The notes under the pieces are model-generated. The model did not search any database. It was not told the DNA's origin and was given only the letters and a program-made list of their open reading frames with translations. DNA of 41,159 nucleotides from NCBI GenBank assembly GCA_025449775.1, contig JANWIS010000040.1, forward strand, positions 1-41,159, in the 5' to 3' direction. Positions within the stretch are counted from its first letter, which is position 1; each line of letters starts with the position of its first letter. This document shows positions 1-41,159 of this stretch, piece after piece. The DNA comes from Ignavibacteriaceae bacterium (lineage in GTDB: Bacteria; Bacteroidota; Ignavibacteria; Ignavibacteriales; Ignavibacteriaceae). A program made the position numbers and the translations under genes.

Positions 1-713
1 GCTTCTCTCTGTGCAACAACCTGAAATGTAAAAGCAATCCCAACTGAAAATATTCCTGCATAAAGTACAGGCAAAGCAGTTGCGATAATGTTTTGGAAAA
101 TAATTGTTTCTGTAATCAATGCAGCCACTAAACTTAAACCAGCACTTACCACAAATTGTGAAAATGCAAGTTGAAGAGGATCAACCCTTGTTGAATAAAA
201 GCCGATAACAAGAATTTGTATTGCCCAGAAAAATGCACCTATCAAAACCAGAATATCACCGATATTTATTTCAAATTTTTCATTCACACTTAGAAAATAC
301 AAACCTATGATTGCAACAACTGCTCCGAGCCAGGTATAAAAATAAGTTTTCTGATTAATGAACAGACCAAGTATTGGAACAAGAATTATATAAAATCCTG
401 TTATGAAACCTGCTTTGCCTGCATCGGTGTAAACCAATCCGGTTTGCTGGAATGTAGATCCTAAAAAGAGTACTATACCCGAAGCTAATCCACCATATAA
501 AAGCTTTTTATCTTTTAATGAAACAAGAAGGATTTCTTTCCCTGATTTTTTTTTTTGGTTGATGAATAAAATAGGAAGTAGAGACAAACTGCCAAGTACG
601 AATCTTGCAGTATTAAAAGTGAATGGTCCGATGTATTCCATGCCAGCACGTTGAGCTACGAATGCGAAACCCCAAATAACAGCGGTAATCAGTAAAAGTA
701 TATTAGATTTCAT
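1..713 (-). CDS. EamA/DMT-family transporter, 3' end off window
   Basis: This reading frame is absent from the ORF track because its stop lies beyond the left edge. Read on the minus strand from ATG at 713 it gives about 237 residues starting MKSNILLLLITAVIWGFAFV. It is almost entirely hydrophobic, with about eight membrane segments and short polar turns. The N-terminal Trp-Gly-x-x-Phe followed by a 'QRAGMEYIGPFTFNTARF' stretch is typical of the drug/metabolite transporter superfamily (EamA domain), usually 280-300 aa, so 40-60 residues are missing. Members export or import amino acids and other metabolites at the inner membrane, and the substrate cannot be read from sequence. The start lies only 8 bp after the stop of the aldolase gene, so it is probably the third gene of a proline dehydrogenase-aldolase-transporter operon. 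Confidence 0.85.
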   Translation of the reverse strand, partial: MKSNILLLITAVIWGFAFVAQRAGMEYIGPFTFNTARFVLGSLSLLPILFINQKKKSGKEILLVSLKDKKLLYGGLASGIVLFLGSTFQQTGLVYTDAGKAGFITGFYIILVPILGLFINQKTYFYTWLGAVVAIIGLYFLSVNEKFEINIGDILVLIGAFFWAIQILVIGFYSTRVDPLQLAFSQFVVSAGLSLVAALITETIIFQNIIATALPVLYAGIFSVGIAFTFQVVAQRE

Positions 714-721
714 TAAAAATT

Positions 722-1606
722 TTATTCAATCAGTTGAGCTTTTTTCAAAATCATTTTTAGCTCTATCAATTGCGATTCGTTTAGTGGCTCGAGTGGTAAT
801 CTAGGCGGACCACCAAAATATCCCAGCATATCCATTGCTGCTTTTAAGCCAGCAACACCAAATTTTGATGTTACAGCTTTGTTAACGGGAATCATCCTGT
901 TTTGAAGCTCCAATGCTTTTCCAAAATTCTGTTCTCTGAAAAAATTATAAATTTGAACACATTGATCTGGTGCAATATTAGCCAGAGCCAGAATTCCTGC
1001 AACTGCACCACCGGAGAGGGCAGAATACAGAACAGATGCAGTTCCAATAATTAGTTTAAATCCAGTATGAACATTTGCAGCAATCTCGGAAATCCTTGAT
1101 GGATTTTCTGTACTGTCTTTCAATGCAACAATGTTTGGGTGAGAGGCTAGTTCAATAATAGTTTCAGTTTCAATATTGACATTAGTAAATTTTGGAACAT
1201 TGTAGATGATTACCGGAATCATCACACTTTCTGCTACCTTGAGATAGTAATTCAAAAATGTACGATGTTTCATTTCAGATTTAAAAAATGAAGGTGAAAT
1301 TATTAAGGCATAGTTAGCTCCAAATTCAGCCGCTTCATTCGTAAGTGAAATGGTTTCTTTTATTGAATCCAGACCCGTACCGGCTATGATCGTTCGATTA
1401 GTTTGCTCCCTGGTCGTACGTATAATTTTTAATTTTTCTTCCTTTGTAAGAAATGCACTTTCCCCATTCGAACCAAAAAGTACATAACCACTTAGAATTT
1501 TTGTTTCGTACCTCAGAACGTTTTTAATCAATTGGTCGGTTGCAACTTCATCATCAACAAATGGAGTTGTTAAAGGCGGATAAATTCCTTTTAGTATGTC
1601 TGTCAT
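722..1606 (-). CDS. DapA-superfamily aldolase, 4-hydroxy-2-oxoglutarate aldolase-like
   Basis: A 294-aa class I (Schiff-base) aldolase of the DHDPS/N-acetylneuraminate lyase superfamily. Lys163 in 'ALKDS' is the Schiff-base lysine and Tyr135 in 'YNVP' the catalytic tyrosine. It differs from true DHDPS. The substrate loop reads GSNGE (45-49) instead of GTTGE, the 'PYYN' motif is 'PSFF' (no Tyr107 equivalent), and the position of the carboxylate-binding Arg138 is Phe140. Several blocks resemble vertebrate HOGA1 as I remember it: 'GIYPPLTTPF', 'GSNGE..FLT', 'HPNIVALKDS' and a C-terminal 'KFGVAGLKAAMDMLGYFGGPPR'. HOGA1 cleaves 4-hydroxy-2-oxoglutarate to pyruvate and glyoxylate, the last step of hydroxyproline degradation. 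The proline dehydrogenase gene lies 26 bp upstream and fits that role. Annotation as dapA would probably be wrong; another 2-oxo-acid aldolase specificity is possible. The start is ATG without a clear Shine-Dalgarno. Confidence 0.8.
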   Translation of the reverse strand: MTDILKGIYPPLTTPFVDDEVATDQLIKNVLRYETKILSGYVLFGSNGESAFLTKEEKLKIIRTTREQTNRTIIAGTGLDSIKETISLTNEAAEFGANYALIISPSFFKSEMKHRTFLNYYLKVAESVMIPVIIYNVPKFTNVNIETETIIELASHPNIVALKDSTENPSRISEIAANVHTGFKLIIGTASVLYSALSGGAVAGILALANIAPDQCVQIYNFFREQNFGKALELQNRMIPVNKAVTSKFGVAGLKAAMDMLGYFGGPPRLPLEPLNESQLIELKMILKKAQLIE

Positions 1607-1632
1607 AATATATTATATTTTAGTAGTTAGCT

Positions 1633-2562
1633 TTATTTACTAAATAGATTTTTTAATACAAATCCGATATTTGCAGGTCGTTCAGCGAGACGCCGTACGT
1701 ACCACGGATACCATTGCTTACCATAACTTATTAGTGTTCTGATTTTAAAACCATTATCCGTAAGCTGCTTTTGTTCTGCAGATTTAATTCCATACAGCAT
1801 CTGGAACTCAAGTTGTTTCTTATCAAGTCCGGTTCTTTCAGCCTCTATTTTAATTTGCTCCTGTATGTTAAGATCGTGCGTTGCAAAAGCCACACGAATG
1901 TTTTTATCCTTAATTAGTTGAAGAAGGTATTGGGAAATTTTCATGTAATTTGAATTGACATCTGACAACCTTTTAAACGCTATTGATGGTAGTTCTTTAT
2001 AAGCACCTTTAACTAAACGGATTGATGGATTTATTCTCTCCATGCTTTTTATATCTTCCATAGTCCTGTAAAGATAAGCTTGCAAACACAACCCAATGTT
2101 ATCAAAATTTTCTTTTATCCTTTTATAAAGTGAGATTGTTCTGTTTACATATGAGCTGTCTTCAATATCAATAAACACGTAGTTGTGCAGAAGTTTTGCT
2201 TTTTCTGCAATAGTTGAAAGGTTTTCCAATGTCTTTTCGAATGAGAGGTCAAAACCGACTTGAGTTAATTTCAGAGATATTTCAATATCCAGATTTTCAG
2301 CTTTTATTTTATCAAGCAGAACAAGATAGTGATGTGTGTTATCTTCAGCTTCACCAATCGTGGTAATGTTTTCACCCAGGTGAGTGAGTGTTGTTGGTAT
2401 GTTACGTGATAAAAGTTGTTTTGATGCAAGAAGCACATCTTCTACTTTTTCACCGGGCATAAATCTCTTAACTGCCCGTTGAACAAACTTCATTTTCGGA
2501 ACATGATTTTTCAGCCATTCATTTCTGGATGCCCATAACAAAGTATTTCTGCCTAAACTCAT
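1633..2562 (-). CDS. proline dehydrogenase family protein (possible hydroxyproline oxidase)
   Basis: A 309-aa monofunctional FAD-dependent proline dehydrogenase (PRODH, beta-alpha barrel). Family motifs in order are 'THLGENITT' (~60), 'FIDIEDSSY' (~130), 'LCLQAYLYRT' (~158), 'RLVKGAYKE' (~182), 'VAFATHD' (~224), 'FQMLYGIKS' (~254) and the C-terminal 'YVRRLAERPAN' with Arg290/Arg291 to bind the substrate carboxylate. It oxidises proline to pyrroline-5-carboxylate and passes electrons from FAD to the quinone pool. Aligning 'IRTLISYG' with the usual 'VRVYVPYG' puts Leu277 where E. coli PutA has Tyr540, the residue thought to disfavour hydroxyproline. This may be a subfamily trait rather than unique. 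It is the first gene of a minus-strand operon with the HOGA-like aldolase. No P5C dehydrogenase is visible in the window. The start is ATG at 2562. Confidence 0.88.
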   Translation of the reverse strand: MSLGRNTLLWASRNEWLKNHVPKMKFVQRAVKRFMPGEKVEDVLLASKQLLSRNIPTTLTHLGENITTIGEAEDNTHHYLVLLDKIKAENLDIEISLKLTQVGFDLSFEKTLENLSTIAEKAKLLHNYVFIDIEDSSYVNRTISLYKRIKENFDNIGLCLQAYLYRTMEDIKSMERINPSIRLVKGAYKELPSIAFKRLSDVNSNYMKISQYLLQLIKDKNIRVAFATHDLNIQEQIKIEAERTGLDKKQLEFQMLYGIKSAEQKQLTDNGFKIRTLISYGKQWYPWYVRRLAERPANIGFVLKNLFSK

Positions 2563-2643
2563 AACTATATTAAAAAGGGATTTTCAATTCTTGAATTAAA
2601 AATATTCAATTTTAAACAAAGCTCATCAATCAACTTTGTAAAA

Positions 2644-2676
2644 AAAAAGCTAAGAAAAATTAATCCTTAGCTTTTT
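2644..2676 (-). terminator. Rho-independent terminator
   Basis: An 11-bp perfect stem, aaaaagctaag / cttagcttttt, with an 11-nt AT-rich loop. Read on the minus strand it ends in a run of eight T residues, so it should end transcription of the 187-aa membrane-protein gene and isolate the PRODH operon behind it. The A-run on the other flank would also let it act on the plus strand. Confidence 0.8.
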
Positions 2677-2749
2677 CTTTACTGCTTCATATGAATGTAC
2701 TTTTATACAAATGATCTCACAACTGTATATGAATTAATAAACGAGTCAA

Positions 2750-3313
2750 TTACATAACCGGCCACAGCCAGCCGAAAATTCCTCCGGTTAATAATCCGTA
2801 AATTAATCCATCAAACATTGATTTGGAAGTTGCAGCCCAGCTTCGTTTATACCAGATACTATTTTGCATCAATGCAAGACTGTATCCAACGAATGCAGTT
2901 GTACCCGCAAATCTGAAAACGGAAAGATATTCAGCACCAGCCGGAAGTGCTTCACTTGCGATATAAGCAGCGAAAATACCAACGATAATTGAATTGATAA
3001 ACCATAATGTGAGTTCCTTACCCATACCTGGTGTTTTGTTTTCCATTAGAGTTATAAATCCTACTGGACCTTGTTTATATTTTTCTAAAAATTCCGGTGA
3101 CTTCATGTCTTTCATATCTTTTGGACGAGGAAAGTGATAATTGCCGGGTGGAATATTATGTTTTCGTAAATCATCCATCACCTGTTTTTCTGATGAAAGT
3201 CCGGAAAAATCATTTTTATGGTAACCAAGTACCATATGAATAATTGCACTCACAATAAACGTAGCACTGGCTGAAAGCAAAATTGGTAGCCAGAGTGAAG
3301 CTAATGTAACCAT
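2750..3313 (-). CDS. conserved membrane protein of unknown function
   Basis: A 187-aa protein that I do not recognise. It has an N-terminal membrane segment (~7-30), a hydrophilic stretch (~31-100) rich in Lys/Pro with 'DDLRKHNIPPGNYHFPRPKDMKDM', then three closely spaced hydrophobic helices (~103-123, 131-152, 168-186). The polar part would form a soluble loop between helices 1 and 2. There are no cysteine clusters or catalytic motifs. The start is well supported: GGAG sits 7 nt upstream of the ATG. It lies 58 bp downstream of tRNA-Arg on the same strand and ends 74 bp before a strong terminator, so it may be transcribed from the tRNA promoter or its own. Function cannot be assigned from context. 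Confidence 0.75.
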   Translation of the reverse strand: MVTLASLWLPILLSASATFIVSAIIHMVLGYHKNDFSGLSSEKQVMDDLRKHNIPPGNYHFPRPKDMKDMKSPEFLEKYKQGPVGFITLMENKTPGMGKELTLWFINSIIVGIFAAYIASEALPAGAEYLSVFRFAGTTAFVGYSLALMQNSIWYKRSWAATSKSMFDGLIYGLLTGGIFGWLWPVM

Positions 3314-3371
3314 TGATCGACTCCGATTAAATTAAAAAATATTATTTAACCCTCTTTAATAAATATCATTG

Positions 3372-3445
3372 TGCACCCGTAGGGATTCGAACCCCAAACC
3401 TTCTGATCCGTAGTCAGATGCTCTATCCAGTTGAGCTACGGGTGC
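3372..3445 (-). tRNA. tRNA-Arg (anticodon ACG)
   Basis: On the minus strand a 74-nt cloverleaf reads GCACCCG (acceptor), a D arm with AGCTCAACTGGATAGAGC, the anticodon stem TCTGA/TCAGA with loop CTACGGA, and a T arm with GGTTCGAATCCC. It closes with CGGGTGC and discriminator A. The anticodon ACG (wobble A converted to inosine) decodes CGN arginine codons. The 3' CCA is not encoded, since the bases after the discriminator read CAA. Confidence 0.97.
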
Positions 3446-3949
3446 ATAGTTTACAACACAAATATAAATCAAAATTAATTAATTATTTGAATGCTGATAT
3501 TTATCCAACCAGATTCTAATTTTTGCTTACTTAAATAAATAATGGACTATCATCAGGCTGCATCATTATAATAATTTGCAATTTTAAATTCTCAATTCAG
3601 TATTGTTAATAAAGGATGAGCAATCATTTTACTAAAAAAATATCTCCGTTCTGCTGGCATATAAATTGGCAATCATTGTTTTTCGGCAAGAGTATAAGTG
3701 CTCATCGATCATTTTAATTTGTTGAAGTTCAAAGATGCAATGGAATCTTTGAAACTTATCAGTCCGGGGTGAGCCACTCTTGCCACCGATAATCATTTCA
3801 TAATTTCTGCAGAAACTCCTTTTTGGTTTTACCAATCAATCCTGAAATGCCATCTTAAAATTCTTCCGATTTTTTTTCATATTTTTGAATCAGTGGCTTA
3901 TCAGGTTTTATAATAATTAAAAGCCAAATCATTAAGTAGAGGATTTAGC
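3446..3949. other. gene-poor gap upstream of dapA
   Basis: About 500 bp between tRNA-Arg (minus) and dapA (plus). I find no convincing gene. The 67-aa minus-strand ORF at 3632-3835 runs through a nested inverted repeat and has no recognisable protein features. The right part (3840-3949) should hold the dapA promoter, but no unambiguous promoter sequence stands out. 'AGAGGA' ahead of the dapA ATG serves as its ribosome-binding site. Confidence 0.6.
3685..3784. repeat. nested inverted repeat (MITE/REP-like or structured RNA)
   Basis: A 100-bp palindromic unit. The outer arms are ggcaagagt (3685-3693) and actcttgcc (3776-3784), a perfect 9-bp match. A second pair is gctca (3700-3704) with tgagc (3770-3774). 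The central hairpin is ttcaaagat (3728-3736) with atctttgaa (3745-3753) around an 8-nt loop. Three nested complementary pairs in one short stretch are unlikely by chance. There is no U-run, so it is not a simple terminator. It could be a non-autonomous mobile repeat or a decayed longer palindrome. No second copy was noticed in this window. Confidence 0.55.
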
Positions 3950-4819
3950 ATGTTCAAAGGCGTTGGTACAGCTTTAATAACACCATTCAAACAGGATCAA
4001 TCGATTGACCTCGACTCACTCAAAAAAATTGTTCAGAAACAGATTGAAAGTGGTATTGATGCATTAATAGTTATGGGTACAACAGGTGAATCCCCCGTAA
4101 TTGAATATGATGAAAGAAGAAAAATAATTTCGCTCGTAGTAGAAGAGGCAACGGGTAAAATTCCTGTTATAGTGGGAACGGGAACAAATAATACAAAGAA
4201 GGTAATCGAGAACAACCACCAGGCAGAAGATCTTAAAGCAGATGCGTTGTTGATTGTAAATCCTTACTATAATAAGGGCACACAGGAAAGTTTGGTTGAA
4301 CATTATAAAGCAATTTCAGAAAAAACACATCTACCGATTATTTTGTACAATGTTCCTTCAAGAACAAGTATGAACATACTTCCGGAGACAGCTGTAAGAA
4401 TTCACAAAGAGTGCAAAAATGTTGTAGCAATAAAAGAAGCCTGTAATAACATATCACAAATTGCAAAACTTTTTTCTATTAAGCCTTCAACGTTTACGGT
4501 GTTTTCTGGAAATGATGATGAAACAATTCCTACAATGGCTTTGGGCGGTGATGGAGTGATATCTGTTTTCTCAAATCCATATCCTATCGAAATGAAAAAA
4601 ATTACTGACTCTGTTTTTAGCGGTAAGTTGAATATAGCACAGGAATTTAACAACAAATATTTATCAATGATGAATTCATTATTTATAGAAACAAGTCCAG
4701 CACCGGTAAAGTATGTTATGTCAAAACTTGGACTTTGCGAAAATGTTCTTCGTCTCCCTTTGTTAAAAGCATCCGGAAAAACGGAAGAGCTTCTAGAAAA
4801 AGAAATGAAAAAAATTTAA
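3950..4819 (+). CDS. dapA: 4-hydroxy-tetrahydrodipicolinate synthase
   Basis: A 289-aa enzyme that condenses pyruvate with aspartate semialdehyde, the first committed step to diaminopimelate and lysine. All classical DHDPS residues are present at nearly the E. coli numbers: GTTGE with Thr44/Thr45, 'NPYYNK' with Tyr107, 'YNVPSRT' with Tyr133 and carboxylate-binding Arg138, and Schiff-base Lys162 in 'VVAIKEA'. The length is typical. It is the first gene of dapA-dapB-dapH-lysC, and the ribosome-binding site AGAGGA precedes the ATG. This complete active site contrasts with the DapA paralogue at 722-1606 and makes this copy the biosynthetic one. No lysine riboswitch was recognised upstream. Confidence 0.96.
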   Translation: MFKGVGTALITPFKQDQSIDLDSLKKIVQKQIESGIDALIVMGTTGESPVIEYDERRKIISLVVEEATGKIPVIVGTGTNNTKKVIENNHQAEDLKADALLIVNPYYNKGTQESLVEHYKAISEKTHLPIILYNVPSRTSMNILPETAVRIHKECKNVVAIKEACNNISQIAKLFSIKPSTFTVFSGNDDETIPTMALGGDGVISVFSNPYPIEMKKITDSVFSGKLNIAQEFNNKYLSMMNSLFIETSPAPVKYVMSKLGLCENVLRLPLLKASGKTEELLEKEMKKI

Positions 4820-4830
4820 GATCGGTTAAA

Positions 4831-5481
4831 ATGAAATATGGCTTAATTGGTTCAGCCGGAAAACTTGGCAAAGAAGTTATAAATGTCTTTAATGAAAATA
4901 AAAATGAGCTTGTTTTTTCATTCGATGTTGACGGGGAACAATTTAAATCCAAACCTGATATCCTGATTGATTGTTCTCTCCCGGAAGCTTTCGAAGAATT
5001 GATAAACTATGCTGTGAAGTTCAATGTTCCTTTGGTTGTTGCACCAACAGGATTGACTGAAAAAAATCTTCATCAATTAAAAGAATATTCGAAAAATAAA
5101 CCTGTGGTTCAGAGCTTTAACTATTCCATCGGAATCCAAATCCTTCTGGAACTTACAAAGATCGCAAATGATAAATTACCTGGCTGGGATGTTGAAATCT
5201 CCGAAGCACATCATCGTTTTAAAAAAGATAAACCGTCAGGTACTGCAAAAATGATCCAGAATATTTTTAAAGGAAAGGATATTAATACCACATCACTCAG
5301 GTTAGGCAATATTCCCGGTGATCACACTGTCAGCTTTGCTTCACTTGGCGAAGTTTTATCCATTCAACACCGTGCACTTTCAAGGAGAACATTTGCGGAA
5401 GGAATACTTCTAGCTACCGGGTTTGCTGTTAAGAAAGAAAACGGTTTCTTCTCATTTACTGATGTTGTTTTCGGAAAATAA
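4831..5481 (+). CDS. dapB: 4-hydroxy-tetrahydrodipicolinate reductase
   Basis: The ORF track opens at 4735 inside dapA. The real start is almost certainly ATG 4831, where the sequence becomes 'MKYGLIGSAGKLGKEV', a Rossmann nucleotide-binding loop (GSAGKLG) at the very N-terminus. That gives 216 aa, shorter than the ~270 of E. coli DapB but usual for the compact form found in Bacteroidota-like genomes and Thermotoga. The catalytic segment 'EAHHRFKKDKPSGTA' (~125-139) matches the family E/S-HH-x-K-x-D-x-PSGTA motif. It reduces HTPA, the DapA product, to tetrahydrodipicolinate with NAD(P)H in the cytosol. It begins 11 bp after dapA and is followed 24 bp later by dapH. Confidence 0.94.
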   Translation: MKYGLIGSAGKLGKEVINVFNENKNELVFSFDVDGEQFKSKPDILIDCSLPEAFEELINYAVKFNVPLVVAPTGLTEKNLHQLKEYSKNKPVVQSFNYSIGIQILLELTKIANDKLPGWDVEISEAHHRFKKDKPSGTAKMIQNIFKGKDINTTSLRLGNIPGDHTVSFASLGEVLSIQHRALSRRTFAEGILLATGFAVKKENGFFSFTDVVFGK

Positions 5482-5505
5482 TTATTAAAAATCAGATTAA
5501 CCAAA

Positions 5506-6204
5506 ATGGATTCCTATAAAATCATACAAACAATTTCTGAAGCAAAGAAAAAAACTCCGGCAAAGATTTATCTTCAAGGTGAATTGGATAAAATTGATTT
5601 TAGCAAATTAGATTTTTATGGTTCATCTGTTTCAGGAATTCTTTTCTGTGAGCATTCTGATTTTGAAAACTTCTATGCAAGCAATAAGCAATACATAAAA
5701 AAGTTTAAAGTTGAAGTTGACAGAAGAAATTCTGCAATTCCAATGGCTGATCTTACAAAATACAATTGCAGAATAGAACCTGGTGCTGTAATCAGGGAAA
5801 TGGTTGAGATCGGGGATCAATGTGTGATAATGATGGGAGCTGTTTTGAACATCGGTGCAGTGATCGGTGAAAAGACTATGATCGATATGAATGTTGTTGT
5901 TGGCGGAAGAGCAATTGTTGGAAAAAATTGTCACATTGGTGCTGGAACTGTATTAGCCGGCGTTATTGAACCGCCAAGTGCCGATCCTGTTATTATCGAA
6001 GATGATGTTTTGATTGGTGCTAACGCTGTTATTCTTGAAGGAATAAAAGTTGGAAGAGGAGCCGTTGTGGCAGCAGGTTCTATTGTTGTAAAAAATGTTG
6101 AGTCAAATACTGTTGTCGCTGGTGTCCCGGCAAAATTTCTTAAAAAAGTTGATGACAAAACAAAAGCTAAAACACAATTGATGGAAGAGTTGAGGAAATT
6201 ATAA
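5506..6204 (+). CDS. dapH: tetrahydrodipicolinate N-acetyltransferase
   Basis: A 232-aa left-handed beta-helix acyltransferase. After an alpha/beta N-terminal domain (~1-85) come hexapeptide repeats with highly conserved DapH text: 'RIEPGAVIREMVEIGDQCVIMMGAVLNIGAVIGE', 'MIDMNVVVGGRAIVGKNCHIGAGTVLAGVIEPPSA' and 'VVAGVPAKFLKKVD'. It transfers acetyl from acetyl-CoA to tetrahydrodipicolinate, so this organism uses the N-acetyl branch of diaminopimelate synthesis rather than the succinyl (DapD) or dehydrogenase branch. The branch next needs an N-acetyl-DAP aminotransferase and deacetylase, which are not in this operon. The stop codon abuts the lysC start. Confidence 0.94.
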   Translation: MDSYKIIQTISEAKKKTPAKIYLQGELDKIDFSKLDFYGSSVSGILFCEHSDFENFYASNKQYIKKFKVEVDRRNSAIPMADLTKYNCRIEPGAVIREMVEIGDQCVIMMGAVLNIGAVIGEKTMIDMNVVVGGRAIVGKNCHIGAGTVLAGVIEPPSADPVIIEDDVLIGANAVILEGIKVGRGAVVAAGSIVVKNVESNTVVAGVPAKFLKKVDDKTKAKTQLMEELRKL

Positions 6205-7413
6205 TTGCCTCTTATAGTTCAAAAATATGGAGGAAGCAGTGTTGCCGATGTTGATAAGCTAAAAAAAATTGCTGCAATAGTATCGTCTGTTAAAAGACAG
6301 GGGATTGATGTTGTTGTTGTTGTTTCAGCAATGGGAAAAACTACTAATCAGCTTATTGAAATGGCTAAAGCTATTTCTCCAAATCCGCAGAGAAGAGAAA
6401 TGGACATGCTTCTCAGTACCGGTGAAAGAACAACTATGGCACTTCTTTGTATTGCACTTCAGGAAGAGGGAATTGAGTCCATCTCATTAACAGGTTCACA
6501 AGCTGGGATTATTACTGATGATCGTCATAACGATGCTCGAGTAATAGAAGTCAAACCTATTCGAGTATTTGATGAAATTGATAAAGGTAAAGTAGTTGTA
6601 ATTGGAGGATTTCAAGGTGTTAGTTACAAGAAAGATATAACAACATTAGGGCGTGGCGGATCTGATACTTCTGCAGTTGCACTAGCTGCCGCACTTAACG
6701 CAGAAAGATGTGAAATATATTCTGATGTAGATGGAGTTTATACTGCCGATCCGGGAATTATTAAAGATGCAAAACATCTTCCAGAAATTTCTTACCAGCA
6801 AATACAGGAAATGGCAGAAGCAGGAGCGAAAGTTTTAAATGCACAAGCAGTTCAGTTTGCTAAAGAAGCAAAGATAGTGCTTTTTGCAAGAAGTACATTT
6901 AATCCTGGCAAAGAAACTGTGATAAAGGATGTTTTAAAGAAAGAACTCACTGGTGTACTTGCCGTGGTTTATGAAAAAGAAATTAGCCGGATATTTGTGC
7001 ACGATGAGGAAAAATTAGATCTGGTTCTTAAATATCTTGAAGAAAATCAAATTCCGATAAAAGAATTCCAACTGTCGGGAATGGCTGGAGATAAAGGTTA
7101 CAGATGTTCTTTCCTGGTTTCAACAAACAGTATTTATGACTGGGAAAAAATAAAAGAGATTCTTCAGGATAAGATGAGAGATGGAATATATATTAATGAA
7201 AACCTCGGAACACTCTCAATTATCGGAGAAGGATTCAGTAGAAATAATACTGCACTATTAAGCACCTTAAAATTGCTGAACGATAATAAGATAAATTATT
7301 ATGGAGTCAATACAACATCATTCCGGATTTCCATTCTTGTTGAAAAAGATCTACTGGAAGAAGCCGTAAAAATCTGCCACAATTTCTGGCTTGAACCAAT
7401 CCCTTCCATTTAA
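6205..7413 (+). CDS. lysC: aspartate kinase
   Basis: A 402-aa aspartokinase phosphorylating aspartate to feed lysine, threonine, methionine and diaminopimelate synthesis. The N-terminal kinase domain begins '[11 protein letters not shown]' and contains '[14 protein letters not shown]', 'LSTGERTT' and '[19 protein letters not shown]'. The C-terminal third (~265-402) is a pair of ACT domains ('[12 protein letters not shown]', '[16 protein letters not shown]'), where end-product amino acids normally inhibit. The start is TTG, placed with zero spacing after the dapH stop. The upstream 'GAGGAA' inside dapH can serve as ribosome-binding site, so translation is probably coupled to dapH. This is the monofunctional form with no fused homoserine dehydrogenase. 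Confidence 0.95.
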
Positions 7414-7521
7414 ATTTAACTTTCAAATTTGTCTGAAGCTGGATTCTTTTTTATACTGTTTCATAAACTATTTTTTCTATAAAATTGACTAATAATAATC
7501 AGTGAAATAATTTTATTTGTA

Positions 7522-9951
7522 ATGAAATTCTGTATTAAAATAATTTTAACCGTATTAACTCTGAATTTATTTACTGTAATCTCGGCACAGGAAAGAACTG
7601 GCATTAATAGTTCATTAATAACCGGGAAGGTATTGGATGCTGATACGAAACATGCAATTGAATATGCTAATGTAGTTGTGCTTTCGAAAACAGATTCTAG
7701 TGTGGTTACCGGTGGAGTTACTGATGTAAGTGGTTATTTTAATCTTAATATTTCACCACTGGAAAGTTATGTTGTTGAGGTAAGATTTATTGGATATGAC
7801 ACAAAGCAAATTGAAATTCAAATCAACAAAGAATCCCGTAAACTCGATCTTGGCAATATTTTCATTCAACCATCAGCAATAAATTTATCTGATGTTGTTG
7901 TTCAGGGAGAAAGATCACCTGTCACTTATGAAATTGATAAAAAGGTTGTTAATCCGGATCAGATGCAAACTGTTATCTCAGGAAACGCAGCTGATATACT
8001 TGAAAATGTTCCTTCAGTCCAGGTGGATATAGACGGCAATGTCAGCTTGAGAGGAAGCCAGAACTTTATGGTATTGATTGATGGCAGACCATCTGTTCTT
8101 GATCCACAGGATGCTCTTCAACAGATTGCCGCAAGTTCTATTGAGAAGATTGAAATAATAACCAATCCTTCTGCAAAGTATGATCCTGAAGGTACAGCCG
8201 GAATAATAAATATTATACTGAAAAAAAATACTGGGTATGGATTGAATGGAATAGTTAATGCAAATGCTGGTATGTACGATAGTTATGGTGGAGATTTTTT
8301 AATCAACTATCAAAATGAAGGAATAAAAACTAACCTGGGATTTGATTACAACCAGAGATTCAATCCCGGAGTACAAAGACAAAACAGTATTTATTATTAC
8401 GACGATTATACTTCAACAATAAATTCAACTGGTGATGCCGACAGAGGAAGAACAAATTACGAAGGAAGAGGTGGAATCGAATTCACACTTGGTACGAATG
8501 ATAATTTAAGCTTTGGAGGAAGAGTAGGAAAAAGAGAAGGAGAACAAAAATTAAATCAGGATTACAATCAATTCTCAACTCAGGATTCAATTAATTTAAA
8601 TTACACAGGAACGAGCGATAGAACCCGTGGTGGAGTTTATTACTCTTTAAATTCAAACTACTCACATTACTTTGATATGAATGGACATCAGCTGCTGGTA
8701 GAATTATTTTACAGCAATCAGGAAAGTGATGAATTAACAACTACTTCAGAATTTAGCCAGGGAAGTCAGGTCAGCGGAAGAAAGACAAACGAGTTTGGTC
8801 CATCATCAGAATTCAGAGGAAAGTTGGATTACAGTCTTCCATTCAGTGATGTAAGTAAATTTGAAGCAGGTTACCAGGGTGAAGTTGAACTTTCTGATGA
8901 GACTAACGAACTTTTTGAGTACAATCAAAGTACAAATATGTATGATCTTCAATCAGAATTCAGCAATATGAATAGATATGAAACAGGTGAGCATGCCTTG
9001 TATTCAATGTACTCAAATAAAATATGGGAGCTTAGTTTGCAAGCAGGATTGCGGACTGAATTTACATATCGTACGATTGAGGTAATTACTCAAAATCAAT
9101 ATTTCGAACTTGATAGAGTTGATTATTTTCCAAGTTTACATTCTTCTTACAAGTTTGAAGGTGGAACTTCTCTTATGGCAAGTTATTCACGGAGAATTGA
9201 AAGACCTCGTGGCTGGGCACTTGAACCATTTCCAACATGGATTGATGCAAACAATGTCAGGATTGGAAATCCCGATCTTGAACCTGAATTTATTGATTCT
9301 TATGAAGCCGGTGTTCAAAGTTTTATTGGCGAATCTTCTTTCAGCACAGAATTATATTACAGGATTACAAAAAATAAAATAGAGCCGGTAAGTACAGCCG
9401 TCGATAGTAATATAACTGTAACTACATTCGACAACACAGGTAACGATTATTCACTCGGAGCTGAATTAATGTTTTACCTCGATCCATTTGATTTCTGGAA
9501 TATTAATCTGATGGGAAATATTTTTAATTACAGGGTTGAGGGTGAAATTTTTGATGAACCTTATTCAAGAGAAAGTTTTAACTGGCAGGGAAGATTTTAT
9601 AATACTTTTAAACTTTGGAGTTCAACTCAAATACAGTTCAATACTAATTACAACAGTCCAACCGTTACTTCCCAGGGAAGAATGGAAGAATTTATCAGTT
9701 CAGATATTTCGGTAAGACAGGAAATAATAAAAAGTATTCTTGCAGTAACATTCCAGGTACAGGATATCTTCAGTAGTTCAAAACGTGAATTTACGACTGA
9801 AGGATCTAATTTTTATAACTATACTTACTCCGATAGAAGCACTCCTACTTTTATGTTGCATCTTCGTTATACATTTAACAACTACGAACAAAAGCGAGAA
9901 GGCAGGGGAGAAGAGAATGGTGAGTTCGAAACCGGAGATGATTTTAACTGA
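7522..9951 (+). CDS. TonB-dependent receptor / outer-membrane beta-barrel protein
   Basis: An 809-aa outer-membrane protein. Residues 1-22 form a signal peptide ending 'VISAQ'. Next comes a carboxypeptidase-regulatory-like domain (~33-112, 'ITGKVLDADTKHAIEYANVVVL', 'DVSGYFNL'), then a plug domain (~115-235) with 'NAADILENVPSVQVDIDGNVSLRGSQNFMVLIDGRPS' and 'KIEIITNPSAKYDPEGTAGIINIILKK'. The remainder alternates aromatic beta strands of a large barrel. This is the Bacteroidota outer-membrane family related to TonB-dependent receptors, and the substrate is unknown. The barrel seems to close at 'FMLHLRYTFNNY', followed by an unusual ~23-residue, Glu/Gly-rich charged tail. No SusD partner follows. 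The 108-bp upstream gap must hold its promoter. It converges with rqcH, with 12 bp between stops. Confidence 0.88.
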   Translation: MKFCIKIILTVLTLNLFTVISAQERTGINSSLITGKVLDADTKHAIEYANVVVLSKTDSSVVTGGVTDVSGYFNLNISPLESYVVEVRFIGYDTKQIEIQINKESRKLDLGNIFIQPSAINLSDVVVQGERSPVTYEIDKKVVNPDQMQTVISGNAADILENVPSVQVDIDGNVSLRGSQNFMVLIDGRPSVLDPQDALQQIAASSIEKIEIITNPSAKYDPEGTAGIINIILKKNTGYGLNGIVNANAGMYDSYGGDFLINYQNEGIKTNLGFDYNQRFNPGVQRQNSIYYYDDYTSTINSTGDADRGRTNYEGRGGIEFTLGTNDNLSFGGRVGKREGEQKLNQDYNQFSTQDSINLNYTGTSDRTRGGVYYSLNSNYSHYFDMNGHQLLVELFYSNQESDELTTTSEFSQGSQVSGRKTNEFGPSSEFRGKLDYSLPFSDVSKFEAGYQGEVELSDETNELFEYNQSTNMYDLQSEFSNMNRYETGEHALYSMYSNKIWELSLQAGLRTEFTYRTIEVITQNQYFELDRVDYFPSLHSSYKFEGGTSLMASYSRRIERPRGWALEPFPTWIDANNVRIGNPDLEPEFIDSYEAGVQSFIGESSFSTELYYRITKNKIEPVSTAVDSNITVTTFDNTGNDYSLGAELMFYLDPFDFWNINLMGNIFNYRVEGEIFDEPYSRESFNWQGRFYNTFKLWSSTQIQFNTNYNSPTVTSQGRMEEFISSDISVRQEIIKSILAVTFQVQDIFSSSKREFTTEGSNFYNYTYSDRSTPTFMLHLRYTFNNYEQKREGRGEENGEFETGDDFN

Positions 9952-9963
9952 GGACTTTTTGCT

Positions 9964-11607
9964 TCACTCTTGCCTTTCCTGCAAAGAAATAAATTCACAT
10001 CCATCCGGGATTTCCGGCTTCACAAGCAGAACATCTTCTCTTAATAAATGAACTGTTCCTGCAGAATCTCCTTTTTTCTTAACAACATATTTTTTGAAAG
10101 TGAAAGCAACCGGAGTAATACCGCTGGTTTTTGCTTTACTATGATACGCAGCAAGCGCCGCAGCTTTCTTTAAAATATTTTTTGGTACAGCTTCTTTAGC
10201 ATTGTCGACGCGAAGAACAACGTGCGAGCCTGAAACACCTCTTGCATGAAACCAATAATCATTCTGCTTTGCAAACTTTGTTGTAAGAAGGTCGTTGTTC
10301 TTACTATCTCTTCCGACAAATATTTTATACTTACCGTCAATTTTGTACTGCTTGAATTTAGAACTGATGTCGTTATCAGTTTCTTTTTGATCAGATGGTT
10401 TTATTTTTAATTTCTTCATCAATAATTCCAATTCCTTAATTGTTGTATTGTTATTCAACGAATCTTCTGCTTGCCTTAAAAATTTATATTCGGATTCAGC
10501 TTTTGTAATCAGCTCTTTTGATTTTGTAAAACCAGCTTTCTCTGCTCTGGATTTATCAAAATAAAGATCAACATTTTTTTGTGACGAAAGCTTTGGATTT
10601 AATTTAATAGTTATTGACTCACCACTTGTAAAAATGTCTTCAACAGTTATTGAAGTCATTCCTCTTTTAATCAAACCTAAATTAGCCAGCAAAAGATTAC
10701 CAAGTTTATTGAGCTCGTTAACTCTGGTTCCGCGATCAATTATAGCACGTATTTTGTTAATTTTATCTGTCACCTTATTAAGTTCGCGATCGAGATGATT
10801 ATTTATCAGTTTTAATTTTGATTGCCTGGCATTCAGATAAAATTGCTTTGAGAGCAGAAAATTTTCCGCCTCAAAAATGTCATCAAATATTTTTTTTTCT
10901 GTAAAGGAGAGACTTTTAAAGTTTTCAAACCCGAGATTTATTTCCCGAAGTTCCTCATCGATTAAAATACATGGTTTAGACATCCTGATTTCTTCAATGA
11001 TACTTTCAAGAAGTATAATGCTTTCTTTTTTATCAGGATTATTTGACCGGGCATTGAACTCCATAATAATATCTTTTCCAAGCACCGGATATTTTTTTCG
11101 GATCTCATCAGGATAGTTATCAGTTTCGCCTATTTCCAGATCCAATTTATTCCAGCCGGATATAAAAGTCTTTTTTGCGAATTCTGCTTTTGTCTGTTCC
11201 AGTAATTCTTCTTTAACCGATTTGAATGGGATTATTTGATTGGCTTTAGTCATGCAGAAAATATTTGTGTATTTACCACGGATCGCAAAGAAGAGTGTTG
11301 ATTGTTCACAGCTTATTTTAACAATCCTGTCGTCATCTGCTATCAGAAATGATGATATGACGTCACCGATCGCTTCCTCAAAGAAATTAACTGTATTTTT
11401 TTTTGCCCGTGAATAATTTTTCTTTAAAGTTAAATGTGCATTACCGGGAACCACACAAAACTCTGCAAAAATATTTTCATCAGATAATTTACAGTGAACA
11501 ATTAATGTTCCTCTTTCCTGTGAAAATACTTCCGCAATCTTTGCCCCTTTTAGAACCTTATTTGCATCAAGCATCAATCTGTTCAGAAAAAAGTAATTTT
11601 GTATCAA
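9964..11607 (-). CDS. rqcH: RqcH/NFACT family ribosome quality-control protein
   Basis: A 547-aa protein with NFACT-N (~1-200), a helical middle with coiled coil (~240-420) and NFACT-R (~425-535). The signature 'DYWFHARGVSGSHVVLR' lies in NFACT-R. The Asp-Arg pair needed for C-terminal tailing in characterised RqcH proteins is present as Asp93-Arg94 in 'DDDRIVKI'. RqcH binds the obstructed 50S subunit with peptidyl-tRNA and recruits tRNA-Ala, adding Ala tails that mark stalled peptides for proteolysis. In Firmicutes it has also been called a fibronectin-binding protein, a misleading name. It is divergent from the PASTA gene across a 151-bp intergenic region. Tailing activity is inferred from motif conservation. 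Confidence 0.9.
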   Translation of the reverse strand: MIQNYFFLNRLMLDANKVLKGAKIAEVFSQERGTLIVHCKLSDENIFAEFCVVPGNAHLTLKKNYSRAKKNTVNFFEEAIGDVISSFLIADDDRIVKISCEQSTLFFAIRGKYTNIFCMTKANQIIPFKSVKEELLEQTKAEFAKKTFISGWNKLDLEIGETDNYPDEIRKKYPVLGKDIIMEFNARSNNPDKKESIILLESIIEEIRMSKPCILIDEELREINLGFENFKSLSFTEKKIFDDIFEAENFLLSKQFYLNARQSKLKLINNHLDRELNKVTDKINKIRAIIDRGTRVNELNKLGNLLLANLGLIKRGMTSITVEDIFTSGESITIKLNPKLSSQKNVDLYFDKSRAEKAGFTKSKELITKAESEYKFLRQAEDSLNNNTTIKELELLMKKLKIKPSDQKETDNDISSKFKQYKIDGKYKIFVGRDSKNNDLLTTKFAKQNDYWFHARGVSGSHVVLRVDNAKEAVPKNILKKAAALAAYHSKAKTSGITPVAFTFKKYVVKKKGDSAGTVHLLREDVLLVKPEIPDGCEFISLQERQE

Positions 11608-11700
11608 GACTTTATTGCTCTTCTATTATTCATCATTTGAAGTTTAAATTAAATGCAGAAGTATGGGAAAACCTAATACAGATTATCTTAGGTCATAAGT

Positions 11701-11709
11701 TTATCCACA
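11701..11709 (+). promoter_or_regulatory. single perfect DnaA-box sequence
   Basis: TTATCCACA is an exact match to the canonical DnaA box and lies between the divergent rqcH and PASTA genes, just upstream of the putative PASTA promoter. Only one box was noticed, so it is not an origin by itself. One such 9-mer in 41 kb is not far from chance expectation. Confidence 0.35.
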
Positions 11710-11723
11710 GTAAGACTTTTAAA

Positions 11724-11754
11724 TTGTATAAGTACACCTCAATTGATATATTTG
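11724..11754 (+). promoter_or_regulatory. putative Bacteroidota-type promoter of the PASTA gene
   Basis: TTG (11724-11726), a 20-bp spacer and TATATTTG (11747-11754) match the Bacteroidota sigma-ABfr pattern TTTG-N17-21-TAnnTTTG. The ATG at 11759 begins only 4 bp after the -7 element, so transcription would start at or next to the start codon and yield a leaderless mRNA. Such motifs are common by chance in AT-rich DNA. Confidence 0.4.
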
Positions 11755-11758
11755 ATTT

Positions 11759-12520
11759 ATGAAAAAATTCATTAGAACTCCTTTATTCAGGAAGATTGTT
11801 CTAGGTTTAGTTGGTTTCGGAGTATTTATTTTTATTCTCGATACTTTAATTATGCCTTGGTATGTCAGTTCAGCTGAGACCACAGTTCCAAATGTACTTG
11901 GAAGTAAAGAAGCCGATGCAATTGATTTGCTGATGCATAATGGTTTCAGACCTTTGATAAGCGATACTTCCTACGGACTAAAAGTTGCAAAAGGTGAGGT
12001 GTTTCTCCAAAAGCCCGAAGCAGGAAAAATTGTTAAAGTAGGCCGAACAGTTTACCTTTTTGTAAGCGGTGGAGATAAAGTTGTTTCAGTTCCTTTGCTT
12101 AAAGGTAAATCAATTCTCGATGCAAAATTTGCTTTAGAAAGATTAGGTTTAAAGCTTGGAAGAATCGAACGTGTTTCATCCAGCAAGCCGGAAGACATGA
12201 TCTTCGATCAGCAGTATGCTGAAGGAACTACATTAAAACAAGGTGGAGTTGTTGGAGTAACTGTTAGTGCAGGTAGAGGAGGAGGTTCTGTAATTGTACC
12301 CGATCTTATTGGAAAAACTTTATCCGATGCAAGAAGAATTCTTTCAGACAACTCATTGATTGTAGGAAAAATTAATTTTCAGCAGTCTTCAACTCTTTTG
12401 CCGAATACAATTCTCGATCAATATCCAAGCAGTGGAAATAAATTAAACCCCGGTGACGCTGTAGATATTTTTGTTACTAAACCAGCTGATAGAAATATTT
12501 CAGACGAGGAGAACGAATAG
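11759..12520 (+). CDS. membrane-anchored PASTA-domain protein
   Basis: A 253-aa protein with a short basic cytosolic N-terminus, one membrane helix (~12-35) and three PASTA domains outside the membrane (~41-105, ~106-172, ~176-241). Each has the family pattern of a 'VPxLxGxxxxDA' opening, an 'I..Q.P..G' turn and a final 'V.V.VS.G' strand. PASTA domains bind peptidoglycan or beta-lactam-like ligands and are usually attached to Ser/Thr kinases or class A PBPs, but no kinase or transpeptidase domain is fused here. The C-terminus is acidic ('RNISDEENE'). Its stop is 2 bp from the rpe start, so the two are cotranscribed. It is probably an envelope sensor or scaffold; the role is unknown. Confidence 0.9.
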   Translation: MKKFIRTPLFRKIVLGLVGFGVFIFILDTLIMPWYVSSAETTVPNVLGSKEADAIDLLMHNGFRPLISDTSYGLKVAKGEVFLQKPEAGKIVKVGRTVYLFVSGGDKVVSVPLLKGKSILDAKFALERLGLKLGRIERVSSSKPEDMIFDQQYAEGTTLKQGGVVGVTVSAGRGGGSVIVPDLIGKTLSDARRILSDNSLIVGKINFQQSSTLLPNTILDQYPSSGNKLNPGDAVDIFVTKPADRNISDEENE

Positions 12521-12522
12521 TA

Positions 12523-13176
12523 ATGGCACTTATTGCTCCTTCAATTCTTTCTGCAGATTTCACAAATCTTTCACAGCAAATCAGGTTAGCTGAAATGGGC
12601 GGTGCAGATTGGATTCACTGCGATGTAATGGATGGACATTTTGTTCCAAACATAACCATCGGTCCTGTAATAGTTAAAGCTGCAAGAAAAATTACAAAGC
12701 TTCCTGTAGATGTTCATTTGATGATTGAGAATCCGGATAAATATCTTGAAGCATTCGCAGATGCAGGAGCAGATTATCTCTCTGTTCATGTAGAAGAAGT
12801 TGTTCACCTTAACAGAACAATTGAACGGATAAAAGAACTTGGCTGTAAAGCCGGTGTGGTTGTTAATCCTGCAACACCGGTTAACAGCATTCTTGATATT
12901 GCAGAATCTATAAATCTTTTACTAATAATGACCGTCAATCCCGGATTTGGAGGACAAAAATTTATTCCTAACTCGATAAGAAGAATTGAAGAAGCTGTAA
13001 ATCTAAGAGAAAGATTAAAAGCAAGTTTCCTTATAGAAATTGATGGTGGTGTAAATAAAGAAACGATCATCGAAGCAAAGAAAGCCGGAGTTGATATTTT
13101 TGTTGCTGGTTCCGCAATCTTTGATGCCGATAATATTACTGCTGCAACTGCTGAATTAAAAAACCTTGTGAAATAA
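12523..13176 (+). CDS. rpe: ribulose-phosphate 3-epimerase
   Basis: A 217-aa TIM-barrel enzyme interconverting ribulose 5-phosphate and xylulose 5-phosphate in the pentose phosphate pathway. Characteristic text includes 'APSILSADFTNL', the metal/substrate block 'DWIHCDVMDGHFVPNITIGP' with catalytic Asp, 'VDVHLMIENPDKY', 'MTVNPGFGGQKF' and 'IEIDGGVNKETI' with the second catalytic Asp. The ribosome-binding site AGGAGA lies inside the end of the PASTA gene. Length is standard. It sits second in a PASTA-rpe-folP-cdaA-glycosyltransferase run. Confidence 0.96.
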   Translation: MALIAPSILSADFTNLSQQIRLAEMGGADWIHCDVMDGHFVPNITIGPVIVKAARKITKLPVDVHLMIENPDKYLEAFADAGADYLSVHVEEVVHLNRTIERIKELGCKAGVVVNPATPVNSILDIAESINLLLIMTVNPGFGGQKFIPNSIRRIEEAVNLRERLKASFLIEIDGGVNKETIIEAKKAGVDIFVAGSAIFDADNITAATAELKNLVK

Positions 13177-13252
13177 TTTCCAGATTTTTTTTCATCAATA
13201 AAAATTAAGAACTGCAATCCAAACCTCAACTCAGAAAATTGCAAGTGACAAA

Positions 13253-14083
13253 ATGGCCATTTATAAAATCGGGAACAGAGCGTTCGACTTTCATTTTGCT
13301 TTTGTAATGGGAATTTTAAATGTAACGCCCGATTCTTTTTCTGATGGCGGTTTGTATGAAAATAAAAAAAGTGCTGTGGCTCATGCAATAAAAATGATTG
13401 ATGAAGGTGCTGATATTGTAGATATTGGCGGTGAATCAACAAGACCCGGGTCTGAACCTGTTAATGAAGATGAGGAGATGCGAAGAGTAATTCCTGTCAT
13501 CAAAGAAATTCTTGCTTTAAAACCCGATGCAATTATTTCGGTTGATACAACAAAATCAAATGTTGCCAGGAAAGCTCTCGAAAATGGTGCTGTCATTGTA
13601 AATGATATTAGCGGCGGAACATTTGATCCGAAAATTTTTGATGTTGTAAGCCAATCAAATGCTTCGATGGTTTTGATGCATATTAAAGGCAAACCAAAGA
13701 CTATGCAGGATCTTCCTGAATATTCTGATGTTGTATCAGAGGTTTATGATTTTCTTGCTTCTCAAGCCTGCATTGCTGCTGAGAAGGGTATTGAAAAAAT
13801 AATTGTGGATCCAGGAATAGGTTTTGGAAAAAAATTAGAACACAATCTCGCTTTAATTGAAAGGGTAGAATATTTTAAATCATTATCGTTTCCAATTTTG
13901 ATCGGGTTATCGAGGAAATCTTTTATTGGAAATATTTTAGATTTACCTGTTGAAGAAAGAGATGATGCAACAAATGCACTTAATTCTTATGTAATATCAA
14001 AAGGTGTAAGGATTGTACGGACTCATAATGTTAAACAAGCTGTTGAGACGTGTAAATTATTTAACAGAATAATAAGCAACTAA
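13253..14083 (+). CDS. folP: dihydropteroate synthase
   Basis: A 276-aa TIM-barrel enzyme that joins p-aminobenzoate to hydroxymethyl-dihydropterin pyrophosphate in folate synthesis, the target of sulfonamides. Motifs in order are 'MGILNVTPDSFSDGG', 'DIVDIGGESTRPGS', 'ISVDTTKSNVARKAL', 'IVNDISGG', 'VLMHIKGKPKTMQ', 'IIVDPGIGFGKKLEHN' and 'ILIGLSRKSFIG'. The phosphate-binding C-terminal motif reads 'VRTHNVKQA', with Thr where RVHDV is the usual consensus. The chosen ATG gives a normal 17-residue lead before the first motif. It overlaps cdaA by one base (TAATG). Confidence 0.95.
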   Translation: MAIYKIGNRAFDFHFAFVMGILNVTPDSFSDGGLYENKKSAVAHAIKMIDEGADIVDIGGESTRPGSEPVNEDEEMRRVIPVIKEILALKPDAIISVDTTKSNVARKALENGAVIVNDISGGTFDPKIFDVVSQSNASMVLMHIKGKPKTMQDLPEYSDVVSEVYDFLASQACIAAEKGIEKIIVDPGIGFGKKLEHNLALIERVEYFKSLSFPILIGLSRKSFIGNILDLPVEERDDATNALNSYVISKGVRIVRTHNVKQAVETCKLFNRIISN

Positions 14084-14901
14084 TGTTTGAACTTTTCAAA
14101 ATAGGGTTTCTCTCAGTTAATTTTCTCGATGTAGTCGATGTTCTTATCGTTGGTTTTATTGTATATAAACTCTATACAACTCTGAGAGGAACAATTGCAG
14201 CACAGATTTTTATCGGACTGATAATAATTTTAATTTTTTCATTTGCTGCTCAGGCTGTTCAACTTAAAGCGTTAAACTGGTTACTGAGGTTGATAACCGA
14301 CATTTGGGTTATTGCATTCGTAATTTTATTCCAGCCGGAAATAAGGAGATTATTAGTTCTGTTAGCAAGAAATCCTGTGATGAAAATTTTTGGTAAGCAT
14401 GACATACACGAATCAGCTGAAATAATTGTTGATGCATCATTCGAACTTTCTCAACATCAGTACGGTGCATTGATTGTCATTGTCAGAGAAACAGGCATAC
14501 GTGGTTATGCTGAAACAGGTGAAATCTTACAAGCCAAACTAAGCAAGTCTTTACTAACATCGATTTTTTTTCCAAAATCTTCTTTGCACGATGGTGCAGT
14601 AATTATCAAAGGAAATGTAATTGAAGCAGCACGCTGTACACTTCCACTTTCTGCCACAACACAAGTTGATGGTGAAAACCTTGGTATGAGACATAGAGCC
14701 GGAATGGGAATAAGTGAACAGGCAGATGTTATAAGTGTAATTGTATCAGAAGAGACAGGCGGAATTTCTATAGCCGAAAATGGAATTTTAAGCACAGGGT
14801 TATCAAAAGATTCACTCAGGAAAAAATTAAAAGAAGCATTTGTAACACCTACACCAAAAAGCTGGAAAGTTTTATTTGAACAATTCAAAGGACAAAAATA
14901 A
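14083..14901 (+). CDS. cdaA: diadenylate cyclase CdaA
   Basis: A 272-aa membrane enzyme making the second messenger c-di-AMP from two ATP. Three hydrophobic helices (~15-32, ~38-58, ~68-84) precede a DisA_N (DAC) catalytic domain (~100-260). The hallmark motifs are intact: DGA (170-172, in 'SSLHDGAVII') coordinates metal, and RHR (203-205, in 'GMRHRAGMG') binds ATP phosphate. c-di-AMP usually controls potassium uptake, osmolytes and cell-wall homeostasis. Its start overlaps the folP stop by one base, implying translational coupling. No CdaR (YbbR) partner or c-di-AMP phosphodiesterase lies in the window. Confidence 0.95.
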   Translation: MFELFKIGFLSVNFLDVVDVLIVGFIVYKLYTTLRGTIAAQIFIGLIIILIFSFAAQAVQLKALNWLLRLITDIWVIAFVILFQPEIRRLLVLLARNPVMKIFGKHDIHESAEIIVDASFELSQHQYGALIVIVRETGIRGYAETGEILQAKLSKSLLTSIFFPKSSLHDGAVIIKGNVIEAARCTLPLSATTQVDGENLGMRHRAGMGISEQADVISVIVSEETGGISIAENGILSTGLSKDSLRKKLKEAFVTPTPKSWKVLFEQFKGQK

Positions 14902-15556
14902 TATTAACACTTCAGTCTGTGCTGTTATCCCATTTTATAATGAGAAAGAAACTCTTCACAAAACCCTTAACGAAACTTGTAAATATGTTCAGTTTATTTT
15001 TGCAATTGATGATGGCTCAAATGATGCCTGGCAGGAAATAAAATTAGATAGGCCTGAAATAAAGTATATAAGTCTTGGCAAAAATTCCGGAAAGGGGAGA
15101 GCATTAAAAGTTGGATTTGAAAACGCCGTATCAGAGGGATTTGAATATGTAATAACACTTGATGCCGACCTTCAGCATGAACCAAAATATATTCCACAGC
15201 TTTTAGAAAGAACGAGAGAATTTGATATTGTTATCGGCAACAGATTGTATGACTTGAAACAAATGCCTTTACAGAGAAGATTGAGCAATAAAATAACCTC
15301 GTTTTTACTCAGCAAAAAAACGGGTCAAAAAATTCTCGACAGTCAATGCGGATTCAGAGCATATTCTTCAAAAGTATTCAAAGAAGTAAAAACTTTTCGT
15401 AATGGATTTGAAGCAGAAAGTGAAATTATTGTGATAGCAGCCAGGAATGGTTCTAAAATAGGATTTGTTGATATTCCTGCAATCTATGGAAATGAGAAAA
15501 GTAAAATGAGAGCAATGCAAGCAATCATTGGTTTCATAAAAGTTTTATTCAGTTAA
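14876..15556 (+). CDS. family 2 glycosyltransferase
   Basis: A 226-aa GT-A fold transferase of the dolichyl-phosphate-mannose-synthase-like group. The sequence begins 'VCAVIPFYNEKETLHKTL', then has 'AIDDGSNDAW' for nucleotide-sugar binding, 'YVITLDADLQHEPKYI' with the metal-binding DxD, 'FDIVIGNRLYD' and 'DSQCGFRAYSSKVF'. No membrane segment is present, so it would work on a lipid carrier at the inner leaflet or on a soluble acceptor. The start is TTG at 14876, inside the end of cdaA (26-bp overlap) with GGAAAG about 8 nt before it; no ATG lies between it and the first core strand. Donor and acceptor are unknown. Confidence 0.87.
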   Translation: MNNSKDKNNINTSVCAVIPFYNEKETLHKTLNETCKYVQFIFAIDDGSNDAWQEIKLDRPEIKYISLGKNSGKGRALKVGFENAVSEGFEYVITLDADLQHEPKYIPQLLERTREFDIVIGNRLYDLKQMPLQRRLSNKITSFLLSKKTGQKILDSQCGFRAYSSKVFKEVKTFRNGFEAESEIIVIAARNGSKIGFVDIPAIYGNEKSKMRAMQAIIGFIKVLFS

Positions 15557-15660
15557 ACCAATGTGAGAATTATTAGATCGTAAAAGGATTAATTATCCAG
15601 TATTTTTGTAAGTTGATTGAAAGTAAAATACATTCAATACAGTGATTGTGGAAGGAAAAT

Positions 15661-16338
15661 TTGAAGCTCAGATATTTTTCACACTCAGCTTTTCAGCTGA
15701 TTACCAATGCAGGTAAAAGAATATTGATCGATCCGTTTCTTGATGAAAACCCGACATCTCCGGTAAATTCAAAAGATGTGAATGCAGATTATATAGTTAT
15801 AACACATGCTCACGGTGATCATCTCGGTGATAGTTTTAAAATTGCTGAAAGATGCAAATCAATATTTATTTGTGTCAATGAGCTTGCTGAATACTGTAAG
15901 TCAAAAGGATACAATGCACACAATATGCATATAGGTGGAAGTCATAATTTTGATTTTGGAAAAGTGAAATTTACAATTGCTCATCACGGATCTATGACAC
16001 CTGATAACAAATATGGCGGACCAGCTTCAGGCGTTGTTATTTCTGCTGATGGGAAAAGCGTTTACCATACTGGCGACACAGGTTTATTTTATGATATGAA
16101 GCTGATCGGGGAGGTGACACCAATCGATTATATGCTCGTTCCAATCGGTGATAATTATACAATGGGGATTACGGATGCTGTAAAGGCAGTTGAGCTTGTA
16201 TCACCAAAGAATGCTATTCCAATGCATTACAATACATTTCCTGTGATAGCGGCAGATCCGAACCAATTTAAAAAATTAGCCGAAGGCAAGGGAATCAAAA
16301 CTCGTGTAATGGATTATGGTGAGGAGATTGACCTTTAA
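15661..16338 (+). CDS. UPF0173 metal-dependent hydrolase (metallo-beta-lactamase fold)
   Basis: The ORF track starts at TTG 15646. I prefer TTG 15661, because GGAAGGAAAA directly precedes it and family members begin 'MK-(I/L)-RYxGHSAF', here 'LKLRYFSHSAFQL'. This gives 225 aa. The metal site is H49-x-H51-x-D53-H54 in 'ITHAHGDHLGD', with further ligands in 'IAHHGS', 'YHTGDTGLF' and 'PMHYNTFP'. UPF0173 proteins are soluble binuclear-metal hydrolases whose natural substrate is unclear. It stands as a single gene or first gene before parA (57-bp gap). Confidence 0.9.
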   Translation: MKLRYFSHSAFQLITNAGKRILIDPFLDENPTSPVNSKDVNADYIVITHAHGDHLGDSFKIAERCKSIFICVNELAEYCKSKGYNAHNMHIGGSHNFDFGKVKFTIAHHGSMTPDNKYGGPASGVVISADGKSVYHTGDTGLFYDMKLIGEVTPIDYMLVPIGDNYTMGITDAVKAVELVSPKNAIPMHYNTFPVIAADPNQFKKLAEGKGIKTRVMDYGEEIDL

Positions 16339-16395
16339 AGATGAATTTAGAAATAATATTTTTACGACCGTGATAAAAACTAATTATCAAATCAG

Positions 16396-17160
16396 ATGAC
16401 AAAGATTATAGCAATAGCAAATCAAAAGGGAGGTGTTGGTAAAACGACCACCACGATCAACCTGGCTTCATTACTTGCTGCTGCTGAACAGAAAACTTTG
16501 CTTATCGATATTGATCCGCAGGCAAACTCATCATCCGGGTTAAGTATTTTTAAACATAATCCTTCTGTTTATGAGGTATTAATTGGAAACCAGGAGATTA
16601 AGAATGTTATTATTGATGAGTATATGCCGTTTCTAGATTTACTTCCTTCAAACATTAATCTCGTTGGTGCAGAAATTGAAATGGTTGAACTACCAAAACG
16701 GGAGACCATCTTGAAGGAAGCATTGCGTGAAGTTTATGAAAGATATGAGTATATTTTAATCGATTGTCCGCCGTCGCTTGGGCTCCTGACTCTGAATGCA
16801 CTTACAGCAGCAAACTCTGTTTTGATTCCTGTACAATGTGAGTATTTTGCATTAGAAGGATTAGGTCAGCTTTTAAATACAATTAACATTGTTAAACAAT
16901 ATCACAACCCAAACCTATCAATTGAAGGAGTGATTTTGACAATGTTTGATACAAGACTTCGCTTATCACACCAGGTTGCTGAAGAAGTAAGAAAATATTT
17001 TGGAGAAAAGGTGTTTAACACGGTTATCAATCGGAATGTCAGAATTTCTGAAGCTCCGAGTTTTGGTAAGCCTATAATCTTATATGATGCGGTTTCAACA
17101 GGTGCACAGAATTATATGGCATTAGCTGCCGAATTCTTAGAACGAAATTCAAAATCTTAA
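16396..17160 (+). CDS. parA: chromosome-partitioning ATPase ParA/Soj
   Basis: A 254-aa deviant-Walker ATPase. The N-terminal 'IAIANQKGGVGKTTTTINLA' has the deviant Walker A lysine (Lys11) and the P-loop. 'TLLIDIDPQANSSSG' is the A' region, and 'YILIDCPPSLGLLTLNAL' is Walker B. It is small, with no N-terminal DNA-binding HTH, as expected for chromosomal Soj. With ParB it segregates newly replicated origins by cycling on the nucleoid. parB follows 13 bp later in the same operon. No parS site was recognised nearby. Confidence 0.96.
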   Translation: MTKIIAIANQKGGVGKTTTTINLASLLAAAEQKTLLIDIDPQANSSSGLSIFKHNPSVYEVLIGNQEIKNVIIDEYMPFLDLLPSNINLVGAEIEMVELPKRETILKEALREVYERYEYILIDCPPSLGLLTLNALTAANSVLIPVQCEYFALEGLGQLLNTINIVKQYHNPNLSIEGVILTMFDTRLRLSHQVAEEVRKYFGEKVFNTVINRNVRISEAPSFGKPIILYDAVSTGAQNYMALAAEFLERNSKS

Positions 17161-17173
17161 ACAATGAAATGAG

Positions 17174-18127
17174 ATGGGTAAAATAAAAACAGGGTTGGGA
17201 AGAGGGTTAGATGCTTTAATCAAACCTCAGGATTTTATAAAGAATACTGAAACAACTGAAGATCTTTCCAGAGTCAAAGATGATGATGGGAAACAAGTTG
17301 ATGTCCTGGCAAAAATTTCCGTTGAGTTTATTTCTCGTAATCCTTATCAGCCGAGGTTTAACATAGACCCGGTCTCGCTTGAAGAGCTGAAAAAATCTAT
17401 TCTTACAAATGGACTGATTCAACCGATAACAGTCAGGCGAACACCAGATCATAAATATCAGCTCATATCCGGTGAGAGAAGATTGAATGCCTGCAAGGAA
17501 ATAGGATTTAAAGAAATTCCGGCTTACATAATCGATGTTGATTCTGATGAACTGATGCTTGCACTCGCTCTTATCGAAAATATTCAACGCGAAAAACTTA
17601 ATGCAATTGAAATTGGTACAGCCTATAAAAGATTAATGGATGAATGTCATCTTACACAGGAACTGATTGCAGATCGTGTTGGAAAAGACAGAACTACTAT
17701 TGCTAATTCAATCCGGCTCCTTAAACTTCCGCAGAAAGTTCAGGATGCGATTGTTGAAGAAAAAATTTCATCAGGACACGCACGTGCATTAATAAATCTT
17801 GATAACGAAGCATTACAGCTGCAGATACTGAATAACATAATCAGTAAAAATCTGTCAGTTAGAAAGGTTGAAAGGATTGTCCGTGAACTAAACGAAGGCA
17901 TATCAGGAAAAACTAAAAAGATTTCTCAAAAGGACGAAAACAAAACCGGTGTGTATACACCGAACCTTCGTGAAGTTGAAGACAGGCTTCGTGTTACATT
18001 TGGAACCAAAGTATCTTGTGTTCAAAGAAAAGACGGGACTGGCGAAATAATTTTAGAGTTTTATTCAAATGATGAGCTAGAGCGTTTAATTGAACTTTTT
18101 GAAATCATCGGCAAGAATTACAGTTAA
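17174..18127 (+). CDS. parB: chromosome-partitioning protein ParB/Spo0J
   Basis: A 317-aa CTP-dependent clamp. The N-terminus 'KTGLGRGLDALI' is the ParA-stimulating peptide typical of chromosomal ParB. The ParB/sulfiredoxin-like CTPase domain carries 'ISRNPYQPR' and 'QLISGERRLNACKEIG' (GERR motif). A helix-turn-helix domain for parS follows ('LTQELIADRVGKDRTTIANSIRLLKLP', 'SSGHARALINL'), and the C-terminal part (~275-317) dimerises. Its 3' end contains the candidate TTG start of the DUF5683 gene. ParB also loads condensin in characterised systems. Confidence 0.95.
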   Translation: MGKIKTGLGRGLDALIKPQDFIKNTETTEDLSRVKDDDGKQVDVLAKISVEFISRNPYQPRFNIDPVSLEELKKSILTNGLIQPITVRRTPDHKYQLISGERRLNACKEIGFKEIPAYIIDVDSDELMLALALIENIQREKLNAIEIGTAYKRLMDECHLTQELIADRVGKDRTTIANSIRLLKLPQKVQDAIVEEKISSGHARALINLDNEALQLQILNNIISKNLSVRKVERIVRELNEGISGKTKKISQKDENKTGVYTPNLREVEDRLRVTFGTKVSCVQRKDGTGEIILEFYSNDELERLIELFEIIGKNYS

Positions 18128-18581
18128 AATTATATTAGTGCTTTTATTCACAAGCACTGTATTAGTCTGCCAGCAGCCGACCGAAAAACTATCTTCTGAT
18201 TCTATTTTTGTAATGAAGAAATCTCCATGGGGAGCTGTTTTACGCAGTGCAGTTCTTCCCGGGTTTGGTCAATTCTATAATGAGTCTTACTGGAAGATAC
18301 CGGTTATCTTTGGTACAGGCGCCTTATTTATTTCCGGCTGGGTTTATAACGATAATCTTTACCAGGACAATAAAGATTTATTTATTAATTCCGGAGATGA
18401 TATTTATAAACAGCGTAGAGATTTTTACAGAGATCAGAGAGATAATTTTACGATCTATCTCGTAGTTCTGTATCTTTTGAACTTGGTTGATGCTTATGTT
18501 GATGCTCACCTATATGATTTTACAGTAGAAGAAGATTTTCTTTCAGGCGCTTCGCGTGTAAATGTTCGCTTCTATTTCTGA
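18090..18581 (+). CDS. DUF5683 membrane protein
   Basis: A 163-aa protein of the DUF5683 type found beside parAB in many Bacteroidota genomes. It has a signal peptide or signal anchor ('KIILVLLFTSTVLVCQQ'), the family core 'GAVLRSAVLPGFGQFYNESYWKIPVIFGTGALF' and a further membrane helix near 'FTIYLVVLYLLNLVDAYVDAHL', ending in beta-like 'SRVNVRFYF'. The start is uncertain: TTG 18090 or TTG 18099, both inside parB, so a 29-38-bp overlap. Function is unknown. Its fixed position after parB suggests a link with segregation or envelope biogenesis, but that is guilt by association. Confidence 0.82.
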   Translation: MNFLKSSARITVKIILVLLFTSTVLVCQQPTEKLSSDSIFVMKKSPWGAVLRSAVLPGFGQFYNESYWKIPVIFGTGALFISGWVYNDNLYQDNKDLFINSGDDIYKQRRDFYRDQRDNFTIYLVVLYLLNLVDAYVDAHLYDFTVEEDFLSGASRVNVRFYF

Positions 18582-18602
18582 AATAATCCTAAACAATGAT
18601 GA

Positions 18603-19313
18603 ATGAAAAATTCGGTAATATGTCCGAATTGTAAAACTCCAAATCCATTTTACAATTCCATTTGTTCTAACTGCAAATTTTATTTAAGAGAAAAGATAAG
18701 TAATCTTGATCTCTGGTCACTGCTCGGTTTAATAGTCGAAAACCCATCAAAAGCTTTCCGTACAATAATCTTTTCAGAGCATAAAAATTTTATTTATTTC
18801 GTTATTTTTTTTGTGAGCATTAAATATTTAATTAATGCCCGTTTCGTTTCAATGCTGAGCATCGGTGAATTTCAGAGTACGGTTGGATTGGAAATTAGTT
18901 TGTTTATAGTTCTTCTTATTACTTTATTATTTTTTCTGATATTTTCAACTGTTTATTTTTCATTCATGAAATTGATGAACATAGAAGTACGTTTTAGAGA
19001 TATATTTGCAATCCTTATTTATTCACAAGTTCCGTTTATTTTTGGACTCATTATTCTTTTCTCACTTGAACTGGTAATCTTTGGTGATTTTCTTTTCTCG
19101 ATCAACCCGACACCATTCATACTAAAAGGATCAATCGCATATATGTTTTTGGCTCTTGAAATAAGTACAAGTATATGGAGTTCTGTTCTTGTTTATAAAG
19201 CCTTTCTTTGTTTATCTCAAAGCTTTAGTTTCAGTCTGGGTGCAACTTTCACACTTATTGTTTTGCTGTCAGGTTTGATATACATTTATTCATTAACTGT
19301 TTTTACTTTATAA
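18603..19313 (+). CDS. zinc-ribbon plus Yip1-like membrane protein
   Basis: A 236-aa protein. Residues 7-24 form a zinc ribbon, C-x2-C-x10-C-x2-C ('CPNCKTPN...CSNCKFYL'). The rest has about five hydrophobic helices (~60-80, 92-118, 133-160, 175-203, 210-232), with 'LIVENPSKAFRTIIF' before the first, in the manner of Yip1-domain proteins. The zinc ribbon should face the cytosol. Bacterial Yip1 proteins have no settled function. It is followed 4 bp later by the aminotransferase gene and preceded 21 bp by DUF5683. Confidence 0.75.
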   Translation: MKNSVICPNCKTPNPFYNSICSNCKFYLREKISNLDLWSLLGLIVENPSKAFRTIIFSEHKNFIYFVIFFVSIKYLINARFVSMLSIGEFQSTVGLEISLFIVLLITLLFFLIFSTVYFSFMKLMNIEVRFRDIFAILIYSQVPFIFGLIILFSLELVIFGDFLFSINPTPFILKGSIAYMFLALEISTSIWSSVLVYKAFLCLSQSFSFSLGATFTLIVLLSGLIYIYSLTVFTL

Positions 19314-19317
19314 TCCA

Positions 19318-20505
19318 TTGGAAAAGCTCAGTCACATTTTTATCGGAGAAAAAGAAGTATTTCTTCAAACATACAACAGGTTGCCTCTTGAAATTTCTCA
19401 TGGAAAAGGCGTTCACCTTTTCTCAAAAGATGGACAGAGGTATCTTGATTTTTTTTCTGGGCTTGGAGTAAACGTTCTCGGTTATGGAAATGAAAAATTA
19501 ATCAGAGCAATTGAAGATCAGTCAAACAAATTTATTCATCTCTCAAATTATTACATTACCAATTCACAAGCTGAACTTGCACGACGACTAATAAAATATT
19601 CCGGTTTATCAAAAGTCTTTTTTACGAACAGCGGAACAGAAGCTGTTGAAGCATCAATCAAACTAATTCGGAAAATTTTTGGACCAGATAAAAAAATAAT
19701 TTCATTTTCAAACTCGTTTCATGGTAGAACTTATGGGTCTTTAAGTTTAACCTGGAATGAAAAATATAAAAAGAATTTTGCACCGTTGCTTTCTAATATT
19801 ATTTTCTCAGAATTCAATGATGTTAATACGATTGAGAAGATTGCAGATGAGAATACTGCTGCAGTCTTTATCGAATTTATTCAGGGTGAAGGAGGAATAA
19901 ATGTTGCCTCGGAAAAATTTGTTGAAAAAATAAATTCACTTAGAAAAAAATTAGGTTTTGTTCTGGTTGCCGATGAAATACAAAGTGGAATTGGAAGAAC
20001 AGGAAAACCATTCGCATTCAATAGATATAAGATTATTCCCGACTTACTTTTAGTTGCCAAAGCAATTGGTGGTGGATTACCACTTGGGGCATTAATTACT
20101 AGTGATAAATATTCAAATGTATTTCAGCCCGGAGATCATGGCAGTACTTTTGGTGGAAATCCTGTTGCATGTTCGGCAGGATTGGTTGTACTCGATGAAG
20201 TTTTTGAAAATGGGTTGATGGACAATGCATTAAATCTGGGAGAATATTTTAAATCTGAATTAACCAGCCTCCAATCTATTTGCCCCGATAAAATAATAGA
20301 TGTGAGAGGATCAGGTTTTATGTTGGGTGTAAAGATATCTGATTCTTGTAAAAGTTTGGTTACTGCTTTCCAAGAAAATAAAATACTTGTGAATTGTACA
20401 AATCAAAACGTGCTGAGAATTCTCCCACCTCTGATTGCAAATAAGGAAAACATTGATTTCTTTCTTAAAGTTTTTAAAGAAGTTTTAACCATTCATCCCC
20501 TATGA
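19318..20505 (+). CDS. argD: class III aminotransferase (acetylornithine / N-acetyl-diaminopimelate type)
   Basis: A 395-aa fold-type I PLP enzyme. Landmarks are 'FFTNSGTEAVEASIKLIRK' and 'SFHGRTYGSLSLT' for the phosphate cup, 'VFIEFIQGEGGINVA', 'LVADEIQSGIGRTGKPFAF' with the PLP-binding Asp, the Schiff-base lysine in 'LLLVAKAIGGGLPLGA', and 'HGSTFGGNPVACSAG'. This is the ArgD/LysJ/AstC group. E. coli ArgD also transaminates DAP intermediates, so with DapH in the window this enzyme could serve the N-acetyl-DAP step, arginine synthesis or both. No arg genes are adjacent. The start is TTG 19318 in the ORF track, 4 bp after the previous stop. nadB overlaps its end by 4 bp. The symbol is a family-level choice. 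Confidence 0.85.
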   Translation: MEKLSHIFIGEKEVFLQTYNRLPLEISHGKGVHLFSKDGQRYLDFFSGLGVNVLGYGNEKLIRAIEDQSNKFIHLSNYYITNSQAELARRLIKYSGLSKVFFTNSGTEAVEASIKLIRKIFGPDKKIISFSNSFHGRTYGSLSLTWNEKYKKNFAPLLSNIIFSEFNDVNTIEKIADENTAAVFIEFIQGEGGINVASEKFVEKINSLRKKLGFVLVADEIQSGIGRTGKPFAFNRYKIIPDLLLVAKAIGGGLPLGALITSDKYSNVFQPGDHGSTFGGNPVACSAGLVVLDEVFENGLMDNALNLGEYFKSELTSLQSICPDKIIDVRGSGFMLGVKISDSCKSLVTAFQENKILVNCTNQNVLRILPPLIANKENIDFFLKVFKEVLTIHPL

Positions 20506-22124
20506 ACTCAAGATTAAATACAGATGTTTTAATAATTGGAAGTGGAATTGCCGGACTCTTTGCTGCTTTGAAAATTTCAGAATACGCAGATGTAATTCTG
20601 GTTACTAAAAAAGATAAGGATGAATCGAATACAAACTATGCACAGGGCGGAATTGCTTCAGTTACTTCAAAGTATGATTCTTTTGAAAATCATATCAAAG
20701 ACACCATAGCTACCGGAGCAGGATTATGTAACGAGAAGATGGTTAGAATTATGGTTGAAGAAGGTCCGCAAAGAGTAAAAGATCTAATTGAAATAGGTAC
20801 GCACTTTTCAAAGAAAGATGGAGAATTTGATTTAGCTCTTGAAGGTGGTCACTCTGTTCCAAGAATTTTGCATGCGAAAGATCTGACTGGAAAAGAAATA
20901 GAAACTGCATTGATTAGGAAAGTTAATTCCATAAAAAATATAGAGATTATGGAAAACACTTTAGCGATTGATTTGATAACAGAGCATAATGTAAAAAAAC
21001 TTAAACATTCACCTCTTCAATCACGTAACTGTTGGGGTTCTTATGTACTGGATTCTTATACTAGAAGAGTGATAAAAATTTCTGCTAAGGTTACAATTTT
21101 GGCAACAGGAGGTTTGGGTCAGGTTTATCAGCATACAACAAATCCTTCAATCGCAACCGGGGATGGAATTGCAATGGCGTATCGTGCGGGAGCAAAGATA
21201 GCTAACATGGAATTTATTCAATTTCATCCGACATCTTTTTATAAAAAAGGCAATACTAATGTTTCGGGAATATCATTTTTAATAAGTGAGGCTTTAAGAG
21301 GATTTGGAGGAAAACTTTTAACTAATAATGGAAAAGAATTTATACATCAATACGATGAAAGAAAGGAATTAGCACCGAGAGATATCGTTGCAAGAGCAAT
21401 AGACTTTGAATTGAAAAAGCATGGTGATCAATATGTACTTTTAGATGTTTCACACAAACGTGCAGAAGAAATTATTGATCACTTTCCTAATATTTATCAA
21501 TATTGCCTCGGTGAAGGAATTGATATAACCAAAGAACCAATTCCTGTTGTACCTGCTGCACATTATTCCTGTGGTGGAATTCTTGTAAATGAATATTCAA
21601 GTGCATCTTTCAGAGGCTTATATGCTTGTGGAGAGGTCTCGATGACAGGAGTACACGGTGCGAACAGGCTTGCGAGCAACTCATTACTTGAAGCTGTTGT
21701 TTTTGCAAACAGAGCAGCTTTAGATATCGAAAGATTTTTGAAGGAAAGTAAATTCGATTTCCCAGATATTCCTGACTGGGATGATACTGGAACGCTGACA
21801 AGTGAAGAAAAGATTTTAATTTCACATAACTTTAAAGCTCTTAAGACAATTATGTGGGATTATGTGAGTATTGTCCGTAACAATCAACAACTTGAAAGAG
21901 CTGCAAAGAGAATCGATTTGATCTTTCAGGAAGTTGAAGATTTTTATAAACGGACTAAAATATTTTCTGAACTTCTGGAATTGAGGAATCTCATTACTTG
22001 TGCACAGGTAATTGTTAAATCAGCAATAATGAGAAAAGAAAGTAGGGGATTACATTATACACTCGACTACCCATCAATGTCCAATTTAGCTGAAGATACA
22101 GTTCTTCAGAATACTCAACTTTGA
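20502..22124 (+). CDS. nadB: L-aspartate oxidase
   Basis: A 540-aa flavoprotein that oxidises aspartate to iminoaspartate, the first step of de novo NAD synthesis. The FAD Rossmann motif is 'VLIIGSGIAGLFAALKIS' at the N-terminus. Also present are 'TNYAQGGIASV', 'RILHAKDLTGKEIE', 'FIQFHPTSF', 'ISEALRGFGGKL', 'ELAPRDIVARAID' with the substrate-binding Arg, 'AHYSCGGI' with the conserved His, and 'GVHGANRLASNSLLEAVVF'. The C-terminal helical domain ends near 'SRGLHYTLDYP', as in the succinate dehydrogenase flavoprotein superfamily. The ATGA overlap with the aminotransferase implies coupling. nadA and nadC are not in the window. It converges with ppx/gppA, overlapping 10 bp at the 3' ends. Confidence 0.95.
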   Translation: MNSRLNTDVLIIGSGIAGLFAALKISEYADVILVTKKDKDESNTNYAQGGIASVTSKYDSFENHIKDTIATGAGLCNEKMVRIMVEEGPQRVKDLIEIGTHFSKKDGEFDLALEGGHSVPRILHAKDLTGKEIETALIRKVNSIKNIEIMENTLAIDLITEHNVKKLKHSPLQSRNCWGSYVLDSYTRRVIKISAKVTILATGGLGQVYQHTTNPSIATGDGIAMAYRAGAKIANMEFIQFHPTSFYKKGNTNVSGISFLISEALRGFGGKLLTNNGKEFIHQYDERKELAPRDIVARAIDFELKKHGDQYVLLDVSHKRAEEIIDHFPNIYQYCLGEGIDITKEPIPVVPAAHYSCGGILVNEYSSASFRGLYACGEVSMTGVHGANRLASNSLLEAVVFANRAALDIERFLKESKFDFPDIPDWDDTGTLTSEEKILISHNFKALKTIMWDYVSIVRNNQQLERAAKRIDLIFQEVEDFYKRTKIFSELLELRNLITCAQVIVKSAIMRKESRGLHYTLDYPSMSNLAEDTVLQNTQL

Positions 22125-23041
22125 CCAGAATTGTTCAACCAATGAACAATTGCGCCGTATCTGATTCCTCTTGAACTGAGAATTACTTTTTCTATACCAA
22201 ACGAATCCATGATTACTCCCAGAATAATTGCTCCTACTAAAATTATATCTTCTCTTCCCAACATAACTTGTCCATAGTTATTGAGAATTTCTGGTGCAGT
22301 CAATTGACACATTTCATTAATCAGGTTGTTAAGATCATTCCTATTTAAAGAACTTCCTTCCACTCTGGTTTCACTAAACTCTTTTAAATTCTGATTCATA
22401 CATCCCAAAGTTGTTGCGGTTCCGGCAACTGCAATTACTTTGTCAGAAATAGAATTAGTTTGTTCTAAGGGAATCAAAGTCTTTAAATGTTCTCTAAATT
22501 TTTGAATCTCTGCATTGAGAGGAGGAGAGTGTTGAAAAAATTGCTCAGTCGCACTTACAGATCCAATCTGTATACTGGTTTTAAAATTTATTTTTGACTC
22601 ATCACCAAAAATTAGTTCAGTGCTTCCGCCGCCAATATCAATAACCATCGCAGAGTTAATACCGTTGAATCCGGAAATTGCACCAAGGTAAGCGTATTCA
22701 GCCTCAAGATTGCCGGTTATAATATTCAATTCATAGTTGAATCGTCTTTTAATCTCATTATAAATATCATTCGAGTTTTTTGCTATACGTAATGCGTATG
22801 TGCCTGTTACAATCACTTTATTACAATTGTGTTTCTTAATAATAGATTCATACTCTGAAAGAACTTCGAAAAGTAATTTCAATTTATCAGGTCTGATGGT
22901 CCCGGATTTTTTTGTGTCCTGTCCGATTCGCGGAAGACGATACTCATTAAAGATAGGACTCAGCTTACTTTTTTTTGTATCAACTTCAGCTATCAATAAC
23001 AGGACTGTGTTTGTTCCAATATCTATTGAAGCAACAATCAT
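22115..23041 (-). CDS. Ppx/GppA phosphatase family protein
   Basis: A 308-aa member of the sugar kinase/Hsp70/actin superfamily. 'ASIDIGTNTVLLLIAEV' is phosphate loop 1, 'VTGTYALRIAKNS' follows, and 'AMVIDIGGGSTELIFG' is phosphate loop 2, with 'VIAVAGTATTLG' near residue 205. These enzymes hydrolyse polyphosphate or the pentaphosphate alarmone pppGpp. At ~300 aa it is the short form without the C-terminal HD-like domain, so the choice between the two substrates is open. It stands alone on the minus strand between plus-strand genes, and its 5' end is 38 bp from the start of the next plus-strand gene. Confidence 0.9.
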   Translation of the reverse strand: MIVASIDIGTNTVLLLIAEVDTKKSKLSPIFNEYRLPRIGQDTKKSGTIRPDKLKLLFEVLSEYESIIKKHNCNKVIVTGTYALRIAKNSNDIYNEIKRRFNYELNIITGNLEAEYAYLGAISGFNGINSAMVIDIGGGSTELIFGDESKINFKTSIQIGSVSATEQFFQHSPPLNAEIQKFREHLKTLIPLEQTNSISDKVIAVAGTATTLGCMNQNLKEFSETRVEGSSLNRNDLNNLINEMCQLTAPEILNNYGQVMLGREDIILVGAIILGVIMDSFGIEKVILSSRGIRYGAIVHWLNNSGQS

Positions 23042-23079
23042 TATTTTTTTTTAATTTTAAATTAACAATTGATTTGTTT

Positions 23080-23607
23080 ATGAAAAAGAAAAATGGAGTA
23101 TCCTCAGTGTTCGCGTATCTTGCTTTGGTTTCCGGTTCAGTCTGGCTTGGAGCTTATATCGCAAGATTACTTTCAACATATTCTATGTTTGAGGAAACTG
23201 AGCTTACACTGAAAAGTTTTATTGATCAGGCAAATCTTATAGTTATTTTTAATATTACAATTCCACTTGTGAATTTAACATTTATATCTTACCTGGTGAT
23301 GATAATAGCAACCACACTATTTATTATTTTTTCTTCAATTAAGTTTAAAGAAAATGGATGGTTGTTCATTACCACAGCGATAGTTTATCTTACATTGCCT
23401 TTTGAGAATATGCTTATGATTTCAGATTACAAATTGATTATGATTTTCATAAATAACCAATTCAACTCAGAAATATTTTTAGGATTGATACTTGAACGAT
23501 TAACCAGGTTATCCAGCTTTCCGATTATTCAGATATTAAGCTATCTTACCATACCATATTTGTTAATAAAAAAACCATTCAAGTTAAAAATTAAAAATGA
23601 AAATTAA
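23080..23607 (+). CDS. four-helix membrane protein of unknown function
   Basis: The ORF track starts at 22975 inside ppx. The better start is ATG 23080 ('MKKKNGVSSVFAYLALVSG'), giving 175 aa and a basic N-terminus followed by a membrane helix. About four hydrophobic segments lie at ~8-30, ~45-85, ~90-110 and ~150-168. No motif is recognised. It overlaps the following 90-aa gene by 11 bp, and that gene overlaps aroQ by 4 bp, so the three are one transcriptional unit. Confidence 0.75.
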   Translation: MKKKNGVSSVFAYLALVSGSVWLGAYIARLLSTYSMFEETELTLKSFIDQANLIVIFNITIPLVNLTFISYLVMIIATTLFIIFSSIKFKENGWLFITTAIVYLTLPFENMLMISDYKLIMIFINNQFNSEIFLGLILERLTRLSSFPIIQILSYLTIPYLLIKKPFKLKIKNEN

Positions 23608-23869
23608 AGAAAAAGAATTCGAGGAGGTTTTACAGGAACTAAAGGCTGTTGCAGATCAGCTAGGCGCAAGTGTAAGATATGAAAAAGGGGATTTCAAAGG
23701 AGGTTATTGTATTGTCCATGATAAGAAGATAATTGTTATCAATAAACTTACCAATCTCCAAAAAAAAGTTATGATCCTTTCAACAGCATTAAAAGAACTT
23801 GGTATTGATAGTATTTATCTTTCTCCTAGGGTAAGAGAAATAATTGAGGAATTATCGGACGTGCAATGA
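23597..23869 (+). CDS. small conserved-looking soluble protein, unknown function
   Basis: A 90-aa protein, 'MKIKEKEFEEVLQELKAVADQLGASVRYEKGDFKGGYCIVHDKKIIVINK', continuing to a C-terminal helix 'IYLSPRVREIIEELSD'. The pattern suggests helix, three-strand sheet, helix: an amphipathic N-terminal helix, beta strands around 'VRYEKGDFKGGYCIV' and 'IIVINK', then two helices. I recall similar small proteins with the 'GDFKGGxC' phrase in Bacteroidota/Chlorobiota genomes but know no function. It overlaps the upstream membrane protein by 11 bp and aroQ by 4 bp, so it is surely translated. Confidence 0.8.
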   Translation: MKIKEKEFEEVLQELKAVADQLGASVRYEKGDFKGGYCIVHDKKIIVINKLTNLQKKVMILSTALKELGIDSIYLSPRVREIIEELSDVQ

Positions 23870-24294
23870 AAATCTTAGTCTTAAACGGACCAAATTTAAA
23901 TCTGTTAGATAAGAGACCTGTTGAAGAATACGGAACTTTAACTTTAAACGAGATTGAATCAAACGTTCGTCAAAATTTTCCGGCACATAGTTTTGATTTT
24001 TTTCAGAGTAACATAGAGGGTGAACTAATTAATAAAATTCAATCTGCTTCAGAGAAGTTTGATGGACTAATAATCAATCCTGCAGGTTATTCACATACTT
24101 CCATTGCAATAAAGGATGCACTTGACATTTGTTCCATCCGCAAAATAGAAGTTCATCTTTCAAATTTAGCTGTACGAGAAAACTTCAGACATACATCACT
24201 AACTGCATCAAGTTGTGATGGTTATATTGCTGGATTTCGAGAAAATAGTTATAATGCTGCAGTCTATCTTCTCGAGAAAATAGTTGGAAAATAA
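23866..24294 (+). CDS. aroQ: 3-dehydroquinate dehydratase, type II
   Basis: A 142-aa dodecameric-type dehydroquinase of the shikimate pathway. Motifs: 'ILVLNGPNLNLLDKRPVEEYGTLTL' with the catalytic Tyr in EYGT, 'FFQSNIEGELINKI', 'GLIINPAGYSHTSIAIKDAL' with the active-site Asn, 'KIEVHLSNLAVRENFRHTS' with the catalytic His and substrate-binding Ser-Asn, and 'GYIAGF'. 'QSNIEGE' has Ile where many homologues have His or Ser; this is not a catalytic position. Its ATG overlaps the previous stop by 4 bp. Confidence 0.95.
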   Translation: MKILVLNGPNLNLLDKRPVEEYGTLTLNEIESNVRQNFPAHSFDFFQSNIEGELINKIQSASEKFDGLIINPAGYSHTSIAIKDALDICSIRKIEVHLSNLAVRENFRHTSLTASSCDGYIAGFRENSYNAAVYLLEKIVGK

Positions 24295-24354
24295 TCCTTC
24301 TTTCCAATCTCATCACAATTGTAAACTACCGAGCCCTACATCATTTTAGAATAG

Positions 24355-24403
24355 AATAGCTTAAAAAAACTATAATGAGTTAACTGGTATAGTTAAAGCT
24401 ATT
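24355..24403. other. imperfect hairpin in the aroQ-merR intergenic region
   Basis: aatagctt (24355-24362) pairs with aagctatt (24396-24403), and nested inside are aactat (24368-24373) and atagtt (24389-24394). The transcript would fold into a 49-nt imperfect stem-loop 60 bp after aroQ and 67 bp before the MerR gene. There is no T-run, so it is not a standard terminator. It could be an mRNA 3'-end structure or a regulator binding site. Confidence 0.4.
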
Positions 24404-24469
24404 ACTTATAAAATCTCCCTAATGTTGCTAATAAATAAACGATTGTTTAATTTTCCTGCACAATTTTAG

Positions 24470-24874
24470 ATGGGCAATATGAAAGACCTTTCTATAAAAA
24501 AGCTTTATTACTCTATCAGTGAGGTTAGTAAGATAACTGATATCGAACAGTATGTACTCCGATACTGGGAAACTGAGTTTGAACAATTACAGCCTCAAAA
24601 AAATCGTGCAGGCAACCGGATATATACTAATAAGGATATCCAGCTTATCCTCTACATTAAAGAGCTTCTTCGTGGTAAAAAATATACTATTGAAGGTGCT
24701 AAGAAAATTCTTGACGAAAATGAATTAGGTAAACTTCCGGCGGTTGAAGTAAAAGATAAGAAAGTGAAAGCAGACAAAGAATTAACCACTGATACTGAAG
24801 ATAATCACTCTTCTTTAAAAGAGGATCTTGAAGAAGTAAAAAGCTTTCTAAAACTTTTAAATACAAAACTGTAA
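24470..24874 (+). CDS. MerR-family transcriptional regulator
   Basis: A 134-aa protein with an N-terminal winged helix-turn-helix of the MerR type (~10-80): 'YYSISEVSKITDIEQYVLRYWETEFEQLQPQKNRAGNRIYTNKDIQLILYIKELL'. 'TIEGAKKIL' is the end of the DNA-binding domain. The C-terminus (~90-134) is short, Lys/Glu-rich and predicted helical, without the cysteines of metal-sensing MerR proteins, so no ligand is suggested. The start could be ATG 24470 or 24479 (MKDLSIKK); the second removes three residues. The gene ends 4 bp before tRNA-Pro. Confidence 0.88.
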   Translation: MGNMKDLSIKKLYYSISEVSKITDIEQYVLRYWETEFEQLQPQKNRAGNRIYTNKDIQLILYIKELLRGKKYTIEGAKKILDENELGKLPAVEVKDKKVKADKELTTDTEDNHSSLKEDLEEVKSFLKLLNTKL

Positions 24875-24878
24875 ATCA

Positions 24879-24952
24879 CGGAACGTAGCGCAGCCCGGTA
24901 GCGTACCTGAATGGGGTTCAGGTGGTCGGGGGTTCAAATCCCCCCGTTCCGA
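24879..24952 (+). tRNA. tRNA-Pro (anticodon GGG)
   Basis: A 74-nt cloverleaf. The acceptor CGGAACG pairs with CGTTCCG (C1-G72, typical of bacterial tRNA-Pro). The D arm is GCGCAGCCCGGTAGCGT, the anticodon stem CCTGA/TCAGG with loop ATGGGGT (anticodon GGG, G37), and the T arm GGGGGTTCAAATCCCCC. Discriminator A is followed by CAA, so CCA is not encoded. It begins only 4 bp after the MerR stop. Confidence 0.97.
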
Positions 24953-25087
24953 CAAACAGTAATAAAATTTTTACTAGCCGGGTATACATCTTTCATTTTT
25001 ATTTGCGATATAAACCTCTTCAATTATTTCCGGTGTAGCCTTTAAAATTGACCTTTAATATTCGAATAACTCGTCTTATTTTTAATT

Positions 25088-26575
25088 ATGCAATTTAATC
25101 TTGTAAGTGAAAAGCCAACATGCAACTGTGGTATATTTGGAATATACGGTTCATCAAATGCATCAGTGGAAACTTATTACGGTTTACACGCATTGCAGCA
25201 TAGGGGACAAGAAGCTTGTGGAATTGTAACAAAAAGTATAAACGAAAAGGGAAAACCAATCTTCCATTTTCATAAAGGGGAAGGACTTGTTACAGAGGTT
25301 TTTGATGACAAGGAAATTTTTCAATCCAAACTAATCGGAAAAATTGCAATCGGTCATAACCGATATTCGACTACAGGCTCATCTCAGTCACTAAAAAATG
25401 TTCAGCCATTCATTGTTAATTATCGATCAGGTAATCTTGCAGTAGCCCACAACGGAAATCTTACCAATGCAAAAGAAATAAGAGAAGAACTTGTAAATGA
25501 AGGTTCAATTTTTCAAACGACAAGTGATACAGAAGTCATTCTTCATTTGATAGCCAGAAGCAGATTGGATGACCAGGTTGAACAAATCCAGGAAGCTCTT
25601 CAAAGAATTGAAGGTGCATTCAGTTTGATATTAATGACTGATAATAAATTGGTTGCAGCCAGGGATTCTTATGGATTTCGTCCTCTGTCAATCGGTAAAT
25701 TAAATGACGCATACATCATCGCATCAGAAACATGTGCATTTGATATTTTAAGTGCTGAGTTTATAAGAGAAGTTGAGCCAGGTGAAATAGTTGTTATTGA
25801 TGATGAAGTATTACAGTCAGGCAATATTAAAAGTTATCAGTTATCCGGAACTCAATTTCAAAAGAAGCACTGCATTTTTGAGTACATCTATTTTTCCAGA
25901 CCTGACAGTTATATTTTCGGGCATAACGTTGATAAGATGAGAAGAAGACTTGGAAAAATTTTAGCAAAAAAACATCCGGTTTATAATGAAGGTAAAGAAA
26001 AGGTAATTGTTATAAGTGTTCCCGATAGTTCAAATACAACTGCTCTTGGGTATCAGAAGGAATTGGAAAAGCTTGGAGTCAAATGCAAATTAGAAATAGG
26101 ATTAATAAGAAGTCATTATATTGGCAGAACATTTATTCAACCTGGACAAGTAAACAGGGAGATCGGTGTTAAAATAAAATTTAATACAGTAAAGGGCGTG
26201 TTGGAAGGCAGAACTGTTGTCCTGGTTGATGATTCAATTGTTCGTGGGACAACATCCAAGCAGCTTGTTAAACTGATACGTGAAGCAAACCCGAAATCTA
26301 TTCACCTCAGAATTTCTTCATCTCCAATAACACATCCTTGTTATTATGGAATGGATTTCCCGAGCAAGGACGAACTATTTGCCCACAAGTATAATTCAAA
26401 TATAGATGCAATGAAAAATTATCTTGGTGTTGATAGTCTTGAATATCTCACAACAGAAGAAATGCTTGATGCAGTTTCTGAAGCCGGGAAAGATAATTTC
26501 TGTTTTGCATGTTTCTCAGGTAAATATCCTACCGAAGTTGATCTTAGTTTTAAAAAGGAAATGTATGAGATATAA
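25088..26575 (+). CDS. purF: amidophosphoribosyltransferase
   Basis: A 495-aa enzyme for the first committed step of purine synthesis, converting PRPP and glutamine to phosphoribosylamine. It is the Bacillus-type form. A 13-residue propeptide precedes the Ntn nucleophile Cys14 ('PTCNCGIFGIYG'), followed by 'LQHRGQEACGI', 'GHNRYSTTG' and 'AVAHNGNLTN' of the glutaminase domain. The PRPP loop is 'VVLVDDSIVRGTTSKQL'. Four cysteines for a 4Fe-4S cluster appear conserved in 'KKHCIFEYIYFSRPDS', 'ITHPCYYGMD' and 'NFCFACFSG'. The last codons overlap the start of the subtilase gene by 11 bp. The 135-bp gap after tRNA-Pro should contain its promoter. Confidence 0.96.
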   Translation: MQFNLVSEKPTCNCGIFGIYGSSNASVETYYGLHALQHRGQEACGIVTKSINEKGKPIFHFHKGEGLVTEVFDDKEIFQSKLIGKIAIGHNRYSTTGSSQSLKNVQPFIVNYRSGNLAVAHNGNLTNAKEIREELVNEGSIFQTTSDTEVILHLIARSRLDDQVEQIQEALQRIEGAFSLILMTDNKLVAARDSYGFRPLSIGKLNDAYIIASETCAFDILSAEFIREVEPGEIVVIDDEVLQSGNIKSYQLSGTQFQKKHCIFEYIYFSRPDSYIFGHNVDKMRRRLGKILAKKHPVYNEGKEKVIVISVPDSSNTTALGYQKELEKLGVKCKLEIGLIRSHYIGRTFIQPGQVNREIGVKIKFNTVKGVLEGRTVVLVDDSIVRGTTSKQLVKLIREANPKSIHLRISSSPITHPCYYGMDFPSKDELFAHKYNSNIDAMKNYLGVDSLEYLTTEEMLDAVSEAGKDNFCFACFSGKYPTEVDLSFKKEMYEI

Positions 26576-29500
26576 TTCTTGGTTTTTTCTTCTTGCTTTT
26601 ACATTATTTCCAATCTTTACGTCTGCTCAAAATATTTACTTCATAAAATATAAAAACTATGTTTCTTTTACTGAGATTGAACAGAAGGTTCAGTCTGAAA
26701 AATTTATTCCTGATGCAATACAGTTTTCATCTCCAGCCGAAGTTAAATCAGTCGATTACCTTGCAAAAGGTTTAGCCAGATCAAACGAAACACTTGGTCG
26801 AATTATAAAAGTAACTTTTGTTAACGATGTTGATGAAAGCACTCTCTTCCAATTACAGAATTTAGATTCACAAATAGATTATATCCAGAAAGCAACTTTA
26901 TACAATATCCAGGCTGTTCCGAATGACAGTCTTGTTTCAGAACAATGGGCGCTTGAAAAAATTCAGGCATTTGATGCATGGGATAAAACTGAGGGTAATG
27001 ATTCAGTCTTGATAGGAATGATCGATACGGGAATAGATTATTTTCATCCTGATCTTCAGAATAAAATTTTTCAGAATCCCGGTGAAACAGGAATTGATGG
27101 AAACGGAGATGATAAACGATCGAATGAAATTGATGATGATGATAATGGTTTTATTGATGACTATCGGGGTTGGGATTTTACAGATCGCGTCGGTTTTCCC
27201 TTCGATTCTTCCGGAGGAGATTACCTTAATTGGGATAATGATCCAAAAGATGAACAAGGACACGGAACTTATATCTCCGGCATTGCTGCAGCACAAACAA
27301 ATAATATTACGGGGGTTGCAGGTGCAGCACCGAATATTAAGCTGATAAACTTGAGAGCATTTGATCCATCAGGATTTGGTGAAGAGGACGACGTTGCAGC
27401 AGCTATTCTTTATGCAGTCGCAATGAAGGTTAAAGTATTGAACATGAGTTTTGGAGATAATGCATTTTCACTTGTGTTGAGAGATGTGATTCAATTCGCA
27501 TATTCGCAGAATTTAGTTCTTGTAGGAAGCGCCGGAAATTCCGGTTCTCCGAATCCTCACTATCCATCAGGCTATTCTGAAGTTATTTGTGTTGGTAATT
27601 CAACGCAGGAAGATTTTGTTGCTTCAAATTCAAACTACGGTTCAACTATCGATCTGGTTGCACCTGGAACACAGATTTTAACAACGGCAAGAAATAATAA
27701 TTATGCATTCATTAATGGAACTTCTGCTGCAACCCCTTATGTAGCTGCAACAGCCGCATTGATTTTATCGCTTGGAAATTTTACTAACGAAGAAGTCAAA
27801 CAAATCTTAAAAACCGCAACAGACGATATTAGCGAACCTGGTTGGGATATTTACAGCGGTGCAGGAAGATTAAATATGTTCCGGGCTGTGACAGTTACAG
27901 CGCCCTCAGTAATAAAGTTCAATCATCCCAGACAAGATTTTGCAACTCTTGATGACGAACTAATCATTAACGCAACCGTACTCTCACCACTCTTTTCATC
28001 CTATAGTCTTTCTTATGGTTTTGGATTAAATCCATTGAACTGGAATAATTTAATTTCACAAGGTATAAATCAATTTTCAAATCAGGATATTTTTACATTA
28101 ATTCTTTCTACTCTGCCTGACAGCGTTTATTGTTTAAGAATTGTAGTTGAACTTACTAATGGAAGAACTCTCGAAGAGAGAGTAAACTTTTATATCAGCA
28201 GAACTCCGCCAGGTGCAGAGTTAATTACTTTCGGACCGGCGTTTTATGGTGATAAAACGACCATACTTGCTGCAATGTACACTGATCAACCATCTGTTAC
28301 ACGGATGTTTTACCAAAAACTTGGTGATATAGAATTTAATTTTATCACACTGGATGGTTTTACTATCAACAACCAGTTTGTAAAGTATCTGCATTATGGA
28401 TTCATTCCGAAGCAGCTTGTAGAACAAAATGTAGCTTACGAAGTTTATTTTGAAGCTGAAAATCTTGTAGGACTTAAAACGATTGTTAATAATAATGGGC
28501 AGAATTTTTTATTCAGCATAAACTACAATGCTGAGTATGCAGCAGAAACAATATTACCATTTTCATTGCCATCAGGAAGCATTTACCAGGATCCTCTCGA
28601 TATTACATCAGGAGAATTAAACGAAGTTTTTCTGCGCAAGTTTGAAAATTCAAGAATATCAAGTCTATACAATTTCAATAACAATAATTTTCAGTTAATT
28701 GATTCGCTCTCGGATCGTATAGTAAGAGATTTTGGTGATTTTAATAATAACGGTTTGAAAGATCTCTTAACTTATTTTGTACGTGATGGATTTATCTATG
28801 AACAGCAATCAACAAATTCATCACAGTTTACTCAGATGTATTCTGATGAATCAGGAAATTTCTGGCCTGTTATGGCAGAAGATATTGATGGTGATAATAT
28901 TACAGAAGTTGTAGTAATTAGCTCTGATACATCTGCAACAATCTGGGAAGTTGAAAACGATTTAACTTTAACCGAACCAATAACGTTAACAAACTTTACT
29001 TTGCCGCTTTATGGAATAAATATTCTGGATTCACCAAATGGTGTGCTCGCAGATGTAAATGGAGATGGAATTAAAGAGCTTTGGTTTGTTGATATAGACG
29101 GCGATATTTTTAGTTACAATATTATTGGTCCGGATAATTATCAGGAGGGAAGTATAATCTCAACCGGGTTTCTGGGTTCTTCAGCATATCTTGCAGCAGG
29201 AGATTATAATGGAGATACTGTTGAAGAACTTGCTGTGCTGTTGCATTCAATTGATTTTATTGATGTAGCACCGTTTTACAGATTAGTTGTATTTAATCTC
29301 ATCGGGAACAATATAAATATACTTTATGACCAGGTAATGATCGATGCATCAACAGAATTTGGATCTACTTTCCAGAGAGCTGAGAACAGTGTTCGATTTA
29401 CAGATTTAGATGAAGATGGGACTGAAGAGCTGATCGTTTTCACATTTCCGTATTCATATATTTTTAAAGATGTAGCCGGATCGGACAAAATAATTTCTTA

Positions 29501-30782
29501 TAAAGAAAATATTAATTCAAATTCCATTTTTATTGGAGATCTGAACAACAACAATGTTTTTGAAATAGGTTTCCCGACTGATCAGGCAATTAGTTTTTCT
29601 GAGTTTGCTATTTCAAATAAAGCCAGCACACCTTATAATGTGAATGGTTATAGTTCAGATTCAATCACTGTCTCATTATCATGGCAGGGAAGTGTTGATC
29701 AATATTATATTTATCGTGGTGATTCTCCCGGAAATCTTTTATTACTCGATTCAGTTTTTTCATCAACCAAATACATGGATTTTAATCTTAACACGAATAC
29801 AAAGTATTACTACGCTATTCAGGCATTTGATTTATCCAAAGCTGATCCTTATTCAAATCTTTCAACAATAATCGAAGTCTATTGTCACAAGCCGGGAGAA
29901 GTAACTTCAGCAATTGGAAGCAGTAGAAAAACAGTAACTGTTGGTTTTTCAGAAAAGATGAACAATACAATTGAAAACTTGCAGGCATTTAACCTGCTTG
30001 GAGTAGGTTATCCAAATTCTATTTCTCCTGCAAGTCAATATTCATACCTTTTAACATTTCGTGAAGATATCCCAGTTGGGCAGAATCAATTATCAGTTTC
30101 AGGACTCAAAGATTTTTACGGTTCTCCAATAGTTCCCTCAACAATTAATTTTACAATGGATTCAGTAATTATTTTGCCTGAATTTTTCATAACTTCCTTT
30201 GAAATACTTGATGCATACAATATTAAAATTGTATTTAACCTGGAAGTCGATGAACAAACAGCAGAAATTTCAGAAAACTATGACTTCGAGCCTGACAATA
30301 GAGTAACCTCGACCGAAGTTGATGCAAATGATAAAAGAATTGTGAAAATAAATTTAAAAGGTCAGAAGCCGGTGGGTTCAATCGGAATAGAATATGTTTT
30401 ACGTGTAAAAGACCTTATCTCATCTGCATCGACAGGAAATATTCCAATCAATGAAGGAGCCGGTAGTTATATTGTTCTTTCATCGTTTGCACAAAATCTT
30501 TCAGATGTTTTTGTATATCCAAATCCGGTACAAGCTTCAACCAGTGAGTTTTTAACTTTTGCTAATCTTCCTCAATATGCTCAAATAACTATCTGGACAA
30601 TTGACGGAACAAAAATTGGTGAAGTTGAAGAAAGTGATGGTAATGGTGGTGCAGTTTTCAATCTTGTTGATTTAAATGGAAACAAGCTCTCATCAGGGAT
30701 TTATTTTTATAGAATTGTTATGCTGGATGATTCCAATAATGAACAGGATGAAAAGCTAGGTAAATTTGCTGTTGTAAGATGA
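26565..30782 (+). CDS. secreted S8 (subtilisin-like) protease with T9SS sorting domain
   Basis: The track ORF opens at 26424 inside purF. The real start is ATG 26565, giving 1405 aa with a signal peptide 'MRYNSWFFLLAFTLFPIFTSAQ'. After a propeptide (~22-125) the peptidase S8 domain has Asp154 ('IGMIDTGID'), His233 ('GHGTYISG'), oxyanion Asn325 ('SAGNSG') and Ser387 ('GTSAATPYVA'). An Asp-rich, probably calcium-binding insert 'DDDDNGFIDD' lies near 189-199. Residues ~700-1010 hold FG-GAP/VCBS-like repeats ('GDFNNNGLKDLL', 'ADVNGDGIKELWF', 'GDYNGDTVEELAV', 'TDLDEDGTEELIV'), then a fibronectin-III-like domain, Ig-like domains and a C-terminal type IX secretion signal ('VYPNPVQAST...SGIYFYRIV...GKFAVV'). 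The enzyme should be exported through the outer membrane and attached or released. Confidence 0.92.
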   Translation: MRYNSWFFLLAFTLFPIFTSAQNIYFIKYKNYVSFTEIEQKVQSEKFIPDAIQFSSPAEVKSVDYLAKGLARSNETLGRIIKVTFVNDVDESTLFQLQNLDSQIDYIQKATLYNIQAVPNDSLVSEQWALEKIQAFDAWDKTEGNDSVLIGMIDTGIDYFHPDLQNKIFQNPGETGIDGNGDDKRSNEIDDDDNGFIDDYRGWDFTDRVGFPFDSSGGDYLNWDNDPKDEQGHGTYISGIAAAQTNNITGVAGAAPNIKLINLRAFDPSGFGEEDDVAAAILYAVAMKVKVLNMSFGDNAFSLVLRDVIQFAYSQNLVLVGSAGNSGSPNPHYPSGYSEVICVGNSTQEDFVASNSNYGSTIDLVAPGTQILTTARNNNYAFINGTSAATPYVAATAALILSLGNFTNEEVKQILKTATDDISEPGWDIYSGAGRLNMFRAVTVTAPSVIKFNHPRQDFATLDDELIINATVLSPLFSSYSLSYGFGLNPLNWNNLISQGINQFSNQDIFTLILSTLPDSVYCLRIVVELTNGRTLEERVNFYISRTPPGAELITFGPAFYGDKTTILAAMYTDQPSVTRMFYQKLGDIEFNFITLDGFTINNQFVKYLHYGFIPKQLVEQNVAYEVYFEAENLVGLKTIVNNNGQNFLFSINYNAEYAAETILPFSLPSGSIYQDPLDITSGELNEVFLRKFENSRISSLYNFNNNNFQLIDSLSDRIVRDFGDFNNNGLKDLLTYFVRDGFIYEQQSTNSSQFTQMYSDESGNFWPVMAEDIDGDNITEVVVISSDTSATIWEVENDLTLTEPITLTNFTLPLYGINILDSPNGVLADVNGDGIKELWFVDIDGDIFSYNIIGPDNYQEGSIISTGFLGSSAYLAAGDYNGDTVEELAVLLHSIDFIDVAPFYRLVVFNLIGNNINILYDQVMIDASTEFGSTFQRAENSVRFTDLDEDGTEELIVFTFPYSYIFKDVAGSDKIISYKENINSNSIFIGDLNNNNVFEIGFPTDQAISFSEFAISNKASTPYNVNGYSSDSITVSLSWQGSVDQYYIYRGDSPGNLLLLDSVFSSTKYMDFNLNTNTKYYYAIQAFDLSKADPYSNLSTIIEVYCHKPGEVTSAIGSSRKTVTVGFSEKMNNTIENLQAFNLLGVGYPNSISPASQYSYLLTFREDIPVGQNQLSVSGLKDFYGSPIVPSTINFTMDSVIILPEFFITSFEILDAYNIKIVFNLEVDEQTAEISENYDFEPDNRVTSTEVDANDKRIVKINLKGQKPVGSIGIEYVLRVKDLISSASTGNIPINEGAGSYIVLSSFAQNLSDVFVYPNPVQASTSEFLTFANLPQYAQITIWTIDGTKIGEVEESDGNGGAVFNLVDLNGNKLSSGIYFYRIVMLDDSNNEQDEKLGKFAVVR

Positions 30783-30783
30783 T

Positions 30784-31338
30784 ATGAACAGAAGCCAGAT
30801 TTTTAATCTATCAAACACAATTAGTTTTATCCGTCTGCTTCTAATAATTCCTATCTGGTTTGCATTCAATAATTTTAATGATCAATTCTACCGTCATTCA
30901 ATTGCCTTAATTGGAATATTTGCTGCTTTTACCGATGTTCTCGATGGTTATCTTGCTCGCAAACTTAATCAGATAACCGAATTCGGAAAAATTATAGATC
31001 CGTTGGCGGATAAAGTAGTGGTCATATTTGTAATAGTGAATTTATTTTTATTGAATGAAATCCCCGACTATTATTTTTATATGATAGTTACACGTGATAT
31101 TCTTATAGTAATTGGAGGAATATTTGTCACCAAAAAAATCGGCAAAGTTTTACCTTCCGATTATATAGGAAAAGCAACTGTTGTCTCCGTATCGATTGTA
31201 GTAATTATGATACTCCTTCATGTTGATAGTACATCAATTTACTTGCAGATAATTTTCTACTTAAGTATAATCCTCATTCTGGTTTCTTTCATAAATTATT
31301 TTATTAGAGCAATTCAAGTATTAAAGAAAGCTGCCTGA
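30784..31338 (+). CDS. pgsA: CDP-diacylglycerol--glycerol-3-phosphate 3-phosphatidyltransferase
   Basis: A 184-aa CDP-alcohol phosphatidyltransferase with about five membrane helices. The family signature D-x2-D-G-x2-A-R-x8-G-x3-D-x3-D is complete in 'DVLDGYLARKLNQITEFGKIIDPLADK' (~residues 47-73) and binds the metal ions and CDP. The N-terminal 'NLSNTISFIRLLLIIPIW' is typical of PgsA. It makes phosphatidylglycerol phosphate at the inner membrane. Other CDP-alcohol transferases share the motif, so the substrate is inferred from overall resemblance. It starts 1 bp after the subtilase stop and overlaps ftsY by one base (TGATG). Confidence 0.88.
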   Translation: MNRSQIFNLSNTISFIRLLLIIPIWFAFNNFNDQFYRHSIALIGIFAAFTDVLDGYLARKLNQITEFGKIIDPLADKVVVIFVIVNLFLLNEIPDYYFYMIVTRDILIVIGGIFVTKKIGKVLPSDYIGKATVVSVSIVVIMILLHVDSTSIYLQIIFYLSIILILVSFINYFIRAIQVLKKAA

Positions 31339-32291
31339 TGAAATTTTTTGCTAATCTGAATTTTGACAGTTTATTACAAGGTTTAGGAAAAACCAGGAAC
31401 AAGATGGTTAATTCCATAACTGAAATGCTAACCGGCAAAGCGGTAATAGATGATCAATTGCTTAACGAGCTGGAAGAAATATTAATTTCCTCAGATATGA
31501 GTGCAGAACTTTCCGAAAAAGTTATTAACAATGTTAAATCGAACTTAAAAAGTGAGAAGGACAGAACTCTAAATAATATTTTGCAATTATTAAAAAATGA
31601 ATTATTTCAAATTCTCAATTCTTCCGAATCTGATGGAAATACAGACCAAAGTAGAAAAAAACCGTACGTGATTTTAATAATTGGAGTGAACGGGGTAGGG
31701 AAAACAACGACCGTTGGTAAACTGGCAAATAATTTTAAAACTGCCGGAAACAAAGTAATTGTCGGAGCTGCCGATACATTCAGAGCTGCAGCAAACGAGC
31801 AGCTTGATATTTGGGCGCAAAGAGCCAGAGTTGATATAATTCAGCAAGGCAAAAGTACTGACCCATCTTCAGTCGCATTTGAGACTGTACAAAAAGCATT
31901 GGATGGTGGACATGATATAGTTTTAATAGATACCGCTGGAAGACTGCATAATAAAATCAATTTGATGAAAGAATTAGAAAAAATAAAGCGTGCTATTGCT
32001 AAGCTCATTCCTGATGCTCCCCACGACACTTACTTGATATTAGATGCTACAATAGGTCAAAATGCTTTGATTCAGGCTAATGAATTTTCAAAAGTAACAC
32101 AGATAAGCGGACTTATAATTACAAAGCTTGATGGAACTGCAAAAGGAGGTGCTGTTTTTCAAATATGTGCTGTGAATAAAACCCCTGTTAAATATATAGG
32201 TGTCGGAGAAAAGTTAGAGGACCTGCAATCATTCGATACAAAATTATTTGTGGATGCTTTGTTTGGTTCAGATGACCCGGTTAAAAATTAA
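31338..32291 (+). CDS. ftsY: signal recognition particle receptor FtsY
   Basis: A 317-aa SRP-type GTPase of the NG form, lacking the long acidic A domain of E. coli FtsY. The helical N domain (~10-95) is followed by the G domain with P-loop 'GVNGVGKTTT' (116-125), 'DTFRAAANEQLDIW' (insertion-box region), 'VLIDTAGRLHN' (G3), 'TKLDGTAKGGAVF' (G4 and the FtsY/Ffh 'TKxDGxAKGG') and a C-terminal 'YIGVGEKLEDLQSFD'. It docks ribosome-nascent-chain-SRP complexes at the membrane. Translational coupling to pgsA is implied by the one-base overlap. Confidence 0.96.
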   Translation: MKFFANLNFDSLLQGLGKTRNKMVNSITEMLTGKAVIDDQLLNELEEILISSDMSAELSEKVINNVKSNLKSEKDRTLNNILQLLKNELFQILNSSESDGNTDQSRKKPYVILIIGVNGVGKTTTVGKLANNFKTAGNKVIVGAADTFRAAANEQLDIWAQRARVDIIQQGKSTDPSSVAFETVQKALDGGHDIVLIDTAGRLHNKINLMKELEKIKRAIAKLIPDAPHDTYLILDATIGQNALIQANEFSKVTQISGLIITKLDGTAKGGAVFQICAVNKTPVKYIGVGEKLEDLQSFDTKLFVDALFGSDDPVKN

Positions 32292-32495
32292 TTGCGTACA
32301 AAGTTCATTTTCATATTGGGTTTAGCGTTTAATATTATGCATGATAGGGAAGAACTATTATCAGTTCACATTAGACTTGCTAATTTCTATGCATTGATTA
32401 GTTTACATAATATACATTATCGGACTATTGAATAATGAATTGATACAGTTACTATATATCTTTGAATCAAATCGTCTAACAATATAAGTAATGGT

Positions 32496-33350
32496 CTAAT
32501 TACTATATTTAAAAAATCCTTCACCACTTTTCTTACCAAGTTTTTTAGCTGCCACCATCTTTTTTAAGAGTGGACAAGGTCTATACTTTGAATCCTGAAA
32601 ACCATTAAACAATACTTCCATAATTGCTAGGCAGACATCAAGACCTATAAAGTCTGCAAGACTCAATGGTCCCATTGGATGGTTCATTCCTAACTTCATA
32701 ACCGTATCAATATCCTCAGCTGTCGCCACGCCTTCCATTAGAGCGAAGATAGCTTCATTTATCATCGGCATTAATACACGGTTGGATATAAAACCAGGAT
32801 AATCAAATACTTCAACCGGAACTTTATTGATTTTTTCTGATAAGGATTTTATTATTTGAAAAGTCTCATCACTAGTTGAATATCCACGAATGATCTCAAC
32901 AAGTTTCATCATCGGGACCGGGTTCATAAAATGCATTCCAATAAATTTATCCTGTCGGGAGGAAGCAGATAACTCTGTAATTGATATTGATGAAGTATTA
33001 GTAGCAAATATTGAATCCGGTTTAATTTGCAAGTTTAACTTATTGAAAATAGATAGCTTAACCTCCTTATTCTCAAATATTGCTTCTATAACTAAATCAA
33101 TATCATTAGGAACTCCATCTAAGCCAACGACTTTTGAAATATTATTAAGTGCATTTTGTTTTTGATCTTCCTTAATAATTTCTTTTTTTACCTGGCGGTC
33201 TAGATTAGTTTTTATATTGTCCATAGCCTTATTTATTAAGTCATCTGTCATCTCAACCAAGTGAACTTTAAAATTATTGAGTGCAAAAACATGAGCGATA
33301 CCGTTACCCATTGTGCCACCACCAATCACAGCAATTTTTTTGATCTCCAT
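32496..33350 (-). CDS. 3-hydroxybutyryl-CoA dehydrogenase
   Basis: A 284-aa NAD(P)-dependent 3-hydroxyacyl-CoA dehydrogenase. The Rossmann motif is 'IAVIGGGTMGNGIAHVFA' (~residues 6-23). 'DLVIEAIFENKEVK' and 'IFATNTSSISITELS' follow, then the active-site 'GMHFMNPVPMMKLVEII' with the catalytic His, and the C-terminal helical domain 'GFISNRVLMPMINEAIFAL', 'MNHPMGPLSLADFIGLD' and 'GKKSGEGFFKY'. Length matches stand-alone Hbd/PaaH enzymes. It is paired with a thiolase 12 bp upstream, so the two interconvert acetyl-CoA, acetoacetyl-CoA and 3-hydroxybutyryl-CoA. Direction (butyrate or polyester synthesis versus oxidation) cannot be read here. Confidence 0.93.
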   Translation of the reverse strand: MEIKKIAVIGGGTMGNGIAHVFALNNFKVHLVEMTDDLINKAMDNIKTNLDRQVKKEIIKEDQKQNALNNISKVVGLDGVPNDIDLVIEAIFENKEVKLSIFNKLNLQIKPDSIFATNTSSISITELSASSRQDKFIGMHFMNPVPMMKLVEIIRGYSTSDETFQIIKSLSEKINKVPVEVFDYPGFISNRVLMPMINEAIFALMEGVATAEDIDTVMKLGMNHPMGPLSLADFIGLDVCLAIMEVLFNGFQDSKYRPCPLLKKMVAAKKLGKKSGEGFFKYSN

Positions 33351-33362
33351 GCAGCTCCTTTT

Positions 33363-34541
33363 TTAGTTATAATTTTTAATAATTAGTGATGATGCTTCTC
33401 CTCCACCTATACATAGTGAAGCCAATCCGAATGTCAGATTTCTGCTTTTTAATTCATGGATTAATGTTACAAGTATTCGTGCTCCACTTGCACCAATTGG
33501 ATGCCCAAGTGCAATGGCTCCCCCATTCACATTTACTTTCTCAGGATTTAATCCAAGAATCTTGTTGTTTGCCAGTGAAACTACAGCGAAAGCTTCATTG
33601 ATCTCAAATAAATCAATATCATCCAACTTTAAATTTGCTCTCTTAAGGACTTTATTAATCGAATCTGCCGGAGCTGTTGTAAATTCAATTGGTGCTTTGG
33701 CTGATGAAGCTTGAGCTATAATTTCAACAAGCGGATTTAACCCAATGCTTTTTGCTTTTTCTTCACTCATAACCAGCATTGCAGCAGCACCATCATTGAT
33801 GCTTGAAGAATTTGCTGCAGTCACCACTCCATTCTTATCAAATACCGGTTTAAGTGAAGGTATTTTGTCAAATTTAACTTTTCCAGGTTCTTCATCAATA
33901 TTTACAACGGTTTCTTCCCTACCTATCTTCACTTTGACTTCAAACATTTCGTGCTTAAACCTATTACTCTTCTGTGCATCGATAGCTTTTTTATAAGAGT
34001 TGATGGCAAATTCGTCAAGTACTTCTCTCGAGAATTTAAATTCTTTTGCACATGCTTCTGCACAATTACCCATATGGATATTATTATAAACATCCCATAA
34101 TCCATCCTTGATCATTGAGTCAATAATCTCACCATTACCGAGTCTGTAACCAGCTCTTGCTTTATCCAAAACGTAGGGTGCACTACTCATACTTTCCTGA
34201 CCACCTGCAATAATTATTTCAGCATCGCCTGACTGTATTGATTGTGCTGCAAGCATTACAGCTTTTAAACCACTTCCACACATTTTGTTTATAGTCATAC
34301 ATTCTATCTTTTCAGGTAAACCGGCAAACAATGCTGCTTGTCGCGCAGGAGCTTGTCCCTGTCCTGCTGTTAATACATTGCCCATTATTACTTCGTTTAT
34401 GATTTCTGCTGATATTTTAGAATCCTCAAGAATTCCTTTTATTGCTAAACTTCCTAGTTGAGCAGCACTCAATGAAGACAGAGATCCTCCGAATGATCCA
34501 ATTGGTGTTCTTTTTGCATTGGTGATTACTATTTTTTTCAT
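33363..34541 (-). CDS. acetyl-CoA C-acetyltransferase (thiolase)
   Basis: A 392-aa thiolase. The nucleophile is Cys88 in 'NKMCGSGLKAVMLA'. 'GGQESMSSAPYVL' follows, 'FEINEAFAVV' carries the conserved Asn, 'NVNGGAIALGHPIGASG' the catalytic His, and 'LASLCIGGGEASSLII' the second active-site Cys. This is the biosynthetic acetoacetyl-CoA type, making acetoacetyl-CoA from two acetyl-CoA or the reverse. It precedes the hydroxyacyl-CoA dehydrogenase in one transcript. An 88-bp gap separates it from holB upstream, so it may have its own promoter. Confidence 0.95.
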   Translation of the reverse strand: MKKIVITNAKRTPIGSFGGSLSSLSAAQLGSLAIKGILEDSKISAEIINEVIMGNVLTAGQGQAPARQAALFAGLPEKIECMTINKMCGSGLKAVMLAAQSIQSGDAEIIIAGGQESMSSAPYVLDKARAGYRLGNGEIIDSMIKDGLWDVYNNIHMGNCAEACAKEFKFSREVLDEFAINSYKKAIDAQKSNRFKHEMFEVKVKIGREETVVNIDEEPGKVKFDKIPSLKPVFDKNGVVTAANSSSINDGAAAMLVMSEEKAKSIGLNPLVEIIAQASSAKAPIEFTTAPADSINKVLKRANLKLDDIDLFEINEAFAVVSLANNKILGLNPEKVNVNGGAIALGHPIGASGARILVTLIHELKSRNLTFGLASLCIGGGEASSLIIKNYN

Positions 34542-34629
34542 TAATCCTCTGATAATTTTATTAAATCAATTAGAAAATTAAATAAATAATTGCAAAGTAT
34601 CAGTTTTAATTCTGAGTATATTTTAAGTT

Positions 34630-35748
34630 TTACTGTTTCTGTAATACAACAGATGACAGTTCAAATATAAGATTAGCTGAAAGTAAAGAAGAATTTATAT
34701 TGCCGGATTGCAGGTTAATTAATTTATCAAGTTTTGAACTCAAAACATCCAATCTTATGTCAGGAAATTTACTATCGAATTTTTCAAGTGTGGTAATGTG
34801 ATTATTGTAATAAAAATATTTAAAATTCAACCTATATTTCTGAACATCAGTTAACCAGATGATTATCAAATTAATTAGTATAGGAAAAGCAGTTAATTTT
34901 TGTTCGGATAGGATTGAATTTAATTCATCAAATGCTGAAATAAACTTTCTGCCGAAAGAGTACCTTAATAAAGAAATAGTTTTGTCTTTCAGGTTTTGAA
35001 TTCCAATATCGACAAGTTTAATGGCAGTCTGAATAGATCCCATTGCAAATGTTGATGCTTCACGAGCAACTTTATCATCGATATAAAAGTAATTCGTCAA
35101 TACAAAAAATATCTGTTCATCACTCAAGGGATCAAAATTTACTCTCCAGCATCGTGATAAAATTGTAGGTCTTAATTTCGATATCTCCGATGTCGTTAAA
35201 ATGAAAATCACTTTATCAGGCGGTTCCTCAAGGCTTTTAAGAAGAGCATTTTGAGCTTCTTCATTCATTAAGTGAGCATCTGAAATTATTATAAATCTGT
35301 ACCCAACTTCTTCATAATTCAAAGTAAGAAATTTTTTAATATCCCGGATGCTATTAATTTTTATTGAGTTTGCCTTGGGAATTGAAATTTTATGAAATGG
35401 ATTAATGGCTTTGTTTTCAATCTGATCCAGAATCATTTTCAACTCATCAGAGTTTAGTTTTTCCATTGGTGTGCTTGCGTCCGTTTCATTTTTACCACGA
35501 GGCAGGGAGAAAATAAACTTTACCGGTGGCTCGGATAATTGTTCAATCATTCTTACTTTTTTTTCAGAATCATTTTTATTTTCAACTGTTACTAATGCCT
35601 GGGCGAATTTGATTGCTGCATTGTCTTTCCCAATTCCTTCGATACCTGAAAACAGAAATGCATGAGGTATATTGCCTGATAGAAGAAAGTTGTTAAGAAT
35701 ATTTTTTGCTCTTTGCTGACCGGGGATTTTATCTAAGACTAAATTCAT
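34630..35748 (-). CDS. holB: DNA polymerase III delta' subunit
   Basis: A 372-aa AAA+ clamp-loader subunit. It opens with 'IPGQQRAKNILNNFLLSGNIPHAFLFSG', then a weak P-loop 'GIEGIGKDNAA' (Asp after the Lys, not Thr/Ser), 'IDQ/IREI'-like text reduced to 'KINSIRDIKKFL', 'RFIIISDAHLMNEEAQNALLKSLEEPP' and the sensor/arginine-finger motif 'RPTILSRCWRV' (SRC). The zinc-binding cysteines of E. coli delta' are absent, replaced by a segment 'EPPVKFIFSLPRGKNETD'. Delta' subunits do not need to hydrolyse ATP, so the degenerate P-loop is normal. It lies 22 bp after the DUF2795 gene. Confidence 0.85.
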   Translation of the reverse strand: MNLVLDKIPGQQRAKNILNNFLLSGNIPHAFLFSGIEGIGKDNAAIKFAQALVTVENKNDSEKKVRMIEQLSEPPVKFIFSLPRGKNETDASTPMEKLNSDELKMILDQIENKAINPFHKISIPKANSIKINSIRDIKKFLTLNYEEVGYRFIIISDAHLMNEEAQNALLKSLEEPPDKVIFILTTSEISKLRPTILSRCWRVNFDPLSDEQIFFVLTNYFYIDDKVAREASTFAMGSIQTAIKLVDIGIQNLKDKTISLLRYSFGRKFISAFDELNSILSEQKLTAFPILINLIIIWLTDVQKYRLNFKYFYYNNHITTLEKFDSKFPDIRLDVLSSKLDKLINLQSGNINSSLLSANLIFELSSVVLQKQ

Positions 35749-35770
35749 TTACAAAGTGCAGTTTTGCACT

Positions 35771-35992
35771 TTAGAATTCATCTTCGTTATAGAAGAAGTC
35801 TTCGTCGGTGGGATAATCAGGCCAAATATCTTCGATAGTTTCATATGGTTCATCACTATCTTCAAGCTCTTTCAGATTTTCTATAACCTCGTAAGGTGCA
35901 CCAATACGGTCTGCGTATTCAATTAATTCTTCCTTTGTAGCTGGCCAGGGTGCATCATCCAGATAAGAAGCGAGTTCAACGGTCCAGATCAT
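35771..35992 (-). CDS. DUF2795-type small acidic protein
   Basis: The track ORF starts at 36049, but the conserved sequence begins at ATG 35992: 'MIWTVELASYLDDAPWPATKEELIEYADRIGAPYEVIENLKELEDSDE', ending 'IEDIWPDYPTDEDFFYNEDEF'. That gives 73 aa, very acidic in the last 35 residues. I recognise it as the small DUF2795 protein that is nearly invariant across Bacteroidota and relatives; the 'DAPWPATKEELI' core resembles a short DNA/RNA-binding helical fold, but no function is established. The start overlaps the M23 peptidase stop by 17 bp, with a GGAAAAAAAGA purine stretch upstream. Confidence 0.88.
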   Translation of the reverse strand: MIWTVELASYLDDAPWPATKEELIEYADRIGAPYEVIENLKELEDSDEPYETIEDIWPDYPTDEDFFYNEDEF

Positions 35993-36935
35993 TCTTTTTT
36001 TCCGATGTCGAAATAGTTTTTGTGTTATTGTCAAAAAAAGTAAGGTCATCGAAGAAAAAATCTATTGGGTCTAACACTTTTCCATTATGCCGAACTTCGT
36101 AATGAAGATGAGGACCTGATGAAAGTCCTGAATTACCTGATTTGGCTATAATGTCTCCTCTTTTAACTTTTTGCCCTCTTTTAACAAGTGATTTAGATAG
36201 ATGTGCAAATATAGTCCTGAATCCGAAACCATGATCTAATTCAATTACTAATCCATATCCGGCTTGTCTTTCAACTGCGATAATTTTTCCGTTACCAGGT
36301 GCGTGAACAGGAGTACCCGTATTACTATTAATATCCAATCCTGTATGAAATTTATTCACTCCAAGAATTGGATGTTTCCGGATCCCAAATCCGTAAATCG
36401 AGTATTCACCTTTGATCGGTTTTATTGCCGGTATACATTCATATAATTGTTTATTAGTTGATAGCTGTTTTGTTATTTCTATTATCTGGTTCTTTTCAAA
36501 TATTACATTCTTAGAAATATCGTTCATAGTCTTTAAGAGATCAGTAATTTCTCTATCTCTGATGATGAGGTTAGTAAGAAAATTATCTTCAGTACCGCCA
36601 GTTCCTAACAATTTTTCTTCTTCAGAAATAGGCTGAAGGTTTGCGAAATTCCTGTACTCTTTGTTAAGTACAGCGATAGTATCGATATCATTTATTATTT
36701 CATTATATGATTCAGCAATCTGTTTAACCTGCTTTTTTAATTCTGTATTCTCTCGTCTTAGTGAATTTATTTTGAAATTCGGATCGGAAATTCCGCCAAA
36801 GATATAATAGAGAATAATAAATATTGAAGTGAACAGGATAGACGACGCTACCAAAAATGTAACAAGTTTTACCTTGAAATTTTTGATTTCAATATACTTA
36901 AGGTTGGATTTTGAGAAGTAAAATAATTTTTTCAT
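35976..36935 (-). CDS. M23 family metallopeptidase (LytM-type endopeptidase)
   Basis: A 319-aa membrane-anchored peptidoglycan hydrolase or regulator. One helix (~24-46), a coiled coil (~55-92), a linker with 'LQPISEEEKLLGTGG', a second helical stretch (~120-165), then the M23 domain (~180-300). Metal and catalytic residues are present: His197 and Asp201 in 'FHTGLD', His245 in 'FAHLS', and His276/His278 in 'GPHLHYE'. The fold cleaves peptide cross-links in the periplasm, in a complete and probably active form. It has its own start 57 bp after hprK's end, and the DUF2795 gene overlaps its 3' end. Confidence 0.92.
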   Translation of the reverse strand: MKKLFYFSKSNLKYIEIKNFKVKLVTFLVASSILFTSIFIILYYIFGGISDPNFKINSLRRENTELKKQVKQIAESYNEIINDIDTIAVLNKEYRNFANLQPISEEEKLLGTGGTEDNFLTNLIIRDREITDLLKTMNDISKNVIFEKNQIIEITKQLSTNKQLYECIPAIKPIKGEYSIYGFGIRKHPILGVNKFHTGLDINSNTGTPVHAPGNGKIIAVERQAGYGLVIELDHGFGFRTIFAHLSKSLVKRGQKVKRGDIIAKSGNSGLSSGPHLHYEVRHNGKVLDPIDFFFDDLTFFDNNTKTISTSEKKNDLDR

Positions 36936-36991
36936 ACCACGACGCGCAAAATTAAATATTTAGTAATACTCAGTCAAGCAGATTCTTAATA

Positions 36992-38005
36992 TTATTCAAA
37001 ATCATGCTCGAAATAATTAGTTGCTCTTTGACCACTTATGTTTTTGTCCAAAATACGCTCAGAAAGACGTTTTTCGAAAACTTTAGCACTATCGTACCCA
37101 TAATGCTTTAATAAATAATTAAGTGCAATTACTTCCGAAATGACCGTAATATTTTTACCCGGCAAAATAGGTAATTTTATATAAGGCATTTCAACCTCTG
37201 AAAATTTAATTGTTTTCTCATCCAAACCAGTCCTGGTATAATGTGTTTTTTCATCCCATACTTCAAGTTCTACAATAATTTCCAGCCTTTTTTGGTATCT
37301 AATTGCTCTAATACCAAAAATTCGCTCTACATCGATTATACCGAGTCCTCTAATCTCCATTAAATGTTTCGCAATTTCCGTTCCTGAACCTAAAAGAATC
37401 CCCTCCCCTTTTTTGGTGAGAATTATAACATCGTCGGCGACTAATCGATGTCCCCTTTCTACAAGATCTAATGCAACTTCGCTTTTTCCAATGCCAGATT
37501 TACCGACAAAACAAATTCCAACACCATATACGTCTACAAATGAGCCATGAATCGTAATCCGTTCCGAAAATTGATCATCAAGAAAATCACTTAGAAGATA
37601 AACTAGCTTAGTAGTTGAATAAGGAGATCCGAAGATTGGAATTCTTTTTTCTTCAGCAATTTTAAGTAAAACAGGAAGAGGTTTGTTGTTGTCAGTTAAA
37701 ATAATACACGGAATATCAAACTGAAAAATTACTCCAAGTGCTTTGGTGAGTTGATCAGGTGTCAGTTTATTTAAATAACGTACTTCGGTATTACCGAAAA
37801 CCTGAACTCTGTTGAATGAAAAAAGATCTACAAATCCTGCTAATGCTAAACCGGGTCTGTGCATATTCTGATCAGTAATCTTTTTATCAAGGTCCGGATG
37901 TTCTGAAAAAAGATTGAGCTTACCTATTTTCTGAGCATTCTTAAAGAAGAATTCAACAGTAATAGCTTCTTTTCTTGATATTGATTTTTCATTTATCTCA
38001 ATCAT
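36992..38005 (-). CDS. hprK: HPr kinase/phosphorylase
   Basis: A 337-aa protein with the HprK N-terminal domain (~1-130) and a kinase domain. The conserved His153 is in 'ERITIHGSFVDVYG', the Walker A loop is 'VGKSGIGKSEVALDL' (167-181), 'RLVADDVI' holds the acidic pair Asp191-Asp192, and 'MEIRGLGIIDVERIFG' is the HprK family signature (~216-231). In Gram-positive bacteria HprK phosphorylates HPr at Ser46 for carbon control; in Gram-negatives its role is less clear. No HPr, EI or PTS component is in the window. ATGA overlap with hpf indicates coupled translation. Confidence 0.94.
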   Translation of the reverse strand: MIEINEKSISRKEAITVEFFFKNAQKIGKLNLFSEHPDLDKKITDQNMHRPGLALAGFVDLFSFNRVQVFGNTEVRYLNKLTPDQLTKALGVIFQFDIPCIILTDNNKPLPVLLKIAEEKRIPIFGSPYSTTKLVYLLSDFLDDQFSERITIHGSFVDVYGVGICFVGKSGIGKSEVALDLVERGHRLVADDVIILTKKGEGILLGSGTEIAKHLMEIRGLGIIDVERIFGIRAIRYQKRLEIIVELEVWDEKTHYTRTGLDEKTIKFSEVEMPYIKLPILPGKNITVISEVIALNYLLKHYGYDSAKVFEKRLSERILDKNISGQRATNYFEHDFE

Positions 38006-38304
38006 TTAACCCTGCTTTTTCTTTTTGATTTTAATGTTGCTAGCTGACGTGACAGTTTATTTACTGCTGCACTTACAGATTTTGTAAAATCATCAGAATT
38101 AACTGCAGCGATTAATGTTTGTTTTGGAATGTGCAATGAAATTTCAGCTTGCTTAATACTGTCCCTCGAATTCTGAAAGCTAAGTATTACATCAGCACTA
38201 ATTATTTCATCATTGAACTTTACCAAAGACTTCACTTCACTATTGATAAATTCTTTTAAACTTTCTCTGGCCTTAAACTTACGTGCTGTGATGATGATGT
38301 TCAT
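38002..38304 (-). CDS. hpf: ribosome hibernation-promoting factor (short form)
   Basis: The track begins at 38319, but ATG 38304 has an ideal ribosome-binding site GGAGG 5 nt upstream and gives the normal 'MNIIITARKFKARESLKEFINSE' N-terminus. The product is 100 aa with the S30AE beta-alpha-beta fold and a Lys/Arg-rich end 'KLSRQLATLKSKRKSRVK'. It binds the 30S decoding region in starved cells. Being short, it lacks the C-terminal dimerisation domain of long HPF and so cannot by itself make 100S dimers in the known way. It sits between the Xer recombinase and hprK, overlapping hprK by 4 bp. Confidence 0.9.
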   Translation of the reverse strand: MNIIITARKFKARESLKEFINSEVKSLVKFNDEIISADVILSFQNSRDSIKQAEISLHIPKQTLIAAVNSDDFTKSVSAAVNKLSRQLATLKSKRKSRVK

Positions 38305-38319
38305 AACTGCCTCCAACAT

Positions 38320-39201
38320 TTAAGATTTTGGATGAGATTTTTTATAAGATCGCTTTAATCTTTCTATACTTACATGTGTATAGATTTGTGTTGTCTTCAG
38401 ATTTTCGTGCCCTAAAATTTCTTTTACGGCTCTAAGATCAGCTCCGTTATCCAACATATGAGTTGCTGAACTGTGTCTTAAAATATGCGGACTTTTCTTT
38501 TTAATATCGGTTACTTTGCTCAAATATTTATTAACAATCCTGTAGATATATTTTTCGTATAATTTTTCACCTCGCTTGTTCCTAAGCAGCGGTTCTGAAT
38601 ATTTATTAACCGGAAATGAAGTTAAATATTCTTCCAAATTTTTTTTTGATTCTTCTCCTACTGGTACAATTCTTACTTTCATTCCCTTTCCTGTTACTCG
38701 TAGAATTCCTTTTGTCAGATCTAGATCTCCAGCTTTAAGATTACATAATTCAGAAACACGAAGTGAACAGCCATATAACAATTCAAATATCACTTTAATC
38801 AGTATAGGATTGTTATCTTCTTTCTCAGCAATTTCAAATGTTTTCAGAATACTTTTTTCTGATGCAATCTCGGGAAGCTTTTTAGGTATTTTTGGGTTTC
38901 TCAATTGCGAAACAGGGTTTTGCTTTATCAACTCTTCCTTGTATGCAAATCTAAACATTCCTCTTAAAGCCGAAAGCTTTCTCGAAATTGAAACTTTCTC
39001 GAATTTCCTTTCACTTAATTGCATCATGTAAGATTTGATGAAACGATCATTTATAGATTGTATATCCGATTTATTGTTTTCATTACAATACTTAATAAAA
39101 TCGGAAAGATCTGCTTTATATGATTTTACAGTATTAGGAGAATAACGTTTTATATTCCTGGTAAATAGAAGATAACCATCTGTCAATAGTTCAATATTCA
39201 T
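38320..39201 (-). CDS. tyrosine recombinase XerC/XerD family
   Basis: A 293-aa site-specific recombinase. The N-terminal SAM-like core-binding domain spans ~1-85, and the catalytic domain ~105-285. Catalytic residues are complete: Arg148 ('GCSLRVSEL'), Lys172 ('VTGKGMK'), His239 and Arg242 ('HILRHSSATHML'), His265 ('LGHENLKTTQIYTH') and Tyr274. Length and motifs match housekeeping XerC/XerD, which resolve chromosome dimers at dif. Which Xer it is cannot be told from one copy, and no dif-like site was identified. The hpf start lies 15 bp downstream. No transposon or integron context is present, so a mobile-element integrase is unlikely. Confidence 0.92.
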   Translation of the reverse strand: MNIELLTDGYLLFTRNIKRYSPNTVKSYKADLSDFIKYCNENNKSDIQSINDRFIKSYMMQLSERKFEKVSISRKLSALRGMFRFAYKEELIKQNPVSQLRNPKIPKKLPEIASEKSILKTFEIAEKEDNNPILIKVIFELLYGCSLRVSELCNLKAGDLDLTKGILRVTGKGMKVRIVPVGEESKKNLEEYLTSFPVNKYSEPLLRNKRGEKLYEKYIYRIVNKYLSKVTDIKKKSPHILRHSSATHMLDNGADLRAVKEILGHENLKTTQIYTHVSIERLKRSYKKSHPKS

Positions 39202-39382
39202 ATTAAAATTTTCCGGGCAAAAATAATTTTATCTGTTGCTGAATTATATAAAGGAAAGAAAATATTGATTTGATCCAAACTTTGTAGTTGAAGTTGATGA
39301 GAGTTTATCATGATTCCAGACATTATTAAAGTTCTCAACATTAAATATCTGTCATTGCAAAAACACTAATAAACAAATAACT

Positions 39383-39832
39383 CTAAACCTTCCGTTCCTT
39401 ACCTTCTAATAAAATAAAATTATATTTATTTATCAACTTATTTTCCACTCTTTTCATTTTAATTTTATTTTTTCTGTTATTATCATCAAAATCCAGCAAA
39501 TGAAGTACACCATGGATTATCAACCTGAGTAATTCCCTGTTGTAACTTACTTTGTATTTTTTTGTATTGATTTTTGCCTCTTCAAAGGAGATTAGAATTT
39601 CACCATCAATCTTACTTTTTTTATCGGAGTAATTGAAGGTAATAATATCAGTATTAAAATCGTGATTTAAATATTTTTTATTTATTTGTCTTAATCCTGA
39701 GGAAGTAATGAAATTTATTGAAAGTGAGGAAATACTAAGCTGAAAATCTGAAATAAGAAATGATATTAATGTATGAACAGATTTTTTATTTATAAGCTTC
39801 TCTTCAGAATAAATTTGTAAATTTTTAACCAA
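39383..39832 (-). CDS. ybeY: endoribonuclease/rRNA maturation factor YbeY
   Basis: A 149-aa metalloprotein involved in 16S rRNA 3'-end maturation and ribosome quality control. 'SGLRQINKKYLNHDFNTDIITFNY' is the family block usually written 'TDVLSFP'. The metal site is 'LIIHGVLHLLDFDD', giving His-x3-His and then Asp where E. coli has the third His (GYDH). In Bacteroidota-like YbeY the third ligand is commonly Asp, so this is a lineage form, not a defect. The next gene upstream is the hexapeptide protein (20 bp gap). A 181-bp space follows before the Xer gene. Confidence 0.88.
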   Translation of the reverse strand: MVKNLQIYSEEKLINKKSVHTLISFLISDFQLSISSLSINFITSSGLRQINKKYLNHDFNTDIITFNYSDKKSKIDGEILISFEEAKINTKKYKVSYNRELLRLIIHGVLHLLDFDDNNRKNKIKMKRVENKLINKYNFILLEGKERKV

Positions 39833-39852
39833 GCTGCAGAATTCGAATAGTT

Positions 39853-40419
39853 TTAAAGATTTAAATCATATAATGAATTTTGAGTCAGCCGGGAATATTC
39901 AACATATCGGTCAGCGCTTGCTTTAAAATCGAGCATTTCATTTTCAGTTAGATCACGCACAACTTTTGCGGGAACTCCGGCAACTAATTTAGCAGCCGGG
40001 ACAATAAAATTTGGTTTTACAAGTGCACCGGCTGCTACCATCGAATTAGATTCAACGACAGCTCCATCAAGCACTGTAGCACCAATCCCGATCAAACATA
40101 AATCCTGTAAAGTACATCCATGAAGAGATACGGAATGCCCAATAGTAACCTGGTTCCCTATGTTCAGCGGAAATTTTCCATTCGTAACATGCAGCATTGA
40201 ACAATCCTGAACATTTGTGTTCTTTCCTATTTTGATGTAATGGACATCTCCCCTGATAACTGTGTTGTACCAAATACTTGAATTGCTTCCGACTTCAACA
40301 TTGCCGATTATTTTAACTCCGGACGCGAGAAAAACATTCTCGCCTAATTTTGGAAAATATTCACGGTACGGAAAGAGTTTAATTTCTTCATTCAGTTTGT
40401 GTAGGTAGGAGGATTCCAT
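39853..40419 (-). CDS. gamma-carbonic-anhydrase-like hexapeptide protein
   Basis: A 188-aa left-handed beta-helix protein of the YrdA/PaaY/gamma-CA family. Hexapeptide repeats run from 'ASGVKIIGNVEVGSNSSIWYNTVIRGDVHYIKIGKNTNVQD' to 'VPAAKLVAGVPAKVV'. The three zinc-ligand histidines appear in 'CSMLHVTN' and 'IGHSVSLHGC' (His-x4-His). The essential 'RGDxxxIxIGxxxNxQD' catalytic segment is intact. A C-terminal helix ends the protein. The substrate could be CO2/bicarbonate or a thioester. The start at ATG 40419 lies 28 bp inside the DUF3108 gene; a downstream start is possible but would delete 'YREYFPKLGENVFLA'. Confidence 0.88.
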   Translation of the reverse strand: MESSYLHKLNEEIKLFPYREYFPKLGENVFLASGVKIIGNVEVGSNSSIWYNTVIRGDVHYIKIGKNTNVQDCSMLHVTNGKFPLNIGNQVTIGHSVSLHGCTLQDLCLIGIGATVLDGAVVESNSMVAAGALVKPNFIVPAAKLVAGVPAKVVRDLTENEMLDFKASADRYVEYSRLTQNSLYDLNL

Positions 40420-41159
40420 ACTTCTTTATTCCATTCAATTAATTCTAAAGTAATGTTTCCAATCAACACATTCATTTTTGCAAGAACAGGAACAGAGAAC
40501 TTATCATTGCTGAACCAGCCTTCAAAATACCCTGTCAGACCGTAAACACTAACGAAATCAGTTTCACCATCGAGGTATAAACAATCTATTTCGTAATCGA
40601 CCGCATCAATTGAAACAGGGATCTTCTCATTGAAAAAATTGATTGTGGCTTCTTCTTGTTTTTCATTTACAAAACATGGTATTGGTAAAGTTTTTTCATC
40701 ACCAAAGTTCATTCTGGAAAAGTAAAGTATCGACAATCCATCCTGAAATCGTTTATTGGTATGACTTGTAGAATCCAACGATGCTTTAGATGTTCCATAT
40801 TTCCCTTTCTGTATTTCAATTTTTGAATCATCAATGAAATCATAATTCACATAAGTCGTATCTTCATCACCAAAAATCTTTGCAAAAAATTTTAGAGGAA
40901 AGAATGATGCATCAATATAACTTTCGTAAACCTGGTGAATGCTGACGAAAGGCAGATCAGGATAAGAATTTATATAGGCAACAATTTTATAAACCGGTAT
41001 ATCCCTGATTTTGGTTTCCTCAAGAACCCGAAACCTCACTTCTCCAAGCCTAAAGAACGCATACTTCACAACATAAGTTAAATCTTCACCAACGACCAGC
41101 TCCTTTGTAATTTGCTCATAACTTGTTTCCGAATCATCTTGCGATGATATATTAAATGA
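40392..41159 (-). CDS. DUF3108 protein, 5' end off window
   Basis: The track places the start at GTG 41069, but the frame stays open to the window edge. The residues upstream, '...EQITKELVVGEDLTYVVKYAFFRLGEVRF', match the usual DUF3108 opening 'GExLxYxVxYxxxxxGxxxx', so the gene is truncated by the window. At least 255 residues are visible. DUF3108 proteins are predicted periplasmic or outer-membrane-associated beta-rich proteins with a lipocalin-like look and unknown function. The visible part is beta-strand-rich with no membrane helix, ending 'WNPPTYTN'. It leads a long minus-strand run and overlaps the hexapeptide gene by 28 bp. Confidence 0.85.
   Translation of the reverse strand, partial: SFNISSQDDSETSYEQITKELVVGEDLTYVVKYAFFRLGEVRFRVLEETKIRDIPVYKIVAYINSYPDLPFVSIHQVYESYIDASFFPLKFFAKIFGDEDTTYVNYDFIDDSKIEIQKGKYGTSKASLDSTSHTNKRFQDGLSILYFSRMNFGDEKTLPIPCFVNEKQEEATINFFNEKIPVSIDAVDYEIDCLYLDGETDFVSVYGLTGYFEGWFSNDKFSVPVLAKMNVLIGNITLELIEWNKEVWNPPTYTN

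Follow-up and report, generated by a model that had tools for sequence, protein, structure and literature searches.

The first genes of this contig raise the question of which compound is broken down by a bacterial proline dehydrogenase (PRODH) whose gene is followed directly by one for a HOGA1-like aldolase. The window, i.e., the whole stretch of 41,159 nucleotides that was analyzed, is the entire contig C40 of a draft genome of 2.23 Mb that is 82% complete. The animal hydroxyproline pathway consists of PRODH2/HYPDH, ALDH4A1, GOT2, HOGA1 and AGXT, and such an oxidative route is not generally credited to bacteria. We propose, with good confidence, that the two genes encode the committed core of an animal-type oxidative pathway for trans-4-hydroxy-L-proline that is organized as a bacterial operon.

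Organization and conservation of the gene pair

Three genes are tightly packed on the minus strand, with the gaps that the sequence-only reading had given for them. They encode a PRODH of 309 aa that is the proposed trans-4-hydroxy-L-proline dehydrogenase (1633..2562; Pfam Pro_dh, 97 bits), a putative HOGA1-like 4-hydroxy-2-oxoglutarate aldolase of 294 aa (722..1606; Pfam DHDPS, 170 bits) and an EamA-family transporter that is cut by the contig end (3..713; Pfam EamA, 109 bits). The PRODH and aldolase genes are separated by 26 bp (1607-1632), and the aldolase and EamA genes by 8 bp (714-721). A contig chimera was considered and is countered by synteny with locus L035 of a single-contig relative. 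Position 2750-3313 of the minus strand encodes a 187-aa protein that probably spans the membrane and has no Pfam or NCBIfam match; it is kept near the PRODH gene in four loci of the same genus at 68-76% identity.

Adjacency confined to this genome, an outcome that had been named as speaking against a hydroxyproline role, was not seen. Among 43 distinct Ignavibacteria-type loci with a PRODH of this subfamily at no less than 49% identity, 41 have the aldolase gene directly downstream on the same strand, with gaps of 2-550 bp, most of which are <100 bp. The two exceptions are L052, which lies at a contig end, and L170, which is an early-branching member. No such aldolase gene was found beside the ordinary PRODH genes of relatives at any of 11 loci where flanks of ~1.5 kb were inspected. 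In a scan of named genomes, the best 15 of the 80 listed aldolase matches (49-60% identity) all adjoin this PRODH, and none of the remaining 65 (37-49% identity) does. The PRODH subfamily is found in 31 of the 197 genomes of the class, where the pair is kept across several families, and the 13 carriers in a sample of 248 genomes of the phylum all belong to that same class. The pairing of PRODH and aldolase is far beyond chance. At L037:7298-8229 of a draft relative, both the aldolase gene and the HypD gene upstream of it are broken frames, which are probably draft-assembly errors.

The aldolase and human HOGA1

Human HOGA1 is the best solved relative of the window aldolase, scoring 200 bits where the next structure scores 135 bits, and a profile of 17 family members raises these values to 295 and 200 bits, respectively, so that the lead of HOGA1 is 65-95 bits (single sequence and profile). 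The key residues of HOGA1 are Ser77, Asn78, Tyr168, Lys196 and Ser198, the last of which has been termed unique (PMC3188589). Their counterparts in the window aldolase are S46, N47, Y135, K163 and S165, and all five are invariant in the 32 aldolases that adjoin this PRODH subfamily and that form one clade with a support of 0.998. The codons of Ser46 and Asn47, two residues of a GSNGE motif, lie at 1466..1471, that of the Schiff-base lysine Lys163 at 1118..1120 and that of Ser165 at 1112..1114, all on the minus strand. Tyr140 of HOGA1, which is dispensable (PMC3188589), is replaced by Phe in the window aldolase and in most paired aldolases. The best match and the complete set of key active-site residues thus both agree with the earlier description of this protein as HOGA1-like.

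As the aldolase shares its Pfam family with dihydrodipicolinate synthase (DHDPS) and has TIGR00674 as its best NCBIfam match, it might instead be a second DHDPS for lysine synthesis that lies beside the PRODH gene by chance, which we regard as highly improbable. It scores 183 bits against the TIGR00674 cut-off of 206 bits, and Ser-Asn replaces Thr44/Thr45 of DapA; at HOGA1 positions 77, 78 and 198, the window aldolase has the HOGA1 residues, whereas Thr, Thr and Ala are found in eight of eight DapA proteins. A complete DapA is encoded nearby on the plus strand (3950-4819; TIGR00674, 313 bits, cut-off 206) by a gene that heads a divergent lysine-type cluster. By score, residues and this separate dapA cluster, a role of the aldolase in lysine synthesis was rejected, as the sequence-only reading had argued from the nearby dapA.

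Linked genes and the substrate pocket of the PRODH

Genes linked to the pair in relatives point to the same pathway. An AGXT-type class V aminotransferase gene is linked in 27 of the 43 loci, and the best solved relatives of its product are alanine-glyoxylate aminotransferases (1vjo, 391 bits; mouse-type 3kgw, 301 bits; human-type, ~285 bits). Genes for a Xaa-Pro peptidase of family M24 are found in 18 loci, three of them weak matches, for a P5C dehydrogenase in 17, for the trans-4-hydroxyproline dehydratase HypD in 10 (1332 bits in L047, against a cut-off of 1100) with its activase in nine, for an S37/S28-type peptidase in eight and for a Cys-Thr trans-3-hydroxyproline dehydratase of the proline-racemase family in six. 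Several genomes of genus g55 carry the genes for PRODH, aldolase, AGXT-type aminotransferase and P5C dehydrogenase in a row (L158, L159, L163, L164 and L166-L168), and no linked GOT-type gene was found at the loci.

The P5C dehydrogenase gene of the window's own genome is on contig C72 (TIGR01236, 808 bits, cut-off 614), and its product is closest to 4idm (622 bits) and to mitochondrial enzymes (590-577 bits) among solved relatives, with the Bacillus and Thermus types at 292-264 bits. The AGXT-type gene, HypD and the trans-3-hydroxyproline dehydratase were not found in this 82%-complete assembly, and neither was a Cys-Cys hydroxyproline 2-epimerase. The single-contig relative G002 has the AGXT-type gene (L035:6966-8078) between the aldolase and EamA genes; this gene is missing from the corresponding position in the window (714-721), which suggests a lineage-specific loss or relocation. 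The EamA gene is indeed part of the operon here, as had been noted; its proposed role as the mover of the substrate finds little support, and EamA was rejected as a core part of the cluster, as it is linked in five of the 43 loci.

The DHDPS-family protein could also be read as an LhpC-like deaminase, with the PRODH oxidizing a hydroxyproline stereoisomer to pyrroline-4-hydroxy-2-carboxylate. The established epimerase route does use a deaminase of this family, and genes of the proline-racemase family do occur in six of the 43 loci. However, all the linked racemase-family proteins are of the Cys-Thr, i.e., dehydratase, type, and no Cys-Cys epimerase was found among the 43 loci. The aldolase has Asn78 and Ser198 of HOGA1, which is its best match by a wide margin, and an AGXT-type partner is in keeping with glyoxylate, a compound that is not formed in the deaminase route. 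Consequently, an LhpC-type identity of the aldolase is not favored, and we consider this variant very unlikely.

The Pro_dh gene in the window is the divergent one of two copies; the other, on contig C112, encodes an ordinary PRODH with 33% identity to the window PRODH. Among 59 related genomes, the window's own included, 19 contain the divergent subfamily (52-71% identity to the window PRODH), and nearly all of the 59 also have an ordinary PRODH (31-38% identity). The catalytic residues K329, D370, R431, R555 and R556 (E. coli PutA numbering) are invariant in the subfamily. In the alignment to E. coli PutA, Tyr540 is replaced by Leu and Tyr552 by Trp in all 53 subfamily sequences; the corresponding codons on the minus strand of the window are those of Leu277 (1732..1734) and Trp287 (1702..1704). 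All 12 ordinary PRODHs have Tyr at both positions, and so do the Thermus and Deinococcus enzymes, which are the nearest solved relatives of the window PRODH. Y540 of PutA is described as enforcing proline over hydroxyproline (Ostrander et al., 2009, as cited in PMC10647483). The loss of this tyrosine and the retention of the catalytic residues are consistent with the hydroxyproline dehydrogenase that the sequence-only reading had predicted.

Leu at the Y540 position is also found in seven early-branching PRODHs without a linked aldolase gene (L170, L171, L172, L174, L175, L176 and L177), all with the Leu/Trp pocket, and the idea that it strictly marks pairing with an aldolase was rejected; the pocket change is therefore older than the pairing or independent of it. 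Comparison of the neighbors of these seven genes revealed no common theme. All seven genomes have a second PRODH, three of them contain a HOGA-like gene that is unlinked and belongs to the wider family, and no strong HOGA-like gene was found in the other four.

These observations also bear on whether the locus is a second proline-catabolism operon, in which the PRODH would act on L-proline and the aldolase on some unrelated 2-oxo acid, and the two genes would share a transcript for reasons of regulation. The Pro_dh family is mostly proline-specific, the nearest NCBIfam model of the window PRODH is ProDh_Thermus (219 bits, below the cut-off of 500), the wider aldolase family is also found without PRODH, and in G065, a complete genome that has the pair, no second PRODH was seen, so that there the divergent PRODH may also have to serve proline. 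On the other hand, an ordinary PRODH is already present in nearly all carriers, the tyrosines of the pocket are replaced, and the neighboring HypD and trans-3-hydroxyproline dehydratase act only on hydroxyprolines. Moreover, the breakdown of proline yields no compound that a HOGA1-type lyase could cleave, while oxidation of hydroxyproline gives a 4-hydroxy-2-oxo acid via 4-hydroxyglutamate. A proline operon is thus unlikely. A HOGA1 active site that needs a 4-hydroxy-2-oxo acid, the changed pocket and the hydroxyproline-specific neighbors together point to trans-4-hydroxy-L-proline, which we infer to be by far the best candidate substrate.

The proposed pathway and its comparison with known systems

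In the proposed pathway, the divergent PRODH would oxidize trans-4-hydroxy-L-proline to 3-hydroxy-pyrroline-5-carboxylate, and P5C dehydrogenase, encoded on C72 here and, in many relatives, within the operon or close to it, would convert this product to 4-hydroxyglutamate. A general transaminase would presumably yield 4-hydroxy-2-oxoglutarate, from which the HOGA1-like lyase, via a Schiff base on Lys163, would release pyruvate and glyoxylate, and in most relatives the AGXT-type aminotransferase may then turn glyoxylate into glycine. While the genes, their families, residues and linkage are observed, the substrates and all five reactions are predicted from them. Conservation of the pair, the HOGA1 residues, the PRODH pocket and the linked genes for AGXT-type aminotransferase, P5C dehydrogenase, HypD and trans-3-hydroxyproline dehydratase all argue for the animal-like hydroxyproline route that the sequence-only reading had put forward. 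The observation holds, and the proposed function is very probably correct; known enzyme families are combined here in a bacterial arrangement that is new, without forming a new kind of system. That Ignavibacteria-type bacteria possess a complete, operon-encoded oxidative pathway via 4-hydroxy-2-oxoglutarate and glyoxylate, in which the PRODH owes its specificity to Tyr-to-Leu and Tyr-to-Trp changes of its own and HypD, from the same cluster, provides an anaerobic alternative, seems somewhat likely to us.

No published example of a bacterial HYPDH-HOGA operon was found in the open-access literature, to which the search was confined. PRODH2, HOGA1 and AGXT are among the genes that either underlie primary hyperoxaluria or serve as targets in this disease, and an operon with their counterparts would be a further bacterial hydroxyproline route and would supply bacterial enzymes for work on structure and mechanism. 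Hydroxyproline is an amino acid of collagen, and the operon would also provide a genomic marker for the use of collagen-type amino acids by sediment and subsurface bacteria.

The pathway would work like that of animals: counterparts of four of the five animal enzymes are found among the linked genes of relatives, the HOGA1 key residues are invariant, and the expected intermediates are the same, ending in pyruvate, glyoxylate and glycine. Unlike the animal pathway, it is encoded by a bacterial operon without a linked GOT-type gene, with HypD and prolyl peptidases alongside, and its PRODH is closest to the Thermus type and has Leu/Trp in place of the pocket tyrosines. The likeness of this PRODH to PRODH2 would be functional and does not imply common ancestry. 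The subfamily shares its family and the five catalytic residues with the Thermus and Deinococcus PRODHs and the PRODH domain of PutA, all of which keep Tyr540/Tyr552.

The window aldolase resembles human HOGA1 (3s5o) in fold and in the five key residues and differs from it at Tyr140; among the matches listed, the Chloroflexi protein L098 is closer to human HOGA1 (52%). The bacterial aldolases that, among the matches listed, come closest to human HOGA1 (up to 52% identity) adjoin AGXT-type genes without PRODH, in L098 (4647-6882), L100, L125, L129, L131, L133 and L136, and most tree neighbors of L098 are also beside AGXT-type genes. A FAD-linked oxidase of glycolate-oxidase type adjoins the aldolase in L098, and a D-2-hydroxyacid dehydrogenase does so in L133. 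This linkage suggests a broader glyoxylate-producing module, and as a second, independent association with AGXT-type genes it connects the aldolase superfamily as a whole with glyoxylate.

The described bacterial route for trans-4-hydroxy-L-proline proceeds by epimerase, D-hydroxyproline dehydrogenase and deaminase to 2-oxoglutarate, unlike that of mammals (PMC4364671). The pathway proposed here would share its starting compound and a DHDPS-family enzyme with that route, but it has no linked epimerase, would use a lyase for the deaminase and would end in pyruvate and glyoxylate instead of 2-oxoglutarate. Bacteria also degrade trans-4-hydroxy-L-proline by HypD. This route shares the substrate and, in 10 of the 43 loci, the cluster with the pathway proposed here, and it has a separate chemistry that gives P5C, by which it would serve as an anaerobic alternative.
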